DNA of 64,000 nucleotides. Source: Natronorubrum halophilum. Its GTDB lineage: Archaea > Halobacteriota > Halobacteria > Halobacteriales > Natrialbaceae. Within the stretch, counting starts at the first letter, position 1. Each line of letters starts with the position of its first letter. The notes under the pieces are model-generated. The model had not been told where the DNA came from and did no database searches. It saw only the letters and a list, made by a program, of their open reading frames with translations. The position numbers and the translations under genes were made by a program. The DNA is taken from positions 248,001-312,000 of the forward strand of contig NZ_QQTY01000002.1 in NCBI RefSeq assembly GCF_003670115.1, in the 5' to 3' direction. Shown piece after piece: positions 1-64,000 of this stretch.

Positions 1-399
1 GGCCTCGCCGACGACGTTCAGCAGGGCCTGAACCCCGCGAGCGAAGTTCGGCGCGTAGAGGACCGGGATCGTCTCGCTCGCGCCCTCGAGCGCCTCGAGT
101 TGGTCGTCATCGAAGCCCGTCGTTCCCGTAACGAAGGCGACGCCGGCGTCGACGCAGGCGTCGGCGTACTCGAGCGCCGATTCCGGACCGGTAAAGTCGA
201 TCACGGCGGTCGGTTCGCGGTCGACGACCAGCGAGTCGAACGCGTCCGCGGGTTCGATCTCGACGGTCTCGACCGTCTCGCCGTCCGGATCGCGGTTGAC
301 CGCGAAGACGACTTCGCAGTCGGCGTGGTCGTCCGCGGCGGCGATCACTTCCCGGCCCATTCGGCCCGTCGCGCCGGTGACGCCGATCCGAACCGTCAT
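1..399 (-). CDS. dapB: 4-hydroxy-tetrahydrodipicolinate reductase (partial, 3' end beyond window)
   Basis: This is the N-terminal part of DapB, which reduces the DapA product with NAD(P)H in the diaminopimelate route to lysine. The start ATG is at 399-397 and the reading frame runs off the left edge. The translation begins MTVRIGVTGATGRMGREV, a Rossmann nucleotide-binding loop (GxTGxxGRMG). Further on come AVIDFTGPE and the VTGTTGF segment, both typical of the family. Its ATG overlaps the dapA stop (ATGA), so the two genes form a translationally coupled dapA-dapB operon. The catalytic C-terminal half is not visible. Confidence 0.93.
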   Translation of the reverse strand, partial: MTVRIGVTGATGRMGREVIAAADDHADCEVVFAVNRDPDGETVETVEIEPADAFDSLVVDREPTAVIDFTGPESALEYADACVDAGVAFVTGTTGFDDDQLEALEGASETIPVLYAPNFARGVQALLNVVGEA

Positions 400-1337
400 C
401 GATCGCCCTCTCGGGTGGCTTCCGCGTCGCCGTCGACGACGTCGGCCGTCTCCGACTCGAGGTCGACGAGGACAGCCTCGAGACCGTCGCGATACTCGTC
501 GGCGAGTCGGGTGAGCGGCGTTCGCATGCGTGCCGGGCCGTAGCCCCGGATCTCCATCGCTTCCTTGACCGGGATCGGGTTGGTCTCGACGAAGAGTTCG
601 CGAAAGAGCGGGCCGAGCTCGTGGTGAATCGCCTGTGCGCGCGCGTAGTCGCCGTCGAGCGCGGCACCGACCATCGCGCAGGTGAGCTCCGGTTCGATGT
701 TCGCGGCGACGCTGATCGTTCCCGTTCCGCCGACCGAGATGGTCGGAAGTGTGAGCGCGTCGTCGCCCGAGAGCACTGCAAAGTCCTCGTCGCTCGTTCG
801 TTCGGCGATCTCGCCGATCTGACCGAGGTCGCCGCTCGCGGCCTTGTAGCCCGCGATGTTGTCGTGGCTCGCGAGTTCGACGGCGGTGTCCGGCTCGATG
901 TTCCGGCCCGTCCGCGAGGGCACGTTGTAGACGATCTGTGGCAGGTCGACCGCGTCGGCGATCGTTCGGTAGTGGTCGACGAGCCCGCGCTGTTCGGGCT
1001 TGTTGTAGTAGGGCGAGATGAGGAGGAGGCCGTCCGCGTCGGCCGCGGCGGCGCGCTCGGAGAGTTCGAGCGCTTCGCGGGTGTTGTTCGAGCCGGTGCC
1101 CGCGATGACGGGCACGTCGTCGACGGCCTCGATGACCGCCTCGACGACGCGAATGTGTTCGTCGTGGGTCAGAGTCGCGGATTCGCCCGTGGAGCCGACG
1201 GGAACGATCCCGTCGACGCCCGCGGTCTCGAGTCGCTGTGCGTCGCGCTGTAAGGTTTCGAAGTCGATGCGTTCGTCTTCGTCGAACGGCGTACACATCG
1301 CCGGGAAGACGCCGGTGAAGTCGATTTCTGGTGTCAT
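396..1337 (-). CDS. dapA: 4-hydroxy-tetrahydrodipicolinate synthase
   Basis: DapA condenses pyruvate with L-aspartate 4-semialdehyde as the first committed step of lysine synthesis. The 313-residue protein is a TIM barrel. Visible family marks are VGSTGES (47-53), which binds the pyruvate carboxylate, Tyr137 in IVYNVPSRTG, Arg142, and the Schiff-base Lys165 in IAGYKAASGD. The C-terminus carries an extra acidic tail. It lies upstream of dapB with a 4-nt ATGA overlap. Aspartate semialdehyde is also the substrate of AroA' elsewhere in this window, so the lysine and aromatic routes share a precursor. DHDPS-like aldolases with other substrates exist, but the dapB neighbour supports this call. Confidence 0.95.
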   Translation of the reverse strand: MTPEIDFTGVFPAMCTPFDEDERIDFETLQRDAQRLETAGVDGIVPVGSTGESATLTHDEHIRVVEAVIEAVDDVPVIAGTGSNNTREALELSERAAAADADGLLLISPYYNKPEQRGLVDHYRTIADAVDLPQIVYNVPSRTGRNIEPDTAVELASHDNIAGYKAASGDLGQIGEIAERTSDEDFAVLSGDDALTLPTISVGGTGTISVAANIEPELTCAMVGAALDGDYARAQAIHHELGPLFRELFVETNPIPVKEAMEIRGYGPARMRTPLTRLADEYRDGLEAVLVDLESETADVVDGDAEATREGDR

Positions 1338-1687
1338 GGGTTTCTATTGCTACGTGGGTCGGTGGTCGGCTACTTGGGTATGATGATTCGTGCGTGATGA
1401 ACCAGGCGGCGAGTCCGTTATCGAACCTGATTCGCTCCGAGTCGCACCCGAGACGGGACGTCACCCCGCCTCGAGCGCAGTTACACGCGTTTACGTTTCG
1501 AAAAACGAGCGACGGCGGCGCTCACGACACGACCGACGCGCTGGTGAGCGACCTGACGCATGTCTCAGACGTCGAACTGAACCACCTTATCCGTTGTGTC
1601 TTCGATCAGTCACTGCCACCGCCGTTGTGCCACTAACTGACATGACGTTTCGCGTAATTTATCCCGGAGCAGTACGTACGTCTTCCC
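1338..1687. other. 350-bp intergenic region, divergent promoters
   Basis: This region lies between the divergent dapA and htpX genes. It has no convincing coding frame, and the open frames across it have an arginine-rich composition unlike neighbouring genes. A TATA-like stretch (taatttatcc, about 1656-1665) sits 25-30 bp upstream of the htpX ATG. No clear TATA box is evident for dapA. No RNA gene or repeat was recognised. Confidence 0.6.
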
Positions 1688-2512
1688 ATGACAGATTTCG
1701 GACTGAAAATACGGATGGTCGTCGTCGGGGCCATCCTGTTTGCCTTCTACGTCGGCGCGGCAACGGTTATCGCGCTGATGTTTGGCGTGAGCCCGCTGGT
1801 GATACTGCCCGCCGGTATCATCATCCTGCCCGCGATCCAGTACAAACTCGGGAAGTGGATGGCGACCAGAAAAGCCGAGGAGATGCCCAACGAGGGTCAG
1901 TATCGGGACGTCCATCAGATGACCGAGTCCCTCTCCCGCGACATGGGCGTCAAGAAGCCGAAGCTGATGGTGATGAACATGGGCGTTCCCAACGCCTTCG
2001 CCGTCGGCCGGAAAGGTGCCGGCGTCGTCTGTGTCTCGACGGAGCTCATGCAGTTGCTCGAGCGCGACGAACTCGAGGGCGTCATCGCCCACGAGATCGC
2101 CCACATCAAAAATCGCGACGTCATCACGATGGTCGTCGGCCAATCCATCGGGATGATCGTCGGCTACGTCGCCTACTTCGCGGTCGTGATGGGCGGCGAG
2201 CGCAACATCGGCACCTACCTCCTCGGCATGGTCGCCTCCTCGCTGGCGAACATGCTCGTGATGATCTTCGTCCTCGCCATCTCTCGGTACCGCGAGTACG
2301 TCGCCGACGAGGACGCCCGCCAGTACATCGGCAGCGGCGACCCGCTGGCGCGCGCCCTCGAGAAGATTTCCAGTGGCTCTCAGGGACGAGAGTCGGCGAT
2401 GGACGACAGTATGAACGCGCTCTGCATCTTCAACTCGGACAAGAGCCTCATGGCGCGGCTGTTCGCGACCCACCCGCCGACGGAGAAGCGCATCGAGAAA
2501 CTTCGAAGCTAA
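1688..2512 (+). CDS. htpX: HtpX-like M48 membrane metalloprotease
   Basis: This is a zinc endopeptidase of family M48B, probably involved in membrane-protein quality control. The protein has 274 residues. Two membrane helices lie at about 8-30 and 33-50. The zinc motif HEIAH is at 135-139, and the third ligand is expected in REYVADEDA further on. Two more hydrophobic segments follow the HEXXH motif. The C-terminus THPPTEKRIEKL is a hallmark of HtpX. A TATA-like element lies about 25 bp upstream of the ATG, suggesting a leaderless transcript. The gene stands alone between dapA and the NYN gene. Confidence 0.93.
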   Translation: MTDFGLKIRMVVVGAILFAFYVGAATVIALMFGVSPLVILPAGIIILPAIQYKLGKWMATRKAEEMPNEGQYRDVHQMTESLSRDMGVKKPKLMVMNMGVPNAFAVGRKGAGVVCVSTELMQLLERDELEGVIAHEIAHIKNRDVITMVVGQSIGMIVGYVAYFAVVMGGERNIGTYLLGMVASSLANMLVMIFVLAISRYREYVADEDARQYIGSGDPLARALEKISSGSQGRESAMDDSMNALCIFNSDKSLMARLFATHPPTEKRIEKLRS

Positions 2513-2683
2513 CGTAGCAACGACGAACAGCCGTTCACAGTTTTTGTTGTTCGCCTTCGTCACCGGACGGAACCAGCGCAGTGCGACGATTACGGTGATC
2601 AGTGGCCTGCTCGAGACCCTCGAGACGACCGCCGAGCCACCGAACGACACGCCTTTTTAACGATTGCCGATACAACGTAGTAT

Positions 2684-3181
2684 ATGACCGAAATCCACCC
2701 CGGGCAGCGCGTCGCCGTCCTCGTCGACGCCCAGAACCTCTACCATACCGCACAGAGTATCCATAGCCGCAACATCGACTACTCCGCGCTCCTCGAGAAG
2801 GCCGTCCAGGACCGCGAACTCACTCGGGCGATCGCGTACGTTATCCGCGCGGACTCGCCCGAGGAGGAGAGTTTCTTCGAGGCGCTCGTCGATATCGGCT
2901 TCGAGCCCAAGATCAAGGACATCAAGACGTTCTCCGACGGGACCAAGAAGGCGGACTGGGACGTCGGAATGAGTCTCGATGCGGTAACTCTCGCGAACCA
3001 CATCGACACGCTCGTGCTCTGTACGGGCGACGGGGACTTCTCGAGGCTCTGTTCGCACCTGCGCCACGAAGGCGTCCGCGTCGAAGTGATGGCCTTCGAA
3101 TCCTCGACGGCCGAGGAACTCATCGAAGCGTCCGACTCGTTCCTCGATCTCGGCGAGCGCCACGAGACGTTCCTGCTATAG
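2684..3181 (+). CDS. NYN (LabA/DUF88-like, PIN-superfamily) domain protein
   Basis: The 165-residue protein has the NYN-domain pattern: VLVDAQNLY (12-20, acidic residue Asp15), DWDVGMSLDA (91-100), and TGDGDFSRL with acidic residues Asp116 and Asp118. NYN domains resemble PIN and FLAP nucleases and often cut RNA, so this is a candidate ribonuclease with unknown substrate. A TATA-like ttttaacg is about 27 bp upstream of the ATG. The stop codon TAG lies inside the left arm of the palindromic element at 3177-3260, so the element may have reset the C-terminus. Confidence 0.88.
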   Translation: MTEIHPGQRVAVLVDAQNLYHTAQSIHSRNIDYSALLEKAVQDRELTRAIAYVIRADSPEEESFFEALVDIGFEPKIKDIKTFSDGTKKADWDVGMSLDAVTLANHIDTLVLCTGDGDFSRLCSHLRHEGVRVEVMAFESSTAEELIEASDSFLDLGERHETFLL

Positions 3182-3260
3182 TAGCCACTGAAAGTCAATG
3201 CACACCTGATCGCACGACTGCTGTGCGATCAGTGTGTAAATAGTTTCAGTTGTTACTATA
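3177..3260. repeat. 84-bp imperfect palindromic element
   Basis: Left arm 3177-3215 and right arm 3223-3260 are inverted copies that match at about 31 of 39 positions with one bulged base. The inner 15 bp (CACACCTGATCGCAC against GTGCGATCAGTGTG) are perfect apart from one bulged C, and the loop is 7 nt (3216-3222). The outer ends are TATAGTA and TACTATA. Transcribed, it would form a strong hairpin just after the NYN stop codon. It may be a small palindromic or MITE-like repeat or a terminator. No second copy was noticed in this window. Confidence 0.8.
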
Positions 3261-3323
3261 TAGGCTCCGCTCGTGAATCGACGGGCGGAGGAATCCGGAC
3301 GGCTGTCGTACTCGAGGGAGGCG

Positions 3324-3506
3324 TCAGGACCGATCCGGATATTGGCTCCGCCAGAGGCCGACCAGCAGTGCGTATCCCGTAACGAGTAGCGTGGCACCCG
3401 TCAGGAGATACACCACCGGACCCGAGACGAGTGTGGCCGGACCGGCCAGCGTCAGGGTGCCCAAAACGAGCAGGGCGGCCCCGAGGCCGATTTGTGTGAC
3501 GTCCAT
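3324..3506 (-). CDS. Small two-helix membrane protein
   Basis: A 60-residue protein starting MDVTQIGLGAALLVLGTL. It is almost entirely hydrophobic, with two predicted membrane helices (about 5-23 and 28-50) and a short basic C-terminus (LWRSQYPDRS). No family was recognised. Its composition (Leu, Val, Gly, Thr, with high GC at third positions) looks coding rather than a shadow, and no competing gene lies opposite. Function is unknown. Confidence 0.6.
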   Translation of the reverse strand: MDVTQIGLGAALLVLGTLTLAGPATLVSGPVVYLLTGATLLVTGYALLVGLWRSQYPDRS

Positions 3507-3680
3507 GTGATACCGATACTACTGAATCGACCATTATAACATTCTCTATCTCAGTTTTGTCGTTCGCGACGATAGGTTCACTGAGTAGCGAGCGTGATTC
3601 GTCGTCGGTCCCGGTCTCGCTGCAGTCCGCTACGGCTCAAGGTCGAAGGGCTTTCGACCGCCCGCGCGAAACGTCGACCA

Positions 3681-4184
3681 ATGAGTGACGCAGCCGACGG
3701 GAACGGACTGGCGGGAGTGGCAAACCTTCGAATCATCGGGGACTACCAGTTCGGTGCCGGCGCGGGCGCGGCGCTGTTCCCGCCCGCCGAATCGGTGACA
3801 GTCAAACGGACGACCTCGGGACGTCCCCAGCAGGTCCACGCCGACGCCGGCCGCATCGTTTCCTTCGGCATCGACGGTCGGTTCACGCTCGGTCTCGAGG
3901 GCGGTCGACGACTTCACGAGGCGCTCGAGCACCCGGCCTACCGCGTCGTCGTCGACGACGAGAGCGAGCCGTTCGTCCGCGACGAGAAGAACGTCTTCGC
4001 GAAGTTCGTCCTCGAGGCGGGTCCCGAGATCCGGCCGGGCGACGAGGTGTTGGTGGTCCACGAGCGCGGCGAGTTGATCGCCGTCGGGACCGCGCGACTC
4101 GCGGCCGACGCGATCGAAGATTTCGATACCGGCATGGCGGTGAACGTGCGTGAGGGCGCACCCGCGGAGAACGGGGATAGCTGA
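3681..4184 (+). CDS. PUA-domain protein
   Basis: The 167-residue protein ends in a PUA domain (about residues 80-160) with the typical FVRDEKNVFAKFV, IRPGDEVLVV and LIAVGTA pattern seen in archaeal tRNA-guanine transglycosylase-like proteins. PUA domains bind structured RNA, so a tRNA or rRNA modification role is likely but the catalytic partner is not shown. The frame is open upstream to 3594, but the added residues are arginine-rich and non-halophilic, so the ATG at 3681 (MSDAADGNG) was chosen. It precedes NAC and TrmI, an arrangement consistent with a translation and RNA cluster. Confidence 0.85.
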   Translation: MSDAADGNGLAGVANLRIIGDYQFGAGAGAALFPPAESVTVKRTTSGRPQQVHADAGRIVSFGIDGRFTLGLEGGRRLHEALEHPAYRVVVDDESEPFVRDEKNVFAKFVLEAGPEIRPGDEVLVVHERGELIAVGTARLAADAIEDFDTGMAVNVREGAPAENGDS

Positions 4185-4304
4185 ACGCGAACGGGTCCTC
4201 GGGTCTCGACGGCGTGGGATCCATCGCGCGGTGCACTCGCGCAACCGGGGCCGTCGTGCGGTCGAACGACAAGCTAAAAGGTTGCCCGTGCCGACGTGTC
4301 GGGT

Positions 4305-4685
4305 ATGTTTGGAGGAGGCGGCGGACTGAACCCGCGCAAGATGGAACAGATGATGGAACAGATGGGTATCGACGTCGAGGATATCGACGCCGAGGAGGTC
4401 ATCATCCGTACCGGCGAGTACGACCTCGTGTTCAACGACGCCGAGGTCACGAAGATGGACGCCCGCGGTCAGGAGACCTACCAGGTCATCGGCTCGCCGG
4501 AGCAAGTCGAGTCCGGCGCGGCCGGCGGCAGCGCTGGTGCCGGCGGCGACGACGCCGGGAGCGCGATTCCCGACGAGGACGTCGACCTCGTCGCGACCCG
4601 CGCCGGCGTCAGCGAGGACGAGGCCCGCCAGGCACTCGAGGACAACGACGGCGACCTCGCCGCAGCAGTCGGATCCCTCGAGTGA
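4305..4685 (+). CDS. nac: Nascent polypeptide-associated complex protein (archaeal aNAC)
   Basis: aNAC binds ribosomes and emerging nascent chains as a homodimer. From the ATG at 4305 the protein has 126 residues: a Gly/Met-rich N-terminus ([13 protein letters not shown]), the NAC beta-domain ([19 protein letters not shown], then [10 protein letters not shown]), a Gly/Ala linker, and a C-terminal UBA domain ([20 protein letters not shown]). A GTG three codons earlier (4296) is possible. The TATA-like gctaaaag at about 4273-4280 fits a leaderless transcript starting near 4305. Its stop overlaps the next start (GTGA). Confidence 0.95.
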
Positions 4686-5506
4686 GCGAGCGCGATTCCG
4701 ACGGCGGCGAGCGGACCGACGCTGAACGCGCGGATGACCGCGACCGCGACGATGTCGCGGCGGACGAGGACGACCGTGTTCCCGTCTTGCTCGTTCGCGG
4801 CGACCGCACGTACCTCGTCGAACCCGGCGGGGAACAGGGAACCGACCTCGGCGTGCTTGAGGTCCCCGAGGACGTTCAACCGGGCGAGACCATCGAGACC
4901 CATCTGGGCGACGAGTTTCAGGTGCGCAGGCTCCGCGGCCCGGACCTGTTCCACCACTTCGAGCGTACGGGGGCACCGATGGTCCCCCGCGATATCGGAC
5001 TGGTGATCGGCGAGACGGGGATCGCGCGGGGCGACCGCGTGCTCGATACCGGAACCGGGACGGGCGTCCTCGCGGCGTCGATGGCCCGCGCCGGTGCGTC
5101 GGTGGTGTCCTACGAGCGCGATCCGGAGTTCGCCGACGTCGCGAGAGAGAACATGAAACTCGGCGGCGTCGCGGACGCCGTCGACGTCCGAACGGGCGAC
5201 CTGACGGAACACGTCGGGGATCTCGAGGACTCCTCGTTCGACGTGTTGACGCTCGATACGGGCGACGCGCCGTCTCTCGTCGCCCACGCACCCGCGCTGC
5301 TGGTCGAGGGCGGCTTCGTCGCGGTCTACAGTCCCTTCGTCGAGTCGACCCGCGAGGTCGTCGAAACGGCTCGAGACGTCGGACTGTCGAACGTTCGGAC
5401 GCGGGAGACGATCCAGCGGGAGATGCAGTTCGACGACCGCGGCTCGCGGCCGTCGACCGCGCCGGTCGGTCACACGGGCTATCTGACCATCGCTCGGAAC
5501 GTGTGA
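4682..5506 (+). CDS. trmI: tRNA (adenine-N1)-methyltransferase TrmI-type
   Basis: This is an AdoMet-dependent enzyme expected to make m1A at position 58 (and/or 57) of tRNA. The GTG at 4682 overlaps the NAC stop codon and gives 274 residues. The first ~30 residues are very acidic. An N-terminal domain follows ([16 protein letters not shown]), then the Rossmann methyltransferase fold with motif [17 protein letters not shown] (about 120-135), [14 protein letters not shown], and [12 protein letters not shown] as motif IV. The frame is open well upstream but the extra residues are arginine-rich shadow of NAC. Translational coupling to NAC suggests one transcript. Confidence 0.92.
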
Positions 5507-5659
5507 CCGTGCGATCGGTCGTCGCTACGTTCGTCTCGCGGGCCGCATAGACCGGCCGTAAACAGCTGTTTACTGCCAAAGACAATTCGGTCGCGAGTTG
5601 TGAATCAGCGCGCCCGTTCGCAACCTTCTTTATTCGTTCGGGTGTCCACGCAGATAGCA

Positions 5660-8002
5660 ATGGCTGTACTCTGGCTGGACGAGATCAGTGCCGGCGACCT
5701 CGAGAAGGTCGGCGGCAAAGGCGCTTCCCTGGGCGAACTTACGGGCGCGGGGTTGCCCGTTCCCCCGGGATTCGTTGTCACCGCCGGGACCTATCGATCG
5801 TTCATCGAAGAGGCCGAAATCGATGACGAACTGTTCGAAGCCGTCGACGTCGATGTCGAGGACTCGAGCGCGCTCGCGGCCGCAGCCGATCGCGCACAGG
5901 AACTCATCCTCGGGACGCCGTTTCCTGACGACCTGCGCGAGGAGATTCTCGAATCCTACGGCGAGGTCGGCGACGGCGAGGCGTTCGTCGCCGTTCGCTC
6001 CTCGGCGACGGCCGAGGATCTGCCCGACGCGTCGTTCGCGGGGCAACAGGACACGTACCTCAACGTCACCGAGGAGGACCTGCTCGATCGCGTGCGCGAG
6101 TGCTGGGCCTCGCTGTTCACCCAGCGGGCGATCTACTACCGACAGGAGCAGGGCTTCGACCACTCGGCGGTCAACATCGCGGTCGTCGTCCAGCAGATGG
6201 TCGACGCCGCAAAGTCGGGCGTGATGTTCACGAGCCACCCCTCGACGGGCGACCCGACGATGATTATCGAGGCCGCGTGGGGGCTCGGTGAAGCCGTCGT
6301 CTCCGGTGCCGTCTCGCCGGACAACTACGTGATCTCCCGCGAGGACGGGGATGTCGACGTGACCGTCGCCGAGAAGAAGGTGATGCACGAAAAGGACGAA
6401 GCGTCCGGTAAAACCGTCGAACGCGAGGTGCCCGAGGCGAAACGAAACGCGCGCGTGATCTCCGACGACGAGATCGATCAGCTCGTCGAACTCGGCGAGC
6501 GCGTCGAAGACCACTACGACAATCCTCAGGACGTCGAGTGGGCCATCGTTGAGGGAGAGGTCTACATGCTCCAGTCCCGGCCGATTACGACCATCGACGA
6601 GGGCGGCGATGAAACGGCGGGATCGACCGGCGGCTCCGTCGACGCTGCGAAGGGGCTCACCGACGGCAGCGGTAGTGTACAGGCCGCTGGCGGCGACGAC
6701 GGGACTGATTCGGGGCCGGGATCCTCCGGCGAGGTTCTCGTCGACGGGCTGGGCTCGAGCCCGGGGACCGTTAGCGGGGCCGCACAGATCGTCACGAAGC
6801 TCGACGACCTCGACAAAGTCAAAGAGGGCGACATCATCGTCACCGAAATGACGATGCCCGATATGGTGCCCGCGATGAAGCGGGCGTCGGGGATCATCAC
6901 GGACGAAGGGGGCATGACCAGCCACGCCGCGATCGTCTCCCGCGAACTCGGCGTGCCCGCCATCGTCGGCACGACGAACGCGACGACCGTCCTCGAGGAC
7001 GGCCAGATCGTCACGCTCGACGGCGACAAGGGTGCGGTCCTCGAGGGGAAGGAAGTCGACCCCGAAGAGGAGACCGAACCCGTCGAAGAGGTTCGCCCGC
7101 AGTCGCCGGTCAAGCCGATGACCGCGACCGAGGTGAAGGTCAACGTCTCGATTCCGGAAGCCGCGGAGCGCGCGGCCGCGACGGGAGCCGACGGCGTCGG
7201 CCTGCTCCGAACGGAGCACATGATCCTCTCGCTGAACCAGACGCCCGCGAAGTTCATCGAGGAAAACGGCGAGGACGCCTACATCACGGAACTCGTCGAA
7301 GGCATCCGCAGCGTCGCCGACGAGTTCTACCCGCGACCCGTCCGTGTTCGCACGCTCGACGCGCCGACCGACGAGTTCCGCCAACTCGAGGGCGGCGAGG
7401 ACGAGCCGAAAGAGCACAATCCGATGCTCGGCTATCGGGGCATCCGGCGCTCGCTCGACCGGCCGGACGTCTTCGCCCACGAACTCGAGGCGTTCCGGCG
7501 ACTCTACGAACTGGGCTACGACAACGTCGAGATCATGTTCCCGCTGGTCAACGACGCCGAAGACATCTATCGGGCGAAAGCGTGCATGGAGGACGCGGGA
7601 ATCGATCCCGCAAAACGCAAGTGGGGGGCGATGATCGAGACCCCCGCATCCGCGCTGTCGGTCGAGGGAATGGCCAAGGCGGGCATCGACTTCGCCTCCT
7701 TCGGGACCAACGACCTCACCCAGTACACGCTCGCGGTCGACCGGAACAACGAGCACGTCGCCGACCGGTTCGACGAACTCCACCCCGCCATCTTGACACT
7801 ACTCGGGAACGTCATCGAGACCTGCCGCGAACACGACGTCGACACGAGCATTTGCGGTCAGGCCGGCTCCAAACCGGAGATGGTCCAGTTCCTCGTCGAC
7901 GCGGGCGTCAGCTCGATTTCGGCGAACATCGACGCCGTTCGCGACGTCCAGCACGAGGTCAAACGGACGGAACAGAAGTTACTGCTCGATTCGGTTCGAT
8001 AG
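5660..8002 (+). CDS. ppsA: Phosphoenolpyruvate synthase
   Basis: PpsA makes PEP, AMP and phosphate from pyruvate and ATP for gluconeogenesis. The 780-residue protein has the N-terminal ATP-grasp domain (AFVAVRSSATAEDLPDASFAGQQDT), an acidic Gly/Ser/Asp linker (about 312-355), the swivel phosphohistidine domain with His422 in GGMTSHAAIV, and the C-terminal TIM barrel including RTEHM and the SICGQAGS cysteine loop. The ATG at 5660 (MAVLWLDEIS) matches the family start, and the upstream in-frame codons are not halophilic. A TATA-like ctttatt lies about 30 bp upstream. Pyruvate kinase, the opposing enzyme, is encoded 7.6 kb downstream. Confidence 0.96.
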   Translation: MAVLWLDEISAGDLEKVGGKGASLGELTGAGLPVPPGFVVTAGTYRSFIEEAEIDDELFEAVDVDVEDSSALAAAADRAQELILGTPFPDDLREEILESYGEVGDGEAFVAVRSSATAEDLPDASFAGQQDTYLNVTEEDLLDRVRECWASLFTQRAIYYRQEQGFDHSAVNIAVVVQQMVDAAKSGVMFTSHPSTGDPTMIIEAAWGLGEAVVSGAVSPDNYVISREDGDVDVTVAEKKVMHEKDEASGKTVEREVPEAKRNARVISDDEIDQLVELGERVEDHYDNPQDVEWAIVEGEVYMLQSRPITTIDEGGDETAGSTGGSVDAAKGLTDGSGSVQAAGGDDGTDSGPGSSGEVLVDGLGSSPGTVSGAAQIVTKLDDLDKVKEGDIIVTEMTMPDMVPAMKRASGIITDEGGMTSHAAIVSRELGVPAIVGTTNATTVLEDGQIVTLDGDKGAVLEGKEVDPEEETEPVEEVRPQSPVKPMTATEVKVNVSIPEAAERAAATGADGVGLLRTEHMILSLNQTPAKFIEENGEDAYITELVEGIRSVADEFYPRPVRVRTLDAPTDEFRQLEGGEDEPKEHNPMLGYRGIRRSLDRPDVFAHELEAFRRLYELGYDNVEIMFPLVNDAEDIYRAKACMEDAGIDPAKRKWGAMIETPASALSVEGMAKAGIDFASFGTNDLTQYTLAVDRNNEHVADRFDELHPAILTLLGNVIETCREHDVDTSICGQAGSKPEMVQFLVDAGVSSISANIDAVRDVQHEVKRTEQKLLLDSVR

Positions 8003-8130
8003 CGACCCCGGTGCGACGCGTTCCTCGTTAGCACCGTTTTCGCTCGAGGAGCGCTGAAACACCGTTTCAATGCCGCTATTCGTGGGCGATAAGCGCAACT
8101 AATAAATCGGTGAGTACTCACAACCGTGAT

Positions 8131-9216
8131 ATGCAAATCGAGCCGCAAGCGTTCGGTCGGGTGCTCTCGTCGATGTGTACGGAACCCCACCCGAAGGCGC
8201 GCGATGCGGCCGAGCGGTTTCTCGCGACGAATCCCGGCGATCCGGGTACCTATCCGAACGTCGCGGCGCTCGAGGACGACGCGATCGCGATGCTCGGCGA
8301 GATCGCCGGACTCGACGAGCCGTCCGGCTACGTCGCCAGCGGCGGTACGGAGGCGAACGTTCAGGCGGTCCGGATCGCTCGCAACCGCGCCGAGACGCGG
8401 ACGCCGAACGTCGTCGTGTCCGAATCGGCCCACTTCAGTTTTCAGAAGGCCACCGACGTGCTCGGCGTGGAGTTGCGGATCGTCCCCACGGACGACGCTT
8501 TCCGTGCCGATCTCGAGGCCGTGAGATCCTGCGTCGATCGGGAGACTGCGCTGGTGGTCGGCATCGCGGGAACGACCGAGTACGGCCGCGTCGATCCGAT
8601 TCCGGAACTCGGCGAGATCGCGGCGTCGGTCGACGCGCTGTTACACGTCGACGCCGCCTGGGGCGGGTTCGTGTTGCCGTTTACCGACCACGAGTGGAAC
8701 TTCAGTCACGCGCCGGTCGATACGATGGCGATCGATCCCCACAAGATGGGCCAGGCCGCCGTCCCCGCCGGCGGCCTGCTCGTTCGCTCCGCGGACCTGC
8801 TCGACGAACTCGCCGTCGACACGCCCTACCTCGAGTCGACCTCGCAGGCGACGCTGACCGGCACGCGATCGGGTGCGGGCGTCGCCAGCGCCGTGGCGGC
8901 GATGGCGGAGCTGTGGCCCGACGGCTACCGGAGCCAGTACGTCCGCTCGCAGCACAACGCCGAGTGGCTGGCCGACGCCCTCGAGAAGCGAGGGTACGAG
9001 GTCGTCGATCCCGCGCTGCCCCTCGTCGCCGCCGACGTCCCGCGCTCGACGTTCGACGCGCTTCGGGCCGAAGGCTGGCGGATCTCGAGGACTGGGACGG
9101 GTGAGCTACGGGTGGTCTGTATGCCGCACGTGACCCGGAAGATGCTCGCGTCGTTCATCGGGGATCTGGACCGACTCGAGGTGCGCGCGAGCGTCCCGCT
9201 CGTGAGCGACGACTGA
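8131..9216 (+). CDS. mfnA: Pyridoxal-phosphate amino-acid decarboxylase MfnA/PanD type (aspartate or tyrosine decarboxylase)
   Basis: The 361-residue group II decarboxylase carries [16 protein letters not shown] and, after [10 protein letters not shown], the PLP lysine Lys205 in [14 protein letters not shown]. In methanogens MfnA decarboxylates tyrosine for methanofuran. Haloarchaea lack methanofuran, so aspartate decarboxylation to beta-alanine for coenzyme A is the more likely role (inference). The ATG at 8131 was chosen over a GTG at 8110 because an AT-rich aataaat box (8101-8107) lies about 25 bp upstream, giving a leaderless start. It lies downstream of ppsA with a separate promoter. Confidence 0.9.
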
Positions 9217-9285
9217 TCGATCGGCGATCCGTGATCGAGCGGCGAAACCGATACGCGTTTTTGACTGAGACGACCAGGTACCGCC

Positions 9286-9624
9286 ATGGCTCTCGACCGT
9301 CAGGACGGTGTTGCAGTCGTCGGGTTCGCGGCGATCGTCGGTCTCTCGCTCGTCGCCGAGCCGACGCTGCTTTCGGCCGCACTCGGCGGTTTCCTCCTCT
9401 CGATCGCCGTCTGGCGACTCTACGACGGGAAGCCGTGGGAGGCGCTGGCCTGGCTCGCGTGGGTTGGTGCCGCGGTCGCACCGGTCCTCGCGCCCGGGGA
9501 AATCGCGTTCGCAGCGCTGTTTTTCGGACCGCTACTGGTCGGCGTGGGACTGCTCTTTGCCAGCCGATTCGAACTGCTGCCGACGATCTGGGACGCCGAT
9601 CGAGGGACAGTCGACGAACAGTAG
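9286..9624 (+). CDS. Conserved-type small membrane protein
   Basis: A 112-residue protein with four predicted membrane helices (about 9-25, 28-44, 51-67, 70-90) and short charged ends (MALDRQDG and WDADRGTVDEQ). No enzymatic motif is visible and no family was recognised. The start ATG at 9286 follows a short T-rich stretch (gtttttga, about 9256) that may be a weak promoter. It faces the NSS transporter tail to tail. Function is unknown. Confidence 0.7.
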   Translation: MALDRQDGVAVVGFAAIVGLSLVAEPTLLSAALGGFLLSIAVWRLYDGKPWEALAWLAWVGAAVAPVLAPGEIAFAALFFGPLLVGVGLLFASRFELLPTIWDADRGTVDEQ

Positions 9625-9737
9625 GGTGGCGGTTTCGGGGCTCCGACCGCGGCGACGATCGGGTCGGGAGAGCGGTACTCCGGCCGTCGATACAGTTCGA
9701 CCGTTCCCGTCCGGTCCGTCGAATGGACGAACCCCGT

Positions 9738-11081
9738 TCAGAGGAACGTTCCCTGGATGAACTCGATGTACTCCATGATCGCGAGATACACCGTGTAGAG
9801 GAGGACCACGGGAACGACGATCCGAACGACGTTGATCCAGTACGCGTCGAACCAGTTTCCGTCTCGCCCCTGGTCGAGTTCCTCGAGCGCCTCGGGGGCG
9901 TAGACCCAGCCGATGAAGATCGAGAGCACCAGTCCGCCGACGATGAGCAGGATGTTGTTCGCGAACAGGTCGTACGCGTCGAGGTAGTTCAGGTCGAGTC
10001 CGGTCGGAATGCCCACGATGAAGATGATGACGGCGAGTCCGATCGTCGCCGGGACGCGACCGATATCGAACGTGTCGATCACGAACGAGACGACGACCTC
10101 GAGGATGCTGAACGCGCTAGATAACGCGGCGATCGCCAGCATGATGAAGAAGACGCCGCCGACGAGATGACCCGCCGGCATGGTCTCGAACGCGGCCGCG
10201 AGACTGATGAAGACGGCACCGGCGCCGCCGCCGCCGGTCTCGAGATCGATTCCCTGGGAGGCGAGGAACGGGAAGACGACGAGCCCCGCCAGGAGCGCGA
10301 TGAACGTATCGATCGCGACGATGATGAGCGAATCGTTGAGCAGGTTCCGGTCCTCGCCCAGGTACGAGGAGTAGGTGATCATCACGCCCATCCCGAGCGA
10401 GAGCGTGAAAAACGCCTGACCCGCCGCGGCCGGCAGAATCGAAACGGCATCGGACGCGAACGTGTTCACGTCCGGATTGAGATAAAACTCGTATCCCACA
10501 CCCGCGTTCGGGAGCGTGGCACCGTACCCGGCGAGGATCGCGAGGAGCACGATGACGCTCGGGACCATCACCTTCGCCGCTCTCTCCAGCCCGTTGCGGA
10601 CGCCGAGGGCGACGATACCGGCCACGAGCGCCATGAAGACGGCGTGGAAGATGACCGCGTTCGTCCCGGACGCGGTCCCGACGAAGAACGTTTCCGGGTC
10701 TCCGCCGTAACCGCCGGAAAAGCTAGCGACGATGTACTGGAGCACCCAGCCGCCGACGACGCTGTAGTACGACAGGATGAGAAAGCCCGCGAGCGCGCCG
10801 ATCACTCCGGCGAACTTCCAGGACGGATGACCGAGTCGTCTGAACGCGCCGATCGGATTTCGCTCCGACCGTCGTCCGATGACGAACTCGACGAGCATCA
10901 CGGGGAGCCCGATGAGCGCGACGAGCAACAGGTAGACGAGCACGAACACCGCCCCGCCCGATTCCGCCGTCAGGAACGGAAATCGCCAGATGTTCCCGAG
11001 TCCGACTGCGCTGCCGACGGCGGCGAGGATGAAACCGGTGCGGGTCGCCCACTTCTCGCGCGGAATATCGAGTGAACTCAT
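9738..11081 (-). CDS. Sodium-dependent transporter, NSS/SNF family
   Basis: A 447-residue LeuT-fold symporter. Transmembrane helix 1 has the family signature GSAVGLGNIWRFPFLTAESG, whose unwound stretch binds sodium and substrate, followed by GLPVMLVEFVIGRRS at the end of helix 2. About 11 hydrophobic segments can be counted, as in bacterial and archaeal short NSS proteins. Members import amino acids or related amines with sodium, and the exact substrate cannot be read from sequence. It is transcribed alone, divergent from metG. A possible TATA-like element (TTTTGAC, minus strand, about 11104-11110) precedes the ATG. Confidence 0.93.
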   Translation of the reverse strand: MSSLDIPREKWATRTGFILAAVGSAVGLGNIWRFPFLTAESGGAVFVLVYLLLVALIGLPVMLVEFVIGRRSERNPIGAFRRLGHPSWKFAGVIGALAGFLILSYYSVVGGWVLQYIVASFSGGYGGDPETFFVGTASGTNAVIFHAVFMALVAGIVALGVRNGLERAAKVMVPSVIVLLAILAGYGATLPNAGVGYEFYLNPDVNTFASDAVSILPAAAGQAFFTLSLGMGVMITYSSYLGEDRNLLNDSLIIVAIDTFIALLAGLVVFPFLASQGIDLETGGGGAGAVFISLAAAFETMPAGHLVGGVFFIMLAIAALSSAFSILEVVVSFVIDTFDIGRVPATIGLAVIIFIVGIPTGLDLNYLDAYDLFANNILLIVGGLVLSIFIGWVYAPEALEELDQGRDGNWFDAYWINVVRIVVPVVLLYTVYLAIMEYIEFIQGTFL

Positions 11082-11478
11082 AGTCGGGGTCTGGTGTGGG
11101 ATATGTCAAAACAGTACATGACTGTCGAGATTGGAAATACGGTCTTTGTGGTCCGTATCCGGACAATAACTGCGTATCTCTTGTCGGTATCACACGACCG
11201 TCCGAGACGAACGCGAGTCGCGGAGCCGAACAATTATGTACGTGTGTCCACAAGTAGAAATCGATGACGCGTACCGTCCGTAGCGCTCTTTTGATGCGAC
11301 TGTAGCGACGGTACACGCCGGGTGGAACGCTTCGAATACATCGCTCATACGATGTTCGCGTGGCGTCGAAACTCGGCTCAGTTTCGACCGCTCGCTCGAA
11401 AGCGATCGGTCTCGCTCGAGAACCAACTACCGACCGAAAACCGGCGGGTTTTACGCCCGTCACCGACAGCACACAGAT
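11082..11478. other. 397-bp intergenic region, divergent promoters
   Basis: This spacer between the NSS transporter and metG holds no convincing gene. A 78-residue frame on the minus strand has a non-halophilic composition. A TATA-like gttttacgc (about 11449-11457) lies 22-30 bp upstream of the metG ATG. The middle is relatively AT-rich (aacaattatgtacg, about 11229-11242). No tRNA or repeat was recognised. Confidence 0.55.
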
Positions 11479-13641
11479 ATGAGCAACGACGACTTTCCGA
11501 CGGACCGACCCGCGATCGTGACCTGCGGGTTGCCCTACGCCAACGGCGACCTGCACATCGGTCACCTGCGGGGGTATATCGGCGCAGACGCGTTCAACCG
11601 AGCCCTCGAGACGCTGGGCCAGGAAACGGCCTACGTCAGCGGCTCGGACATGCACGGCACGCCGGTAGCCGTCAACGCCGAACGGGAGGGTGTCGACCCC
11701 GAAGACTTCGCCGTCGAGTGGCACGAACAGTACGAGGAGACGTTCCCGCAGTTCAACGTCGACTTCGACAACTACGGACACACCCACGACGAGACCAACA
11801 CCGAACTCACCCAGGAGATCGTCCGTAAACTGGACGACGAGGGCTACATCTACGAGAAAGAGATTCAGGTCGCCTACGACCCCGACGCCGACCAGTACCT
11901 CCCCGACCGCTACGTCGTCGGCACCTGCCCCTACTGCGGCGCGAGGGCGCGCGGCGACGAGTGCGACGAGGGCTGCCAGCGCCACCTCGAGCCCGGCGAG
12001 GTCGAGGATCCCGAAAGCACGATCACCGGAAATCCGGCCGAGTACCGCGAGCGGACCCACAAGTTCTTCGAGGTCTCCGAGTTCACGGACTACCTCACCG
12101 AATTCTTGGACGGTCTCGAGGGAACCTCGAACGCGCGTAACCAGCCGCGCCAGTGGATCGAAGACGGCCTGCAGGACTGGTGTATCACGCGGGATATGGA
12201 CTGGGGGATCGACTATCCCGGTTCTGATGACGGAGACGGTAACGACCTCGTCCTCTACGTCTGGGTCGACGCGCCTATCGAGTACATCGCGAGTACGAAA
12301 CAGTACAGCGAACGCGTCGGGACGGACGAGTACGACTGGGAGCGCGTCTGGAAGGAGGACGGTGATATCGTCCACGTCATCGGCCGCGACATCATCCAGC
12401 ACCACGCCATCTTCTGGCCCGCGATGCTCGAGGGCGCGGGCTACAACGCCCCGCGAGGAATCGCCGCGACCGGCTTCATCACGATCAACGGGAAGGGGCT
12501 CTCGACGAGCCGCAACCGCGCGATCTGGGCCAGGGAGTACCTGGACGAGGGATTCCACCCCGACCTCCTGCGGTACTACCTGACGACCACGGGCGGGCTT
12601 CAACAGGACGTCGACTTCTCGTGGGACGCCTTCCAGGAGAAGGTCAACGGCGAACTCGTCGGCACCGTCGGTAACTTCTGGTACCGCTCGCTGCTCTTCG
12701 CCTACCGAAACTACGAGGGCACCCCGGACGTCTCCGAGTCACACTCGGAGGTCAGCGAGACACCGTCTCGCGCTTCGGACGTCTCCGAGGAGGTCGGAGA
12801 ACGGATCGAGGGCGCGATCGGCGAGACTCGAGCGGCGGTCAACGACTACGATCTTCGCGGCGTCGGCCAGGCCGCGACGCGACTCGCGCAGTTCGGCAAC
12901 GAGTACATCCAGCGCAACGAGCCCTGGAAACTCACGGACGACGATCCGGAGCGAGCCGCACAGGTCATCCGCGACTGCGTCCAGATCGCCAAGGCCGTCA
13001 GCGTCCTCCTCGAGCCGATCACGCCCGAGAAAGCCCAACTGCTCTGGGAGCAGATCGGTGAGGACGGCGAGATCGGGGACGCCCACCTCGGGGACGCCCT
13101 CGAGGCCCCGCCGCGGAGCTTCGACGAACCCGGCGAACTCTTCGAAAAGATCGAGGACGAGCGCGTCGCGGAACTCACCGCAAAGCTCGAGGATCGTGTC
13201 GAGGCGGCGTCGGACGAGAGCGCCGGTGGGGACGACGCCGCGGACGAAACCGAAAGCGACGACACCGCCGCGAGCGAAACCGATGGTATGACGGATACTG
13301 GCGATCTCGAGCCGCTTCTCGAGGATCGGATCGGCTTCGACGACTTTCAGGACCTCGATATCCGCGTCGGACGGATCGAGGAAGCGGAGGGGATCGAGGG
13401 AGCGGACGACCTCGCACGTCTCGAGGTCGATATCGGCTTCGAGACCAGGCAGGTCGTCGCGGGAATCAAGCAACTGCACGATCTCGAGGAGCTTCCCGGG
13501 ACCAAGTGCGTTCTGCTGGCGAACATGGAGCCCGCGGAGCTGTTCGGCGTCGAGTCCAACGGCATGATCCTCGCGGCCGGCGAGGAAGCGGATCTGTTGA
13601 CGACTCACGCTGACGCCGAAATCGGCGAGAAGGTGCGGTAA
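11479..13641 (+). CDS. metG: Methionyl-tRNA synthetase with C-terminal tRNA-binding domain
   Basis: This class I synthetase charges tRNA-Met. The 720-residue protein shows the HIGH motif at 26-29 (LHIGHLRGY), a zinc-binding insert CPYCGARARGDECDEGC, the KMSKS-equivalent GKGLSTSRN, and an anticodon-binding helical domain. A very acidic, low-complexity linker (about 575-605) joins it to a C-terminal EMAPII/Trbp111-type OB fold (FQDLDIRVGRIEEAEGIEGA). Dimeric MetRS often carries this fused module to increase tRNA affinity. The initiator tRNA-Met gene is in the same window at 51.9 kb. Confidence 0.96.
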   Translation: MSNDDFPTDRPAIVTCGLPYANGDLHIGHLRGYIGADAFNRALETLGQETAYVSGSDMHGTPVAVNAEREGVDPEDFAVEWHEQYEETFPQFNVDFDNYGHTHDETNTELTQEIVRKLDDEGYIYEKEIQVAYDPDADQYLPDRYVVGTCPYCGARARGDECDEGCQRHLEPGEVEDPESTITGNPAEYRERTHKFFEVSEFTDYLTEFLDGLEGTSNARNQPRQWIEDGLQDWCITRDMDWGIDYPGSDDGDGNDLVLYVWVDAPIEYIASTKQYSERVGTDEYDWERVWKEDGDIVHVIGRDIIQHHAIFWPAMLEGAGYNAPRGIAATGFITINGKGLSTSRNRAIWAREYLDEGFHPDLLRYYLTTTGGLQQDVDFSWDAFQEKVNGELVGTVGNFWYRSLLFAYRNYEGTPDVSESHSEVSETPSRASDVSEEVGERIEGAIGETRAAVNDYDLRGVGQAATRLAQFGNEYIQRNEPWKLTDDDPERAAQVIRDCVQIAKAVSVLLEPITPEKAQLLWEQIGEDGEIGDAHLGDALEAPPRSFDEPGELFEKIEDERVAELTAKLEDRVEAASDESAGGDDAADETESDDTAASETDGMTDTGDLEPLLEDRIGFDDFQDLDIRVGRIEEAEGIEGADDLARLEVDIGFETRQVVAGIKQLHDLEELPGTKCVLLANMEPAELFGVESNGMILAAGEEADLLTTHADAEIGEKVR

Positions 13642-13773
13642 GTCGACGCTCGAGCGGATTCGAATCCGGCTGACGCGTCGGCTGAAGCTGCACCCGCGTT
13701 CGACCGGCGCGAGTACGGTGACGCTAGTTTTCTAGGCCATAATTTATAAATATTTACGTGAAACCGGAGAGTC

Positions 13774-14277
13774 GTGAACGAGCTGATCGGCGACCACCTC
13801 GACGAGTGCGCCGAGGGCGGCGTGATTTCCCGGGACGCGATCGAAGCGTGTGGCGAACGGTACAGGGAGCAGGGGTATCTAACGCGTCGACAGTTGTACG
13901 CCCTCTCCTACGCCGTCTCGACGCGGAACGCCCACCGCGTCATGCGGAACTCGCGGGAGGAGTGCGAGACGATGACAGCTAACGCCGTCACCGTCACGGA
14001 CGACATCTCCCGAATCACGCTGCTCACGGGACTGTGTGGGCTCGAGACGCTGACCGCGTCGTGCGTGCTGGCGGGACTCGATCCGCAGCGATACGCGGTC
14101 GGTGACGAGACTGTTTGGGCGGCGTTGGCCGATCTCGGGCGCGTTCGCGGATCGAACGGCCGGATCGCCCCTCGCGAGTACTGCGTCTTACTCGAGCAGG
14201 TCCGCGCCGTCGCCGCTGAGAGCGACTATTCGCCCGCTACCGTCGGCTACGCGCTCTACGCCTACGGTTCGGAGTAG
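13774..14277 (+). CDS. Haloarchaeal protein with HhH DNA-glycosylase-like helix pattern
   Basis: A 167-residue protein with a GTG start, supported by a strong TATA box (TATAAAT at 13745-13751) 23-29 bp upstream, which implies a leaderless mRNA. The C-terminal half (GLETLTASCVLAGLDPQRY, then AVGDETVWAALADLG) follows the helix-hairpin-helix and adjacent-helix pattern of HhH-GPD DNA glycosylases, where the conserved Asp of the VGDETVW segment would sit near the active site. The usual full glycosylase length and an FeS cluster are absent. Function is inference; it could be a DNA-binding remnant or a small structural relative. Confidence 0.7.
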   Translation: MNELIGDHLDECAEGGVISRDAIEACGERYREQGYLTRRQLYALSYAVSTRNAHRVMRNSREECETMTANAVTVTDDISRITLLTGLCGLETLTASCVLAGLDPQRYAVGDETVWAALADLGRVRGSNGRIAPREYCVLLEQVRAVAAESDYSPATVGYALYAYGSE

Positions 14278-14395
14278 ACGCCGCCACCGGCTCTTACCGG
14301 TATTATTGTCGATCCGACGACATCGAATACATATATCTTTTCATGGATTTTCCATCAAATCCCGTATCGTGACGTGTCGCAACGATGCGGTCGCA

Positions 14396-15154
14396 ATGAA
14401 GCTATCACGACGAACGCTGATGCGAGTAACGGGCGTGGCGGTCGGCGGCACCGCCATCGGCGCGTCGACCGCGACCGCATCCTTCTCCGACGGCGAGGAG
14501 GTTCAGATGACGACCGACCTCAACGGCCGCGAGGGTCCCGGTTTGCACTACGACGTCGTGCGGACGTATCCGGAGGGGACGACGGGCGAAATCATGAACG
14601 GTCCCGAGGAGAGCGACGGATACACCTGGTGGGGACTGCACGTTCCGAGTTACGGCGAGTGGGTCTGGTGCGCCGGCACCTACCTGACGAGCGGCGGCGG
14701 TTCGCCCGGCGACTGCACCGACCAGTATTACACGTCCCAGAACGTCGACGACCTCGCCCGGGTCATCACCTCGGAGGCCTCGATCAGCGAGACGCCGGCC
14801 CGGACGGCCGTCGGATTCACCGTTCTGACGCGGATGGAACAACAGGGCGTCTCCACCGTGCGCGACGTGTGGGGCGCGTACGCGAGGAACCAGTCCCCCA
14901 CGGCGGAGATCACGGCGCTCGCGGACGACATCCTCCGGTGTGCCGTCTCGGACAACAGCGGCGGCGCGACGCATTTCTACTCGCCGATGAGCATGCCCAA
15001 AGAGGGAGAGGACACGAGCGGGTACGACACGAGCGGCGGACTCGAGTGGACCGAGGGGCTGGACCGGCGTAACTACCGACCGGGCTGGGCGCTCGATCTC
15101 GAGTACGTTCCCGTCGACGGCGTTCCCGAGCGGGAGTTCAAGTTCTACCGATAG
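14396..15154 (+). CDS. Tat-exported protein with SH3-like and SleB-type cell-wall-hydrolase domains
   Basis: A 252-residue secreted protein. The N-terminus MKLSRRTLMRVTGVAVGG is a twin-arginine signal with a cleavage-like TATASF near 26-30. Residues 36-98 resemble a bacterial SH3 domain (LNGREGPGLHYDVVRTYP). Residues 118-250 resemble SleB/CwlJ hydrolases: ARVITSEAS with candidate catalytic Glu127, TAVGFTVLTRM, and GATHFYSP near 190-197. The earlier in-frame starts upstream of 14396 give arginine-rich residues and no signal peptide. TATA-like atacatatatc lies near 14328. Haloarchaea lack murein, so the substrate is unclear. Confidence 0.85.
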   Translation: MKLSRRTLMRVTGVAVGGTAIGASTATASFSDGEEVQMTTDLNGREGPGLHYDVVRTYPEGTTGEIMNGPEESDGYTWWGLHVPSYGEWVWCAGTYLTSGGGSPGDCTDQYYTSQNVDDLARVITSEASISETPARTAVGFTVLTRMEQQGVSTVRDVWGAYARNQSPTAEITALADDILRCAVSDNSGGATHFYSPMSMPKEGEDTSGYDTSGGLEWTEGLDRRNYRPGWALDLEYVPVDGVPEREFKFYR

Positions 15155-15183
15155 ACGTCGTTCGGGGTCGGCCGCGCCCCGGG

Positions 15184-15471
15184 TTATATCTCGTCGACGA
15201 GGTTCGCGAAGTCGTCGGTGTCGACGATCTCCATCGTCTGGCCCTCGAGACCGTGGCGACGGAGCGTCAGCGCGCACTTGAACGCCGCCTCGCGATCGTC
15301 GACCTCGAAAGTGATGAGGAAATCGGCGTTGCCGAGGGCGGCGTAGGAGTCGATCAGTTCGGCGTCGTGCTGTTCGAACTCGGTCCGGATCTCGCCCCAG
15401 ATCGAGGCGAGTTCCTGTGCGTTCTGGACGTCGCGGTCATCGAGTTCGATGAGCGAGGCGTAGGTGGGCAT
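15184..15471 (-). CDS. GYD-domain protein
   Basis: A 95-residue protein starting MPTYASLIELDDRDVQNAQE, with the GYD family pattern of a ferredoxin-like alpha/beta barrel: strand, helix, SYAALGNADFLITFEVDD, helix, and ETMEIV-like end strand (QTMEIVDTDDF). GYD proteins are small, widespread and mostly uncharacterised. An alternative start at 15498 adds nine non-conserved residues (MHRPAHDRI). It is convergent with the SleB-like gene and divergent from pyk. Confidence 0.85.
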   Translation of the reverse strand: MPTYASLIELDDRDVQNAQELASIWGEIRTEFEQHDAELIDSYAALGNADFLITFEVDDREAAFKCALTLRRHGLEGQTMEIVDTDDFANLVDEI

Positions 15472-15592
15472 GATCCGATCGTGGGCCGGTCGATGCAAAA
15501 CGGTTCACGTGGCAAATTACGGCCCGACGAGTAGGAACTCGAGTTCGAGTTAATCACCTACCTTTTTAGCGATACCCGCGTTAGCTCGAGCC

Positions 15593-17350
15593 ATGAGAAA
15601 CGCCAAAATCGTCTGTACGCTCGGGCCCGCCTCGAGCGATCGGGAGACGATCCGGGAGCTCGCAGCTGCGGGTATGTCGGTCGCTCGGCTGAACGCGAGC
15701 CACGGCAGCCGGGAGGACCGAGCCACGCTGATCGATCGCGTTCGCGCCGTCGACGAGGAGCGCGACGAACCCGTCGCGGTGATGCTCGACATGCAGGGGC
15801 CCGAAGTTCGGACCGCACCGCTTCCCGACGGTGAGACGGTGACGCTCGAGACCGATTCGGAGATACGATTCGCCGAGGGCGATAGCGTGACGTCCGAAAC
15901 GGTCGGCCTCTCGTTGCCGATCGATCCCGTCGAAGTAGGCGACCGAATCCTGCTCGACGACGGGTTGATCGAGACGACCGTCATCGCACAGGAAGACGAC
16001 GCGATCCGCGCTCATGTCGATACCGGCGGCGAGTTGGGCGGACGCAAAGGCGTCAACGTTCCCGGCGTCGACCTGGACCTCGATATCGTCACCGAGGAAG
16101 ACCGTCTGGACCTCGAACTAGCCGCCAGAAAGGAGGTCGACTTCGTCGCGGCGAGTTTCGTCCGGGACGCCGAGGACGTCTACGAGGTCAGCGAAGTGCT
16201 CGAGGAACTCGGCGCCGAGATCCCGATCGTCGCGAAGATCGAACGCGCGGGCGCGGTGGAAAACCTCGACGATATCATCGAGGCGTCCTACGGAGTCATG
16301 GTCGCCCGCGGCGATCTGGGCGTGGAGTGTCCGATGGAGGACGTGCCGATGATTCAAAAGCGAATCATCCGTAAGTGTCGGAACGCGGGGTCGCCGGTGA
16401 TCACGGCGACGGAGATGCTCGATTCGATGGTCCACGCCCGGCGACCGACGCGGGCGGAGGCCTCGGACGTTGCAAACGCCGTCCTCGACGGCACCGACGC
16501 GGTGATGCTGTCGGCCGAGACGGCCATCGGCGACCATCCCGTCGACGTGGTCGACGCGATGGGGCGTATCGTCCGCGAAGTCGAAGGCTCCGACGAGTAC
16601 GCCGAGTTGCTCGAACAGCGCGTCCCCGCCGCAGGCGAGGCGCGAACCGACGCGCTGGCCCGATCAGCGCGATTTCTCGCGCGCGACATCGGTGCGGACG
16701 CGGTCGTGGCGGCAACCGAATCCGGCTACACCGCCCTGAAGACGGCGAAGTACAGGCCGGGCGTTCCGGTCGTCGCCTCGACGCCGAGCCACAGCGTTCG
16801 CCGACAGCTCGCGCTCTCGTGGGGCGTGACGCCGCTGTACGCTCGCGTTTCGGATCAGGGAGCCGACGCCGTCGTCGAGAAAGCCGTCCAGGCAGCGCTC
16901 GATGCGGGCGTCGCCGAGAGCGGCGACACCGTCGTCGTCCTCTGCGGGATGATGACCGAACTCGAGGGAGCGAACACGACGAACATGATGAAAGTTCACG
17001 TCGCCGCGGACTCGCTGACGACCGGCCGCGTCGTCGTCGAGGGGCGGGTAACCGGCCCCCTCGTTCGGGTTTCCGACGGCGACCTCTCGGACGTCCCCGA
17101 CGGAGCGATCCTGTCGCTTCCGGCGGACTTCGACGAGGAGTTCGAGGGCGATCCGACGAGGATCGGCGGGATCGTCGACGCACAGCGGGGACTGACCGGC
17201 TATCCGGCACTGGTTGCCAGAGAGATAGACATTCCGATGATCAGCGGGGCCGACCTCTCCGAACCCGCGGACGGAACCGTCGTGACGCTCGACGCCGAAC
17301 GCGGCGTCGTTTACGGTGGCAACATCGGCGACCGCAGCGAACGAACCTGA
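15593..17350 (+). CDS. pyk: Pyruvate kinase with C-terminal PEP-utiliser swivel domain
   Basis: Pyk converts PEP and ADP to pyruvate and ATP. The 585-residue protein starts MRNAKIVCTLGPASSDRETI and has the substrate motif MLDMQGPEVR, the catalytic lysine region IPIVAKIERAGAVENLDDI, and ATEMLDSMVHARRPTRAEASDVANAV in pieces of the A domain. About 110 extra residues at the C-terminus form a swivel domain like that of PpsA, as in Bacillus-type kinases. In the site matching MTSHAAIV the sequence is LTGYPALV, so the phosphohistidine is missing. A TATA-like ctttttag lies about 27 bp upstream. Confidence 0.95.
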   Translation: MRNAKIVCTLGPASSDRETIRELAAAGMSVARLNASHGSREDRATLIDRVRAVDEERDEPVAVMLDMQGPEVRTAPLPDGETVTLETDSEIRFAEGDSVTSETVGLSLPIDPVEVGDRILLDDGLIETTVIAQEDDAIRAHVDTGGELGGRKGVNVPGVDLDLDIVTEEDRLDLELAARKEVDFVAASFVRDAEDVYEVSEVLEELGAEIPIVAKIERAGAVENLDDIIEASYGVMVARGDLGVECPMEDVPMIQKRIIRKCRNAGSPVITATEMLDSMVHARRPTRAEASDVANAVLDGTDAVMLSAETAIGDHPVDVVDAMGRIVREVEGSDEYAELLEQRVPAAGEARTDALARSARFLARDIGADAVVAATESGYTALKTAKYRPGVPVVASTPSHSVRRQLALSWGVTPLYARVSDQGADAVVEKAVQAALDAGVAESGDTVVVLCGMMTELEGANTTNMMKVHVAADSLTTGRVVVEGRVTGPLVRVSDGDLSDVPDGAILSLPADFDEEFEGDPTRIGGIVDAQRGLTGYPALVAREIDIPMISGADLSEPADGTVVTLDAERGVVYGGNIGDRSERT

Positions 17351-17470
17351 GACGGTTCGAACGTCGCCGTGAATCGGTCCGCTCCGATATCCGGCGGCTC
17401 GAGTCGACGCGGAGTATCGTCGGGGAAATCGGACGGCGGGTTTTTGACGCCGGAACGATTACGACCGGGT

Positions 17471-17914
17471 ATGGCAGACGACGCGTCCGGGACCGACGGC
17501 GACGATGACGGCCACGAGGAGGCGTCACCGACGGAATCGGACGTCCAGAGCGCGGACGACGAGCGGGGACAGCGCGAAGATAGCTGGGGGAGAACGGACC
17601 GAGACGGGCAGATGGACCGCGACGACCGGGCGGCTCACGACGACCGGGCGGACCGGGACGGGCGGATCCGCGCTACTGATACCGAGAACGTCGCGCACGA
17701 CGAAAATCACGACGACGGCTACCGGATCCCGCTGGACCTCTCCGGTGCGGACGACGAGACTGACGACGCCGATACCGATGATTCGTACGCGCCCGAACCC
17801 AGTTCGACACCGATCGAGCCCGGCGACCCGGCCCTCGAGAACGTCCTCTTCGTCTTCCTCGGTGCGGTCGTGATGATCCTCGTTATCTTCCGGACCATCT
17901 CGATTCCGTTCTGA
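17471..17914 (+). CDS. Acidic tail-anchored membrane protein
   Basis: A 147-residue protein beginning MADDASGTDGDDDGHEE. The first ~120 residues are hydrophilic and dominated by Asp, Arg, Glu and Gly, probably disordered. One hydrophobic helix (VLFVFLGAVVMILVIF) lies near the C-terminus, so it should be anchored in the membrane by its tail with the acidic part in the cytoplasm. The in-frame upstream residues from 17369 are basic and unlike the rest, so the ATG at 17471 was chosen. It is a haloarchaeal-type protein of unknown function, next to the NfeD/SPFH pair. Confidence 0.8.
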   Translation: MADDASGTDGDDDGHEEASPTESDVQSADDERGQREDSWGRTDRDGQMDRDDRAAHDDRADRDGRIRATDTENVAHDENHDDGYRIPLDLSGADDETDDADTDDSYAPEPSSTPIEPGDPALENVLFVFLGAVVMILVIFRTISIPF

Positions 17915-18011
17915 GCGGGCGCCAGAGCCTGATTTACCGGTCTTGCCTGCTGAAACACGCAACCGAAGGACCTCGATAACCTTTAATTTGGGTGAGAACT
18001 TAGCTCAGCAC

Positions 18012-18590
18012 ATGCTCGAACCTCTCCTCGGAAACATGCCGCTCGCGCTTCTTGTCGCGGGGCTCGTACTGATGGCGCTCGAAGCCCTGTCGCCCGGCGC
18101 ACATCTCATCGTGATCGGGGTCGCACTGGTCGGCGCAGGGTTGATCGGCGTCATTTTCCCGTCCCCGCTGAGCCCGTTCATACTGGCGGCGCTCACGCTC
18201 GCTATCGGACTCGCCGCGGCGTACGTCTACAACGAGTTCGACTTCTACGGCGGCAAGGGAACGGCCCAGACGACGGACTCGAGTTCCCTCTCCGGCACGA
18301 CGGGGTACGTCACCGAGACGGTCACGAACCGGGGCGGGGAGGTCAAACTCGACAAAGGTGGGTTCGCACCCTACTACAGCGCCCGCTCGACCAGCGGAAC
18401 GATCGAAGAGGGCGAGGAGGTCATCGTTCTCGACCCCGGCGGCGGAAACGTGCTCACGGTCGAATCGCTCGGAGCGATCGGCGAAGACGAAATCGACCGC
18501 GCGCTCGCTCGGGATGCCACGGCGTCCGATTCGCCGGCAGGAGACGACGAACGCGGCGACGACGAGTCCGAGACCGAGACGGAGAAATAG
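18012..18590 (+). CDS. NfeD-like membrane protein
   Basis: A 192-residue protein: three or four membrane helices in the first ~75 residues (MPLALLVAGLVLMALEAL and following), then an OB-fold C-terminal domain (SLSGTTGYVTETVTNRGGEV, then SGTIEEGEEVIVL) and an acidic tail. NfeD proteins usually work with SPFH/stomatin partners in membrane microdomains. The adjacent SPFH gene 75 bp downstream fits this pairing. The ATG at 18012 follows a TATA-like ctttaattt (about 17981-17989), supporting a leaderless start rather than the upstream one at 17943. Confidence 0.9.
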   Translation: MLEPLLGNMPLALLVAGLVLMALEALSPGAHLIVIGVALVGAGLIGVIFPSPLSPFILAALTLAIGLAAAYVYNEFDFYGGKGTAQTTDSSSLSGTTGYVTETVTNRGGEVKLDKGGFAPYYSARSTSGTIEEGEEVIVLDPGGGNVLTVESLGAIGEDEIDRALARDATASDSPAGDDERGDDESETETEK

Positions 18591-18665
18591 CGGTGACGCA
18601 CCCGAAACGAGACATGTCGATGAAATAAGGGAACGTTTTTCCCGTCCCCCCCGTAAGATCGGACT

Positions 18666-19808
18666 ATGGTCGTAGAATTACTGCCACTTCAGGCGGGTGG
18701 TGCCCTGCTGGTCGTCGGTGCCCTCGTCCTCCTCGTCGTTATCGCCGCACTACTCAGCGCGATCGAAATCGTCGACGCGTACGAGAAACGCGCCCTGACC
18801 GTCTTCGGAGAGTATCGAAAACTCCTCGAGCCCGGTATCAACTTCGTTCCGCCGTTCGTCTCGAACACCTACCGGTTCGACATGCGAACGCAGACGTTAG
18901 ACGTCCCCCGACAGGAAGCGATCACGCGGGACAACTCGCCGGTGACGGCCGACGCCGTCGTCTACATCAAAGTGATGGACGCCAAGAAGGCGTTCCTCCA
19001 GGTCGACGACTACAAGAAGGCCGTCTCCAACCTCGCCCAGACGACGCTGCGCGCCGTCCTGGGCGACATGGAACTGGACGATACGCTCAACAAGCGCCAG
19101 GAGATCAACGCCCGCATCCGTCAGGAACTCGACGAACCCACCGACGAGTGGGGGATTCGAGTGGAGTCCGTGGAGGTCCGCGAGGTCAACCCGTCCAAGG
19201 ACGTCCAGCGCGCGATGGAACAACAGACCTCCGCCGAGCGAAAACGCCGCGCCATGATCCTCGAGGCACAGGGTGAACGCCGCAGTGCCGTCGAGAAAGC
19301 GGAGGGTGACAAGCAAAGCGAGATCATCCGCGCACAGGGTGAAAAGCAGAGTCAGATCCTGGAAGCGCAGGGTGACTCGATCTCGACGGTCCTTCGCGCA
19401 AAATCCGCCGAATCGATGGGCGAACGGGCCATCATCGACCAGGGAATGGAGACCCTCGCCGAGATCGGCCAGAGCGACTCGACGACGTTCGTCATGCCCC
19501 AGGAACTCACCTCCATGGTGGGCCGCTACGGCAAACACCTCTCGGGCAGCGACGTCAAAGAGGACGGCCAGCAACTCGACAGTCTCGAGTTCGACGAGGA
19601 GACGCGCGAACTGATCGGCCTCGACGACATCGCCGAGATCATCGGCGAGATCGACGAGGAAGCCGAGATGGACCTCGAGGCGATGGAGCAGGAAGCCCAG
19701 GCGATCAAGGAAGGCAAGGACGCCGGAACCATCTCCGATCCGGACGAGGTCATCGAGGAGATGGACCAGGAGTTCGCGGGCGACGCCAGACCCGACAAAA
19801 CTGATTAA
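18666..19808 (+). CDS. SPFH / Band 7 (stomatin-prohibitin) protein
   Basis: A 380-residue membrane scaffold protein. One N-terminal membrane helix (about 10-33) precedes the SPFH domain (AYEKRALTVFGEYRKLLEPG to about residue 190). A long charged helix follows with repeated AQGE/AEGD/AQGD units (about 195-250: ILEAQGERRSAVEKAEGDK and similar) that form the usual coiled coil. The C-terminus is acidic. Together with the NfeD-like gene just upstream it forms the standard NfeD-SPFH pair, probably co-transcribed. No protease gene is fused or adjacent. Confidence 0.94.
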   Translation: MVVELLPLQAGGALLVVGALVLLVVIAALLSAIEIVDAYEKRALTVFGEYRKLLEPGINFVPPFVSNTYRFDMRTQTLDVPRQEAITRDNSPVTADAVVYIKVMDAKKAFLQVDDYKKAVSNLAQTTLRAVLGDMELDDTLNKRQEINARIRQELDEPTDEWGIRVESVEVREVNPSKDVQRAMEQQTSAERKRRAMILEAQGERRSAVEKAEGDKQSEIIRAQGEKQSQILEAQGDSISTVLRAKSAESMGERAIIDQGMETLAEIGQSDSTTFVMPQELTSMVGRYGKHLSGSDVKEDGQQLDSLEFDEETRELIGLDDIAEIIGEIDEEAEMDLEAMEQEAQAIKEGKDAGTISDPDEVIEEMDQEFAGDARPDKTD

Positions 19809-19889
19809 CGCTTGACAGTCAGTTTTCGGTGAATAAAGCGGAGCGAAACCGGTTTTACCACTCGTCACATTTCGGATGATACGCACAGC

Positions 19890-20507
19890 ATGACGGGTTC
19901 TGATGGGGTCGACGACAACAAACGAGCGACCCTCCGCCGATTTGCGGCACTCGGTGCTGCAACGCCGCTTGCCGGCATTTCCGAGTCGGCAGCGGCTGAT
20001 ACGGGCGAAAGCGACGCTCGCGACGCGATCGCCGGCTATCTCTCGACGACGCCCGGCGCACACTTCTCGAAGATCCGGGACGACCTCCAGCTCGGCACCG
20101 GAGAGACCCAACACCACCTGCGCCGTCTCGAGGAACTCGAGGTAATCGAGCGTTTCCGCGACGGGGATTACAAGCGATTCGTCCCGGCGGGGCGCTTCGA
20201 CGACTTCGAAAAGCAGGCGCTCGGCTACCTTCGACGGGAGACGCCTCGCGGGATGTTGGTCGAACTCCTCCGCAACTCGGACGCGACGGCTGGCGACCTC
20301 GCGACGGCGCTCGACGTCTCGCCGCCGACGGTGAGCAAGTACGCGGGCGAACTCGAGGAAGCGGGGCTGCTCTCGCGAGAGGACGGGTACGCCGTCGAAC
20401 GTCCCGGGACGGTGTTGATCCTGGTCGTCCGCCACGCCGACTCCTTCGGCGAGGGGGCGAGACGCCTCGCGCGCAACGCGGATCAGTTCCTCGAGTACAA
20501 CGGGTAA
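19890..20507 (+). CDS. Two-domain winged-helix transcriptional regulator with hydrophobic N-terminus
   Basis: A 205-residue protein with two tandem winged-helix domains. The first (about 45-105) has HFSKIRDDLQLGTGETQHHL, the second (about 120-175) has GDLATALDVSPPTVSKYAGE. This layout is common among haloarchaeal regulators that bind DNA as one- or two-wing modules. Unusually, residues 12-36 read RATLRRFAALGAATPLAGIS, which resembles a twin-arginine signal peptide or a weak membrane helix. It stands alone between the SPFH gene and a HAD gene. Target genes are unknown. Confidence 0.85.
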   Translation: MTGSDGVDDNKRATLRRFAALGAATPLAGISESAAADTGESDARDAIAGYLSTTPGAHFSKIRDDLQLGTGETQHHLRRLEELEVIERFRDGDYKRFVPAGRFDDFEKQALGYLRRETPRGMLVELLRNSDATAGDLATALDVSPPTVSKYAGELEEAGLLSREDGYAVERPGTVLILVVRHADSFGEGARRLARNADQFLEYNG

Positions 20508-20564
20508 GCGGCTGTTACCGACTGTAAGAACGTATTACTGACCGAACGCTTCGACGCTCGCGTT

Positions 20565-21224
20565 TCAGATCGTTTCGACGACGTCTAACAGATCCGTAAG
20601 CGACTCGCATTCGGCGGTCGCCTCCGCAGGGCAGCCGGCGTCGCGATTGTGGGATCGGCGAAGGTACGCGGTCTTGAGTCCGGCCGCGTGCCCGGCCGTG
20701 ACGTCCGTGGCCGAATCGCCGACGTAGAGGCCGTCGCTGACGCCCAGTTCCGAAAGCGCGTCCTCGATGAAGTGCGGCTCCGGTTTCCGGCGCTCGTAGT
20801 CCGCGAACGTCGGACGGCGTCCGCGAACGACGTCGAAATCGAACGCCAGGTGGTCGGCGACGAACTCGGCGGTCGCGTGGCGGTTGTTGGTCACGAGACC
20901 GATCGTCGTCCGCTCGGCGAGGTCGCGAATCGCGTCGATATCGTCGTAGGTGCCGCGCTCGCCCGATCGAATCAGGTCGTGACTCGTCGCCGAGGCGTGC
21001 TCGTCTTTCAGTTTCCAGAACGTCGCGGCATCGATACCGAGCGTTTCACAGCGATCGCTGACGCGCTCGAGCGTGTGTCGCTGGAGGTCATCTCGTTGTG
21101 CCGTCGTCGGCTCTACGCCGAGTTCGGCGAGCGCGGCGTCCGCGGCGTCCGCGTACACCTGCGGGTCGGTTCCCGGTCCCTCGAGGATGACACCGTCCAT
21201 GTCGAAGAGAACTGGCGCTGACAT
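20565..21224 (-). CDS. HAD-superfamily hydrolase
   Basis: A 219-residue phosphatase-type HAD protein. Motif I VLFDMDGVIL gives the nucleophile Asp and acid/base Asp, motif II is LVTNN, the lysine motif is in KPEPHF, and motif III is YVGDSATDV. Family members include phosphoglycolate phosphatases and nucleotidases; the sequence does not decide the substrate. The ATG at 21224 (MSAPVLFDMDG) was chosen over 21239, which adds only MCDRR. A second HAD gene of related type is at 28122. Confidence 0.9.
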   Translation of the reverse strand: MSAPVLFDMDGVILEGPGTDPQVYADAADAALAELGVEPTTAQRDDLQRHTLERVSDRCETLGIDAATFWKLKDEHASATSHDLIRSGERGTYDDIDAIRDLAERTTIGLVTNNRHATAEFVADHLAFDFDVVRGRRPTFADYERRKPEPHFIEDALSELGVSDGLYVGDSATDVTAGHAAGLKTAYLRRSHNRDAGCPAEATAECESLTDLLDVVETI

Positions 21225-21353
21225 TCGTCGATCGCACATACGTCACGAACCGTGAAAAAGGTGAACACGAGAGCGATTCCTGCGAGTACGCGTCGGTGAA
21301 GCCGTACACCCGGCGGGGAGCGGGTACGCGATCGGCTTCGGTCAGACCGTCCG

Positions 21354-21587
21354 TTAAACGTTAACTTTCCACGTCGTACTCGAAGAGTAACCCCATTTTT
21401 CGATGTCCACGTCGAAGTCGCCGCTCTGGAGCGCCGTGATGTTCGAGCCGACCTCTTTCGCCGTCATTCCGAGTTCTTTCCCGATAAGGCGGGATTTGAA
21501 GTAGGTCTTCGTTCCTGCGTTGTCGCGGAGGTACTGGAGGATCTGACGTTGCTTGCCCGTGAGGTCGGCGGCCATTGCAGTGCTCAT
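21354..21587 (-). CDS. Small haloarchaeal wHTH-like protein (DUF7123 type)
   Basis: A 77-residue protein starting MSTAMAADLTGKQRQILQYL. The sequence has a winged-helix look: helix (GKQRQILQYLRDNAG), KSRLIGKELGMTAKEVGSNI as helix-turn-helix, and a wing strand pair ending YSSSTTWKVNV. I recognise it as a strongly conserved short haloarchaeal family, tentatively DUF7123, of unknown function. The upstream region on the minus strand holds a CCCTAAGGG palindrome (about 21611-21619), but no clean TATA box. Confidence 0.82.
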   Translation of the reverse strand: MSTAMAADLTGKQRQILQYLRDNAGTKTYFKSRLIGKELGMTAKEVGSNITALQSGDFDVDIEKWGYSSSTTWKVNV

Positions 21588-21824
21588 AATCGGTCCAAAG
21601 GCAGGTACACCCTTAGGGGGTTTGGTACGTGTGGTTAACCTACCGCCTTCTTGCGATTTTCTGGTGGGTAATAGGTGAATAATCGAGCAGAAAGCTTTCG
21701 TTGGTACGGTCGGTTAATATAGACTCTCTCCGCACTATCGTCAATTCCTGAGTGTACGCTCTCGGTGAACGTACTGTCGACCGTGTGACCCTGAGCGGGC
21801 TCGAATTCCCTCACGAACCACACG

Positions 21825-22352
21825 CTAACACGTCGTCGAATCGCGGTCATCAGCGACGAACGGCCCGAACGCACAGGCGACCGCTTCACCGAGCGCCTTC
21901 GTTCGATCCGTGAGACCGGCCGTGAGTACGCCGGCAGCGCCGTCGGCCTCGGCGATCCCGTCCGTTCCGAGCCGGTCGTCCATCACCGGTCCCAGTTCGG
22001 CCCCGTTTTCGAGGCGACGTGCGACGTCGTCGGGAAGCCGGAGCGTCGGGCCACCGCCGCGTTCCATCCGATCACCGTCGGTCGCGGCGGCCCACATGAT
22101 CAGCGACACTCCCGGTACTCCGTCGAGTCGGGCGACGCCACCCTCGAGCCCGACCCCGTACTCGCCGTCGCTCGCGGCGAGCGCTCGTCGGGCGCGGTTT
22201 TCCGCCCCCGTTGCCGTCTCTTCGATGGACCACGGCTGCTCGGGGACGCCCGAGTCGACTGCGACCGCGGTTACCGACGGCCGGAATCGCTCGAGCGTCT
22301 GTTCGACGGCGTCGACTTTGACCGGGTTCGTGCTCCCGACGGCGACGTTCAT
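21825..22352 (-). CDS. Inosine/xanthosine triphosphatase (YjjX family)
   Basis: A 175-residue enzyme starting MNVAVGSTNPVKVDAVEQTL, the signature of the YjjX/NTPase family that hydrolyses non-canonical ITP and XTP and so keeps them out of nucleic acids. Other family marks are VDSGVPEQPWSIEETATGAENRA and VGLEGGV, then the C-terminal TDRTKALGEAVACAF. Length matches the family. It is divergent from the TFB gene. The 21588-21824 spacer downstream shows no gene. Confidence 0.92.
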   Translation of the reverse strand: MNVAVGSTNPVKVDAVEQTLERFRPSVTAVAVDSGVPEQPWSIEETATGAENRARRALAASDGEYGVGLEGGVARLDGVPGVSLIMWAAATDGDRMERGGGPTLRLPDDVARRLENGAELGPVMDDRLGTDGIAEADGAAGVLTAGLTDRTKALGEAVACAFGPFVADDRDSTTC

Positions 22353-22571
22353 AGGGGCGGTTCGAACGGTGTGGATTTGGAAACTCCGATTCGAATCGAT
22401 TTCTCGGTCGTATTGTTTTGATCGATCATACTAGTCCCCGCGAATTACCCGTTTTCGAGAGGTGTCGGGCTCCGATTCCGAAACCCTTAACCCTCGAGTG
22501 TCGGAACGAGGTAGGTAACGAATCCGCCCGGGCTTTTGCAGCCAGTTCGGCCGGTCAGCACTCGCCATCGT

Positions 22572-23552
22572 ATGACCAACACACCATCGAGCACCAGAGT
22601 ACGGCGTACCGAACACGAAACGAGCGAAGAGACAACCGAGAGCGAGCAAAACGACCTCGCCTGCCCCGAGTGCGCGGGCAATCTCGTCGTCGACGACGAG
22701 CACGGCGAAACCGTCTGTGAGGACTGCGGACTGGTCGTCGAGGAGGACTCGGTCGACCGCGGTCCCGAGTGGCGGGCCTTCGACGCCGCCGAGAAAAACG
22801 AGAAGTCCCGCGTGGGCGCACCCACGACGAACACGATGCACGACAAGGGGCTGTCGACGAACATCGACTGGCGGAACAAGGACGCCTACGGCAACTCCCT
22901 CGGATCGCGCCAGCGCGAGAAGATGCAGCGTCTGCGCAAGTGGAACGAGCGCTTCCGCACCCGCGACTCCAAGGAGCGCAACCTGAAGCAGGCCCTCGGC
23001 GAGATCGACCGGATGGCGAGCGCGCTCGGCCTTCCGACGAACGTCCGCGAGACGGCCTCCGTCATCTACCGCCGCGCGCTCGACGAGGACCTCCTGCCCG
23101 GCCGCTCCATCGAAGGCGTCTCGACGGCCTGCGTCTACGCCGCCGCTCGCCAGGCCGGCGTCCCCCGGAGCCTCGACGAGATCGCCGACGTCTCCCGCGT
23201 CGAGAAAAACGAGATCGCCCGCACCTACCGCTACGTGGTCCGCGAACTCGGCCTCGAGGTCCAGCCGGCCGACCCCGAGAGCTACGTGCCGCGTTTCGCC
23301 TCGGGACTCGAGCTTTCCGACGAGGCCGAACACCGCGCCCGCGGGCTCCTCCAGAACGCGAAGGAAAAGGGCGTCCACAGCGGCAAGTCGCCGGTCGGCC
23401 TCGCCGCCGCCGCGGTCTACGCCGCGGCCCTGCTGACCAACGAGAAGACGACGCAGGCCGCCGTCAGCGACGTCGCCGACATCTCCGAAGTGACGATCCG
23501 GAACCGGTATCACGAACTCTTAGAGGCCGAGGAGACGCTCGGGCTGGCGTAA
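22572..23552 (+). CDS. tfb: Transcription initiation factor IIB (TFB)
   Basis: TFB recruits RNA polymerase to the TBP-TATA complex. The 326-residue protein has an N-terminal zinc ribbon (Cys31, Cys34, Cys49, Cys52: CPEC and CEDC), a B-finger/linker (GPEWRAFDAAEKNEKSRVG), and two cyclin folds (about 120-215 and 220-320) with the HTH-type ends VSDVADISEVTIRNRYHEL. Haloarchaea carry many TFB paralogues, and which one this is cannot be told here. The ATG at 22572 (MTNTPSSTR) was chosen; the 12 preceding in-frame residues are not TFB-like. Confidence 0.95.
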   Translation: MTNTPSSTRVRRTEHETSEETTESEQNDLACPECAGNLVVDDEHGETVCEDCGLVVEEDSVDRGPEWRAFDAAEKNEKSRVGAPTTNTMHDKGLSTNIDWRNKDAYGNSLGSRQREKMQRLRKWNERFRTRDSKERNLKQALGEIDRMASALGLPTNVRETASVIYRRALDEDLLPGRSIEGVSTACVYAAARQAGVPRSLDEIADVSRVEKNEIARTYRYVVRELGLEVQPADPESYVPRFASGLELSDEAEHRARGLLQNAKEKGVHSGKSPVGLAAAAVYAAALLTNEKTTQAAVSDVADISEVTIRNRYHELLEAEETLGLA

Positions 23553-23631
23553 CGTCTCGACGCTCGAAGCCACCGCGATAATCGTCGGATCGACACCGTT
23601 TTTCTCGCGCTCGTTCTCACCACCAGTATCG

Positions 23632-24324
23632 ATGGGACTTGACTTCGACTCGTTCGTGCTCGCTGCACCGACGGCCGACCTCTCGGAAGAACCCGCCGCC
23701 CGCGAGCACGCGGACGCGATCGAGTTCCGGATGGATCTGGCCGAGGAGCCACTGGAAGCGCTCGAGACCTACGACGATGGCGGGGACGAACTCCCGATTC
23801 TCGCAACGAACCGGGCCGAGTGGGAGGGCGGTGAGTGGAGCGGCGACGACGAGCGGCGACTCGAGGTCCTGGCCGAAGCGACCGGGTTCGACGCCGTCGG
23901 GGCGATCGATATCGAACTCGAGGCGATTCTCGAGGGCGACGCCGAGGACGTGCTGGAAACGGCTCGCGAGCGCGACGTCGCCGTGGTCTCGTCGACCCAC
24001 GATTTCGAGGGGACGCCCGCTCGAGGCGAGATGGTGTCGACGCTGACCGAGGCGAGCAAGTACGCCGACGTCGCGAAGATGGCCGTAACCGCGGCGTCGA
24101 AGAAGGATACGCTCGCGTTGCTTTCGGCCACGGAGCAGTTGACTGCCCACGGCGACACCGTCGCAACGATGGCGATGGGAGAAGTCGGGAGCCACACGCG
24201 TGCAGTCGCACCGGTGTACGGGTCGAAGATCGGCTACGCCCCCGTCGATCCGGCGCAGGCGACCGCACCGGGGCAGTACGATCTCGAGACGCTCTCGAAA
24301 CTGGTCGCTCGATTACACGAGTGA
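23632..24324 (+). CDS. aroD: 3-dehydroquinate dehydratase, type I
   Basis: AroD dehydrates 3-dehydroquinate to 3-dehydroshikimate by a Schiff-base mechanism. In this 230-residue barrel the active-site His123 is in VVSSTHDFEGTP, and the Schiff-base Lys149 is in ADVAKMAVTA. The EFRMDL substrate motif lies at 31-36. It follows TFB by 79 bp with its own likely promoter (gtttttctcg). Its substrate is made by AroB', encoded 0.7 kb downstream on the other strand. Confidence 0.95.
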   Translation: MGLDFDSFVLAAPTADLSEEPAAREHADAIEFRMDLAEEPLEALETYDDGGDELPILATNRAEWEGGEWSGDDERRLEVLAEATGFDAVGAIDIELEAILEGDAEDVLETARERDVAVVSSTHDFEGTPARGEMVSTLTEASKYADVAKMAVTAASKKDTLALLSATEQLTAHGDTVATMAMGEVGSHTRAVAPVYGSKIGYAPVDPAQATAPGQYDLETLSKLVARLHE

Positions 24325-24426
24325 CGATCGACCGCCGTCGCGCCTGCGGGCCCGGATGCGCGCCTCAGTCGGTCGTCGGAGAGAAATCGGAATGTTAAGG
24401 GTCGGGGTCTCCTAGTATCACGCACG

Positions 24427-24891
24427 ATGACATGGTTTCGCGCGATCTTCGCCGCTGGTCTTTCGGTACTCTTGCCCGGTGCAGGCCATGCCTTGATTCG
24501 GGACTGGCTTCGCGCCCTCGTGTTTGCTGGCCTTTACTTCTTGGCGATCGGGTTCTTTTTCCCCACTGGCCAGATCGCCGCTGCCGGTTCGCCGGCCGAA
24601 GTGATGGATATCGTCACCACGGAGACCGATTCGATCTCCCAGTTCGTGCTCTCGTTTCTCGTCCTGTTCGCGACGATCGACGCCACGTTTCGGGCGGTCG
24701 GGTTCCCGCCGGGCGGAAACACGTCGAGCGACGGACCGTCCTGTCCCAACTGCGGCAAGGAACTCGATCAGGATCTCACGTTCTGTCACTGGTGTACGAC
24801 CCGTCTCGAGCCGATCGAATCCGAGATGCCCGAGGAATCCACGGATCCGGAAGCGGCCGAACGCGAGACGGAAGAGACGCCCCGTCCCTGA
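24427..24891 (+). CDS. Membrane protein with zinc ribbon
   Basis: A 154-residue protein. Three hydrophobic stretches (about 5-20, 28-50, 68-85) form the membrane part. A C-terminal zinc ribbon follows with CPNCGKELDQDLTFCHWC (four cysteines as CxxC...CxxC), then an acidic Pro/Glu tail. The same ribbon occurs in a haloarchaeal family I tentatively know as DUF7575. The first helix, with LLPGAGHALIRDWLRAL, resembles the TM2-like P-G-x-G-H segment. Function is unknown. Confidence 0.82.
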   Translation: MTWFRAIFAAGLSVLLPGAGHALIRDWLRALVFAGLYFLAIGFFFPTGQIAAAGSPAEVMDIVTTETDSISQFVLSFLVLFATIDATFRAVGFPPGGNTSSDGPSCPNCGKELDQDLTFCHWCTTRLEPIESEMPEESTDPEAAERETEETPRP

Positions 24892-25013
24892 ACTGCTCGG
24901 TTTTCCGTCCGTCGGTATCCTCGATCGCCGATCGATGAACGATCGTCCCGAAACGGCCGTCGCTGCGCGCTGTGAAATCGCGGATTCGCAACGTCGAACT
25001 CCGAACGGGTTCG

Positions 25014-26213
25014 TTACTTTTCGATGATACTCTCCTCGACGGCCTCACCGAAGTGTCGCGCCGTATCCTCGTAGTAGAGGAGGAGCTCGTCGCCGGCCTC
25101 GAGGTCGGTCACCGCCGTTCGACCCTCGCGCGTGGGGATCTTGATCGTCTCCGCGTTCTGCAACAGGGTCTCGATCCGGTCGCCGTCTTCGGTCTCGAGA
25201 GCGATCCGGAACATCGGCCGTTTCTCGATCTTGACGCGGCCGACGATCGCTTCGCGGGTGTTGCCGGCGGTGTCGACGATCTGCACCTCGTCGCCGCTTT
25301 GCAGTTCCGAGAGGTACTTCGTGCCGCCGTCGGGCGTGCGGACGTAGGCGTGGACCGCGCCCGCGTTGACCCGGAACGGCCGCGAGGCGACGTACGGCGA
25401 TTCGGCGGTCTCGGCGTGGACGAACACGAGACCGCGAGCCATCGATCCGACGAGCATCCCCTCGTCGTGTTCAAGCAGGGTGCCGGTATCGACGCAGACC
25501 CGGTCGGCGCTGCCGATGCGTTCGACGTCGAGCACTTCGGCGTACTCGAGATCTAACGACTCGCGTTCGGCTTCGTCGCGGACGTCGACGGTTCTTCGAA
25601 TCACGTCGGGATCGTCCGAATCGAGTAGGACCGAGTCGGAGCCGATCTCGAGGGTTTCGAACGCCGTCTTCGCCTCTTCAGCGGTGGTCACGCCGGCGAC
25701 GAGGGTGGTGTCGTCGCCGATGCGGGCGATCAGGTTCTCGAGGGGGATGATGGTCCAGTCCTCGCCGATGACGATGGTGTAGTCGGCCTCGTCGGCGGCG
25801 GTTTCGGCGAAGTGTTCGTACTCCTTGGCGAGGATGCGGACGTAGGCACCGCGCTCGAGGTCGCCGCCGCGGCGAAGCGTCGAGAGGTCCGCAGAGCCGG
25901 AGAGGTCCTCGGGGAGATCGATCGTCGCGTCGCCTTCTCCCTCCTTGCCGACGATGACGGCGTCGGGCCGTGCGGTCGGCTCGGCGTCTTCGCTGTCGGC
26001 TTCGGCGTCGTCGATGTCGTCGACCAGCGTCACGTCGCCGTCGGTTCGGAAGGCCGCGACGTTGATGTCGCCGAGTTCGCGCACGCGCCCGACGTCGTCT
26101 TCGTCGACCAGTACCCAGTCTGCGCCCGCCTCGAGTGCGGCGGTGATTCTCGCACGGCGGTCGTCCCAGTCGCCGACGGTATCGTCGGCTTTTACCCAGA
26201 CAGATCGCGTCAT
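25014..26213 (-). CDS. aroB': Archaeal 3-dehydroquinate synthase (AroB' / DHQ synthase II)
   Basis: This is the archaeal-type enzyme that converts 2-amino-3,7-dideoxy-D-threo-hept-6-ulosonate to 3-dehydroquinate by oxidative deamination and cyclisation, replacing classical AroB. The 399-residue protein starts MTRSVWVKADDTVGDWDDR and ends with the well-conserved half containing VCVDTGTLLEHDEGMLVGSM, RPFRVNAGAVHAYV and DEVQIVDTAGNTREAIVGR. The 30 in-frame residues upstream are not conserved-looking, so the ATG at 26213 was chosen. Its partner AroA' lies at 32.0 kb. Three tandem 18-bp repeats lie 150-200 bp upstream of it. Confidence 0.95.
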   Translation of the reverse strand: MTRSVWVKADDTVGDWDDRRARITAALEAGADWVLVDEDDVGRVRELGDINVAAFRTDGDVTLVDDIDDAEADSEDAEPTARPDAVIVGKEGEGDATIDLPEDLSGSADLSTLRRGGDLERGAYVRILAKEYEHFAETAADEADYTIVIGEDWTIIPLENLIARIGDDTTLVAGVTTAEEAKTAFETLEIGSDSVLLDSDDPDVIRRTVDVRDEAERESLDLEYAEVLDVERIGSADRVCVDTGTLLEHDEGMLVGSMARGLVFVHAETAESPYVASRPFRVNAGAVHAYVRTPDGGTKYLSELQSGDEVQIVDTAGNTREAIVGRVKIEKRPMFRIALETEDGDRIETLLQNAETIKIPTREGRTAVTDLEAGDELLLYYEDTARHFGEAVEESIIEK

Positions 26214-26360
26214 AAATCGACCGTCGAAGGGAACCGGCTTGAACGTGGCGAATGCCACAGGGGAGACCGCCGGTTCCGGGCCGGGTATCGAATCGGACGG
26301 CACACCGCGGCTCTTTGGTCCGATCCGCTTCGGCGAGAGTCGGTGGTGGATTCGTCGCCG

Positions 26361-26414
26361 ATAGTCACGTTAGTATGGATAATCACGGTAGTACTAATAG
26401 TCACATTAGTACAG
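26361..26414. repeat. Three tandem 18-bp repeats in intergenic region
   Basis: Copies at 26361-26378, 26379-26396 and 26397-26414 read atagtcacgttagtatgg, ataatcacggtagtacta and atagtcacattagtacag. The consensus is ATARTCACRKTAGTAYNR. They form an AT-rich island between aroB' (minus, start 26213) and the gene at 26474 (plus), directly before its TATA-like cataaatag (26424-26432). They look like operator or iteron sites for a dimeric or multimeric DNA-binding protein. No ORF of halophilic composition crosses them. Confidence 0.75.
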
Positions 26415-26473
26415 ATACTTTCTCATAAATAGATAATATCGGATAAGTCGTTCGTTCAATCATGGGTCAGTGA

Positions 26474-27046
26474 CACTGCCCGGCGGATGCGGAACTGACG
26501 ATTGCCGACGCCGCGCGTCGACTCGAGGCGGACGCTGTCGTCGACGTCGCTCGTGCAGCGTTCGACCACGCCGGCGAGTTGGCGACGCTGGAGTACGGCC
26601 ACGCGGCCGCCGTACTGGGTGCCGTTCGGCTCGCGAGCCGTCGAACCCAGTCGCCAGCGATCGACCGCGACCGTCTCGCGGCGGCGTTCGACGTCGATCC
26701 CGACCGCGCGGTCGCGGCCGAGAAGCTACTGGCGAGTCACCTGAGCCCGCCGGCAGCCCCCGAGGAGATTCGGTCGTTGCGACGGAGGCTGATCGTCGCG
26801 CACGAACTCCTCGCCGCCGCCGAACGCGGCCGTGTCGTTGGCCCCGAGCTTCCCGGTTCGTCGCTCGCCGACGCCGCTCCCATCCTGCTCGTTCGAGCGA
26901 CCGACCCTCACGGGTGTCGCGACGACCTCGAGCAACGGGGGCTCGACCAGGCGGGACTTCGGACCCACGTCGAACGTCTCGAGGCCGATCTCGAGTTCGC
27001 GCGGCTGGGAACGAAGCTCGATGCGCTGGTCAACGGTGACGAATAA
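26474..27046 (+). pseudogene. Uncharacterised haloarchaeal protein with disrupted or unclear start
   Basis: A coding frame of clear halophilic composition runs from 26474 (ADAELTIADAARRLEADAVV) to 27046 (LDALVNGDE), about 190 residues, mostly helical. It has no normal start: the in-frame ATG at 26462 is followed by TGA at 26471-26473. A GTG at 26470 in another frame reads VTLP and would join smoothly as VTLPADAELTIAD if one G near 26481-26484 (cccggcgg) were removed. The likely causes are a 1-nt frameshift, a sequencing error, or translation from the in-frame TTG at 26579. No family was recognised. Confidence 0.6.
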
Positions 27047-27071
27047 GTCGGCACGCGCGCTGCCAGCCTCT

Positions 27072-27112
27072 CCGCTGACGGCGGCCCTCCACCCGCTGAC
27101 GGCGGCCCTCCA
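27072..27112. repeat. Direct repeat, two 20-bp copies
   Basis: CCGCTGACGGCGGCCCTCCA occurs at 27072-27091 and again, identical, at 27093-27112, giving a 21-bp period. It lies between two convergent genes. A short slippage duplication is the simplest explanation. Confidence 0.8.
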
Positions 27113-27155
27113 TTCGCGCCGGTGTGCTGTCGAACGGTTCGGCGACGCGACGACG

Positions 27156-27974
27156 CTATCGCTCGTCGTCGTCGCGCTCCGCGAGTTTGTGCTTGAACGC
27201 GCGGTAGGCGTTCTCCCCTTGTTCGGTGAGTTTGATCACGCGGCGGCGGCCGACCGACTCGATCGTCACGTAGCCGTCCGCCTCGAGCGGCTCGAGGATA
27301 CGGGTATCGAGGACGCGGAACGCACCCTTGTCCTCGCTGCCGTGTTCCGCCGGCGACTGTCGATCGGCCATGAACGACAGTTCCTTCGCTCGGCCGTACT
27401 CGATCAGATCCTTCTTCTTCGGCGGTGCGGTCCGCGCTTCGTGATAGCCCTCCCAGGAGGTTGGATCGGACAGGAACGCCATGATCGCGACCTGATCGGG
27501 CGTCGGCGACTCGAGGGGGTACGTCGGGAGCTGTTCGATTTCGGCGACGCCACTCGAGATCGGATCGCGCTCGCCGTCGTGATCGTACGCCGCGGGCTCG
27601 ACGTAGTAGGCCCGTGCGTCCGTCGAAACGTCCATGCACGCCATCGTCGCTCCGATCGCGGGAATCGTCCCCGAGCCGGAGACGTTGACCGAGACGGTAT
27701 CTTCGGCGTGGTTCGCGGCGATCGTCGTCACCTCGCCGAGCACGGCGTAGACGTCCGTCAGGTCGCAGGGCCACACTCTGACTTCCGGCACGGTCGACTC
27801 GAGTTCGGCCCGGAGTTCGTCGTGGTACTCGGCCTCGCCGGTTCGTGCGTTCTCGCCCGCGCCGTTATCCTCGAGCAGGTAGACCAGGTCGGCCCGCTGG
27901 TTCCGGATCGGCTCGAGAATGCGGTCGTACTCGTAGCCGAGCGGCACGATGTGCACTCGTTTGACGACGTCCAT
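27156..27974 (-). CDS. CARF-wHTH transcriptional regulator (HFX_2341/DUF6293 family, Csa3-like architecture)
   Basis: A 272-residue protein. The N-terminal ~130 residues form a Rossmann-like CARF domain: RVHIVPLGYEYDRILEPI, then VSVNVSGSGTIPAIGATMA, which is the ligand-loop position of CARF proteins. The C-terminal part (about 160-265) is a winged helix with DTRILEPLEADGYVTIESVG and RRRVIKLTEQGENAYRAF. I recognise it as the haloarchaeal HFX_2341-type family, which shares the CARF-wHTH layout of CRISPR regulator Csa3. No CRISPR array or cas gene lies in this window. The bound signal (a cyclic oligonucleotide or other nucleotide) is inference. Confidence 0.88.
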   Translation of the reverse strand: MDVVKRVHIVPLGYEYDRILEPIRNQRADLVYLLEDNGAGENARTGEAEYHDELRAELESTVPEVRVWPCDLTDVYAVLGEVTTIAANHAEDTVSVNVSGSGTIPAIGATMACMDVSTDARAYYVEPAAYDHDGERDPISSGVAEIEQLPTYPLESPTPDQVAIMAFLSDPTSWEGYHEARTAPPKKKDLIEYGRAKELSFMADRQSPAEHGSEDKGAFRVLDTRILEPLEADGYVTIESVGRRRVIKLTEQGENAYRAFKHKLAERDDDER

Positions 27975-28121
27975 ACTCCGAGAGGCGTGTCAGGAAAAAT
28001 AACAGCTGTGGATCGGACGCGCGCAGATCGCGTCGGCATCGTCCTCCTCTCCGTGGTACGCTCTGGCAAACGTTCGCACGCGCCGAAACGTTGAGAACGC
28101 ACGCCCTCGTACACCGGATAG

Positions 28122-28799
28122 ATGGCAGCGTACGACGCGATCTGTTTCGACCTCGACAGCACCCTCTGCGAACCGACGCAGGACGCGGCGACGCTGCTCG
28201 AGTCGACCTTCGAGCGAGCGGGTCTCGAGCCGTTCTGTACGCCGGCGGACCTGCGGGCCGCCGTCCCGTCGCTGCCGACGGCCGAAACGGATCGCGAGTT
28301 CTACGAGCACCTGTTCGCCGAAGTGGCCACCCGCGCCGACGTCGATCCCGCCGTCTCGTCAGCGCTCGCGGACCGGTATCTCGAACTGCAGGACCCGACC
28401 GCCGTCGCGTTCCGACCCGGAGCGAAAGCCGCCCTCGAGTACGCCCGCGAGCGGGGCCAGGTCGGGCTCATCACGAACGGCGGCCGGCCGACGCAGACCC
28501 AAAAACTCGAGGCGCTGGATATCGCGGACGCCTTCGACGTCTGCGTCTTTACCGAACCGAGCGCGGGGATCTATCCGAAACCCAGTGCGGCCCCCTTCGA
28601 GTACGCGCTCGGGCAACTCGAGGCGACGCCCGACGCCGCGATCCACGTCGGCGACTCGTTGCACGCCGACGTCGCGGGGGCGAACGCGATGGGGATCGAT
28701 TCGGCGTGGATCGACCTCGGTCACGACGACCGCGACGGCGTCGAGCACGAGCCGACGTACGAACTCGCGTCGCTCGAGGCGTTCGAAACGATCGTCTGA
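28122..28799 (+). CDS. HAD-superfamily hydrolase
   Basis: A 225-residue HAD protein. Motif I is CFDLDSTLCEP with nucleophile and acid/base aspartates, motif II is LITNGG, the lysine is in IYPKPSAAPF, and motif III is HVGDSLHADVAGANAMG. The cap is of the alpha-helical C1 type inserted after motif I. Substrate cannot be assigned. It lies alone between the CARF regulator and a haloarchaeal hypothetical gene. Confidence 0.9.
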   Translation: MAAYDAICFDLDSTLCEPTQDAATLLESTFERAGLEPFCTPADLRAAVPSLPTAETDREFYEHLFAEVATRADVDPAVSSALADRYLELQDPTAVAFRPGAKAALEYARERGQVGLITNGGRPTQTQKLEALDIADAFDVCVFTEPSAGIYPKPSAAPFEYALGQLEATPDAAIHVGDSLHADVAGANAMGIDSAWIDLGHDDRDGVEHEPTYELASLEAFETIV

Positions 28800-28819
28800 A
28801 AGTCGGTTCTACGGGACGG

Positions 28820-29353
28820 CTACTCGTCCGGGAGCAGGTCCGTGTGAACGACGGCGCGATACTGATCGTCGGTGGCGGTCTCGAGTCGCTTGAGCAGGGC
28901 GGTCCCCTCGCCGAAGCTCTCGGGGAGTTCGAACTCGTCGTCGTCCCGTTCGTCGCGCTGTTTGCAGCGTCTGACGAAGGAGAGGAGCGTCGGATACGTG
29001 CCCGGCCGGGCGTAGACGACGCCGATATCGTCGGTTACTTGCTCGATCCAGTGATCGATCACCGCTTCGGTCTCGACTCGCGGCTTGCGCTGTTTCTCGG
29101 CCAGTTCCCGGGCATCGATCTCGGTGTCGCCGAGAACCTCGTCGAAGACGTCCTGAAGTTCGTCGGTGTTGTCCTCGAGCGACGGCGCGTCGGCATCGGC
29201 CTCGAGCAGGGCGACGAACGCCTCGAGTTCCGCCGGTCGTACCGCGACCGGGTAGACGAAGTCGTGGGTCTCCTTCGGCAACATGTACGACCGACCTTCG
29301 ACCCCTTGCTCGCCGGGACCGGACTGTCCCAGCATCAAGTCGAGTATTCCCAT
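28820..29353 (-). CDS. Haloarchaeal conserved-type protein, function unknown
   Basis: A 177-residue, strongly acidic protein starting MGILDLMLGQSGPGEQGVEG, with no membrane helix. Segments such as YMLPKETHDFVYPVAVRPAE, EAFVALLEADADAPSLEDN and VIDHWIEQVTDDIGVVYA look like a compact alpha/beta fold. No family was recognised. The longer frame up to 29581 adds arginine- and glycine-rich residues typical of antisense shadow, so the ATG at 29353 was chosen. It is convergent with the HAD gene. Confidence 0.75.
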   Translation of the reverse strand: MGILDLMLGQSGPGEQGVEGRSYMLPKETHDFVYPVAVRPAELEAFVALLEADADAPSLEDNTDELQDVFDEVLGDTEIDARELAEKQRKPRVETEAVIDHWIEQVTDDIGVVYARPGTYPTLLSFVRRCKQRDERDDDEFELPESFGEGTALLKRLETATDDQYRAVVHTDLLPDE

Positions 29354-29471
29354 AGCTGAAACTGGACCACAGAGTCGAATAAGTGTTCCGTGGACGCCTC
29401 GTGGTGAATCGACGCGATCGTGGGTCTCCATGAATTCGCAGCCACCGTGACGGCCGCCTTGGCTCCCGTAG

Positions 29472-30059
29472 TCACCACGTCTCGCCGAGCGCTGCCTTCG
29501 CCCCGCCGAACCCGCTCGCGGTCGTCCACGTCCGCCCGCTCTCGGCGTGTTCGACTTCGTAGCTCCCGCCACACGACCCACACCGGTACTGATCGGGCAC
29601 CTTCACCGGTTTCGAGGCGCGATGTCGCCTCGCTCGCCAGTCACAGTCGCTCGAAAGACAGCGTAGGACGTACCGCGGCTCCGAAAACGTCGGGCAGTGA
29701 CGCGCGGCCTCGAGTCGCGCCGCTCGCTCGCGAAACCGCGGCCCGTGGCCCGATTCGCCGAAGCGCTGGAACTCCCACGCGTGGACGAGTTCGTGCCTGA
29801 CGACGCCCGCGAACGCCGACCACTCGTAGCGCTCGTAGGCCTGCCGCGTGAGCACGATCGTCGCCACTTCGCGGTCCGCGTCCCACCGACACGCCCCCAC
29901 ACGTCGGCGAGCGCGCGTCGTGACGCTCCACTCGAGGGAAGCGCGATCGATCTCGAGGTCGTGTTCCCGAAGCACCTCGCGGGCGTGGATCCGGGCTCGA
30001 GCGACGATTTCGTCGTCGATCGTGAGCTCCGCGCCGGAATCGTCGTCGCCGTCGGTCAC
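29472..30059 (-). CDS. SprT-like zinc metallopeptidase domain protein
   Basis: A 195-residue protein with the SprT/Spartan core: HELVHAWEFQRFG gives the HExxH zinc site, followed by SGHGPRFRERAARLEA with the third histidine. A C-terminal zinc ribbon is seen as CLSSDCDWRARRHR and YRCGSCGGSYE. Spartan relatives degrade proteins crosslinked to DNA, and bacterial SprT is poorly known, so a DNA-repair protease role is a hypothesis. The gene stands alone, divergent from the phosphorylase gene. Confidence 0.9.
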   Translation of the reverse strand: MTDGDDDSGAELTIDDEIVARARIHAREVLREHDLEIDRASLEWSVTTRARRRVGACRWDADREVATIVLTRQAYERYEWSAFAGVVRHELVHAWEFQRFGESGHGPRFRERAARLEAARHCPTFSEPRYVLRCLSSDCDWRARRHRASKPVKVPDQYRCGSCGGSYEVEHAESGRTWTTASGFGGAKAALGETW

Positions 30060-30260
30060 GGACTGGGGAACGAAGCCGTATTTAGAAGGTGTTACGGTTG
30101 CTCGTCACGGCGTTCGTTCCCTCGAATCGAACGGTACACGAGACCGCGAGCGATAACGTATTCCTCGAGTTATGTCGCCTGTCCCGCTCGCATCGACGCC
30201 AAATCGAGTCGAGATCGTTCACTTGACAAGGACACGCTACGCTTTCTGTGAGAACCAGCC

Positions 30261-31265
30261 ATGACCACGGACGATACTTCGCTTCCGGAACCGCGCGAAC
30301 CAGATCCGGACGCTCCCGTTCGACCCACCGCACTGGTGCTCACCGCAGCGTTCGAGCCGCCGCTCGACGAACGACAGCCGTGGCTCGAGCGGTACGAACT
30401 CGTGGACGCACTCGCGGTTCCCGGCACGGATACGCCTCTCTATCTGACCGACACCGGAATCGCGATCACGACGACCGGGATCGGCAAGAGCGACGCGGCG
30501 ACGACTGTCACCGCGTTGCTCGCAACCCCTGAGATCGACCTCGAGTCGGCCTACATCGTCTCGAGCGGAATCGCGGGATCGTCGCCCGAAACGACCGCAC
30601 TCGGCTCCGTCGCGATCGCGGACGCGGTCGTCGACTGGGACCGGAAACATCGATGGGACCACCGCGCAGAGTCGAACGTCGCCGAGACCGCCGAATTCGC
30701 CGTTGAACCCGCCGAATCGGCCGCGGAATCCGACGACGAGCGCCCGATCGATCTTCTCGCCTACCGTCCGCGGGACTACGTCCACCGTCTCGAGGACTCG
30801 GTCGTCGACGGCGCACTCGCCGCCGCTCGCGGCGTCGACCTGCTCGAGGACGCCGGCGCTCGCGAGTACCAGCGCGAGTATCCGAAGGCACCCGACGCAG
30901 AGCCGACGGTCGAACGCGGGACGACCGTCTGCGGCGACGAGTTCTGGCACGGCCTCCGGTACGCGCGGGAGGTCGAGTGGCTCTGCGAGCGCTACGGCGT
31001 CGCGCCCTACGTGACGACCCAGATGGAAGACGCCGCGACGGCGACCGCCCTCGAGCGTTTCGGGCTGTGCGAGCGGTATCTGAGCGTGCGCGCCGTCGCC
31101 AACTACGACCGGCCGGCACCCGGCCAGTCCGTCGCGGAGAGTTTCGACGGCAACCCGGCCAGCCTCGCGCTGGCGATCGACAACGCCGCTCGCATCGGAT
31201 CGGCGGTCGTCGAGGCCCTCGTCCGGACGGACCCGCTCGAGATCGGATCGGGCGAACTCGAGTGA
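30261..31265 (+). CDS. Purine nucleoside permease/phosphorylase-type protein (NUP-like)
   Basis: A 334-residue protein with the nucleoside-phosphorylase-like fold of the NUP family. Marks are ALVLTAAFEPP, TDTGIAITTTGIGKSDAATTV, AYIVSSGIAGSSPE, the FWHGLRYAREVEWLCE helix, and VTTQMEDAATATALERFGL, where the Met-Glu-Asp would contact ribose and base. An acidic, low-complexity insert lies around 145-165 (AEFAVEPAESAAESDD). Despite the family name there is no signal peptide or membrane helix, so it is probably cytoplasmic and acts on nucleosides. Confidence 0.82.
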   Translation: MTTDDTSLPEPREPDPDAPVRPTALVLTAAFEPPLDERQPWLERYELVDALAVPGTDTPLYLTDTGIAITTTGIGKSDAATTVTALLATPEIDLESAYIVSSGIAGSSPETTALGSVAIADAVVDWDRKHRWDHRAESNVAETAEFAVEPAESAAESDDERPIDLLAYRPRDYVHRLEDSVVDGALAAARGVDLLEDAGAREYQREYPKAPDAEPTVERGTTVCGDEFWHGLRYAREVEWLCERYGVAPYVTTQMEDAATATALERFGLCERYLSVRAVANYDRPAPGQSVAESFDGNPASLALAIDNAARIGSAVVEALVRTDPLEIGSGELE

Positions 31266-31275
31266 GGGCGACCGC

Positions 31276-31872
31276 TTAGAGGACTCCGTCTTCGAGCAAT
31301 TCCTCGAGAACGGAGACGACGGCGTCGTATTCGTCTATTCGAACGGTGCGGCTCTGCTCGAGTTGGAGGCCGCCGGAGCCCTCCCGCGAGAGCCAGTTGA
31401 CGAAGTTGTTCGGGCTGACCCCGGCGTACCGACCCGCGGAAACGGGTTCGACGGACGCCGTCACCGCCGACTCGAGTCGGTCGCCGACGCGGCGTTTCGT
31501 GTCGGCGTCGGTCCCGCCGCCGACGAGCACCCGGTCGTCGCCGAGACCGTGGAAGCTGATGACGGTCTCGAAGTCGCGTTCGGCGATCTCGGCGAGCAGC
31601 GGGTACGCCTCCGGTCCGAAGGCGCTCGAGGGAGGATGCCACAACTCGAATGGGCTGTGCTGCTCGTCGTAGCCGAGACACGCCCAGCAACTGGCGTTCG
31701 GGAGTCGGGCGGCCAGTTCGACCGCCTGCTCCGCAGTGCCGGGTTCGATGTGGCCGCCGTGTGCCGCACAGACCAACACCTCCTCGTTGGCCCCGTCGTC
31801 GTACAGCAACTCGGTGTACGCTCCGGTTTCGGTTTCCTCGAGTCGGTGCGTTCGAACCGGCGGACGTGTCAC
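31276..31872 (-). CDS. Poly-gamma-glutamate hydrolase family protein
   Basis: A 198-residue protein resembling the phage PghP/YmaC zinc hydrolase family. The HGGHIEPGTAEQA motif supplies the first zinc ligands (His, Glu), and VISFHGLG supplies a later His. The C-terminal GRYAGVSPNNFVNWLSREGS is also family-like. The family cleaves poly-gamma-glutamate. Some Natrialbaceae make this polymer, which fits, but no synthesis genes lie here. No signal peptide is visible, so the protein is probably intracellular. Confidence 0.85.
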   Translation of the reverse strand: MTRPPVRTHRLEETETGAYTELLYDDGANEEVLVCAAHGGHIEPGTAEQAVELAARLPNASCWACLGYDEQHSPFELWHPPSSAFGPEAYPLLAEIAERDFETVISFHGLGDDRVLVGGGTDADTKRRVGDRLESAVTASVEPVSAGRYAGVSPNNFVNWLSREGSGGLQLEQSRTVRIDEYDAVVSVLEELLEDGVL

Positions 31873-32038
31873 GAGTGCGGATACTCGATCGAGACGGATA
31901 GCTGTTGGCCGGCTGTCGTCACGTCGTCTCTCCCAGCGTCTTTCACACAGATCGTCCGCGACCGCTCCTCGGAGCGTCTCCGGGATGGCGGATGAGAGCG
32001 ATTCAGCCGTGGGAGCGCGAGAAAAAGAGCCGTCCGGT

Positions 32039-32836
32039 TCAGGCCTCGAGCGTCAGTCCGGCGTTCGTCAGCGCGTCGTCGGTCGAACGGTCGTCGTGAA
32101 CGACGCCGGCGACCGCGCGGGCGATGGCTTCGGGGTCCTCGTGCTGGAAGATCGATCGCCCCATCGAGACGCCCGCGCCGCCGGCGTCCATCACGCCGCG
32201 GACCATCTCGATCGTTTCCCGGTCGGTTCCTCTCGAGCCGCCGGCGATGACGACCGGCAGTCGGGTCGACTCGACGACGTGCTGGAAGCTCTCGGCGTCG
32301 CCGCTGTAGCCCGTCTTGACGACGTCTGCGCCGAGTTCCTCCGCGAGACGGACCGCGTGACCAAGCGCCTCGGGGTCCTCGGGATCGACGCCCGGTCCGC
32401 GGGCGTACGCCATCGCGAGCACCGGCATGCCAAAGCGCTCGGCCGTTTCCGTTACGCCGGCGAGCTGCGTGATCTGGTCGGGTTCGTGGTCCGAGCCGAC
32501 GTTGATGTGGAAGGAGACGGCGTCCGCGCCGACCCGAACGGCTTCCTCGACGGTTCCGGTCATCCGTTTCTCGCTCTCGTCGGGACCGATCGTCGTCGAG
32601 CCGTTGAGATGAACGATGTACCCCTTGCCGTTTTTATTTTCGTGGACGCGAGGTGCGATCCCCTTCTGTGTGAGGACCGCGTCCGCTCCGCCGCTGGTGA
32701 TGCCGTCGATCGTCGATTCGATGTCCTTCAATCCCTGAACGGCACCCATCGTGATGCCGTGATCCATCGGGACGATCACGTACGTGCCGTCTGTGCCGAT
32801 TCTCTCGAGTCGCGCGTCGATACCTGTGGTAGTCAT
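32039..32836 (-). CDS. aroA': 2-amino-3,7-dideoxy-D-threo-hept-6-ulosonate synthase (AroA')
   Basis: AroA' is a class I aldolase-type enzyme that condenses aspartate semialdehyde with a deoxy-ketohexose phosphate to begin the archaeal shikimate route. The 265-residue barrel has IVPMDHGITMGAVQGL, GGADAVLTQKG, and the Schiff-base lysine segment GADVVKTGYSGDAESF. The ending AGGSRGTDRETIEMV and GVSMGRSIFQHEDP bind phosphate. It is downstream of trpA (50-bp gap) and likely in the same transcript as trpC-trpB-trpA. The classic fructose-bisphosphate aldolase DhnA is related, but the context favours AroA'. Confidence 0.94.
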   Translation of the reverse strand: MTTTGIDARLERIGTDGTYVIVPMDHGITMGAVQGLKDIESTIDGITSGGADAVLTQKGIAPRVHENKNGKGYIVHLNGSTTIGPDESEKRMTGTVEEAVRVGADAVSFHINVGSDHEPDQITQLAGVTETAERFGMPVLAMAYARGPGVDPEDPEALGHAVRLAEELGADVVKTGYSGDAESFQHVVESTRLPVVIAGGSRGTDRETIEMVRGVMDAGGAGVSMGRSIFQHEDPEAIARAVAGVVHDDRSTDDALTNAGLTLEA

Positions 32837-32886
32837 TGCGGGAGTGTAGCAAGCTTGCAGTTATGGCTGTTCTGGTTCCGGTACAT

Positions 32887-33774
32887 CTACCGCGTCCTCG
32901 CGGTCGCTTCGTCGTCGCTTTCGTCGGACTCGCCGGCCCCGCGGAGCGCGCCGCGTTTGAGTTCCGCAGCTTTGGCCTCGAGTTCGGCCGCGGGGTCGTC
33001 GCTCGAGGCGACGTTCTGGGACGTCCCAGAGCCCGCCGAACCGTGCTCGGCGATGATGTCGACCAGTGCGCTGCCGACGATGACGCCGTCAGCGCCGGCC
33101 TCGATGATTTCGGCGGCGTGGTCGCCCTCGCTGACGCCGAACCCGACCGCTTTGGGCACGTCGTAGTCTGATAGTCGCGCGAGGCTCTCGTGGGTCGCGT
33201 TCGAGACGTCCGCTCGAGCCCCCGTCGTTCCGAGGCGGGCCTGGACGTAGGCGAACCCGGAGACCTGGGACATGATGGTCTCGAGGCGCTCGCCCTCGGT
33301 CGTCGGCGCGATGATGAAGACGAGATCGAGCCCGTAGTCGTCACAGGCTTCGCGAAGCGGGTCGGACTCCTCGGCGGGCAGGTCGGGGACGATGATCCCC
33401 GAGAGGCCGGCCTCGGCCGCGCGCTCGACGAACGGGCGCACGTCGGGCTCCGAACCGTACTGCAGGATCATGTTATAGTACGTCATCACCAGCAGCGGTG
33501 CCTCGGTTTCTATGTCATCGACCAGCTCGAAGAAGCCCTGCGGGGTCGTCCCGGCCTCGAGCGCGCGGTTGATCGCGGCCTGGATCGTCGGCCCCTCCGC
33601 GATCGGCTCCGAGAACGGGAGGCCGAGTTCGATCAGGTCCGAGCCGCCGCGGTCGAGGGCCTCGACGTAGGCTTTCGTGTCCTCGAGCGACGGGTCTCCC
33701 GCCGTGATGTAGGTGATCAGCGCGGGGTGGTCCTCGCGGATGGCGGCTTCGACGTCGCTGTCGTACTCGCTCAC
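32887..33774 (-). CDS. trpA: Tryptophan synthase alpha subunit
   Basis: TrpA cleaves indole-3-glycerol phosphate to indole, which is passed to TrpB. The 295-residue protein has the catalytic Glu49 in [12 protein letters not shown]. At the site matching catalytic Asp60 of the Salmonella enzyme the sequence is IAEGPTIQ, giving Glu60. The phosphate loop [11 protein letters not shown] and [11 protein letters not shown] follow. The C-terminal ~30 residues are charged and extra. Start is GTG overlapping the trpB stop (GTGA), so the two genes are translationally coupled. Confidence 0.96.
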
Positions 33775-35045
33775 GAGTCGAACACCACCACTTCGGGTGC
33801 AGCCTCGAGGTCGCGCTTCTCGGTCTCCTCGAGCACCGTTTCCAGGTCCTTGTCGCCGCGGCCGGAGACGTTGACAACGATGACGTCGCCGAGGTCTTCG
33901 TCCGCGGCGGTTCCCGCCGCGCGCTCCAGATAGCCGAGCGCGTGACTCGACTCGAGTGCGGGAATGATCCCCTCGAGCCGCGAGAGTCGGTGGAAGCCGT
34001 TGAGCGCGGCGTCGTCGTCGACGCTAGCTGGCGTCACGCGGCCGATGTCGACGAGGTGGGAGAGCTCCGGTCCGACCCCGGCGTAGTCCAGTCCGGCGCT
34101 CACGCTGTGAGACTCCATGATCTGTCCGTCCTCGCTCTGGAGGAGCTTCGTCATCGCGCCGTGGAGCACCCCGTCGGTTCCGGTCGAGAGCGTCGCGGAG
34201 TTGGGTGCGAGTCCCGCTTTCTCGTCGATCTCGAGGCTCGAACCGCCGGCCTCGACGGCGTAGAGATCGACGGATTCGTCGGGAACGAACTCGTGAAAGG
34301 CACCCATCGTGTTCGAGCCGCCGCCGGCGCAGGCGACGACGCTGTCGGGGAGTCGTCCGGCCTTCTCCTGGATCTGTTTGCGGGCCTCCTGACCGATGAC
34401 GGCCTGGAAATCCCGGACCAGTTTCGGGAACGGGTGGGGGCCGACGACCGAGCCGATGACGTAGTGAGTTCGCTCGACGGTCGTCGCCCAGTCGCGCATC
34501 GTCTCGTTGATCGCTTCTTTCAGCGTGGCGCTGCCGGCCTCGACCGGATTCACCTCGGCTCCGTTCATTCGCATCCGGTAGACGTTCGGCCGCTGCCGGT
34601 TGACGTCGGTCCGGCCCATGTAGATCTCGCAGGGCACGTCGAGGTGGGCCGCCGCCATCGCGGTCGCGGTGCCGTGTTGGCCCGCGCCGGTTTCAGCGAT
34701 GACCCGCTCTTTGCCCATGTACTTGGCCAGCAGGACCTGCCCGAGCGCGTTGTTGAGCTTGTGCGCCCCGCCGTGGACGAGGTCCTCGCGTTTGAGGTAG
34801 ATCTCGCGGCCGTAGCGCTCGCTGAGTCGATCCGCGCGCTGGAGCGGCGTCGGTCGTCCGCCGAAGTCGCGCATCCGCTCACGGAACTCGTCCATGAAGC
34901 CATCCTCGTTGTGCAACACGTAGCGCTCGTAGGCGTCCTCGAGTTCCTGCAGGGCGGGCATCAGGGCCTCGGGAACGTACTGGCCGCCGTACTGGCCGAA
35001 CGTGCGCTCGCCGTCACGCTCGCGCTCGCGGTCACTCGTGCTCAT
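33771..35045 (-). CDS. trpB: Tryptophan synthase beta subunit
   Basis: TrpB joins indole and serine using PLP. The 424-residue protein has the canonical [16 protein letters not shown] start, the PLP lysine in [24 protein letters not shown], the phosphate-binding [12 protein letters not shown], and the C-terminal [13 protein letters not shown]. It is of the main TrpB1 type that pairs with TrpA. A 24-bp gap follows trpC, and the stop overlaps the trpA start. The upper-case acidic extension of ~12 residues at the start ([14 protein letters not shown]) is a halophilic addition. Confidence 0.97.
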
Positions 35046-35069
35046 GCGTCTCCGTAGTCTGGTGTTCGC

Positions 35070-35930
35070 TCATATCTGGTCTTCCTCTTCGATTCCGTCT
35101 CTGTCGGCCGCTCGGACCAATCGCCGGGTGTTCTCGGCCACGTCGCTGTCGCCCGCGCCGTGGTCCATGACGGCGCTGCCGATCAGGAGGGCGTCGGCGC
35201 CCGCCTCTCGCATCCGTCGGACGTCGTCGGGCGTCGACACGCCGCTCTCGGCGATCAACGTCACCTCATCAGGCGCGTGGGGCGCGACGGACTCGAAGGT
35301 TTCGAGGTCCACCTCGAGACGCGCCAGATCCCGGTTGTTCACGCCGATGAGTTCCGCCCCCGCCTGGAGCGCGGTCTCGAGTTCCGCCCGGTCGTGAACC
35401 TCGACCAGCGGCTGGAAGCCTCGGTCGCGGGCCGCCACGATGAGTTCCTCGAGGGCAGCGTCGGAACGCGACGCGCTCTGATCGGCCCGCGAATCGTTCG
35501 ATTCGCGAACGCCGACGAACCGAGTGATCAACAGGAGGAGGTCGGCCTCGACGGCGTCCATCTGTTCTTCCCGAAGGACGAAGTCCTTGCGGAGGACCGG
35601 GACGTCGACGGCCTCTCGGATCCGGGTCAGCGCCTCGGGCGAGCCGCCGAAGTGGCTCGGCTCGGTGAGCACCGAGATCGCCGCCGCACCGCCCTCGACC
35701 ATCGCCTCGGCCAGTTCGACCGGGTCATCCTCGCGCGTGCCGTCCGCTGTCGGACTCGTCGGCTTTACCTCGGCGATCACCGGGACGCGACCGTCTGCCT
35801 CGGCTCGCGCGATGGCGTCGGATAGCGACCGCGCGTCGACGTCTACGGCACCATCGCCGCCACCCGACCGCTCCCGGGCGGCCTCGAGGATCGACGCCAC
35901 CGCGGGAGCGAGCTCCGTATCGGAGTTCAT
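35070..35930 (-). CDS. trpC: Indole-3-glycerol phosphate synthase
   Basis: TrpC closes the indole ring of the carboxyphenylamino-ribulose phosphate intermediate. The 286-residue barrel shows [12 protein letters not shown] (catalytic Lys), [34 protein letters not shown] and [14 protein letters not shown] short acidic/serine insertion ([15 protein letters not shown]) sits in one loop. It is the first gene of the trpC-trpB-trpA-aroA' operon. The ATG at 35930 lies just after the second of two TGTACA boxes, suggesting a nearly leaderless transcript. Confidence 0.96.
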
Positions 35931-35933
35931 TGT

Positions 35934-35966
35934 TGTACATCGACGTACTCATGTGTACAAAAACCT
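35934..35966 (-). promoter_or_regulatory. trpC operon promoter with two TGTACA boxes
   Basis: TGTACA occurs at 35934-35939 and 35954-35959, 20 bp apart, within a broader inverted pair (TTGTACAT and ATGTGTACAA). On the minus strand the upstream box abuts a T-rich TATA-like GGTTTTTGTA (about 35957-35966) and the downstream box covers the expected transcription start. TGTACA is the published TRP box bound by the repressor TrpY in a methanogen. Use by a haloarchaeal repressor is inference. Confidence 0.6.
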
Positions 35967-36186
35967 TGCGCCATCGCGACGAGCGATGAGGGATTGGTGG
36001 CGAACCGATCCCGCACTGCGCCGATTACTGAACCGCCGCGCGGCGGCGCGCGCCGGGGCGCAGTGGACGAACGCGACGCGCTCGAGTTCCGTCACGTACC
36101 GGCCGGAGACGCTACCGAAGTCGTGTCGAAACGCTCGAGACGAAGCGACCGGCGAATATTCATGCCTGTATCACCTACACGAACGT

Positions 36187-36657
36187 ATGGAGGACGTTAC
36201 GGACGCCGGAATCTACGCGCGGGAATCGTCGTATCTCGATCGATCCGTCCAGATCGGTGCCGCCAGCGGACGTGTTCTGCGTGTTTCGTTTCCGACCATC
36301 CCGGAAGACGAGGCCGAAGCCGAACACCCCGTTCTCGAGCACATCTTCGAGTACCTCGATGGACTCGAGGAGATCGACTTCGACGACGTACAGATCGCTC
36401 TGACCGTCCCGACCGACCAGCGGGCCGTCTTGGAGCAGGTGCGGGGGATTCCCTACGGCGAGCAGGTCGATGTCGAAGCGCTCGCTCGGATGACGTCCGG
36501 TCTCGATCCGGACGACGAGGACGACATCATCCTCGTCCGAACCGCTCTCGAAGAGAATCCAACGCCGATTTTGATCCCCGATCACCGCGTCCGCGACGGG
36601 CCGAGCGCTGCGCCGCCGGCCGTCGAACAGAAGTTGCGCTCGCTCGAGGAGTTGTAA
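36187..36657 (+). CDS. MGMT-family DNA-binding protein lacking the alkyl-acceptor cysteine
   Basis: A 156-residue protein. Residues 74-156 match the DNA-binding domain of O6-methylguanine-DNA methyltransferase: VLEQVRGIPYGEQVDVEALA, ALEENPTPILIP. The active-site PCHRV motif is PDHRV here (131-135), with Asp132 in place of Cys, so suicide alkyl transfer is not possible. It resembles alkyltransferase-like (ATL) proteins, which carry Trp or Ala there and flag lesions for repair. A separate N-terminal domain (1-70) is acidic and has strand-rich character. A TATA-like aatattcat lies near 36152-36160. Confidence 0.85.
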   Translation: MEDVTDAGIYARESSYLDRSVQIGAASGRVLRVSFPTIPEDEAEAEHPVLEHIFEYLDGLEEIDFDDVQIALTVPTDQRAVLEQVRGIPYGEQVDVEALARMTSGLDPDDEDDIILVRTALEENPTPILIPDHRVRDGPSAAPPAVEQKLRSLEEL

Positions 36658-36734
36658 TCTCGAGTCCGACGCCGTGGCAGTCTCGTGTCGCGGCCGCGTA
36701 CGCCGGTTGACGACCCCGCCGTCAGTTCGGGCCC

Positions 36735-37088
36735 TCAATCGGCGTACAATATCGTATAGATATAGAGTCCGATCCCGACGAAGACGACGAGCGAGGACGC
36801 CTCGTCGAGTATCGGGATACGGGTAAACAGGTGCGCGAACTGGAGCATTCCACCGATTACGAGACAGACGGCCGCGCCCAGTATCGCCGTCGATCCCCCG
36901 TTCGTATCGTACTGAAGATACAAAACGGTCCCCACGCCGACTGCGATGACGCCGAAGACGAACTCCGCCGCGTACATCGCCAGCGGCTCGTTTGCGGTCA
37001 TCGCGTACACCAACAGCGCAAAATAGAACACGATCCCGAGGGTGATGAGCCGAGAGACGGACTCCGGAACGTCGTCGAGAGCGCTCAT
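36735..37088 (-). CDS. Four-helix membrane protein
   Basis: A 117-residue protein with four hydrophobic helices (about 13-30, 37-58, 68-85, 95-113) and no charged catalytic pattern. The start MSALDDVPESVSRLITLG is acidic. No family was recognised. It lies 24 bp downstream of the CPBP protease gene on the same strand, so it may end the lonB-CPBP transcript. Confidence 0.75.
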   Translation of the reverse strand: MSALDDVPESVSRLITLGIVFYFALLVYAMTANEPLAMYAAEFVFGVIAVGVGTVLYLQYDTNGGSTAILGAAVCLVIGGMLQFAHLFTRIPILDEASSLVVFVGIGLYIYTILYAD

Positions 37089-37112
37089 ACCCCATCAAAG
37101 GGGTCCCATCCC

Positions 37113-37991
37113 TTAGCTTTCGAGGGTCTGAGCCCACTCGAAGCCGACTCCTTCGTGAACTGCGAACTCGAGGGCGTTGATCAGATAGTGGGCGACGACG
37201 ACCGCGAGAAGGCTTCCGGTGACCACAAAGATCGCCGCGAGAACGAACCCGAGAAGGCCGGTGACGACGACACCGACGGAGCCCTGCATTCCGTGGCCGG
37301 CGGCGAAGGCGACCGACGAACCGACGGCAAGTAGCCACGGCGAGATGCCGAAGCCGGCCGAGAGAGCGCCGATCAGCGCCGCCCGAAAGAGCAGCTCCTC
37401 GAAAAATGCGATGATGGGGAGGACGATCACCAGGAGGGCGAGCCAGCCCGATAGCGTTTCCGGGGCCAGCAGTTCGCGAAGATCCTCGTCATGATCGAAC
37501 CCGAACCGGGTCGAGACCGCCGCACCGATCTCGTTCGCGACGTAGAGTGCGAGCCCGGACGCCGTTCCCACCACCAGTCCCCGCTCGAGAAACGACCGCG
37601 AGAACTCGATCCCCAGCGCGTCGGCTGGAATCCCCGCGTAGATCACCGCCCCGATCAAAACGATCGCGAACAGCCCCTGCGAGAGCGCGACGTTCGCCAG
37701 CAGTTCGGCGGTCGACAACGACTCGGGATCGAACTCCTCCGACTGGCGGGGTCCGCCGCGTTCGCTCCGCGTATCAGGCGACGTGTCCGAAGATACTCGT
37801 TTCTCGCCGGTGTCGAGATCGGCCTCGAGATCGGCATCCGTCCCGAGAGAAGCGTCGGTGGCGGACGACTCCGGTCGCTCGAGGCTGTCGTCATCCGAGT
37901 CGGAAAACGCGGACTGCGTCTGACGTGAAAGAACGAGTAACAAGACGAGGACGACGCCCGTGATTCCGGCGAACGTCGCCCAGGCGGCCAT
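37113..37991 (-). CDS. CPBP-family intramembrane metalloprotease
   Basis: A 292-residue membrane protein of the Rce1/CAAX-protease and bacteriocin-processing (CPBP/Abi) family. The motif EELLFR (198-203) holds the catalytic double Glu and Arg, with metal-binding His233 and His268 in later helices (AAGHGMQG, VVAHYLINAL). A first membrane helix (1-22) is followed by a 65-residue acidic soluble loop. The start codon follows the lonB stop directly (no spacer), so the genes are co-transcribed and both act in membrane protein turnover. Confidence 0.92.
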   Translation of the reverse strand: MAAWATFAGITGVVLVLLLVLSRQTQSAFSDSDDDSLERPESSATDASLGTDADLEADLDTGEKRVSSDTSPDTRSERGGPRQSEEFDPESLSTAELLANVALSQGLFAIVLIGAVIYAGIPADALGIEFSRSFLERGLVVGTASGLALYVANEIGAAVSTRFGFDHDEDLRELLAPETLSGWLALLVIVLPIIAFFEELLFRAALIGALSAGFGISPWLLAVGSSVAFAAGHGMQGSVGVVVTGLLGFVLAAIFVVTGSLLAVVVAHYLINALEFAVHEGVGFEWAQTLES

Positions 37992-40181
37992 CTATTGTGG
38001 GCTCGGGTTCGAGCCGCTCGCGGAGCCGACGGAGCCCTGGTCGAAGGCGGTGCCGGTGATCGACTTGAGCCGATCGAGCAGCGAGTCCTTCTCGGGTTGG
38101 CCGATAAGGGCAACCTCGAGGACCTCGCTGATGTTCGAACAGGGGATGATCTCGATCATCTCCTCGTACTCGTCTTCGATCATGACGTCTTGTTCGTTAG
38201 CCTTGGGGATGATGACCGTCTTGCAGCCGGCTTTGGCGGCGGCTTCGATCTTGTGGGTGACCCCGCCGACCGGGAGCACGTCGCCCCGCACCGACAGCGA
38301 TCCGGTCATCGCGATCGACTGGTCGACCGGAATGTCCTCGAGGGCGCTGATGACGGCGGTCGCCACCGTGATGGAGGCGGAGTCGCCGTCGACGCCGCCC
38401 TCGCCGGCCTGGACGAACTGGATGTGGATGTCCTTCTCCGAGAGGTTCACGTCCGAGAACTTCTTGATGATCGCCGAGACGTTCTGGACGGACTCCTCGG
38501 CCATCTCCTTGAGTTGGCCCGTCGCGATGACTTGGCCCGGTCCCTGAGCGGGGGCGATTTCGGCCATGACGGGGAGCATGATACCGGAGTCTTCACCCAT
38601 GACGGCGAGGCCGTTGACGCGACCCTCGACGCCGTCTTTGGTGACCTGCAGTTCGTAGTCCTTGCGCCGTTCGATGTAGTCGTCGGCGAGCTGTTGCTCG
38701 ATCGACCGGGAGCGGCGTTTGGCCTGCAAGACGTCGTCGCGGGTGGTTCGCTCTCGGTCCTCGGCGCGGGCGATGTCGCCGGCGACGCGGACCAGCCCAC
38801 CCAGGCTGCGGAAGTGAAGCGTCAGGTGGTTCTTCCGACCCGAGCGACGCTTGGACTCGAGGATGAGCTCCTCGACGGCGTCGGCGGTGAAGTGGGGGAG
38901 GCGACCGTCGCGTTCGACCTCCTGGGCGATGAAGCGGGCGTACTTGCGCCGCATCTCGGGGGTGTCCTCGATGGTATCCTCCATGTACACCTCGTAGCCG
39001 TATCCTTTGACTCGGTTACGGAGTGCGGGGTGCATGTTCTCCATCGCGTCCAGGTTCCCCGCGGCGATCATGATGAAGTCACAGGGGACGGGTTCGGTCT
39101 GGACCATCGCGCCCGAGGAGCGCTCGGACTGGCCCGTAATCGAGAACTCGCCCTCCTGGATCGCCGTCATCAGCTTCTGCTGGGTGCGGACGTCGAGCGT
39201 GTTGATCTCGTCGACGAACAACACGCCCTTGTTGGACTTGTGGATCGAGCCCGGTTCGACGCGGTCGTGAGACGGCGTCTCCATCCCGCCGGACTGGAAC
39301 GGGTCGTGGCGGACGTCGCCCAGCAGTGCGCCGGCGTGGGCACCGGTCGCGTCCTCGAACGGCGCGGTGCGCTTGTCGCCGTTGTTGACGATCATGTTGG
39401 GCACCATCGCGTCCGTGCCGCGGGAGGTGTAGCGGAAGATCAGCCAGACGATACCCGCCGCGAGGATGCCGAGCAGGATGCTGGCCGGGCTAAGAATCGC
39501 GTAGCCGATGATGATCGCGATGATGACCCACATCAGGATCGAGCGCATCTGGTTGCGCTTGCGGGCTTCTTCCTTGTGGGCGTCGATGATCTGTTCGCCC
39601 TTCCCCGCGGGGACAGTTCGGACCTTCGGCGCGTTACCGTCGTCCGGGTTGTGGTAGACCAAGACGTCCTGAAGGTCTTCTTTCGGAAGCAGCTGGCTCA
39701 TCGCTTTCGCCAGCATCGACTTTCCGGTCCCCGGCGATCCGATCATCATGACGTGGCGGCGCTGTTTCGCCGCTTTGATGATGATGTCCCGTGCCTCGTC
39801 CTGCCCGATGACCTGGTCGACGAGTCGATCCGGGACTTCGATATCATCCGTCGAGTCGATCTGAAGACCGCCGAGGAGGTCGTCTTCGGCGATCTCTTCG
39901 TCGACTTCGACGCCGGGATCGACTTCGACCGTACTCCCGAGGTCGTTGACGGTTTCGATATCGTCCTCCGCTTCGGATGCGTCAGACTCGAACTCGTCTA
40001 TCGGATCCTCGAACTCATCACCGTCGACGTCGTCGCGCTGGTCGCCGTCCTCATCGGGCGGCGACCGTTCTCCCTGACGCTCTGGCTCCTGCTGGTGAGG
40101 CTGTGCCTGCTCCTCGTCAGGCTCAGACCCGGTGCCAGTAACGTCTTCGGGAGGGTCGTCAACGTTCGTATCGTTACTCAT
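37992..40181 (-). CDS. lonB: Membrane-anchored ATP-dependent protease LonB
   Basis: LonB is the archaeal Lon protease that controls membrane composition and stress responses and is essential in Haloferax. The 729-residue protein begins with a 110-residue very acidic extension. Walker A GSPGTGKS is at 148-155. Two membrane helices (about 212-258) interrupt the AAA+ module as in all LonB. The proteolytic dyad is Ser601 in GDGDSAS-type context (GGVDGDSAS) and Lys644 in VTHKIEAA. On the minus strand a TATA-like AAGTATATCAG (about 40219-40229) precedes the ATG. Confidence 0.96.
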   Translation of the reverse strand: MSNDTNVDDPPEDVTGTGSEPDEEQAQPHQQEPERQGERSPPDEDGDQRDDVDGDEFEDPIDEFESDASEAEDDIETVNDLGSTVEVDPGVEVDEEIAEDDLLGGLQIDSTDDIEVPDRLVDQVIGQDEARDIIIKAAKQRRHVMMIGSPGTGKSMLAKAMSQLLPKEDLQDVLVYHNPDDGNAPKVRTVPAGKGEQIIDAHKEEARKRNQMRSILMWVIIAIIIGYAILSPASILLGILAAGIVWLIFRYTSRGTDAMVPNMIVNNGDKRTAPFEDATGAHAGALLGDVRHDPFQSGGMETPSHDRVEPGSIHKSNKGVLFVDEINTLDVRTQQKLMTAIQEGEFSITGQSERSSGAMVQTEPVPCDFIMIAAGNLDAMENMHPALRNRVKGYGYEVYMEDTIEDTPEMRRKYARFIAQEVERDGRLPHFTADAVEELILESKRRSGRKNHLTLHFRSLGGLVRVAGDIARAEDRERTTRDDVLQAKRRSRSIEQQLADDYIERRKDYELQVTKDGVEGRVNGLAVMGEDSGIMLPVMAEIAPAQGPGQVIATGQLKEMAEESVQNVSAIIKKFSDVNLSEKDIHIQFVQAGEGGVDGDSASITVATAVISALEDIPVDQSIAMTGSLSVRGDVLPVGGVTHKIEAAAKAGCKTVIIPKANEQDVMIEDEYEEMIEIIPCSNISEVLEVALIGQPEKDSLLDRLKSITGTAFDQGSVGSASGSNPSPQ

Positions 40182-40450
40182 AGAACTCTGTTCAGTACCT
40201 GACTCGAAGGGATTGGGACTGATATACTTTCTCCATGCGGAGGATGGTGACAGTGGCTGAAACCGGGACCTACAGCGTCCGACAGCGGTGATCGGGAATC
40301 CTGACCGTCGTTTTTATCCGACGGTTTCACAAGTGAAATATGTCCGGAACGATCCGCTCGAACCGGCCACTCGAGACGCGACGGCTGCGAGCGGGCCGAT
40401 CGGGTCGAAGACTCGCCACGCTTAAGCACGCTGCCCGAACAGGGTTTGGC

Positions 40451-40969
40451 ATGAGCCGGGGGTTCTACATTGGCCGTTTTCAGCCCTTCCACAACGGTCA
40501 CCTCAGTATGGTCGAGCAGATCGCCGAGGACGTCGACGAACTCGTTCTCGGGATCGGGAGCGCCGACGATTCACACACCGTCCGGAATCCGTTCACGGCC
40601 GGCGAACGAATCATGATGATCACGAAGGCTCTCGTCGATCACGACCTCGTGACGTACGCCGTTCCCATCGAGGACTTGGAGCGCAATTCCGTCTGGGTGA
40701 GCCACGTCCAGAGCATGAGCCCCGATTTCGACGTCGCCTACTCGAACAACCCGCTCGTGATTCAACTGTTCCGGGAAGCCGATATCGAGATCCGTCAGTC
40801 GCCGATGTTCAACCGCGAGGTACTCGAGGGCAGTGAGGTCCGCGAACGGATGATTACCGGCGGCGACTGGGAGACGCTCGTTCCCGAAGCCGTCGTCGGC
40901 GTCATCAGGGAAATCGACGGTATCGAGCGCATCCAGATGATCAGCGGCTCGGACTCGAACGGCGCGTAA
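40451..40969 (+). CDS. nadM: Nicotinamide-nucleotide adenylyltransferase
   Basis: NadM transfers AMP from ATP to NMN to make NAD. The 172-residue protein has the nucleotidyltransferase signature GRFQPFHNGHL (8-18) and the GDWETLVPEAVV C-terminal half. The ATG at 40451 (MSRGFYIGRF) was chosen; the frame is open upstream but gives basic, unrelated residues. A TATA-like cttaagc (about 40420-40426) fits a leaderless start. The SAM hydroxide-adenosyltransferase family gene follows 129 bp later. Confidence 0.94.
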   Translation: MSRGFYIGRFQPFHNGHLSMVEQIAEDVDELVLGIGSADDSHTVRNPFTAGERIMMITKALVDHDLVTYAVPIEDLERNSVWVSHVQSMSPDFDVAYSNNPLVIQLFREADIEIRQSPMFNREVLEGSEVRERMITGGDWETLVPEAVVGVIREIDGIERIQMISGSDSNGA

Positions 40970-41097
40970 CGCGCTCGAGCGGCGCGATCCCACCGTCTCG
41001 TCCCGCCTCGACGGTCTCGGTCCGGGCACGACCGTCTCCTGACCCGACGCCGATCCGAGACGCATCGATTTTTAGCGATCGGGACCTACTCCACGTC

Positions 41098-41940
41098 GTG
41101 ATCACGCTCGCGTCCGACTTCGGCACGCCCTACCCCGCGGCGATGAAGGGCGTCCTCCGTCACCGAACCGACGCCGAACTGATCGACGTGGCCCACGACT
41201 TCCCCCGGCAGGACGTCCGCGCCGCCGCCTTCTGGCTCCGGGAGGTGTTGCCGTACTTTCCACCGGCGACCCACCTCGTCGTGGTCGACCCCGGCGTCGG
41301 GACCGACCGCAACGCGCTCGTCGTCCGCGCTGGCGAGCACGCGCTCGTCGGTCCCGACAACGGCGTCCTGCTCCCCGCCGCGCGACGGCTCGCCGGTGAC
41401 GCCGACCTCGAGACCTACTTGATCGACGAGCGTCGCCTCGAGCCCGTCGAACCGGCCGGATCGGGGCCGTCCGTCACGGCTACCGCCGAAACGGGCGCTG
41501 GACCGGCGAGCAACACGTTCCACGGTCGAGATGTCTTCGCGCCCGCGGCTGCGGGCGTTCACGAGACCGCCATCGAGGACCTCGGCGATCTGGGGTGGCT
41601 CTCGCCGCTCGAGGGGTCGGCCGTCGATCTCGAGCTTCCCGATGCAGCACTCGAAGACGAGCGCGCGACGGGCGAGGTGCTGGTCGTCGATGACTTCGGG
41701 AACGTCGTTACGAACGTTCCCGGCGACTTCCTCGCGGGACGCGACCGAGTCGTCGCGAACGGCGAGGCCGTTCCGGTGGGCGAGACGTTCGCCGCCGTGC
41801 CGATCGGTAATCGAATCGCGACCGTCGGCAGCCACGGCTACGTCGAACTCGACGTCAACCGGGGCCGTGGCGAGGCGGCGTTCGGGCTCGAGACCGGTGA
41901 TCGGGTCGTCCTCGAGGCAACCAGTCCGGCTGGAAAGTAG
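41098..41940 (+). CDS. S-adenosylmethionine hydrolase (DUF62, SAM hydroxide adenosyltransferase) family
   Basis: A 280-residue protein of the family that includes fluorinase, chlorinase and SAM hydroxide adenosyltransferases. Markers are ITLASDFGTPYPAAMKG, IDVAHDFPRQDVRAAAFWL, VVDPGVGT, VGPDNGVL, and VVDDFGNVVTNVP at the C-domain. The family hydrolyses SAM to adenosine and methionine in archaea. Start is GTG at 41098, supported by a TATA-like attttta at 41069-41075 about 26 bp upstream. It follows nadM, an arrangement consistent with adenosine nucleotide metabolism. Confidence 0.93.
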   Translation: MITLASDFGTPYPAAMKGVLRHRTDAELIDVAHDFPRQDVRAAAFWLREVLPYFPPATHLVVVDPGVGTDRNALVVRAGEHALVGPDNGVLLPAARRLAGDADLETYLIDERRLEPVEPAGSGPSVTATAETGAGPASNTFHGRDVFAPAAAGVHETAIEDLGDLGWLSPLEGSAVDLELPDAALEDERATGEVLVVDDFGNVVTNVPGDFLAGRDRVVANGEAVPVGETFAAVPIGNRIATVGSHGYVELDVNRGRGEAAFGLETGDRVVLEATSPAGK

Positions 41941-42009
41941 GGCCCGGACGATACCGGTGACGACCAACTCGAGTGAGACCGCAAAAAACGGAAACGGCGG
42001 TAGACGGCT

Positions 42010-43587
42010 TTATTCGGCGGCGATGACGTCGTCGATGCGGACAATCATCGTCGCGGCCTCGGTCGCGCTTTCGACGGCCTCGCGCTTGACGTCGGCGGGG
42101 TCGACGACGCCGTACTCGAACGGATCGTCGATGGTGACGTCCTCACCGGTCGTGATCAGGCCGGCCCGACCCTCGGACTCGTGGGCGGCACGAAGGTCCA
42201 CGAGTGCGTCGATGGGATCCTGGCCGGTGTTGGCGGCGAGCGTGCGCGGGATGATATCCAGCGCGTCGGCGAACGCCGTTACGGCGAGCTGTTTGCGGCC
42301 CTCGATACCCGCTGCTTCCTGGCGGATCTTGTCCGCGATGGCGATTTCGGTCGCGCCGGCCCCGGGAACGACTTCGCCGGAGGCGAGCGCGGTCGCGACG
42401 ACGTCGAGTGCGTCATCGATGGCGCGCTCGAGTTCGTCGACGACGTGTTCGGTACCGCCGCGGACGAAGACGGTGACGGTCTCGGCGGCCGCACCGCCCT
42501 CGATGAACACGAGGTCGTCGTCGCCGTAGTTCTCCGAGCGGATGCGGTCGGCGTGTCCGAAGTCGGATTCCTCGAGGTCGTCGAGGGCACCGACGCGGCG
42601 GGCACCGGTCGCGGAGACGATGTCGCGGGCGTCGCTGTTGCCGATGTTCTCGAAGACGAGAACGCCCTCGCCGGCGAGGAAGGAGGCGACGCGGTCGTCG
42701 ACGTCGTCGGTCGTAAAGACGACGTCAGCACCGCTTTCGGCGATCGTTTCGGCGTAGCCCCGAACCTCGCTCTCCTCGGCGTCGATCGCGGTGTTGAGCT
42801 GATCGATCGAGTCGATTGCGTACTCGGCGTCGATCTCGCCCGTTCGAACGCCGAGTTCGACGTCGAGGACGGCGAGCGAGGCGTCCTCGATCTCTCGAGG
42901 CATGCTCTCGTGGGCGGGCTCCTCGTCGAGGACGATACCGGGAACGAGCTCCGTCGCGTTCGAAGAGGCACCGATCTGCGTGTGAACCGCGACGTTGTCG
43001 CGCGCGACGCCGGTGTCGGTCTCGACGTGGCGGATGGCTTCGACGACCGTCTCGGCCAGCGACTCGGCCGTGAGGCCGCCGGTCCCTTTGCCGGTCATGC
43101 TCGACTCGCCGACCTGTTTCAGGATCTCGTCGTCGACCGTCTCCTCGCTGATCTGCTCTGCGATCGCTTCGAGGGCGATCTCGGACGCCTCGTGATAGCC
43201 TTCGACGATCGTCGTCGCGTGGACGTCCTGTTCGATGAGGTCTTCGGCCTCGCCGAGAAGGTTGCCAGCGATCACGGCCGCCGTCGTCGTCCCATCACCG
43301 ACCTCCTCTTCTTGGGAATCGGCGACTTCGACGATCATCTGGGCTGCGGGATGTTCGATGTCCATCTCGTTCAGGATGGTCGCCCCGTCGTTGGTGATGA
43401 CGACCTCACCGCCGGAGTCGACGAGCATCTTGTCCATCCCGCGGGGTCCGAGCGTCGTCCGTACCGCTTCGGCGACCGCCTTGCCGGCCATGATGTTGGA
43501 CGACTGGGCGTCTCGGCCCTGCGTTCGCTGACTGTCCTCGCTCATAATGAACATGGGCTGCCCGCCCATGCGTCGCTGTTGTGCCAT
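42010..43587 (-). CDS. ths: Thermosome (group II chaperonin) subunit
   Basis: A 525-residue ATP-driven protein-folding chamber subunit. Family motifs are [56 protein letters not shown], and [17 protein letters not shown] near the end. The C-terminus is short (RIDDVIAAE) and lacks the Gly/Met-rich tail of some subunits. The ATG at 43587 ([13 protein letters not shown]) was chosen; upstream in-frame residues are not chaperonin. A strong TATA box (CTTATATAG, minus, about 43622-43630) lies 35-43 bp upstream, so a ~10-nt leader is expected. Confidence 0.95.
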
Positions 43588-43621
43588 AGTTGAATCCTCA
43601 CTAACTATGTCGTCAGCACTT

Positions 43622-43630
43622 CTATATAAG
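43622..43630 (-). promoter_or_regulatory. TATA box of thermosome gene
   Basis: On the minus strand the sequence is CTCTTATATAGAAG, a strong match to the haloarchaeal TATA consensus. Its centre lies about 39 bp upstream of the thermosome ATG, which places the transcription start about 10 nt before the ATG. Thermosome promoters are known to be heat-induced in haloarchaea, but no specific heat-shock site was identified here. Confidence 0.6.
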
Positions 43631-43766
43631 AGTTTCGCTAACGACTCCACTCCGTCTGGCGATTGCGCGAATTGAACGGGCTCGCGCGCACACGAACATC
43701 GAGCGGCGTCGCACTCCGTTCGGAGCCGGTAGCAAAATATGGTTCCGTTGGAAACACCCTGCAAGG

Positions 43767-44594
43767 ATGCTCGAGTTGGAACACGGGTTTCGCGTCGTCG
43801 ACGTCCACGTGCGGTTGCCAGCGAGCGATGCATCCGAATTCGTTGGCGGGCGGCCGATCTCTCCGGACCGACTCGAGCGGGAGATGCACCAGGCGGGGAT
43901 CACCAGATCGGTGGTCTTCCCACCCGCCAGAGCGGCGACGAGTTACGTCGCGCCGAACAACGGCGTCGCCCGGCATAGCGTCGACCGCCCGTTCGTCGCC
44001 GTCGCCCGTATCAACGGGACGCAAGGGCCGGAGACCTCCGTGACGGGACGACTTCGAAACGCCGTCAGCAGCCGCGAGGAGTATCACACGACGCCCGAAG
44101 ACATCGAAAAGTACGCGTACGACGATCGGTTTCACGGCTTCGTTCTCGATCCCGGCGTCGACGATTATCCCGACGAGAACGTTCTCACCGCGCTCGAGGA
44201 CGGCGACCTCCCCGTACTCGTCCGCGGCGGGGTCGACGCCCCACCAGACCAGCTCGCGACCACCCTGCTCGAGCGCTCGTTTCCCGTCATCGTGGCCCAC
44301 TTCGGCGGTCATCCCCTCGAACGCTCGCTCATGGCCGACATGATCGACCTCCTCGAGACCTACGACGACTGCTACCTCGAGACGAGTTTCGTCCGCTATC
44401 GGGACCTGCTCGAGCGCGCGCTGCTCGAGCACCCGGACCGAGTGCTCTTCGGAAGCGGCGCTCCCGCGTGCCATCCCGACGTCGCCGTCATGGAAATTCT
44501 CACGCTCGACGTCCCGGAAGACAAACTCTGGCGAACGTTCTCGAAAAACGCCTGTCGAGTGGTCGACGCGCTCGCCCCGGACGGCAACAGGTGA
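43767..44594 (+). CDS. Amidohydrolase_2-type TIM-barrel protein
   Basis: A 275-residue protein of the amidohydrolase/decarboxylase barrel type. The start has VVDVHVRLP, where the usual metal-binding DxHxH is reduced to DxHxR. Later motifs are VIVAHFGGHPLERSL (with a conserved His), YLETSF and VLFGSGAPACHPDVAVME, close to the usual LFGSDxP. Missing metal ligands suggest loss of hydrolase activity or metal-independent chemistry. It is divergent from the thermosome gene. Substrate is unknown. Confidence 0.8.
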   Translation: MLELEHGFRVVDVHVRLPASDASEFVGGRPISPDRLEREMHQAGITRSVVFPPARAATSYVAPNNGVARHSVDRPFVAVARINGTQGPETSVTGRLRNAVSSREEYHTTPEDIEKYAYDDRFHGFVLDPGVDDYPDENVLTALEDGDLPVLVRGGVDAPPDQLATTLLERSFPVIVAHFGGHPLERSLMADMIDLLETYDDCYLETSFVRYRDLLERALLEHPDRVLFGSGAPACHPDVAVMEILTLDVPEDKLWRTFSKNACRVVDALAPDGNR

Positions 44595-44723
44595 GCCGGT
44601 GCCCACAGGTGGCACAGATCGCCTGTTGCGCTCAGTCGGATTCTAAAAGGGAATGGATCAGCGAGCGTGATAGTCGACCGTTACGCAGATACTATTATAC
44701 TCTGCCATGATGTATGTTACCAT

Positions 44724-44849
44724 ATGGTTGGGAGGCTTATCGGGCTGTTCGCCGTCGTGTTGCTCGCACTCTTTCTGTTGCTCGGTCCAGCGATTGCCGA
44801 CGCGACGACGGCCGGACTGTGCGGCGTGTTCGAGTCGATACCGTGCTGA
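44724..44849 (+). CDS. Candidate 41-residue membrane micro-protein
   Basis: The frame MVGRLIGLFAVVLLALFLLL to VFESIPC encodes one membrane helix and a short tail with two cysteines (GLCGVFESIPC). A TATA-like ctattata (44692-44699) lies about 25-30 bp upstream of the ATG at 44724, fitting a leaderless mRNA. The frame is also open from 44667, but the promoter supports the shorter start. No homologue was recognised. It could be a real small membrane peptide or chance. Confidence 0.5.
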   Translation: MVGRLIGLFAVVLLALFLLLGPAIADATTAGLCGVFESIPC

Positions 44850-44872
44850 CGGAGAACCCCGAGTATCGGTTC

Positions 44873-45022
44873 CTATAGCAGTCGAAACTCCGTGCTACCG
44901 CAGGTACAGCCCTGTCGGGAGCCGATCGGGGAGACGTCTCCGTTCGGGGACTGCCACACTGCGAGCGCTTTTCCGCAGTTTCGACACAAGCCGGCGGCTT
45001 TCAGCTGCGAGTCAGTTGCCAT
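44873..45022 (-). CDS. Small zinc-finger micro-protein (49 residues)
   Basis: The protein MATDSQLKAAGLCRNCGKALA to EFRLL has CRNCGK near the N-terminal third and CTCGS near the end, a four-cysteine zinc site typical of haloarchaeal micro-proteins. A strong TATA box (CTTATATATACAG, minus strand, about 45040-45052) lies 18-30 bp upstream of the ATG at 45022 and supports a leaderless start. The longer frame up to 45079 adds residues overlapping the promoter and is rejected. Function is unknown; related micro-proteins often regulate by protein or RNA contact. Confidence 0.78.
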   Translation of the reverse strand: MATDSQLKAAGLCRNCGKALAVWQSPNGDVSPIGSRQGCTCGSTEFRLL

Positions 45023-45176
45023 AGCCGGTGATATCCATGCTGTATATATAAGCAGAATCCGAGTTCTCTCGAAGTACACACCGCCTTTTCACGGCCGTAA
45101 CAACAGCTCCGAATGCAGAGAACGGATGCGAATCGATATCGACGCCGGTCCAACAGCGGTCGCGTACTGACCGAGA

Positions 45177-45944
45177 CTAGCCGATATACCGGAGATCGTC
45201 GTCCGTCGGCACGTCCATCTGCTGTTGTTGTTCCATCTCCTGGATTTTGCCGATAACGTCCTCCATCTCGTCGGCGCGCTCGTCCAACGTCTCGTACTCG
45301 AGGTCGAAGTCGAGCACCGTCTCGAGGATCTCGAGGACCGCTCGGGCGCTCTTGGGATCGACCAGATAGCCGCTGGTTTCGCCCATCAGGCAGCCGGCGT
45401 CGAACCCGCGGCGCTCGCCCAGTCCGAGCATGAGCCCCGAGACGCCGACGATGCCGCCCGCGGGCTCGTCGTCGCGGAACTCGACCCCGGCCTCCTCGAG
45501 TTCTGCGAGCAGCGATTCGTGGCTGACGGCACCGACGACGGCGTACTCGTCGATGAGTTCGCCGGTCGGGACGCCGCCCAGTGCGTACACTTCGTTCGCG
45601 CCGAACTCCTCGGCGATGTCGAGGAACGCGTCGGTCAACACGTAGTGGCCCTCGTTCGTCTGGGCCTGATGATCGCCGGTCAAGAGCAGCAGATCGCGGC
45701 CGTCGGGAACGGAGACGGCGTACACTTTCGCACACGTCAGTTCCGAGACGCCGTTCTCGACGCTTACCTGCGGCGGGAACTCGCGGGAGTAGACCCGGCG
45801 TACGAGCGTACTGTCGCCCTCGAGTTCCTCGAGCAGGTGCTCGACGGCGAGACTTCCGACGTGTCCCACACCCGGCAGCCCCTCGACGAGTACGGGGTCG
45901 TCTACGTCGACCTCGGCGACTGCGTCGATCTCGAGTTCGTCCAT
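45177..45944 (-). CDS. PAC2-family protein (proteasome assembly chaperone-like)
   Basis: A 255-residue protein with the PAC2 fold: VLVEGLPGVGHVGSLAVEHL, LLLLTGDHQAQTNEGHYVLTD, VYALGGVPTGE, and SGYLVDPKSARAVLEIL. Archaeal PbaA/PbaB relatives interact with the proteasome, and some members are ATP-grasp-associated. A C-terminal coiled coil (DERADEMEDVIGKIQEMEQQ) precedes the end. It is the last gene of the L44e-S27e-aIF2alpha-Nop10 cluster, 6 bp after Nop10, which links it to ribosome or proteasome biogenesis. Confidence 0.9.
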   Translation of the reverse strand: MDELEIDAVAEVDVDDPVLVEGLPGVGHVGSLAVEHLLEELEGDSTLVRRVYSREFPPQVSVENGVSELTCAKVYAVSVPDGRDLLLLTGDHQAQTNEGHYVLTDAFLDIAEEFGANEVYALGGVPTGELIDEYAVVGAVSHESLLAELEEAGVEFRDDEPAGGIVGVSGLMLGLGERRGFDAGCLMGETSGYLVDPKSARAVLEILETVLDFDLEYETLDERADEMEDVIGKIQEMEQQQQMDVPTDDDLRYIG

Positions 45945-45950
45945 ACTCTA

Positions 45951-46130
45951 TCAGCGATTGCGACGTTTAAGAGCGCGTCGGTACTCGCCGTGTGGATCGT
46001 TCGGATCGAACGGTGCCGGGGCGCTGTTCGCCGTGTCGCCACCACAGTCCGGACAGCTATCAGAAAAGGTGTACACCGGACGGTCGTGCGTTTCGCGCCA
46101 CGCCGAACACACCCGAATGTCGGACTTCAT
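45951..46130 (-). CDS. nop10: H/ACA RNP protein Nop10
   Basis: Nop10 bridges the pseudouridine synthase Cbf5 to H/ACA guide RNA and rRNA. The 59-residue protein reads MKSDIRVCSAWRETHDRPVY, then TFSDSCPDCGGDTANSAPAP, FDPNDPHGEYRRALKRRNR. Usual features are a zinc-ribbon fold (Cys8, Cys26, Cys29), the FDPNDPHG segment, and a basic C-terminal helix. It is too short to stand out among longer open frames. It starts 3 bp after the aIF2alpha stop and ends 6 bp before the PAC2 ATG, as in the conserved archaeal cluster. Confidence 0.95.
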   Translation of the reverse strand: MKSDIRVCSAWRETHDRPVYTFSDSCPDCGGDTANSAPAPFDPNDPHGEYRRALKRRNR

Positions 46131-46133
46131 ACG

Positions 46134-46934
46134 TTATTCGTCGTCGGTCCGTCGCTCGCGGTGGTACTCGCCCGTGCCGTCGTGGGATTCGATCGCCGCG
46201 ACCGCGCGTCGAGCGCTCTCCTCGAGTTGGGATTCGGCGGTCTTGTAGTTGGGCGCTTTCACCTTGATCCGGTACTCGGGTGCACCGACGTAGCTGACCT
46301 CGAGGTCGACTTCCTCGGGGACCTCACCGTTGCCTTCGGCAGCCGAAAGCGCCTCGCGGATCCCGTCGACACCGCTTGGCGACGGGTTCTGGAGGTCGAC
46401 GTAGCCGGTGACGTTGACGTAGGGCACCGAGACGTTCTCGCGAGCGGTTTCGACGATGGCGTCGATCTCATCGTCGTCGAGGTCGGTGTCCTCGAGAGCT
46501 TCCTCTCCGTGGATCGCAGCCTGTTTGAAGCCGTCGTAGAGGCTGCCGTGGATGGCGATCAGTTCGTTAGCGATGGCGGTGTAGATCTCGTTGTCCATCT
46601 CCTCGCCGAAGGCGAGTTCCATCCAGTTGTCGGCCTTCTGCTCGTTTTTCCACTCCTGAATTTTATCGGAGCGCTGGTGGTCGTTGACGTCTTTCAGCGA
46701 GAGGTCGATCTGCTGGGATCCCTCGTCGACGTCGAGGACCTTACAGACGGCGATCTGACCCTCGCGAACGTGATCGCGGACGTTCTTGATCCAGCCGCTT
46801 GCGACCTCGGAGATGTGGATCAGGCCGCGTTTGTCCTGATACTCCTCGAGGTCGACGAAGACGCCGAAGTCCTCGATTTCGTCGATCTTGCCGACGACGA
46901 GTTCGCCGGAATCGGGCCAGCCGCTGTATTTCAT
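46134..46934 (-). CDS. eif2a: Translation initiation factor aIF2 alpha subunit
   Basis: This subunit of the initiation factor that delivers Met-tRNAi has 266 residues. An S1/OB domain comes first ([20 protein letters not shown], then [11 protein letters not shown]), next a helical domain ([22 protein letters not shown]) and a C-terminal alpha/beta domain. The start overlaps the S27e stop (ATGA). The partner gamma and beta genes are not in this window. The initiator tRNA gene at 51912 encodes the molecule it binds. Confidence 0.96.
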
Positions 46935-47104
46935 CGTGACTCGACAGTTTCTAGGATCTCGTGGTCGATCTCGGCTTTGCCGCCGGTCGGTCGCGCGAGC
47001 GTCGTGCCACAGACGGCACAGGCGACCTCCGAGGACGCTTTGCCGAAGACGGTCTGTTCGTTCTCGCAGTCACTGCATCGAACGCTGTAGAAATTTCCTG
47101 CCAT
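46931..47104 (-). CDS. rps27e: 30S ribosomal protein S27e
   Basis: A 57-residue zinc-ribbon ribosomal protein starting [20 protein letters not shown]. The four zinc cysteines are in CSDC and CAVC. The in-frame upstream residues up to 47143 are not part of the family, so the ATG at 47104 was chosen. It starts 5 bp after the L44e stop and overlaps aIF2alpha by 4 nt (ATGA). Confidence 0.95.
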
Positions 47105-47109
47105 TGTAA

Positions 47110-47391
47110 TCACTCCTGGAACTCGAGTCGGCCGGCGCGCCATCCCTCGCGGAGGTGGGCCTTGCCGCAGTCGCTGCAGCGGTACTTGAGGTCGGTTTTC
47201 TTGGTCGGCTTTTCGCCGCCGGGAACCTTCGAGAAGCGACCGGAGTTCCCGATGGTTGCGCTGTTACGTCGGGTGCGGCGAGCGTCCCATTTCATCCCGG
47301 AGGAACGGCCCGATCGAGCCTTCTCGACTTCGTGTTCGTGGTGTTCGTTACAGTGCGGACAGTACGTATTGAAACGACGTGGCATCTGCAT
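47110..47391 (-). CDS. rpl44e: 50S ribosomal protein L44e
   Basis: A 93-residue ribosomal protein starting [20 protein letters not shown]. Its zinc-binding cysteines are CPHC and CSDC, and the C-terminus [20 protein letters not shown] plus [11 protein letters not shown] is as in Haloarcula L44e, whose start is the same MQMPRRF. It is the first gene of the cluster. A TATA-like TTTTAAAC on the minus strand (about 47426-47433) lies 35 bp upstream. Confidence 0.96.
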
Positions 47392-47570
47392 GGTTATCTC
47401 ACTTGGCGTGGGCTAAGACAGCGCCGTTTAAAACCCGTTTGGTTCGTCGTCGTCCGTCGATCGCCGGCGGATACGCTCGCCCGGAGTTAAGTGGCAGGCC
47501 ACTGACGCGTGTGCACTTATTCGGGATTGTGCTCACAGTTAGCACGTAGAATGGGGTACAAAACACAACG

Positions 47571-50500
47571 ATGGCTCTCTCGAACATCTTGCCGGGGACC
47601 GGCATTCTCGACGATCGTGATCGTCCGTCGACCGACTACGTAGCGACCCGACTCGAGTCGGGCGCGGAAACCGTCAGTGGCCTCTCGATGCGGGTCCGCG
47701 ACGTCGCTTCGGCTGACGCCCGCGATGCGGCCTCGACTCGCATCCGCGATGCGGCCGGCGATCGGGCGACCGACGCCGTCGAACGGGTCGCCAGTGAACT
47801 GCTCGAGCGATCGCTCGATCGGAACCTCGACGAGGTGCTCGAGGACGGTTCGAGCGGTGACGTCGCCGATCCGACCGACCCGTTCGACCGCGCCCTCGAG
47901 AACTTCCTGCGCCGATACGATCTCGACGAGGATCGACTGGACGAGCGCACGCTGGAGGGGATCCGAACCCGGCTGGCGACCGCCGGTTTCGACGTCGACG
48001 CGGAAGACCTGCTCGAGGAACTCGTGTCCGAAGGCGTGTCGGACTCGGACGCGGACCGTTCGACCGACGGTCCGGGTACCGACGAGTCGCTCGTCGAGGT
48101 GTGCTCCCGACTCCGCGCGCAACTGGATGGGACGGCGGACGAGCCGGCCGATAGCGTGCTCGAGGACCTTCTCGAACGCGACGCCGTGGCGGTCGGACAC
48201 GAACTCGAACGCATCCTCGTCGAGGAACTCCCGTCGCTCGTGGCGGAGGCACGAGCAAGGATGGGGCCGTCCGGCGGAGCGGGATCGAGAGCGCGACCGT
48301 CCGATCACCCGCGGCCGGAGCCGGGAACCTCCGAGGTGACGACCTCGAGCGCGGGACCGTCCAACCCGACCGCGAGCGGCGGTCCCGAGGGGAGTCTCCG
48401 GTCGGCCGTCGCGGTGGCGGCCGCGGCGACGACGCTGGTTTCTGACGACGGCATCGATCCTGCTGTCGCGAACCTTGCGACGACGTTGCTTCGGGCCGGC
48501 GACGGCGGTGGCGGCGTGTCGACGGAGCGCGTCCTCCGCGAACTGGTCCCGATGCTGATCCGGACGGGCGCGGAGCGCGAAATCGGTCTCGAGACGCTGT
48601 GCTCGAAGTCGACCGGATCGCTCGCGCTGGTGGGGCTGTTCGTCGCCAACCTCGCCGCGATGAGTCTCGGCGCCTGGGTGTCCCGAACGAAAGCGCCGCC
48701 GATACCCGACGAGATCCGGGGTCCGGACGGAGGTATCGTCGTGACGGATGAGCAGGTCCGCGCGGGAAAGAAAGTGTTTCAGGCTAACGGACTCATGGAC
48801 CACGGCTCGATTCTGGGCAACGGCTCGTACTTCGGGGTCGATCTGACGGCAGACGCCCTCGAGTCGAAAGCGAAGTACATGCGCGAGTACTACGCGCGCC
48901 AGCACGGTGTCGACTCGTTCGACTCGCTCGAGGACGCCGACCGGGCGGCCGTCTCCCAACGCGTCGAGGACGAACTTGACGCCGACGCACCCGAGGGCGA
49001 CGTCGCTCGATACGTGGCAGCGGAAGTGTACGCACACAAGCGGATTCGAGATCGGTACGTCGACCGCTACTACGGAGGCGCTCCCGACCGCGGAATCCCG
49101 CAAGGTTACGTCGACTCCCCCGAGCAGGCCGAACGGATCGCCGACTTCGCGTGCTGGACGGCGTGGATGGCCCACACGAACCGCCCGGACTCGGACCACT
49201 CCTACACGAACGACTGGCCGTACGTGCCCGCGGCCGACAACCGACCGACCGGACAGGTAGTCGTCTGGAGCACCGTCAGCGTCGTCCTGCTCATCGCCGG
49301 CGGCGGAATCGGCGTCTGGGCTTACCACTCCTTCGACGTCGCCGAACCGACGACCGAACTCGTCGACGTGCCGTCGCCCGACTCGGTGTCGGTCACGCCG
49401 TCCCAGTACGCCGCGGCCCGGTACGTCCCCGTCGCCGGTGCGCTGTTCGTCGCCCAGGTGCTCGTCGGCGCGTATCTGGCGCACTACTACGTCGAGCGGA
49501 CCGGCTTCTACGGGATCGGGGATGCGCTGGGGATCGACCTCGTCTCCCTGTTGCCGTTCTCGGTGGGTCGCACCTGGCATCTCAACCTCGGCATTCTCTG
49601 GATCACGACGCTGTGGCTCGCGGGCGGGCTCTTCCTGCCCGGACTGTTCAGCGAGCGAGATCCACCCTGGCAGGCCGAAGGCGCGACCGCGCTGCTCGTC
49701 GCGCTCGTCGCGATCACGGTCGGGGCGTTCGCCGGCGTCTGGCTCGGGACGCGCGGAACGTTCGGCTCGCCCGGGACCGGAAACGACGACGGCAATCTCT
49801 GGTGGTGGCTCGGTAGCGAGGGCCTCGAGTACCTCGAGGTCGGCCGCGTCTGGAAACTGGGACTGCTGGCCGGCTTCGCCGCCTGGACTGGGCTGGTACT
49901 GCGCGGCGTCCGTCAACTCGACGAACCGTCGAGCGGGCTGGGTCACTTCATGACCTACGCGGGCGGCTCCATCGCGCTCATGTTCGCCGCGAGCATGCTC
50001 TACACGCCGGAGACGAACATGGCGGTGACGGAGTTCTGGCGCTGGTGGGTCGTTCACATGTGGGTCGAGGGCGTCTTCGAGTTCTTCGTCACGGCCGTGA
50101 TCTCCGCCGCGCTGGTCTCGATGGAACTCATCGACAAAGCTGACGCGGAGAAGGCGATCCTCTTCGAGGTGTTCGCGATTATGGCGGCCGGCATCGTCGG
50201 GGTCTCCCACCACTACTGGTGGGTCGGACTGCCCGATATCTGGGTTCCCGTCGGAACGACGTTCTCGACGCTCGAGTTCATCCCCCTGGTGTTCGTCCTC
50301 TACCGAAGCTTCGGCGAATACCAGTCGCTGAAAGCCCAGGGCGAGGCGTTCCCCTACACGCTGCCGTTGTTGTTCATCGCCGGCAGCAGTATCTGGAACT
50401 TCGTTGGCGGCGGCGTGCTCGGCTTTTTCGTCAACCTGCCGCTGATCAATTACTACGAACACGGAACCTACCTGACCGTTGCCCACGCCCACACGTCGAT

Positions 50501-50861
50501 GTTCGGTGCGTTCGGGCTGCTCGCGCTCGGACTCGGGACGTACATCCTGCGCGTCGTCACGCCAGAATCGGACTGGGATCCGACGTGGTTCCGCGGCGCG
50601 TTCTGGCTGACCAACATCGGACTCGTCGTCATGTCCGTCGCCTCGCTGCTCCCGATCGGATTCTTGCAGCTCCAGACGTCCTATCAGGACGGCTACGCCG
50701 CCGCACGGAGCCTCGAGTTCTACGAGCAAGACCGCGTCCAGACGCTGCTGTGGGCGCGGACGCTCGGTGATACGCCGATGATCCTCGGGGCGCTCGCGTT
50801 CACCGTCGGATCGGTACGCCACCTCTGGGCCGCGCGACGGCACCGACTCGCGAACGGCTAG
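47571..50861 (+). CDS. norB: Quinol-dependent nitric oxide reductase (NorZ/NorB type) with ~345-residue N-terminal extension
   Basis: This 1096-residue protein couples quinol oxidation to reduction of two NO to N2O at the membrane. The NOR part starts around residue 348 with TM1 (LALVGLFVANLAAMSLGAWV) and continues with the extracytoplasmic quinol domain (KVFQANGLMDHGSILGNGSY), a fused helix and the 12-helix oxidase-like core. Visible ligands: His670 (TWHLN), His829 and Glu833 (VVHMWVEG), His880-His881 (SHHYWW), His972 and His974 (AHAHTS). Residues 1-345 are soluble and acidic (ADARDAASTRIRDAAGDRA, LLERDAVAVGHELERIL) and match nothing I know. No stop separates them. Function of the extension is unknown. 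Confidence 0.9.
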   Translation: MALSNILPGTGILDDRDRPSTDYVATRLESGAETVSGLSMRVRDVASADARDAASTRIRDAAGDRATDAVERVASELLERSLDRNLDEVLEDGSSGDVADPTDPFDRALENFLRRYDLDEDRLDERTLEGIRTRLATAGFDVDAEDLLEELVSEGVSDSDADRSTDGPGTDESLVEVCSRLRAQLDGTADEPADSVLEDLLERDAVAVGHELERILVEELPSLVAEARARMGPSGGAGSRARPSDHPRPEPGTSEVTTSSAGPSNPTASGGPEGSLRSAVAVAAAATTLVSDDGIDPAVANLATTLLRAGDGGGGVSTERVLRELVPMLIRTGAEREIGLETLCSKSTGSLALVGLFVANLAAMSLGAWVSRTKAPPIPDEIRGPDGGIVVTDEQVRAGKKVFQANGLMDHGSILGNGSYFGVDLTADALESKAKYMREYYARQHGVDSFDSLEDADRAAVSQRVEDELDADAPEGDVARYVAAEVYAHKRIRDRYVDRYYGGAPDRGIPQGYVDSPEQAERIADFACWTAWMAHTNRPDSDHSYTNDWPYVPAADNRPTGQVVVWSTVSVVLLIAGGGIGVWAYHSFDVAEPTTELVDVPSPDSVSVTPSQYAAARYVPVAGALFVAQVLVGAYLAHYYVERTGFYGIGDALGIDLVSLLPFSVGRTWHLNLGILWITTLWLAGGLFLPGLFSERDPPWQAEGATALLVALVAITVGAFAGVWLGTRGTFGSPGTGNDDGNLWWWLGSEGLEYLEVGRVWKLGLLAGFAAWTGLVLRGVRQLDEPSSGLGHFMTYAGGSIALMFAASMLYTPETNMAVTEFWRWWVVHMWVEGVFEFFVTAVISAALVSMELIDKADAEKAILFEVFAIMAAGIVGVSHHYWWVGLPDIWVPVGTTFSTLEFIPLVFVLYRSFGEYQSLKAQGEAFPYTLPLLFIAGSSIWNFVGGGVLGFFVNLPLINYYEHGTYLTVAHAHTSMFGAFGLLALGLGTYILRVVTPESDWDPTWFRGAFWLTNIGLVVMSVASLLPIGFLQLQTSYQDGYAAARSLEFYEQDRVQTLLWARTLGDTPMILGALAFTVGSVRHLWAARRHRLANG

Positions 50862-50929
50862 CTCGTCCGGCGTTCGCCGCCGGCGAGAACTCCGAAGGGC
50901 TTAATCCACCGTCACGAGTAGGCCGGAGC

Positions 50930-51196
50930 ATGAAGCAGCTTATCATCCACGGCGATCCCGGAATTCGGAAGGGGGCCATCATCGACTACGACGGTGAGGA
51001 ACTGGTCTGTTTCGGGATCAACCGAAACGGGGAGTGGCACGGCCCCGAGAAGGTCCAGTTGTGGTGTGTCGTCGGTACGCCGGACGAGTACGAGGATTAC
51101 GAGAAACGAAACTTCACCCCCCACTTCCTCTCTGTAGACCGTGTCGACGCCGAGGACGTAGACGTGATCCGGCCGAAAGCCGACCTCGCGCTCTGA
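50930..51196 (+). CDS. HAH_0734-family protein
   Basis: An 88-residue protein beginning MKQLIIHGDPGIRKGAIIDY, a conserved haloarchaeal family known as HAH_0734. Later features are EELVCFGINRNGEWHGP and LWCVVGTPDEYEDYEKRNF, without membrane helices. It has one short alpha/beta domain. The gene follows norB by 68 bp on the same strand; co-transcription is possible. Function is unknown. Confidence 0.88.
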   Translation: MKQLIIHGDPGIRKGAIIDYDGEELVCFGINRNGEWHGPEKVQLWCVVGTPDEYEDYEKRNFTPHFLSVDRVDAEDVDVIRPKADLAL

Positions 51197-51398
51197 AACG
51201 ATGACTCGATCGGGAGCGGGCAGGCCACCTCTCTTCTCACAGCCCCTCGGTGTCTGAGCGCTCCCGTCTGCCCGTATTTTCGGCGACGATTCGAACGAGG
51301 ATCGCAACACGGATACCGGAGCCGAAGTCATTTGGTCGATACGAACGCATGCGAGACGGACGGCGGCGACGAGTGACCGGACGACGGAGCCCACAACG

Positions 51399-51845
51399 AT
51401 GAGCGACTCGCTTTCCGAAGCCGTTCGGACGCGCTTTCGTGCGCTATTGTCGACGACGCGGTTCAGTCAGTTCGCCGGCGTCGGAATCGTCGGCGCGACC
51501 GTCGACAACCTCGTTCTCGTCCTGCTAGTCGAGTCGACCGCGCTCGGCCCCGTCGGTGCCAAGGTGATCTCCTGGGAGCTGTCGATCGCGGTTATCTTCG
51601 CGGTCAACGAACGGTGGACCTTTTCGGAGTACGGCGCGATGACGCCTCGAGCGCTCGGCAAGCGATTCCTGCGGTCGAACGCGGTTCGGTTCGCCGGGTT
51701 TCTGGTAACCCTGTCGGTGCTCGCAACCCTGGTCAACTTGTTCGGCGTCTGGTACCTGGTGGCGAACCTGATCGGTACCGCGATCGGATTTTTCGTCAAC
51801 TACACCTGTGAGAGCCTTTACACGTGGAAGGTTCATCGGGACTAA
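51399..51845 (+). CDS. GtrA-family membrane protein
   Basis: A 148-residue protein with four membrane helices in the pattern of GtrA (about 25-45, 48-68, 92-110, 115-135). The characteristic segment FSQFAGVGIVGATVDNLVLV and the end IGFFVNYTCESLYTWKVH are visible. GtrA proteins flip or carry undecaprenyl- or dolichol-linked sugars. No glycosyltransferase gene is adjacent. It is followed by the initiator tRNA. Confidence 0.9.
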   Translation: MSDSLSEAVRTRFRALLSTTRFSQFAGVGIVGATVDNLVLVLLVESTALGPVGAKVISWELSIAVIFAVNERWTFSEYGAMTPRALGKRFLRSNAVRFAGFLVTLSVLATLVNLFGVWYLVANLIGTAIGFFVNYTCESLYTWKVHRD

Positions 51846-51880
51846 CGGTAGAAACCCGCATACGGCTCCCGAATCACAAC

Positions 51881-51890
51881 CCTTAACTAG
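51881..51890 (+). promoter_or_regulatory. TATA-like box of initiator tRNA gene
   Basis: The AT-rich stretch ccttaactag lies 22-31 bp before the mature tRNA 5' end. The spacing fits an archaeal TATA-dependent promoter with a very short leader. No other conserved element was seen. Confidence 0.5.
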
Positions 51891-51911
51891 GGTACTCGGT
51901 TATGATGTGAT

Positions 51912-51986
51912 AGCGGGATGGGATAGCCAGGAGATTCCGGCGGGCTCATAACCCGCAGACCGGTAGTTCAAATCTACCTCCCGCTA
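51912..51986 (+). tRNA. Initiator tRNA-Met (CAU)
   Basis: The 75-nt molecule folds into a cloverleaf. The acceptor arms AGCGGGA and TCCCGCT pair with A1-U72, and A73 is the discriminator base (no encoded CCA). The anticodon stem GCGGG/CCCGC has three consecutive G:C pairs next to the loop CTCATAA with anticodon CAT (51947-51949). These two features mark an initiator rather than an elongator tRNA. The T loop reads GTAGTTCAAATCTAC. It closely matches the haloarchaeal initiator tRNA. A TTTT run at 51987-51990 follows. Confidence 0.97.
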
Positions 51987-51990
51987 TTTT
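51987..51990 (+). terminator. T-run terminator after tRNA-Met
   Basis: Four T residues directly follow the tRNA discriminator base, an arrangement typical of archaeal termination at oligo-T. Weak evidence alone. Confidence 0.4.
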
Positions 51991-52048
51991 CAGACGAACA
52001 ATAACTTCGAGCGTAGTCGTTCGACACAGCGAAGCTGTTTTGTGATGA

Positions 52049-52071
52049 CGAAAGACACTGTGCGTCTTTCG
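52049..52071. repeat. Perfect 8-bp stem hairpin
   Basis: CGAAAGAC (52049-52056) pairs with GTCTTTCG (52064-52071) across a 7-nt loop. A second smaller hairpin ACAGC-gaa-GCTGT lies just upstream at 52026-52038. The region between the tRNA and dppA has no gene, so these may be a terminator, a small RNA or remnants of an insertion next to the tRNA. Confidence 0.6.
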
Positions 52072-52223
52072 ACCTACAAGGAGTTTCGTGAGCCTCGAAA
52101 ATTGTTTAGCGGAATTTGAAGTAGACCGCGAGCGAGCGAAGTGCGGTGTAGTTTAAATGACTCTTTCGACGCGGACAATACTGAGGGGCGAAGTGACGAG
52201 CACCTGGCAGTATCTACCGGTAC

Positions 52224-52231
52224 CTATAAAT
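52224..52231 (+). promoter_or_regulatory. TATA box of dpp operon
   Basis: The sequence ctataaat is centred about 27 bp before the ATG at 52255, so the transcript should start at or near that ATG. This argues against the upstream GTG at 52246 as start. Confidence 0.65.
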
Positions 52232-52254
52232 GTTGAAAAACATGAGTGTATTCC

Positions 52255-54144
52255 ATGCCAACGGATCTCACATCGAATACTCGTGCGAAACTCCGAGCGA
52301 CGAGTTCCCGTCGACGCGTCCTCCAGACGATGGGTGTCGGTGCCGCTGCCGGTCTTGCCGGCTGTTTTGGCGACAGTTCGGACGAGGACATAGACGTACC
52401 CGACGTGGAACTGTACGGTCCGGGCGGCGACCGGATCGAACTGACCATATTTTTCGAGCAAGGGAGCGACACTCACCAGGATATCGCGTCCCAGATCAAG
52501 AGCGACCTCGAGTACATCGGGGTCGAACTGGACCTCCAAGGCGAGACGCAACTCATCGGTGACCACTTCAGTTCGGAGCCGTTGCCCGACGAGGACCCGG
52601 ACGACTTCGAGTACTCGCCGGGCCTGTTCAACGCCGGGCCGCCGGACCGAACGCGGACGGTCTCCGACTGGGATCTGCTCTACGGCATCGCCGCGAACTC
52701 GTATCCGCGAACCCCGGGGAACACGGACACGTTCTGGCTGAAAAACTCGGGAACGAACGCTTACGGCTACGTTCCGGAGGTGGACATGGCAGGACTGTAC
52801 GAGGACTTCCGAAACGCGGAGACCCAAGCGGAGAAACAGCAGTTCTTGAATCAGATCATGGGTGCGCTTACGGACGAACTCCCGGCGAATTTCATCTCTC
52901 AATCGCTTCGGTTCTGGGGCTTCGACGAGAACATCAACACCGAGGACGAGTTCAACCTGTACGGCTACGTGCCCGATCACATCAACCGGTATCGCGATGA
53001 GCAGACCGTCGGCGGCGACTACACCTGGCTCACGGGTAACCAGTTCAACGAGGCTTACCTGCCAGAACAGGAAGACAACAACTCGAGCTACCGGACCGGT
53101 CTCATCAGCGACGTTTCGTACACGATCGATACGAACGACGAGGTGTATCCGCTGTTCATGGACATCGAGGATAGCGGTGACGGTGCGGTGTGGGTCTGTA
53201 CCCTCCGCGATAACCTCGAGTTCGGAACCGATGCCGACGGGAACGGCTACGGACAGATGACCGCGGAGGACTGGGTCTACCAGATCGAGTATATTCACGG
53301 CGTCGCCGACGATGCGAGCGACGCGTGGAACGAGGAACTTCCACCCGGACAGCCCGGAGACTGGACGGACGTCGAGAACGTCGAACGGACCGGCCCCCTC
53401 GAGTTCCAACTCGAACTCGTCGAACCGGATCCGCTGTTCCCGCTCCGACCGGTCATCTGGGGCGAGTACTGTTATCCGATGGAACTCTACGAACAGTACG
53501 CGCCCGACGCGGAGGCGCTCCGCCAGTCGACGGAAGTCCAGGAGTTCACCTGGACCGGGAACCTCGGCGCGTACACGTTCGAGGAGCGGACGGCGGGCCA
53601 GAGCGGCTCGTTCACCGCCGTTCGCAACGACGACTACTACCTTCGCGACCACACCGACGACAGCAACGTCCGGGTGATGGACGACGCGTGGGCGGACGCG
53701 CCGTACTTCGATCAGTTCCGGTTCGATACCGAGTCCGAGCAGCCGACCCGGGTCGAACGGTTCCGGAACGGGGAAGCGGACCGGATGGAACTCCCGAGCG
53801 AGAACATCCAGGAGTTCGAGGAAGCCGTCGACGAGATTCGGGTCGAAGACCAACAGGACCCCTACATTAGCTTCCTCTTTTTCAACCAGCGGGCTAACGG
53901 GAGCATCCTCACTCGAGAACGGGACGGTCGGGAGGCCATCGCTCGAGTGGTCGACAAGGAGACGATCACCCAGGAGATCCAGCGCGGCCGGGCGGACCCC
54001 GCAGTCACGTTCCAGCCGACGTGGTCCGATTGGTACGACGAGTCCGCGGTCACCGTCTACGGCATCGATATCACCGAAGACGATATCGTTGCGGCTCGTG
54101 ACGTCCTTCGCGATAACGATAATTTCACGGTCGAAGAAGTCTGA
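52255..54144 (+). CDS. dppA: Tat-exported lipoprotein, ABC peptide-type substrate-binding protein with apparently permuted domain order
   Basis: A 629-residue binding protein of the peptide/nickel (SBP_bac_5) type. The N-terminus SSRRRVLQTMGVGAAAGLAGC has a twin-arginine motif and a lipobox with Cys37, so it is exported folded and lipid-anchored. Residues about 51-229 (IELTIFFEQGSDTHQDIASQ, IKSDLEYIGVELDL, NAYGYVPEVDMAGLYEDFRN) resemble what is normally the C-terminal half. Residues about 252-625 (DEVYPLF, WVCTLRDNLEFG, MTAEDWVYQIEYI, GREAIARVVDKETITQEI) resemble the normal N-terminal and middle parts. This swap is analysed in the findings. It leads a five-gene operon. Confidence 0.92.
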   Translation: MPTDLTSNTRAKLRATSSRRRVLQTMGVGAAAGLAGCFGDSSDEDIDVPDVELYGPGGDRIELTIFFEQGSDTHQDIASQIKSDLEYIGVELDLQGETQLIGDHFSSEPLPDEDPDDFEYSPGLFNAGPPDRTRTVSDWDLLYGIAANSYPRTPGNTDTFWLKNSGTNAYGYVPEVDMAGLYEDFRNAETQAEKQQFLNQIMGALTDELPANFISQSLRFWGFDENINTEDEFNLYGYVPDHINRYRDEQTVGGDYTWLTGNQFNEAYLPEQEDNNSSYRTGLISDVSYTIDTNDEVYPLFMDIEDSGDGAVWVCTLRDNLEFGTDADGNGYGQMTAEDWVYQIEYIHGVADDASDAWNEELPPGQPGDWTDVENVERTGPLEFQLELVEPDPLFPLRPVIWGEYCYPMELYEQYAPDAEALRQSTEVQEFTWTGNLGAYTFEERTAGQSGSFTAVRNDDYYLRDHTDDSNVRVMDDAWADAPYFDQFRFDTESEQPTRVERFRNGEADRMELPSENIQEFEEAVDEIRVEDQQDPYISFLFFNQRANGSILTRERDGREAIARVVDKETITQEIQRGRADPAVTFQPTWSDWYDESAVTVYGIDITEDDIVAARDVLRDNDNFTVEEV

Positions 54145-54197
54145 TCGGTGACCGGATATCAAAGATATCCACGGACTTACGCACACATATTGTTTCC

Positions 54198-55265
54198 ATG
54201 AAATGGTATCTCATTCGACGGACGCTCTGGGCCGGGTTCGCGTCGTTCATCATCCTCACGATAACGTTCGTGTTGATGGATCAGGTTCCGAATCAACAGA
54301 TAATGCAGGCTGAGTTCCAGGCGGCAGTCGACGGGGTCGACGCTGACACCGCCGTCCAGGCCGCGAAGGAACGCCGGGGGCTGGATCGGCCGTTCCACGA
54401 GCGCTACTTCGACTTCCTGACGAACGTCTTTCAGGGTGATTGGGGCTGGTCGTACGAGTACAGCCAGCCCGTTGTCGAGGTCGTCCGCCAGACGGTTCCG
54501 TACTCGTTGATGTACGGCGTCCCCGCGATCGTCCTCTCGACGGTCATCGGAACCGCTATCGGCCTCTACTCGGCGGTCAACCAGTACACGAAGAAGGATT
54601 ACGCGGCGACGTTCGTCGCGTTCTTCGGCATCAGCATTCCGAACTTCTGGTTCGGAATCGTGTTGCTCGTCATTTTCGGCTCGTTCCTCGGTTGGGTCGA
54701 TATCGGCTGGAACCACGCGCTACCGAAGGCCGCTGACGGAAGCTGGACGCTACTCGAGATGGCCGACGATAGCCATCCGGCGTTCTACCGGCAAGAATTC
54801 GAGGGTGAACGATACGTCGGGATACTCAGTCCCGAGAATATCAAACAGCTCATCCTGCCGACCTTCGTGTTGATGACCGGCGCGATCGCTTCGGTCATGC
54901 GCTATGCGCGCGCCGAAGCCCTGGAGTACGTCGACGCGGATTTCGTCAAGACCGCGAAATCGAAGGGCGTCAGCGGTCGAACGATCGTCGTCAAACACAT
55001 TTTCCGACCGGCGTCGATCCCGCTGATGACGATTATGGTCGGGCGAATTCTCGGGCTGGTGTTGTTCGGCTCGTACCTGATAGAGGTGGTATTCGGCATT
55101 CCCGGCATCGGACTGGCATCGTACGAGGCCATCATCAGACAGGACACCGATCTGGTCGCGATCACGATCCTCTTGCCGACGTTCCTCGCGATTATCGGTA
55201 ATCTCGTAGAGGACATCATGTACGCGGTTCTCGATCCACGAATCGAGTACGGTGATCGGTCATGA
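54198..55265 (+). CDS. dppB: ABC transporter permease DppB-type
   Basis: A 355-residue inner-membrane permease. The first helix is followed by a long extracytoplasmic loop with a family-typical RRGLDRPFHERYFDFL. The permease core begins at LMYGVPAIVLSTVIGTAIGL. The cytoplasmic EAA loop for ATPase contact is seen around YARAEALEYVDADFVKTAKSKG. The final stretch GIPGIGLASYEAIIRQDTDLV is conserved among DppB. A ~40-residue insertion (AADGSWTLLEMADDSHPAFY) sits between helices. Its stop overlaps dppC (ATGA). Confidence 0.94.
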   Translation: MKWYLIRRTLWAGFASFIILTITFVLMDQVPNQQIMQAEFQAAVDGVDADTAVQAAKERRGLDRPFHERYFDFLTNVFQGDWGWSYEYSQPVVEVVRQTVPYSLMYGVPAIVLSTVIGTAIGLYSAVNQYTKKDYAATFVAFFGISIPNFWFGIVLLVIFGSFLGWVDIGWNHALPKAADGSWTLLEMADDSHPAFYRQEFEGERYVGILSPENIKQLILPTFVLMTGAIASVMRYARAEALEYVDADFVKTAKSKGVSGRTIVVKHIFRPASIPLMTIMVGRILGLVLFGSYLIEVVFGIPGIGLASYEAIIRQDTDLVAITILLPTFLAIIGNLVEDIMYAVLDPRIEYGDRS

Positions 55266-56476
55266 GCAACGAGACGACGGATACGGACGGTGCAAGCGCG
55301 ACGTTCGAGCGAGTCGACTGGGAGGAAATAGACCGCGCTGACGCGTCGCGATCGAAAAAGCAGACCGTCTGGTTCGGCGTCGTGAGCGTGTGGACGGTCG
55401 GCGTCCTGTACGACCTGTATTCGCGGTTCGTCGCCGAGACAGGACCCGCGGAGTTTCCGGTTCTCGAGACGGTGGCGGCAGTCGACTGGCTGTGGTCGAT
55501 GACCCTCCTGCTCTTGTTCTACTACGGTGTCGTTCCGCTCTACGAGAACAAGCGGATGACGAAGTACTACTGGAAGGAGTTCAAAAAGAACACGGCAGCG
55601 GTTATCAGCGGGCTGTTCCTGATCGTGATATTTCTGGTCGGCGTGATCGGTTCTCGAATCCTTCCGGCTCCGGAACCGAATCCGGGTCTAGAAAACCAGC
55701 CACCGGTCTGGGGCTCCATCGAAGCGTACATCACCGGCACCGACTGTCCCGGCGGTACGACCGTGGAGGGCGGTGTGACGATGTGTCAGGGGAGCTGGCA
55801 GCACCCGCTCGGAACGACGTCCTCCGGCGAGGACATCCTCCTGGCGAGTATTCATGGCATGGAAGTGAGCATGCAGGTCGGACTCATCGCGACGATGATG
55901 AGTATCTCGATCGCGGCAGCGGTCGGCCTGACAGCCGCCTACTACGGCGGAATCGTCGACGAGGTGTTGATGCGCTACGTCGACATTCAGATGACGTTCC
56001 CGACGTTCTTCCTGTTCCTGTTGCTCGCGTACACGTTCAGCGGGAGCCTGTTCGTGCTGATTCTCATCTTCGGCCTGTTCGGGTGGGGATCGTCCGCCCG
56101 AATCATGCGATCCGAAGCGCTTCAGCGCCGTGAAGAACCCTATATGAAGGCGGCGAAGAACTCCGGTGCCTCGAGCTTCTGGACGATCCGCCGACACCTC
56201 CTGCCGAACGTCTCGAACAGTCTCATCACTGCGGCATCGCTTACGATACCGACGATTATCCTCGCCGAAGCGGCGATCGCGTTCCTCGGACTCGGAGATC
56301 CGACGGTTCCGTCCTGGGGCCGATTGATCGCCGGCGGTCGCAACCAACTGAAGAACGCGTGGTGGATCTCGACGATCCCGGGCGTCTTCCTGTTTTTCAC
56401 CATCCTCGCGTTCAATTTCCTCGGTGACGCGCTTCGGGATGCGCTCGACCCGAGACACGGGGGGAGCGGAGAATGA
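55262..56476 (+). CDS. dppC: ABC transporter permease DppC-type
   Basis: A 404-residue permease. Extra helices precede the standard N-terminal OppC domain (YYWKEFKKNTAAVISGLFLI). The core has HPLGTTSSGEDILLASIHGM, a typical HPLGTDxxGRD equivalent, and the EAA loop LQRREEPYMKAAKNSGASSF. The end is ILAFNFLGDALRDALDPRH, as in the family. Length exceeds usual DppC (~300) because of the extra N-terminal 90 residues with two membrane helices. Start and stop overlap neighbours by 4 nt. Confidence 0.94.
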   Translation: MSNETTDTDGASATFERVDWEEIDRADASRSKKQTVWFGVVSVWTVGVLYDLYSRFVAETGPAEFPVLETVAAVDWLWSMTLLLLFYYGVVPLYENKRMTKYYWKEFKKNTAAVISGLFLIVIFLVGVIGSRILPAPEPNPGLENQPPVWGSIEAYITGTDCPGGTTVEGGVTMCQGSWQHPLGTTSSGEDILLASIHGMEVSMQVGLIATMMSISIAAAVGLTAAYYGGIVDEVLMRYVDIQMTFPTFFLFLLLAYTFSGSLFVLILIFGLFGWGSSARIMRSEALQRREEPYMKAAKNSGASSFWTIRRHLLPNVSNSLITAASLTIPTIILAEAAIAFLGLGDPTVPSWGRLIAGGRNQLKNAWWISTIPGVFLFFTILAFNFLGDALRDALDPRHGGSGE

Positions 56477-57585
56477 GTATACGAAAAGACAGCACGACCG
56501 ACGACGAACGCGCATCGGATGGCCGAACCGAGCAACCGCTTCTGGAGGTTTCGAACCTCCACACGTACTTCCACACGGACGACGGGGACGTCAAAGCAGT
56601 CGACGGCGTCTCGCTGACAGTCGAACCCGGCGAAACCGTCGCCATCGTCGGCGAGAGCGGTTCGGGGAAGACGGTCACCAGCGAAGCGATCACGCGGCTG
56701 TTCAAATCCCCGCCGGGCTATATTCCCGAGGGATCGATCACGATCAACGGCCAGGAGATCACGGAGATGTCCGACGCCGAACTCCGTCGCGTCCGGGGTG
56801 GAACGGTGAGTCATATCTTCCAGAACCCGCAGGGAGCGCTTAACCCGGTGTATACGGTCGGTTGGCAGATCCGCGAAGCGATCCAACTCCACGCGGACGT
56901 CTCCAAAGACGAGGCCCGAGAGCGCGCCGTCAAGCTACTCACTCGAGTCGGAATTCCCGAAGCCAGTTCCAGACTCGACGACTACCCACACGAGTTCTCC
57001 GGGGGGATGAAACAGCGCGTGCTCATCGCCATCGCGCTGGCGTGCGAACCGGAGCTGTTGATCGCCGACGAGCCGACGACGGCCCTCGACGTGACGATAC
57101 AGGCACAGATCCTGGAACTACTCAAGGAACTACAGGCACAACGGAACATGGGGATGCTGTTCATCACCCACGATCTGGGAGTCGTCGCCGAGATCGCCGA
57201 TCGGGTGGTGGTGATGTACGCCGGAAAGGTCATGGAGCGGGGACCGGTACTGGAGATCTTCGAGTCTCCTGCGCATCCGTACACCCGGGCGCTTCTCGAC
57301 TGTCTTCCCGGTCGAGGCGGGATGGGTGGCATCCCCGGTAACCTGCCCGATCCCCGGTCACCGCCATCCGGCTGTCGGTTCGCCGACCGCTGTCCGCACG
57401 ACGTTGCCGACTGTCGAAACGATGGCCAGCCGCCGATGCATCAGGTCGGGAACGCCGCGGAGCACACGACATCCTGCGTCCATTTCGAACCGGGACGGGA
57501 TCCGAACACCGTGTTGGGTACCGATCTTGACGCTTCTGAGCGGACAGAACCGTCCGACGGCGTGGACGGAGGTGATCGACGATGA
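56473..57585 (+). CDS. dppD: ABC transporter ATP-binding protein DppD-type
   Basis: A 370-residue ATPase. Motifs: Walker [10 protein letters not shown]-loop [11 protein letters not shown], signature FSGGMKQRV, Walker [13 protein letters not shown] and the H-loop ITHDLGVV. The C-terminal oligo_HPY region ([20 protein letters not shown], then [22 protein letters not shown]) has several cysteines that may bind an iron-sulfur cluster, as in some peptide transporters. It is translationally coupled to dppC and dppF by ATGA overlaps. Confidence 0.95.
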
Positions 57586-58907
57586 GTCGAACCGACGAAC
57601 CGCTGTTACGAGTCACCGACCTGAAAAAGCACTACCCCATCACAGAAGGATTACTGAACACCGAAGTCGGGCGCGCCCGCGCAGTCGACGGTATCAGTTT
57701 CGAACTCGAGCGCGGCGAGACGTTCGGGATCGTCGGCGAATCCGGCTGCGGGAAGTCCACCGCCGCATCGTCGATGATCCGCCTCGACGAACCGACGGAC
57801 GGCGAGATCATCTTCGACGGTGAGAACATCCTCGAGTACGACGCGGCGGAGCTCCGGCAGTTCCGCAGGGAAGTGCAGCTGATCTTTCAGGATCCCGACT
57901 CGAGCTTCGACCCCCGGATGAGTATCGGCGATTCCGTCGCGGAACCCCTCACGGTTCAGGGGATGACCGACCGCGACCGACGCAGAGCGATCGTCGGCGA
58001 CCTCCTCGAGCGGGTCGGTCTTTCGGCGGCGGACATGAAACGCTACCCACACGAGTTCTCCGGGGGACAAAAACAACGGATCGGGCTGGCTCGAGCGCTC
58101 ACGGTAAATCCCGAATTACTCGTTGCCGATGAGCCCGTCTCCGCACTCGACGTCTCCGTCCAGTCGGAAATCCTTCGCCTTATTGACGAGTTTCAGGAGG
58201 ATCTGGGGCTCTCGGTGATTATTATCAGCCACGATCTCGACGTCGTCCGCGAGGTGTGTGACCGCGTCGCGGTGATGTACCTGGGTGAGTTCGTGGAAGT
58301 CGGTCCGACGGAGGAACTGTTCTCGAACCCACAACACCCCTACACACGAGCGCTGCTATCGGCCATTCCGACGCCCGACCCCACCGATCGGGGACTCGGC
58401 GTCGAACTCAAAGGCGATGTTCCAGACCCGTCAGCGCCCCCGACTGGCTGCCGATTCCACACGCGCTGTCCGGAGGTCATCCCCCCAGACGGGATCGATC
58501 TCCCGCAGGATACGTGGCGACGCCTCCTCCAGTTCCGAAAACAGGTCGAAAGCGAGTCGATCGATCTCGAGAGCATCGTCGAGATCGGCGTCATGGAATC
58601 CGACGATCACTACGAGGAACTCGACGAGCCGACCCCCGACGCGGTCGCCGCGGACGACCTCAAACGGTGGATCCGATCCGAGTACGAGATCCCCGCTCCG
58701 CTGGGCGATTCACACGCCGAAGCGACGCTCGAGGACGCACTCGATGCGGAGTACGAACGCGCGAAAGAACGACTTGCGGACGAGTTCACAACCGTCTGTG
58801 AGATCGAGAACCCGGAACTCGAGGGGTGTGGAACCGGACAGGTGGCTGCGTGCCATCTCAACGGTGATACGCAGGAAAGATACGACGAGATTCGATTGAC
58901 CGAGTGA
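57582..58907 (+). CDS. dppF: ABC transporter ATP-binding protein DppF-type with extended C-terminus
   Basis: A 441-residue ATPase, longer than the usual ~330. Walker A GESGCGKST is at 52-60, signature FSGGQKQRIGLARAL, Walker [13 protein letters not shown]-loop ISHDLDVV. After the CRFHTRCP motif, an insert of about 115 acidic residues (LPQDTWRRLLQFRKQVESES to AKERLADEFTTVCEIEN) precedes the final cysteine motif (ELEGCGTGQVAACH). The same kind of long insertion is seen in the paralogue at 60660, so it is a feature of this haloarchaeal subgroup. Confidence 0.94.
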   Translation: MSRTDEPLLRVTDLKKHYPITEGLLNTEVGRARAVDGISFELERGETFGIVGESGCGKSTAASSMIRLDEPTDGEIIFDGENILEYDAAELRQFRREVQLIFQDPDSSFDPRMSIGDSVAEPLTVQGMTDRDRRRAIVGDLLERVGLSAADMKRYPHEFSGGQKQRIGLARALTVNPELLVADEPVSALDVSVQSEILRLIDEFQEDLGLSVIIISHDLDVVREVCDRVAVMYLGEFVEVGPTEELFSNPQHPYTRALLSAIPTPDPTDRGLGVELKGDVPDPSAPPTGCRFHTRCPEVIPPDGIDLPQDTWRRLLQFRKQVESESIDLESIVEIGVMESDDHYEELDEPTPDAVAADDLKRWIRSEYEIPAPLGDSHAEATLEDALDAEYERAKERLADEFTTVCEIENPELEGCGTGQVAACHLNGDTQERYDEIRLTE

Positions 58908-59077
58908 TGTCGACGTCGTCGGGATCTGGTCTTCCGATCAGCTGCCAACCAGCGATTCACCTCGCGTTCAGTGCCGGAAGGAGGGAAATTTCCGGCCGTC
59001 TCACACCGATAACTGTCCGCCAGCGTCTCGGTGGACTGCCGCGGTGGTTTTTTGATCCTGACGAAGTAGATGATCGC

Positions 59078-59503
59078 ATGGGCCAAGGCGCCGACGGGGG
59101 GAGTGAGACGGCGAAACGGCCGGCACAGTTCGGACGGGAGCGGCTGTCGTCTGTCGGAGACCGACGGGAAAGACAGGAGTTCGAGCGAGCGTCCGGGCCG
59201 TCTCGAAACCGACAGATACCGCTCAAGGCACCTGCGGAACAGTCCGTCGAAACCGGGGATGGGTCCGTCGCCGAGTTTTCGACTGATGACTCCAATCCGC
59301 CGTGGCTGATTACGAAAATCGGGCAGTTGGGCGTCTACTTGGCCGTTTCCGCAGTTGTGCTTACCGTCGGTGCCCTCGTGACCGCTTTACTGGGACTGGG
59401 TGTGTTCGCGAATATCGTATTGGTACTCTCGCTGTTTCTGGTGACAATTGCGATGGTTCTCGGAACGGTCTACCAAGTGTCGATCGGTGGGCTGCCATCG
59501 TGA
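59078..59503 (+). CDS. Two-helix membrane protein near dpp operon
   Basis: A 141-residue protein. The first ~80 residues are hydrophilic, rich in Gly, Glu and Arg. Two hydrophobic helices follow (LGVYLAVSAVVLTVGALVTALLG and VFANIVLVLSLFLVTIAMVL, each within about 85-135). The ATG at 59078 was chosen over the longer frame from 58904, whose residues are atypical. No family was recognised. It lies 171 bp after dppF and may be a late member of the operon or independent. Confidence 0.65.
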   Translation: MGQGADGGSETAKRPAQFGRERLSSVGDRRERQEFERASGPSRNRQIPLKAPAEQSVETGDGSVAEFSTDDSNPPWLITKIGQLGVYLAVSAVVLTVGALVTALLGLGVFANIVLVLSLFLVTIAMVLGTVYQVSIGGLPS

Positions 59504-59634
59504 ACAAAAACCGAACTGTTGTTAGACCGTGTGGATCAACAGTTTAGTCGAGAGATACGACGGTCGGTATCGAATTACGGCCGAAAATCAGCGTTCACAC
59601 GGCTGGATACTCGACGTTGATGGGAAACTCGTAG

Positions 59635-60156
59635 TTACGATTTCGGTCTGGAAACCAGCGGTGCGTACTCCTCGTGTCTGAACGACCCGAGGATTGTCCC
59701 GTCGATCGTTTTGACGTGCGTGTACAGCGCCCCCTCATCCTCTGCAGATTTGATCATTCCGTCCGCGCGCGCCATATCGTACCGACTGGCGATCAGAATC
59801 GACCGATCGGTCTCAGCGTCGAGCAACTCAGTCACCACGTACATAAACCCGTCAATCGCGCTGCCGTACGCCAGATACTCGGTGAACTCGTCGCTGTCGA
59901 AGACGTTCGTAAATTGGTCGGCGTAATTGTTCGGAACGACGTGGATGAGACCGAACGTATCGTCCTCGCCCATGTCGCGGCTCACGGTGTCGGTGTGTGC
60001 AGCCATGATGGTGACGACCTCCCACCCGTCATCACGGCGTTGCTCGGCGATCGCGTCCATATCGTCGAGCGTCTGTTTCCAGGCTGCCGTCTGGGCTCCG
60101 CCGGGATCACGCCGTCGCTGGGTTCGTGAATCGTCGGCGTTGATGTTATCGTTCAT
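59635..60156 (-). CDS. Haloarchaeal protein of unknown function (DUF7529 type)
   Basis: A 173-residue acidic, cytoplasmic protein with no membrane helix. Characteristic segments are WKQTLDDMDAIAEQRRDDGW, MAAHTDTVSRDMGEDDTFGL and GFMYVVTELLDAETDRSILI. I tentatively recognise it as the DUF7529 family common in haloarchaea. It begins 60 bp before the membrane protein gene at 60217 on the same strand, so it may be the end of that transcript. Confidence 0.8.
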   Translation of the reverse strand: MNDNINADDSRTQRRRDPGGAQTAAWKQTLDDMDAIAEQRRDDGWEVVTIMAAHTDTVSRDMGEDDTFGLIHVVPNNYADQFTNVFDSDEFTEYLAYGSAIDGFMYVVTELLDAETDRSILIASRYDMARADGMIKSAEDEGALYTHVKTIDGTILGSFRHEEYAPLVSRPKS

Positions 60157-60216
60157 GGATCAGTGTGTGGTCAGGAGGTGGTTAACTCTTTTCCGAACGC
60201 CACGGATTTCCGTCGA

Positions 60217-60657
60217 TCAGGCGATGCCAACGGCCGTCTCCAGCAAAAACGACACCAGCAAGATCAGGAGGCTACCGAGCAGTAGTTTTCCCGGCGCCGT
60301 CATCCGGTGTTCGGGTGTCGGTGCCCGAACCCATCGAGCAGGGGGGAGAGCTCGGACGAGTCGCTGAAACCGCGTCGATGGCTCGCGATCGGATATCGAA
60401 TCGCTGACTCGTCTCCGCGACGTCGGTTCGACATCCTCTGGAGAGGTTGGCCAGAGTCGGACCGTCGTGTAGGCCAGGAGTATCCAACCGACGACGAACA
60501 AAAACACGTTTCCGCGGACCGCACCGCCGCCGGTCGCAATTCCGGCGACCATCGCCACGACCGTCACGAGTACCGCGATAGCGAGCGCGTACGTGAGCGC
60601 ATCCACCCAGATCCGCACAAGTCGCCGCAGTTGATCTTTCGAATCGGACGACGGCAT
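60217..60657 (-). CDS. Membrane protein at the end of the second dpp operon
   Basis: A 146-residue protein with two helices near the N-terminus (about 18-40 and 47-65), a hydrophilic stretch (residues 70-115), and a third helix at the C-terminus (LLLGSLLILLVSFLLETAVG). It is 2 bp downstream of the dppF paralogue and probably co-transcribed with it. No catalytic motif is visible; it may stabilise or regulate the transporter. No family is claimed. Confidence 0.75.
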   Translation of the reverse strand: MPSSDSKDQLRRLVRIWVDALTYALAIAVLVTVVAMVAGIATGGGAVRGNVFLFVVGWILLAYTTVRLWPTSPEDVEPTSRRRVSDSISDREPSTRFQRLVRALPPARWVRAPTPEHRMTAPGKLLLGSLLILLVSFLLETAVGIA

Positions 60658-60659
60658 CG

Positions 60660-62000
60660 TTATCCGTGGCGTCGTTCGAGAACGTTCTCGAGGGACTGGT
60701 GCTCCGCAGCGTGACGGTGACAGTAACTCTGGTGCCCGCTGTCCGACGTGGTGTGATACGTCGGCGACTCGCTCTCACAGACGCTACCGAACTCCTCGTG
60801 GTATATCGCGAGCGCTTCGCCCTCGTCGTGGTTGCGGACGTGCGTTGCGATTTCGTCCAGTACGGACTGGACCTTCGATGGCACGTCCAGATCGCCGAAC
60901 AGTTCGTCGTACGTCTCTTCGACCGTCCCGAAGCGGGTATCCTTCCCGACTGCGGCCCGGATACGTTCGCGAACCGACAGCTCCGCGCGCTGGCGTTCGT
61001 CTAGCGTATTCTTGAGTGTATTCAGCCTCGACCATAGTTCGTCGTCGAGGTCTCGGTACTCCACCGGTCGAATCCGGGCCGGACAGCGCGTACTGAACGG
61101 ACAGCCCGAAGGCGGATATCGCGGGTTCGGCGGCGTTCCGTGAAGCGTGATCCGATCTCGCTTACTCGTCGGATCCGGCTCTGGAATCGCCGACAGGAGG
61201 GCGTGTGTGTACGGGTTCGCCGGATCGGTGAACAGTTCCTCGGCCGGTCCGATCTCCATGATGTTTCCGAGATACATCACCGCAACCCGGTCGCAAATAT
61301 GTCGAACCACAGATAGATCGTGGGCGATGAACAGATACGTCAGGCCGAACTCCTCTTGTAAGTCCTCGAGGAGATTGATGATCTCGGCTTGAACGGAGAC
61401 GTCGAGTGCTGAGACCGGCTCGTCGAGCACGACGAAGTCCGGTTCGAGCGCCAGTGTGCGGGCGATACTGATTCGCTGGCGCTGTCCGCCGGAGAACTGG
61501 TGTGGATAGCGATAGTAGTGTTCTCGCTGAAGGCCGACGGTATCGAGCAGTTCCTTTACCCGCTTGCGGCGGGCGCGGTCGCTTTCCCAGTCGTGGACGT
61601 CCAGCGGTTCACGGATGATCTCGCCGACAGTCATCCGGTCGTTGAGACTCGAGTCGGGATCCTGGAACACCATCTGCGCGTTTCGACGCCACTCGTGGAG
61701 TTCCCCGCCGGCAAGATCAGTAATGTCGACGCCGTCGAACAGGACGCTTCCGGCGGTCGATTCTTCGAGTTGGAGAAGCGTTCGTCCCAGCGTCGTTTTG
61801 CCACAGCCGGATTCGCCGACTAGACCGAGCGTCTCACCGCGCCGGATGTCGAAGGAGACGCCGTCGACGGCTTTGACCGGCCTGCCGCCGAACAGCCCGT
61901 CGTTACCGTAGTAGGTTTTCAGGTCCTGTACTTCGACCATTACGTCCTCGTCGCCGACAGTCGGTACGTCAGTCTCAGATACGATGGCTTCGTGGCTCAT
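60660..62000 (-). CDS. ABC transporter ATP-binding protein DppF-type (second system)
   Basis: A 446-residue ATPase of the second peptide transporter. Walker [19 protein letters not shown], signature [18 protein letters not shown], Walker [13 protein letters not shown]-loop IAHDLSVV. After the CPFSTRCP cysteine motif a ~110-residue acidic insertion ([20 protein letters not shown], then [18 protein letters not shown]) precedes the final cysteine and histidine-rich end ([10 protein letters not shown]). It overlaps the upstream DppD paralogue by 4 nt. Confidence 0.94.
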
Positions 62001-63334
62001 TGAGTATCACCGCCGATTACCCGCTGGTTTCGCCGCCGATGCTGGGCGACCGCTTCGTCGGTCGGGAGCTGTTCGGGACAGAGCAGACAGGCCGCGGTGT
62101 GCTCGTCATCGTTCTCGTCGACTGGCACGGAGACGGGGTGAACCGCCTCGCATTCGGCGAACGCCTTCGGACAGCGCGGTGCGAATCGACAGGAGGTCGC
62201 CGGTTCGTTCGGCGTCGGGACGTTCCCCTCGATAGTCTGGAGTCGGTCGCCGTCCTGTTTGCCCGGAATTGACTGGAGCAGTCCGCGCGTGTACGGATGC
62301 TTCGGATCCGCAAACAGCGCGTTCACGCCGGCCGTCTCGACGACTTCGCCGGCGTACATGACGTTTACTCGGTTACTGATATCCGCGATGACACCCATGT
62401 CGTGCGTGATGAACATCATCGAGAGGTCTCGCTTCGCTTGCAGATCCGCGAGCAGGTCGAGAATCTGGGCCTGTATCGTCACGTCGAGGGCCGTCGTCGG
62501 CTCGTCACAGATCAACAGCTCCGGATCGCAGGCCAGTGCCATCGCGATCACGGCGCGCTGGCGCATCCCCCCGGAGAACTGGTGGGGGTACTCGGTTACC
62601 CGACGGCGCGCGTCCGGAATGCCGACGTCCTCGAGCAGCGTTATCGCCTCCTGTGTCGCTTCGTTGCCTTTCAGTCCCTGGTGTAACCGGAGCGCCTCCT
62701 TGATCTGATTACCGACCGTGTAGACCGGGTTGAGGCTCGTCATCGGGTCCTGGAACACCATGGCAATCCGGTTCCCGCGTATGAGCCGCTGTGGCTCCCC
62801 ACTGAGGCGGGTGATCTCGACGAACCCGCTCGCGATATCGTCCGGCGAGTCGGAGCTGCCCTCGGTGATGAATACGCAGTCGTTCTCGTCAACGATACCG
62901 AGTTCCTCGCCGTATCCGGCGGCGACAATGTCTTCGAGCGGCACGTCATCGGCGTCCTCGTATCCGAACGCCGCCGGCCTGACATCGATCGCCGTGCGAT
63001 CGAACAGTTCGAACGGATCGTACTCGGCCCTGAGCGGCTCGAGGTCGACGGTGCGTCCGGAGAACTTCGCGGCGTATTCGCGGACGGTCTCGAGATGGTT
63101 GAACCGGATGCTACTACCGTCGAGAATCCGGCCGGGCGAGTCGATGAGACGCATGATCGATCGGGCGGTAACGCTCTTCCCGGATCCACTCTCGCCGACG
63201 ATGCCGACGGTCTCTCCGTGGTGGATGTCGAAAGAGATACCGTCGACGGCTCGGATCGTCTCCTTCTCCGTGAAGAAGGCGGTCTGGAGGTTTCGAACGT
63301 CGAGGATCGGCTCGGTGGATGGAGCACGCGACAT
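61997..63334 (-). CDS. ABC transporter ATP-binding protein DppD-type with internal insertion (second system)
   Basis: A 445-residue ATPase. Walker A GESGSGKS lies near residues 47-54, signature [10 protein letters not shown], Walker [14 protein letters not shown]-loop ITHDMGVI. A ~93-residue acidic insertion (about 80-172: [20 protein letters not shown], then [20 protein letters not shown]) lies between the Walker A domain and the Q-loop [11 protein letters not shown]. The oligo_HPY end has CRFAPRCP. It shares a TGATG junction with the upstream permease gene and ATGA with the downstream ATPase. Confidence 0.93.
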
Positions 63335-64000
63335 CAGCCACCACCTCCGGATGCCGCAGCACCGGCATCGCCGGTCCCGTTGGTATCGCCGGTCCCGCCG
63401 GTATCGGCCTCGGGATCGATCGCATCCCGGATTCCGTCACCCAGTGCGTTGAACGCCGTGACCACGAAGACGATCATCAATCCGGGGATGGTCGCGACGT
63501 GCCACGACGACGTGGCGACGAACGATCGGCCGTCGCTGACGAGTCGCCCCCACTCGGGTGTCGGCGGGTCGATACCCAACCCGAGGAACGACAGCGCAGC
63601 CGTCGCGATGATTATCCCACCGAGCAGCAGCGAGCCGTAGATCATGATATATCCGGCAAGGTACGGTGCCATGTGTTTTCGCATCGTGTTCATCGGCGTC
63701 TGTCCGTAGCTCCTCGCAGCGTCGACCCACTCCTCCTCTGCGACCTGCAACGACGGGCCGCGGATCGTCCGCCACATCCCCGGCCAGTAGACGAACGCGA
63801 AGATCAACCCGAGGAGTATCCCGCCGTTGAGTGGCTCTGCGAGCGGGTGATTGCCTTGTTTGAAGATGACCGACAGCATCATCACGAGCAAGAACGCCGG
63901 AATCGCGATGATCGTATCGCTCGTTATCACCGTCAGGACGTCGACGAGCCCCTTGTAGTACGCGGTGACCAGCGACATCGTGACCGCGATCAGGCCACCT
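63334..64000 (-). CDS. ABC transporter permease DppC-type (second system, partial, 5' end beyond window)
   Basis: The frame is open to the right edge. The visible C-terminal ~220 residues carry the inner-membrane permease core: AIPAFLLVMMLSVIF, the EAA loop EEWVDAARSYGQTPMNTMRKH, the SFLGLGIDPPTPEWGRLVSDG segment, and FNALGDGIRDAIDPE. A Gly/Thr/Ser tail (GGTGDTNGTGDAGA) ends it. The gene precedes the DppD paralogue. DppA and DppB of this system must lie outside the window. It faces the first dpp operon tail to tail. Confidence 0.92.
   Translation of the reverse strand, partial: GGLIAVTMSLVTAYYKGLVDVLTVITSDTIIAIPAFLLVMMLSVIFKQGNHPLAEPLNGGILLGLIFAFVYWPGMWRTIRGPSLQVAEEEWVDAARSYGQTPMNTMRKHMAPYLAGYIMIYGSLLLGGIIIATAALSFLGLGIDPPTPEWGRLVSDGRSFVATSSWHVATIPGLMIVFVVTAFNALGDGIRDAIDPEADTGGTGDTNGTGDAGAAASGGGG

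Follow-up and report, generated by a model that had tools for sequence, protein, structure and literature searches.

A Naturally Permuted Cluster C Substrate-Binding Lipoprotein and Its Recurrent Origin in One Haloarchaeal Order

The dpp Operon and Its Substrate-Binding Protein

The window analyzed here, a 64,000-nucleotide stretch of DNA from Natronorubrum halophilum, carries on its plus strand a dpp operon headed by a dppA-type open reading frame (52255 to 54141, with the stop codon at 54142 to 54144; an alternative GTG start is possible at 52246). Two permease genes and two genes for oligo_HPY ATPases follow it, dppBCDF at 54198 to 58907, which is the gene context of a cluster C binding protein. 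The features of the locus are:

52255 to 54144 (stop codon included), plus strand: permuted dppA-type substrate-binding lipoprotein, 629 aa (Pfam, homologue and profile matches)
52255 to 52365, plus strand: twin-arginine signal and lipobox, R19 to R21 and LAGC with Cys37, at the new N-terminus (sequence inspection)
52402 to 52962, plus strand: segment B, aa 50 to 236 (Pfam, homologue and structure-profile matches)
52963 to 53016, plus strand: junction between the former C-terminus and the former mature N-terminus, aa 237 to 254 (alignments of permuted with canonical proteins)
53017 to 54141, plus strand: segment A, aa 255 to 629, the canonical N-terminal part (Pfam, homologue and structure-profile matches)
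54198 to 55265, plus strand: dppB, permease (PF00528, E 1.7e-30; BPD_transp_1_N)
55262 to 56476, plus strand: dppC, permease (PF00528, E 8.8e-31; OppC_N)
56473 to 57585, plus strand: dppD, ATPase with oligo_HPY (PF00005, E 5.7e-30; PF08352)
57582 to 58907, plus strand: dppF, ATPase with oligo_HPY (PF00005, E 1.5e-31; PF08352)

Segment B corresponds to the C-terminal part of a canonical protein, namely the end of PF00496, the remainder of lobe 2 and the return to lobe 1, and is now N-terminal, separated from the lipobox Cys37 by a short acidic linker. Segment A stops after a conserved ARDVLRDN helix. The lipobox (SRRRVLQ...LAGC) was assigned by inspection, the match to the Pfam TAT model being weak (E 0.31), and R19, R20, A35, G36 and C37 are invariant across 13 permuted orthologues. 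In every permuted member listed, the twin-arginine/lipobox signal is N-terminal. A first-pass annotation of this DNA had located both the lipobox and the segment motifs correctly.

Several other features of the window were recorded. A tRNA-Met (CAT) gene (51911 to 51987) lies directly upstream of the dpp operon. An ORF of 1096 aa at 47571 to 50861 encodes a qNOR-type nitric oxide reductase with a NorB cytochrome c-like domain (aa 379 to 551) and a COX1 domain (aa 615 to 1067); for its first ∼370 residues, Pfam gave no clear hit (UPF0149 weakly, E 0.009), and the ORF may have a misassigned start or be two genes run together. On the minus strand, a 677-aa open frame (52153 to 54186) spans the entire permuted gene and an 1108-aa frame likewise covers the norB-like gene; both antisense frames are probably shadow ORFs in GC-rich coding DNA.

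Reversed Order of the Two Segments

The whole 629-aa protein matched PF00496 with an E value of 5e-34 and a score of 118.4 bits, above the curated cutoff of 32.4. The matches were non-collinear, their order being reversed along the model: residues 305 to 616 fell on model positions 11 to 271, and residues 61 to 99, in the N-terminal piece alone, fell on positions 288 to 326. The two halves therefore lie on opposite ends of PF00496, as the first-pass annotation had predicted. The N-terminal match was weak by itself (E 0.045), and we therefore tested the order with homologues. Residues 274 to 621 aligned to residues 66 to 402 of canonical homologues from the same archaeal family (E about 1e-80), and residues 50 to 228 aligned to residues 412 to 590 of such homologues (E about 1e-32). 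When the halves were searched separately, their profiles again matched opposite ends of solved cluster C proteins. Specifically, the segment B profile matched solely C-terminal parts, for example residues 352 to 404 and 410 to 503 of AppA (1xoc; E 1.5e-6), and the segment A profile matched N-terminal parts, for example residues 32 to 336 of 6npo (E 1e-18) and 116 to 342 of 1xoc.

Segment profiles applied to many genomes revealed a single A and a single B segment in every family member read; in our first tree set of 53 rows, 27 had the B-A order and 26 the A-B order. The first-pass annotation had proposed that dppA is circularly permuted and had named a canonical C-terminal half after residue 628 as evidence to the contrary; no such half lies beyond residue 629, since dppB begins 54 bases past the stop codon. 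The order reversal is far beyond chance, and the window gene is a real circular permutation, with single-copy segments in swapped order, the old termini joined and the new termini located within a domain. An AlphaFold run on the window protein and one orthologue returned a pLDDT of 28 and a pTM of 0.18, which was uninformative because the alignment was only two sequences deep.

Distribution and Selection

Haloarchaeal genomes were searched for orthologues with a profile of all permuted groups. A full-length B-A match was present in 42 of the 391 genomes sampled for the class, and thus the permuted form is not confined to this genome; roughly 115 of the 391 gave canonical matches only. The best three candidates per genome were scored, a procedure that may miss paralogues. 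All 42 genomes belong to three families of one haloarchaeal order (code designations are used for the families f4 and f5 and for the genera g33, g70 and, in f4, g55) and divide into the groups P1, which includes the window gene (15 genomes), P2 (9), P3 (17) and P4 (1). No permuted member was found outside this order in a phylum-wide genome sample and no relative was found in viral contigs searched with the permuted profile, and the relatives recovered from plasmid records were all canonical. Permuted orthologues of the window protein are 81 to 84% identical (for example, Natribaculum breve L006), the best named one being that of N. breve at 84% in the complete genome NZ_CP095390.1. Within its own genome, the next matches to the window protein reach only about 30% identity over roughly 120 residues, and hence no canonical twin obviously serves the window operon. 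In the same family, a divergent canonical pair (L133 and L134) has a segment B that matches in two pieces, which suggests that lobe 2 has gained an insertion or changed rapidly.

Seven pairs of permuted orthologues gave dN/dS values of 0.03 to 0.29, ruling out a pseudogene. Together with the presence of dppBCDF after most permuted genes read, these values indicate that the permuted form is under purifying selection and is a maintained protein. The same data bear on whether the permutation might be an artefact of chance similarity, misassembly or decay. The weak N-terminal Pfam match taken alone would fit such a reading, but the profile and homologue matches are very strong, the form is present in 42 genomes including a complete one, and the ORFs are intact and constrained. 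We regard an artefact as so improbable that it can be set aside.

Independent Origins of the Permuted Order

For phylogenetic analysis of the substrate-binding proteins (SBPs), both segments were put in a common order. The resulting 53-row tree contained three state changes forced by well-supported branches. Placing all permuted genes in one clade cost 437 log-likelihood units (AU p 1.9e-59), and a single origin as one permuted clade was therefore rejected. A dppBCDF tree of 1449 columns, which contained no SBP sequence, also gave three changes, with the same neighbours. We also built a larger SBP tree of 67 rows that took in further canonical genes and, as outgroup, the canonical L132 from a different family of the phylum. 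This tree forced four changes, and in it the P4 gene L077 paired with the canonical L124 of the same genus (support 100/99). Uniting P1 and P2 in one clade was rejected (AU p 2.6e-4); uniting P3 and P4 was rejected less strongly (AU p 0.03), and their separation has moderate support. P1 as a single clade was weak in the larger tree (73/36), and part of P1 grouped with canonical genes in a short B-only tree. Throughout, the permuted clades are interleaved with canonical genes. These trees count switches between the two orders, not their direction. Thus, the forced changes and AU rejections, of which that for P3 and P4 is the weaker, indicate at least three and probably four independent permutations in one haloarchaeal order.

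Synteny and Cut Sites

In genus g33, the gene order around the permuted L078 and L080 matches that around the canonical L128, both in several genes upstream and through dppBCDF. Between L078 and the canonical L125, collinearity extends from the SBP across dppBCDF into the genes past the operon. Among these four loci, just the two segments are exchanged within the SBP gene. Similarly, the permuted L077 and the canonical L124 have their downstream flank in common. These syntenic flanks around swapped segments indicate that the change arose inside the gene at its own locus. The first-pass annotation had also offered a genome rearrangement as a reading; it is not one in the usual sense. Most relatives read keep the permuted gene in an intact dppABCDF operon, with dppB onward directly 3′ of it. 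The operon is not always kept: in L081, L083 and L136, also of genus g33, the permuted SBP gene lacks the adjacent dppBCDF that the related L078 retains. These three loci would be consistent with selection of the permuted protein for another role, for example as a surface receptor that no longer passes its solute on. In most permuted loci read, however, dppBCDF directly follows the permuted gene, and the agreement of the SBP and dppBCDF trees indicates joint inheritance, so we consider another role improbable.

Comparison of permuted with canonical proteins defined the cut sites. In P1, P2 and P4, the cut falls between the canonical ...YGYDGD and TLLGPDG..., and in P3 it falls ∼30 residues earlier, between ...FYPGDD and DLPQFG.... 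The two sites flank one conserved lobe 2 helix (ARxLLE...), which is retained with segment A in P1, P2 and P4 and carried with segment B in P3. In two pairs, the cut could be placed to the residue, with zero residues lost. In genus g33, the bond between residues 388 and 389 of canonical L128 corresponds to residues 657 (the last) and 89 of permuted L078; in P2, residues 450 and 451 of canonical L088 correspond to residues 624 (the last) and 61 of permuted L073. In P4, the internal join, AGGADESAGLPEDIEEPP, is similar to the linker that follows the lipobox in canonical proteins, GGTDTSGEQGIPEETDELP, as would be the case had segment A taken part of its own linker with it. The cuts map to mature residues about 329 and 356 of Escherichia coli OppA, and by this mapping both lie within domain III as it is delimited in AliD (PMC11192437) and BbOppA4 (PMC5736914). 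A cut at the hinge between lobes 1 and 2 was considered and dropped, as these positions are well inside domain III.

The near identity of the cut in P1, P2 and P4 is what common descent would predict, and parsimony counts cannot distinguish gain from loss. A single ancient permutation from which several lineages later reverted to the canonical order would account for both. Against this, the order is canonical in the outgroup L132, in the Pfam model and in the matched solved structures, the P3 cut site is unlike the rest, and the permuted genes were rejected as one clade. Moreover, each permuted clade is surrounded by canonical genes, so a single gain needs more total changes, and the cases in genera g33 and g55 suggest that permuted clades are nested in recently diverged canonical genes. 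We therefore judge repeated reversal to be quite unlikely and favor independent permutations.

Proposed Route and Relocation of the Lipid Anchor

We envisage that in each event an in-place gene rearrangement placed segment B ahead of segment A. The old termini, which both lie in lobe 1, would have been joined and the chain opened anew in a lobe 2 loop, with the twin-arginine lipoprotein signal remaining in front throughout. Two models are standard for natural circular permutation, duplication with later trimming and fission with later fusion (PMC3320104). The former, here an in-frame tandem duplication that was later trimmed, is the most likely route, as each event preserved the signal peptide and the frame of all segments, and A and B were not seen as genes of their own. 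Tandem-duplicate intermediates were sought in the loci read and none was found. Under fission–fusion, the segments would have become separate genes that later fused in the opposite order. The canonical L125 gene of genus g33, which is interrupted close to where segment B begins, offers some precedent for this route. Yet none of the relatives read encodes A and B in distinct intact genes, all permuted members are single ORFs with an N-terminal signal, and a free-standing B would have required its own secretion signal; these points make fission–fusion unlikely. At L125 itself (7100 to 8287), the SBP frame ends near the segment B start and the remainder of B lies downstream past a frame change; this gene is possibly a pseudogene or a split gene.

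The position of the cuts has a predicted consequence for anchoring. In AliD, domains I and II make up lobe 1 and domain III (residues 297 to 582) makes up lobe 2, with both ends of the mature chain in domain I (PMC11192437); the domain layout of BbOppA4 is similar (PMC5736914). Cuts in domain III would thus join the old lobe 1 termini and open new termini in lobe 2, and, with the signal still in front of the new N-terminus, the lipid anchor would shift from lobe 1 to lobe 2. The window protein is most likely a working binding protein with its lipid anchor relocated from lobe 1 to lobe 2 (domain III). The permuted protein would most likely still adopt one intact two-lobed fold, with the membrane anchor exiting from lobe 2 rather than lobe 1. 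It would close around its solute, dock on DppBC and hand the solute to DppBCDF, the transporter encoded by the adjacent genes. The oligo_HPY ATPases in the operon suggest that this solute is probably a peptide or a similar compound. In a model of the Ami permease, both lobes of the binding protein are contacted (PMC11192437), so tethering the other lobe could alter presentation to the permease.

Taken together, we hold it highly probable that the window gene encodes a natural cluster C permutant that probably folds, binds and feeds DppBCDF, with its anchor on lobe 2, and that this form arose in place at least three and probably four times. More tentatively, permutation at the lobe 2 loop of haloarchaeal peptide/nickel-type binding lipoproteins may be a repeatable and adaptive switch, by which at least four lineages would independently have moved the anchor from lobe 1 to lobe 2, with congeneric species still differing in the form found at the same locus; this is a possibility to which we assign somewhat less than an even chance.

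Comparison with Known Systems

Both window segments match canonical cluster C proteins (DppA, OppA, AppA and NikA; PF00496) over nearly their whole length, and the gene order, with its permeases and oligo_HPY ATPases, is the same; the window protein differs in its reversed segments and in the predicted shift of the anchor and both termini from lobe 1 to lobe 2. The haloarchaeal canonical sisters (L128, L124 and L084) are closer still, with 35 to 76% identity per segment, the same operon and the same type of lipoprotein signal, and L128 occupies the same syntenic locus as L078, but they have the A-B order. DNA methyltransferases and saposin/swaposin are classic natural circular permutations, repeated in the methyltransferases (PMC3320104). 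They resemble the window gene in being natural gene permutations, but their folds are unrelated, and partly duplicated intermediates are documented for the methyltransferases, whereas none was found for the window family.

In the open-access literature, we found no report of a permuted cluster C or haloarchaeal binding protein; the search did recover TpMglB-2 (Tp0684) of Treponema pallidum, a permuted glucose-binding lipoprotein for which a type Ic fold, or cluster Bc, was proposed and whose authors raised adaptation to anchoring as a possible reason (PMC4990184). In both cases, an ABC substrate-binding lipoprotein is naturally circularly permuted and its tethered N-terminus has a new place. 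TpMglB-2, however, has a cluster B sugar-binding fold, and the window protein belongs to SBP_bac_5; its sequence matches are to cluster C proteins, which places it outside a TpMglB-2-like cluster Bc or type I fold. The moved part of TpMglB-2 is about 70 to 100 residues with 13% identity to its counterpart, such that a structure was needed to detect it. By comparison, the haloarchaeal moved part spans about 190 to 240 residues at up to 70% identity; canonical orthologues share its locus, and the permutation has recurred.

Pipelines for domain or ortholog assignment that presuppose collinear sequences see such permuted genes as partial matches. If anchoring is the reason for the permutation, then ABC import is sensitive to which lobe of the binding protein carries the tether. 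The family also offers an uncommon experiment of nature in how much rewiring a chain can undergo with the protein retained. Natural permutations usually come to light long after they arose, through comparison of distantly related structures. In this family, species of one genus carry permuted and unpermuted orthologues, 70% identical, at one and the same locus, the cuts are residue-exact and the change recurred in related lineages, so that the route, frequency and fitness effect of permutation become directly testable.
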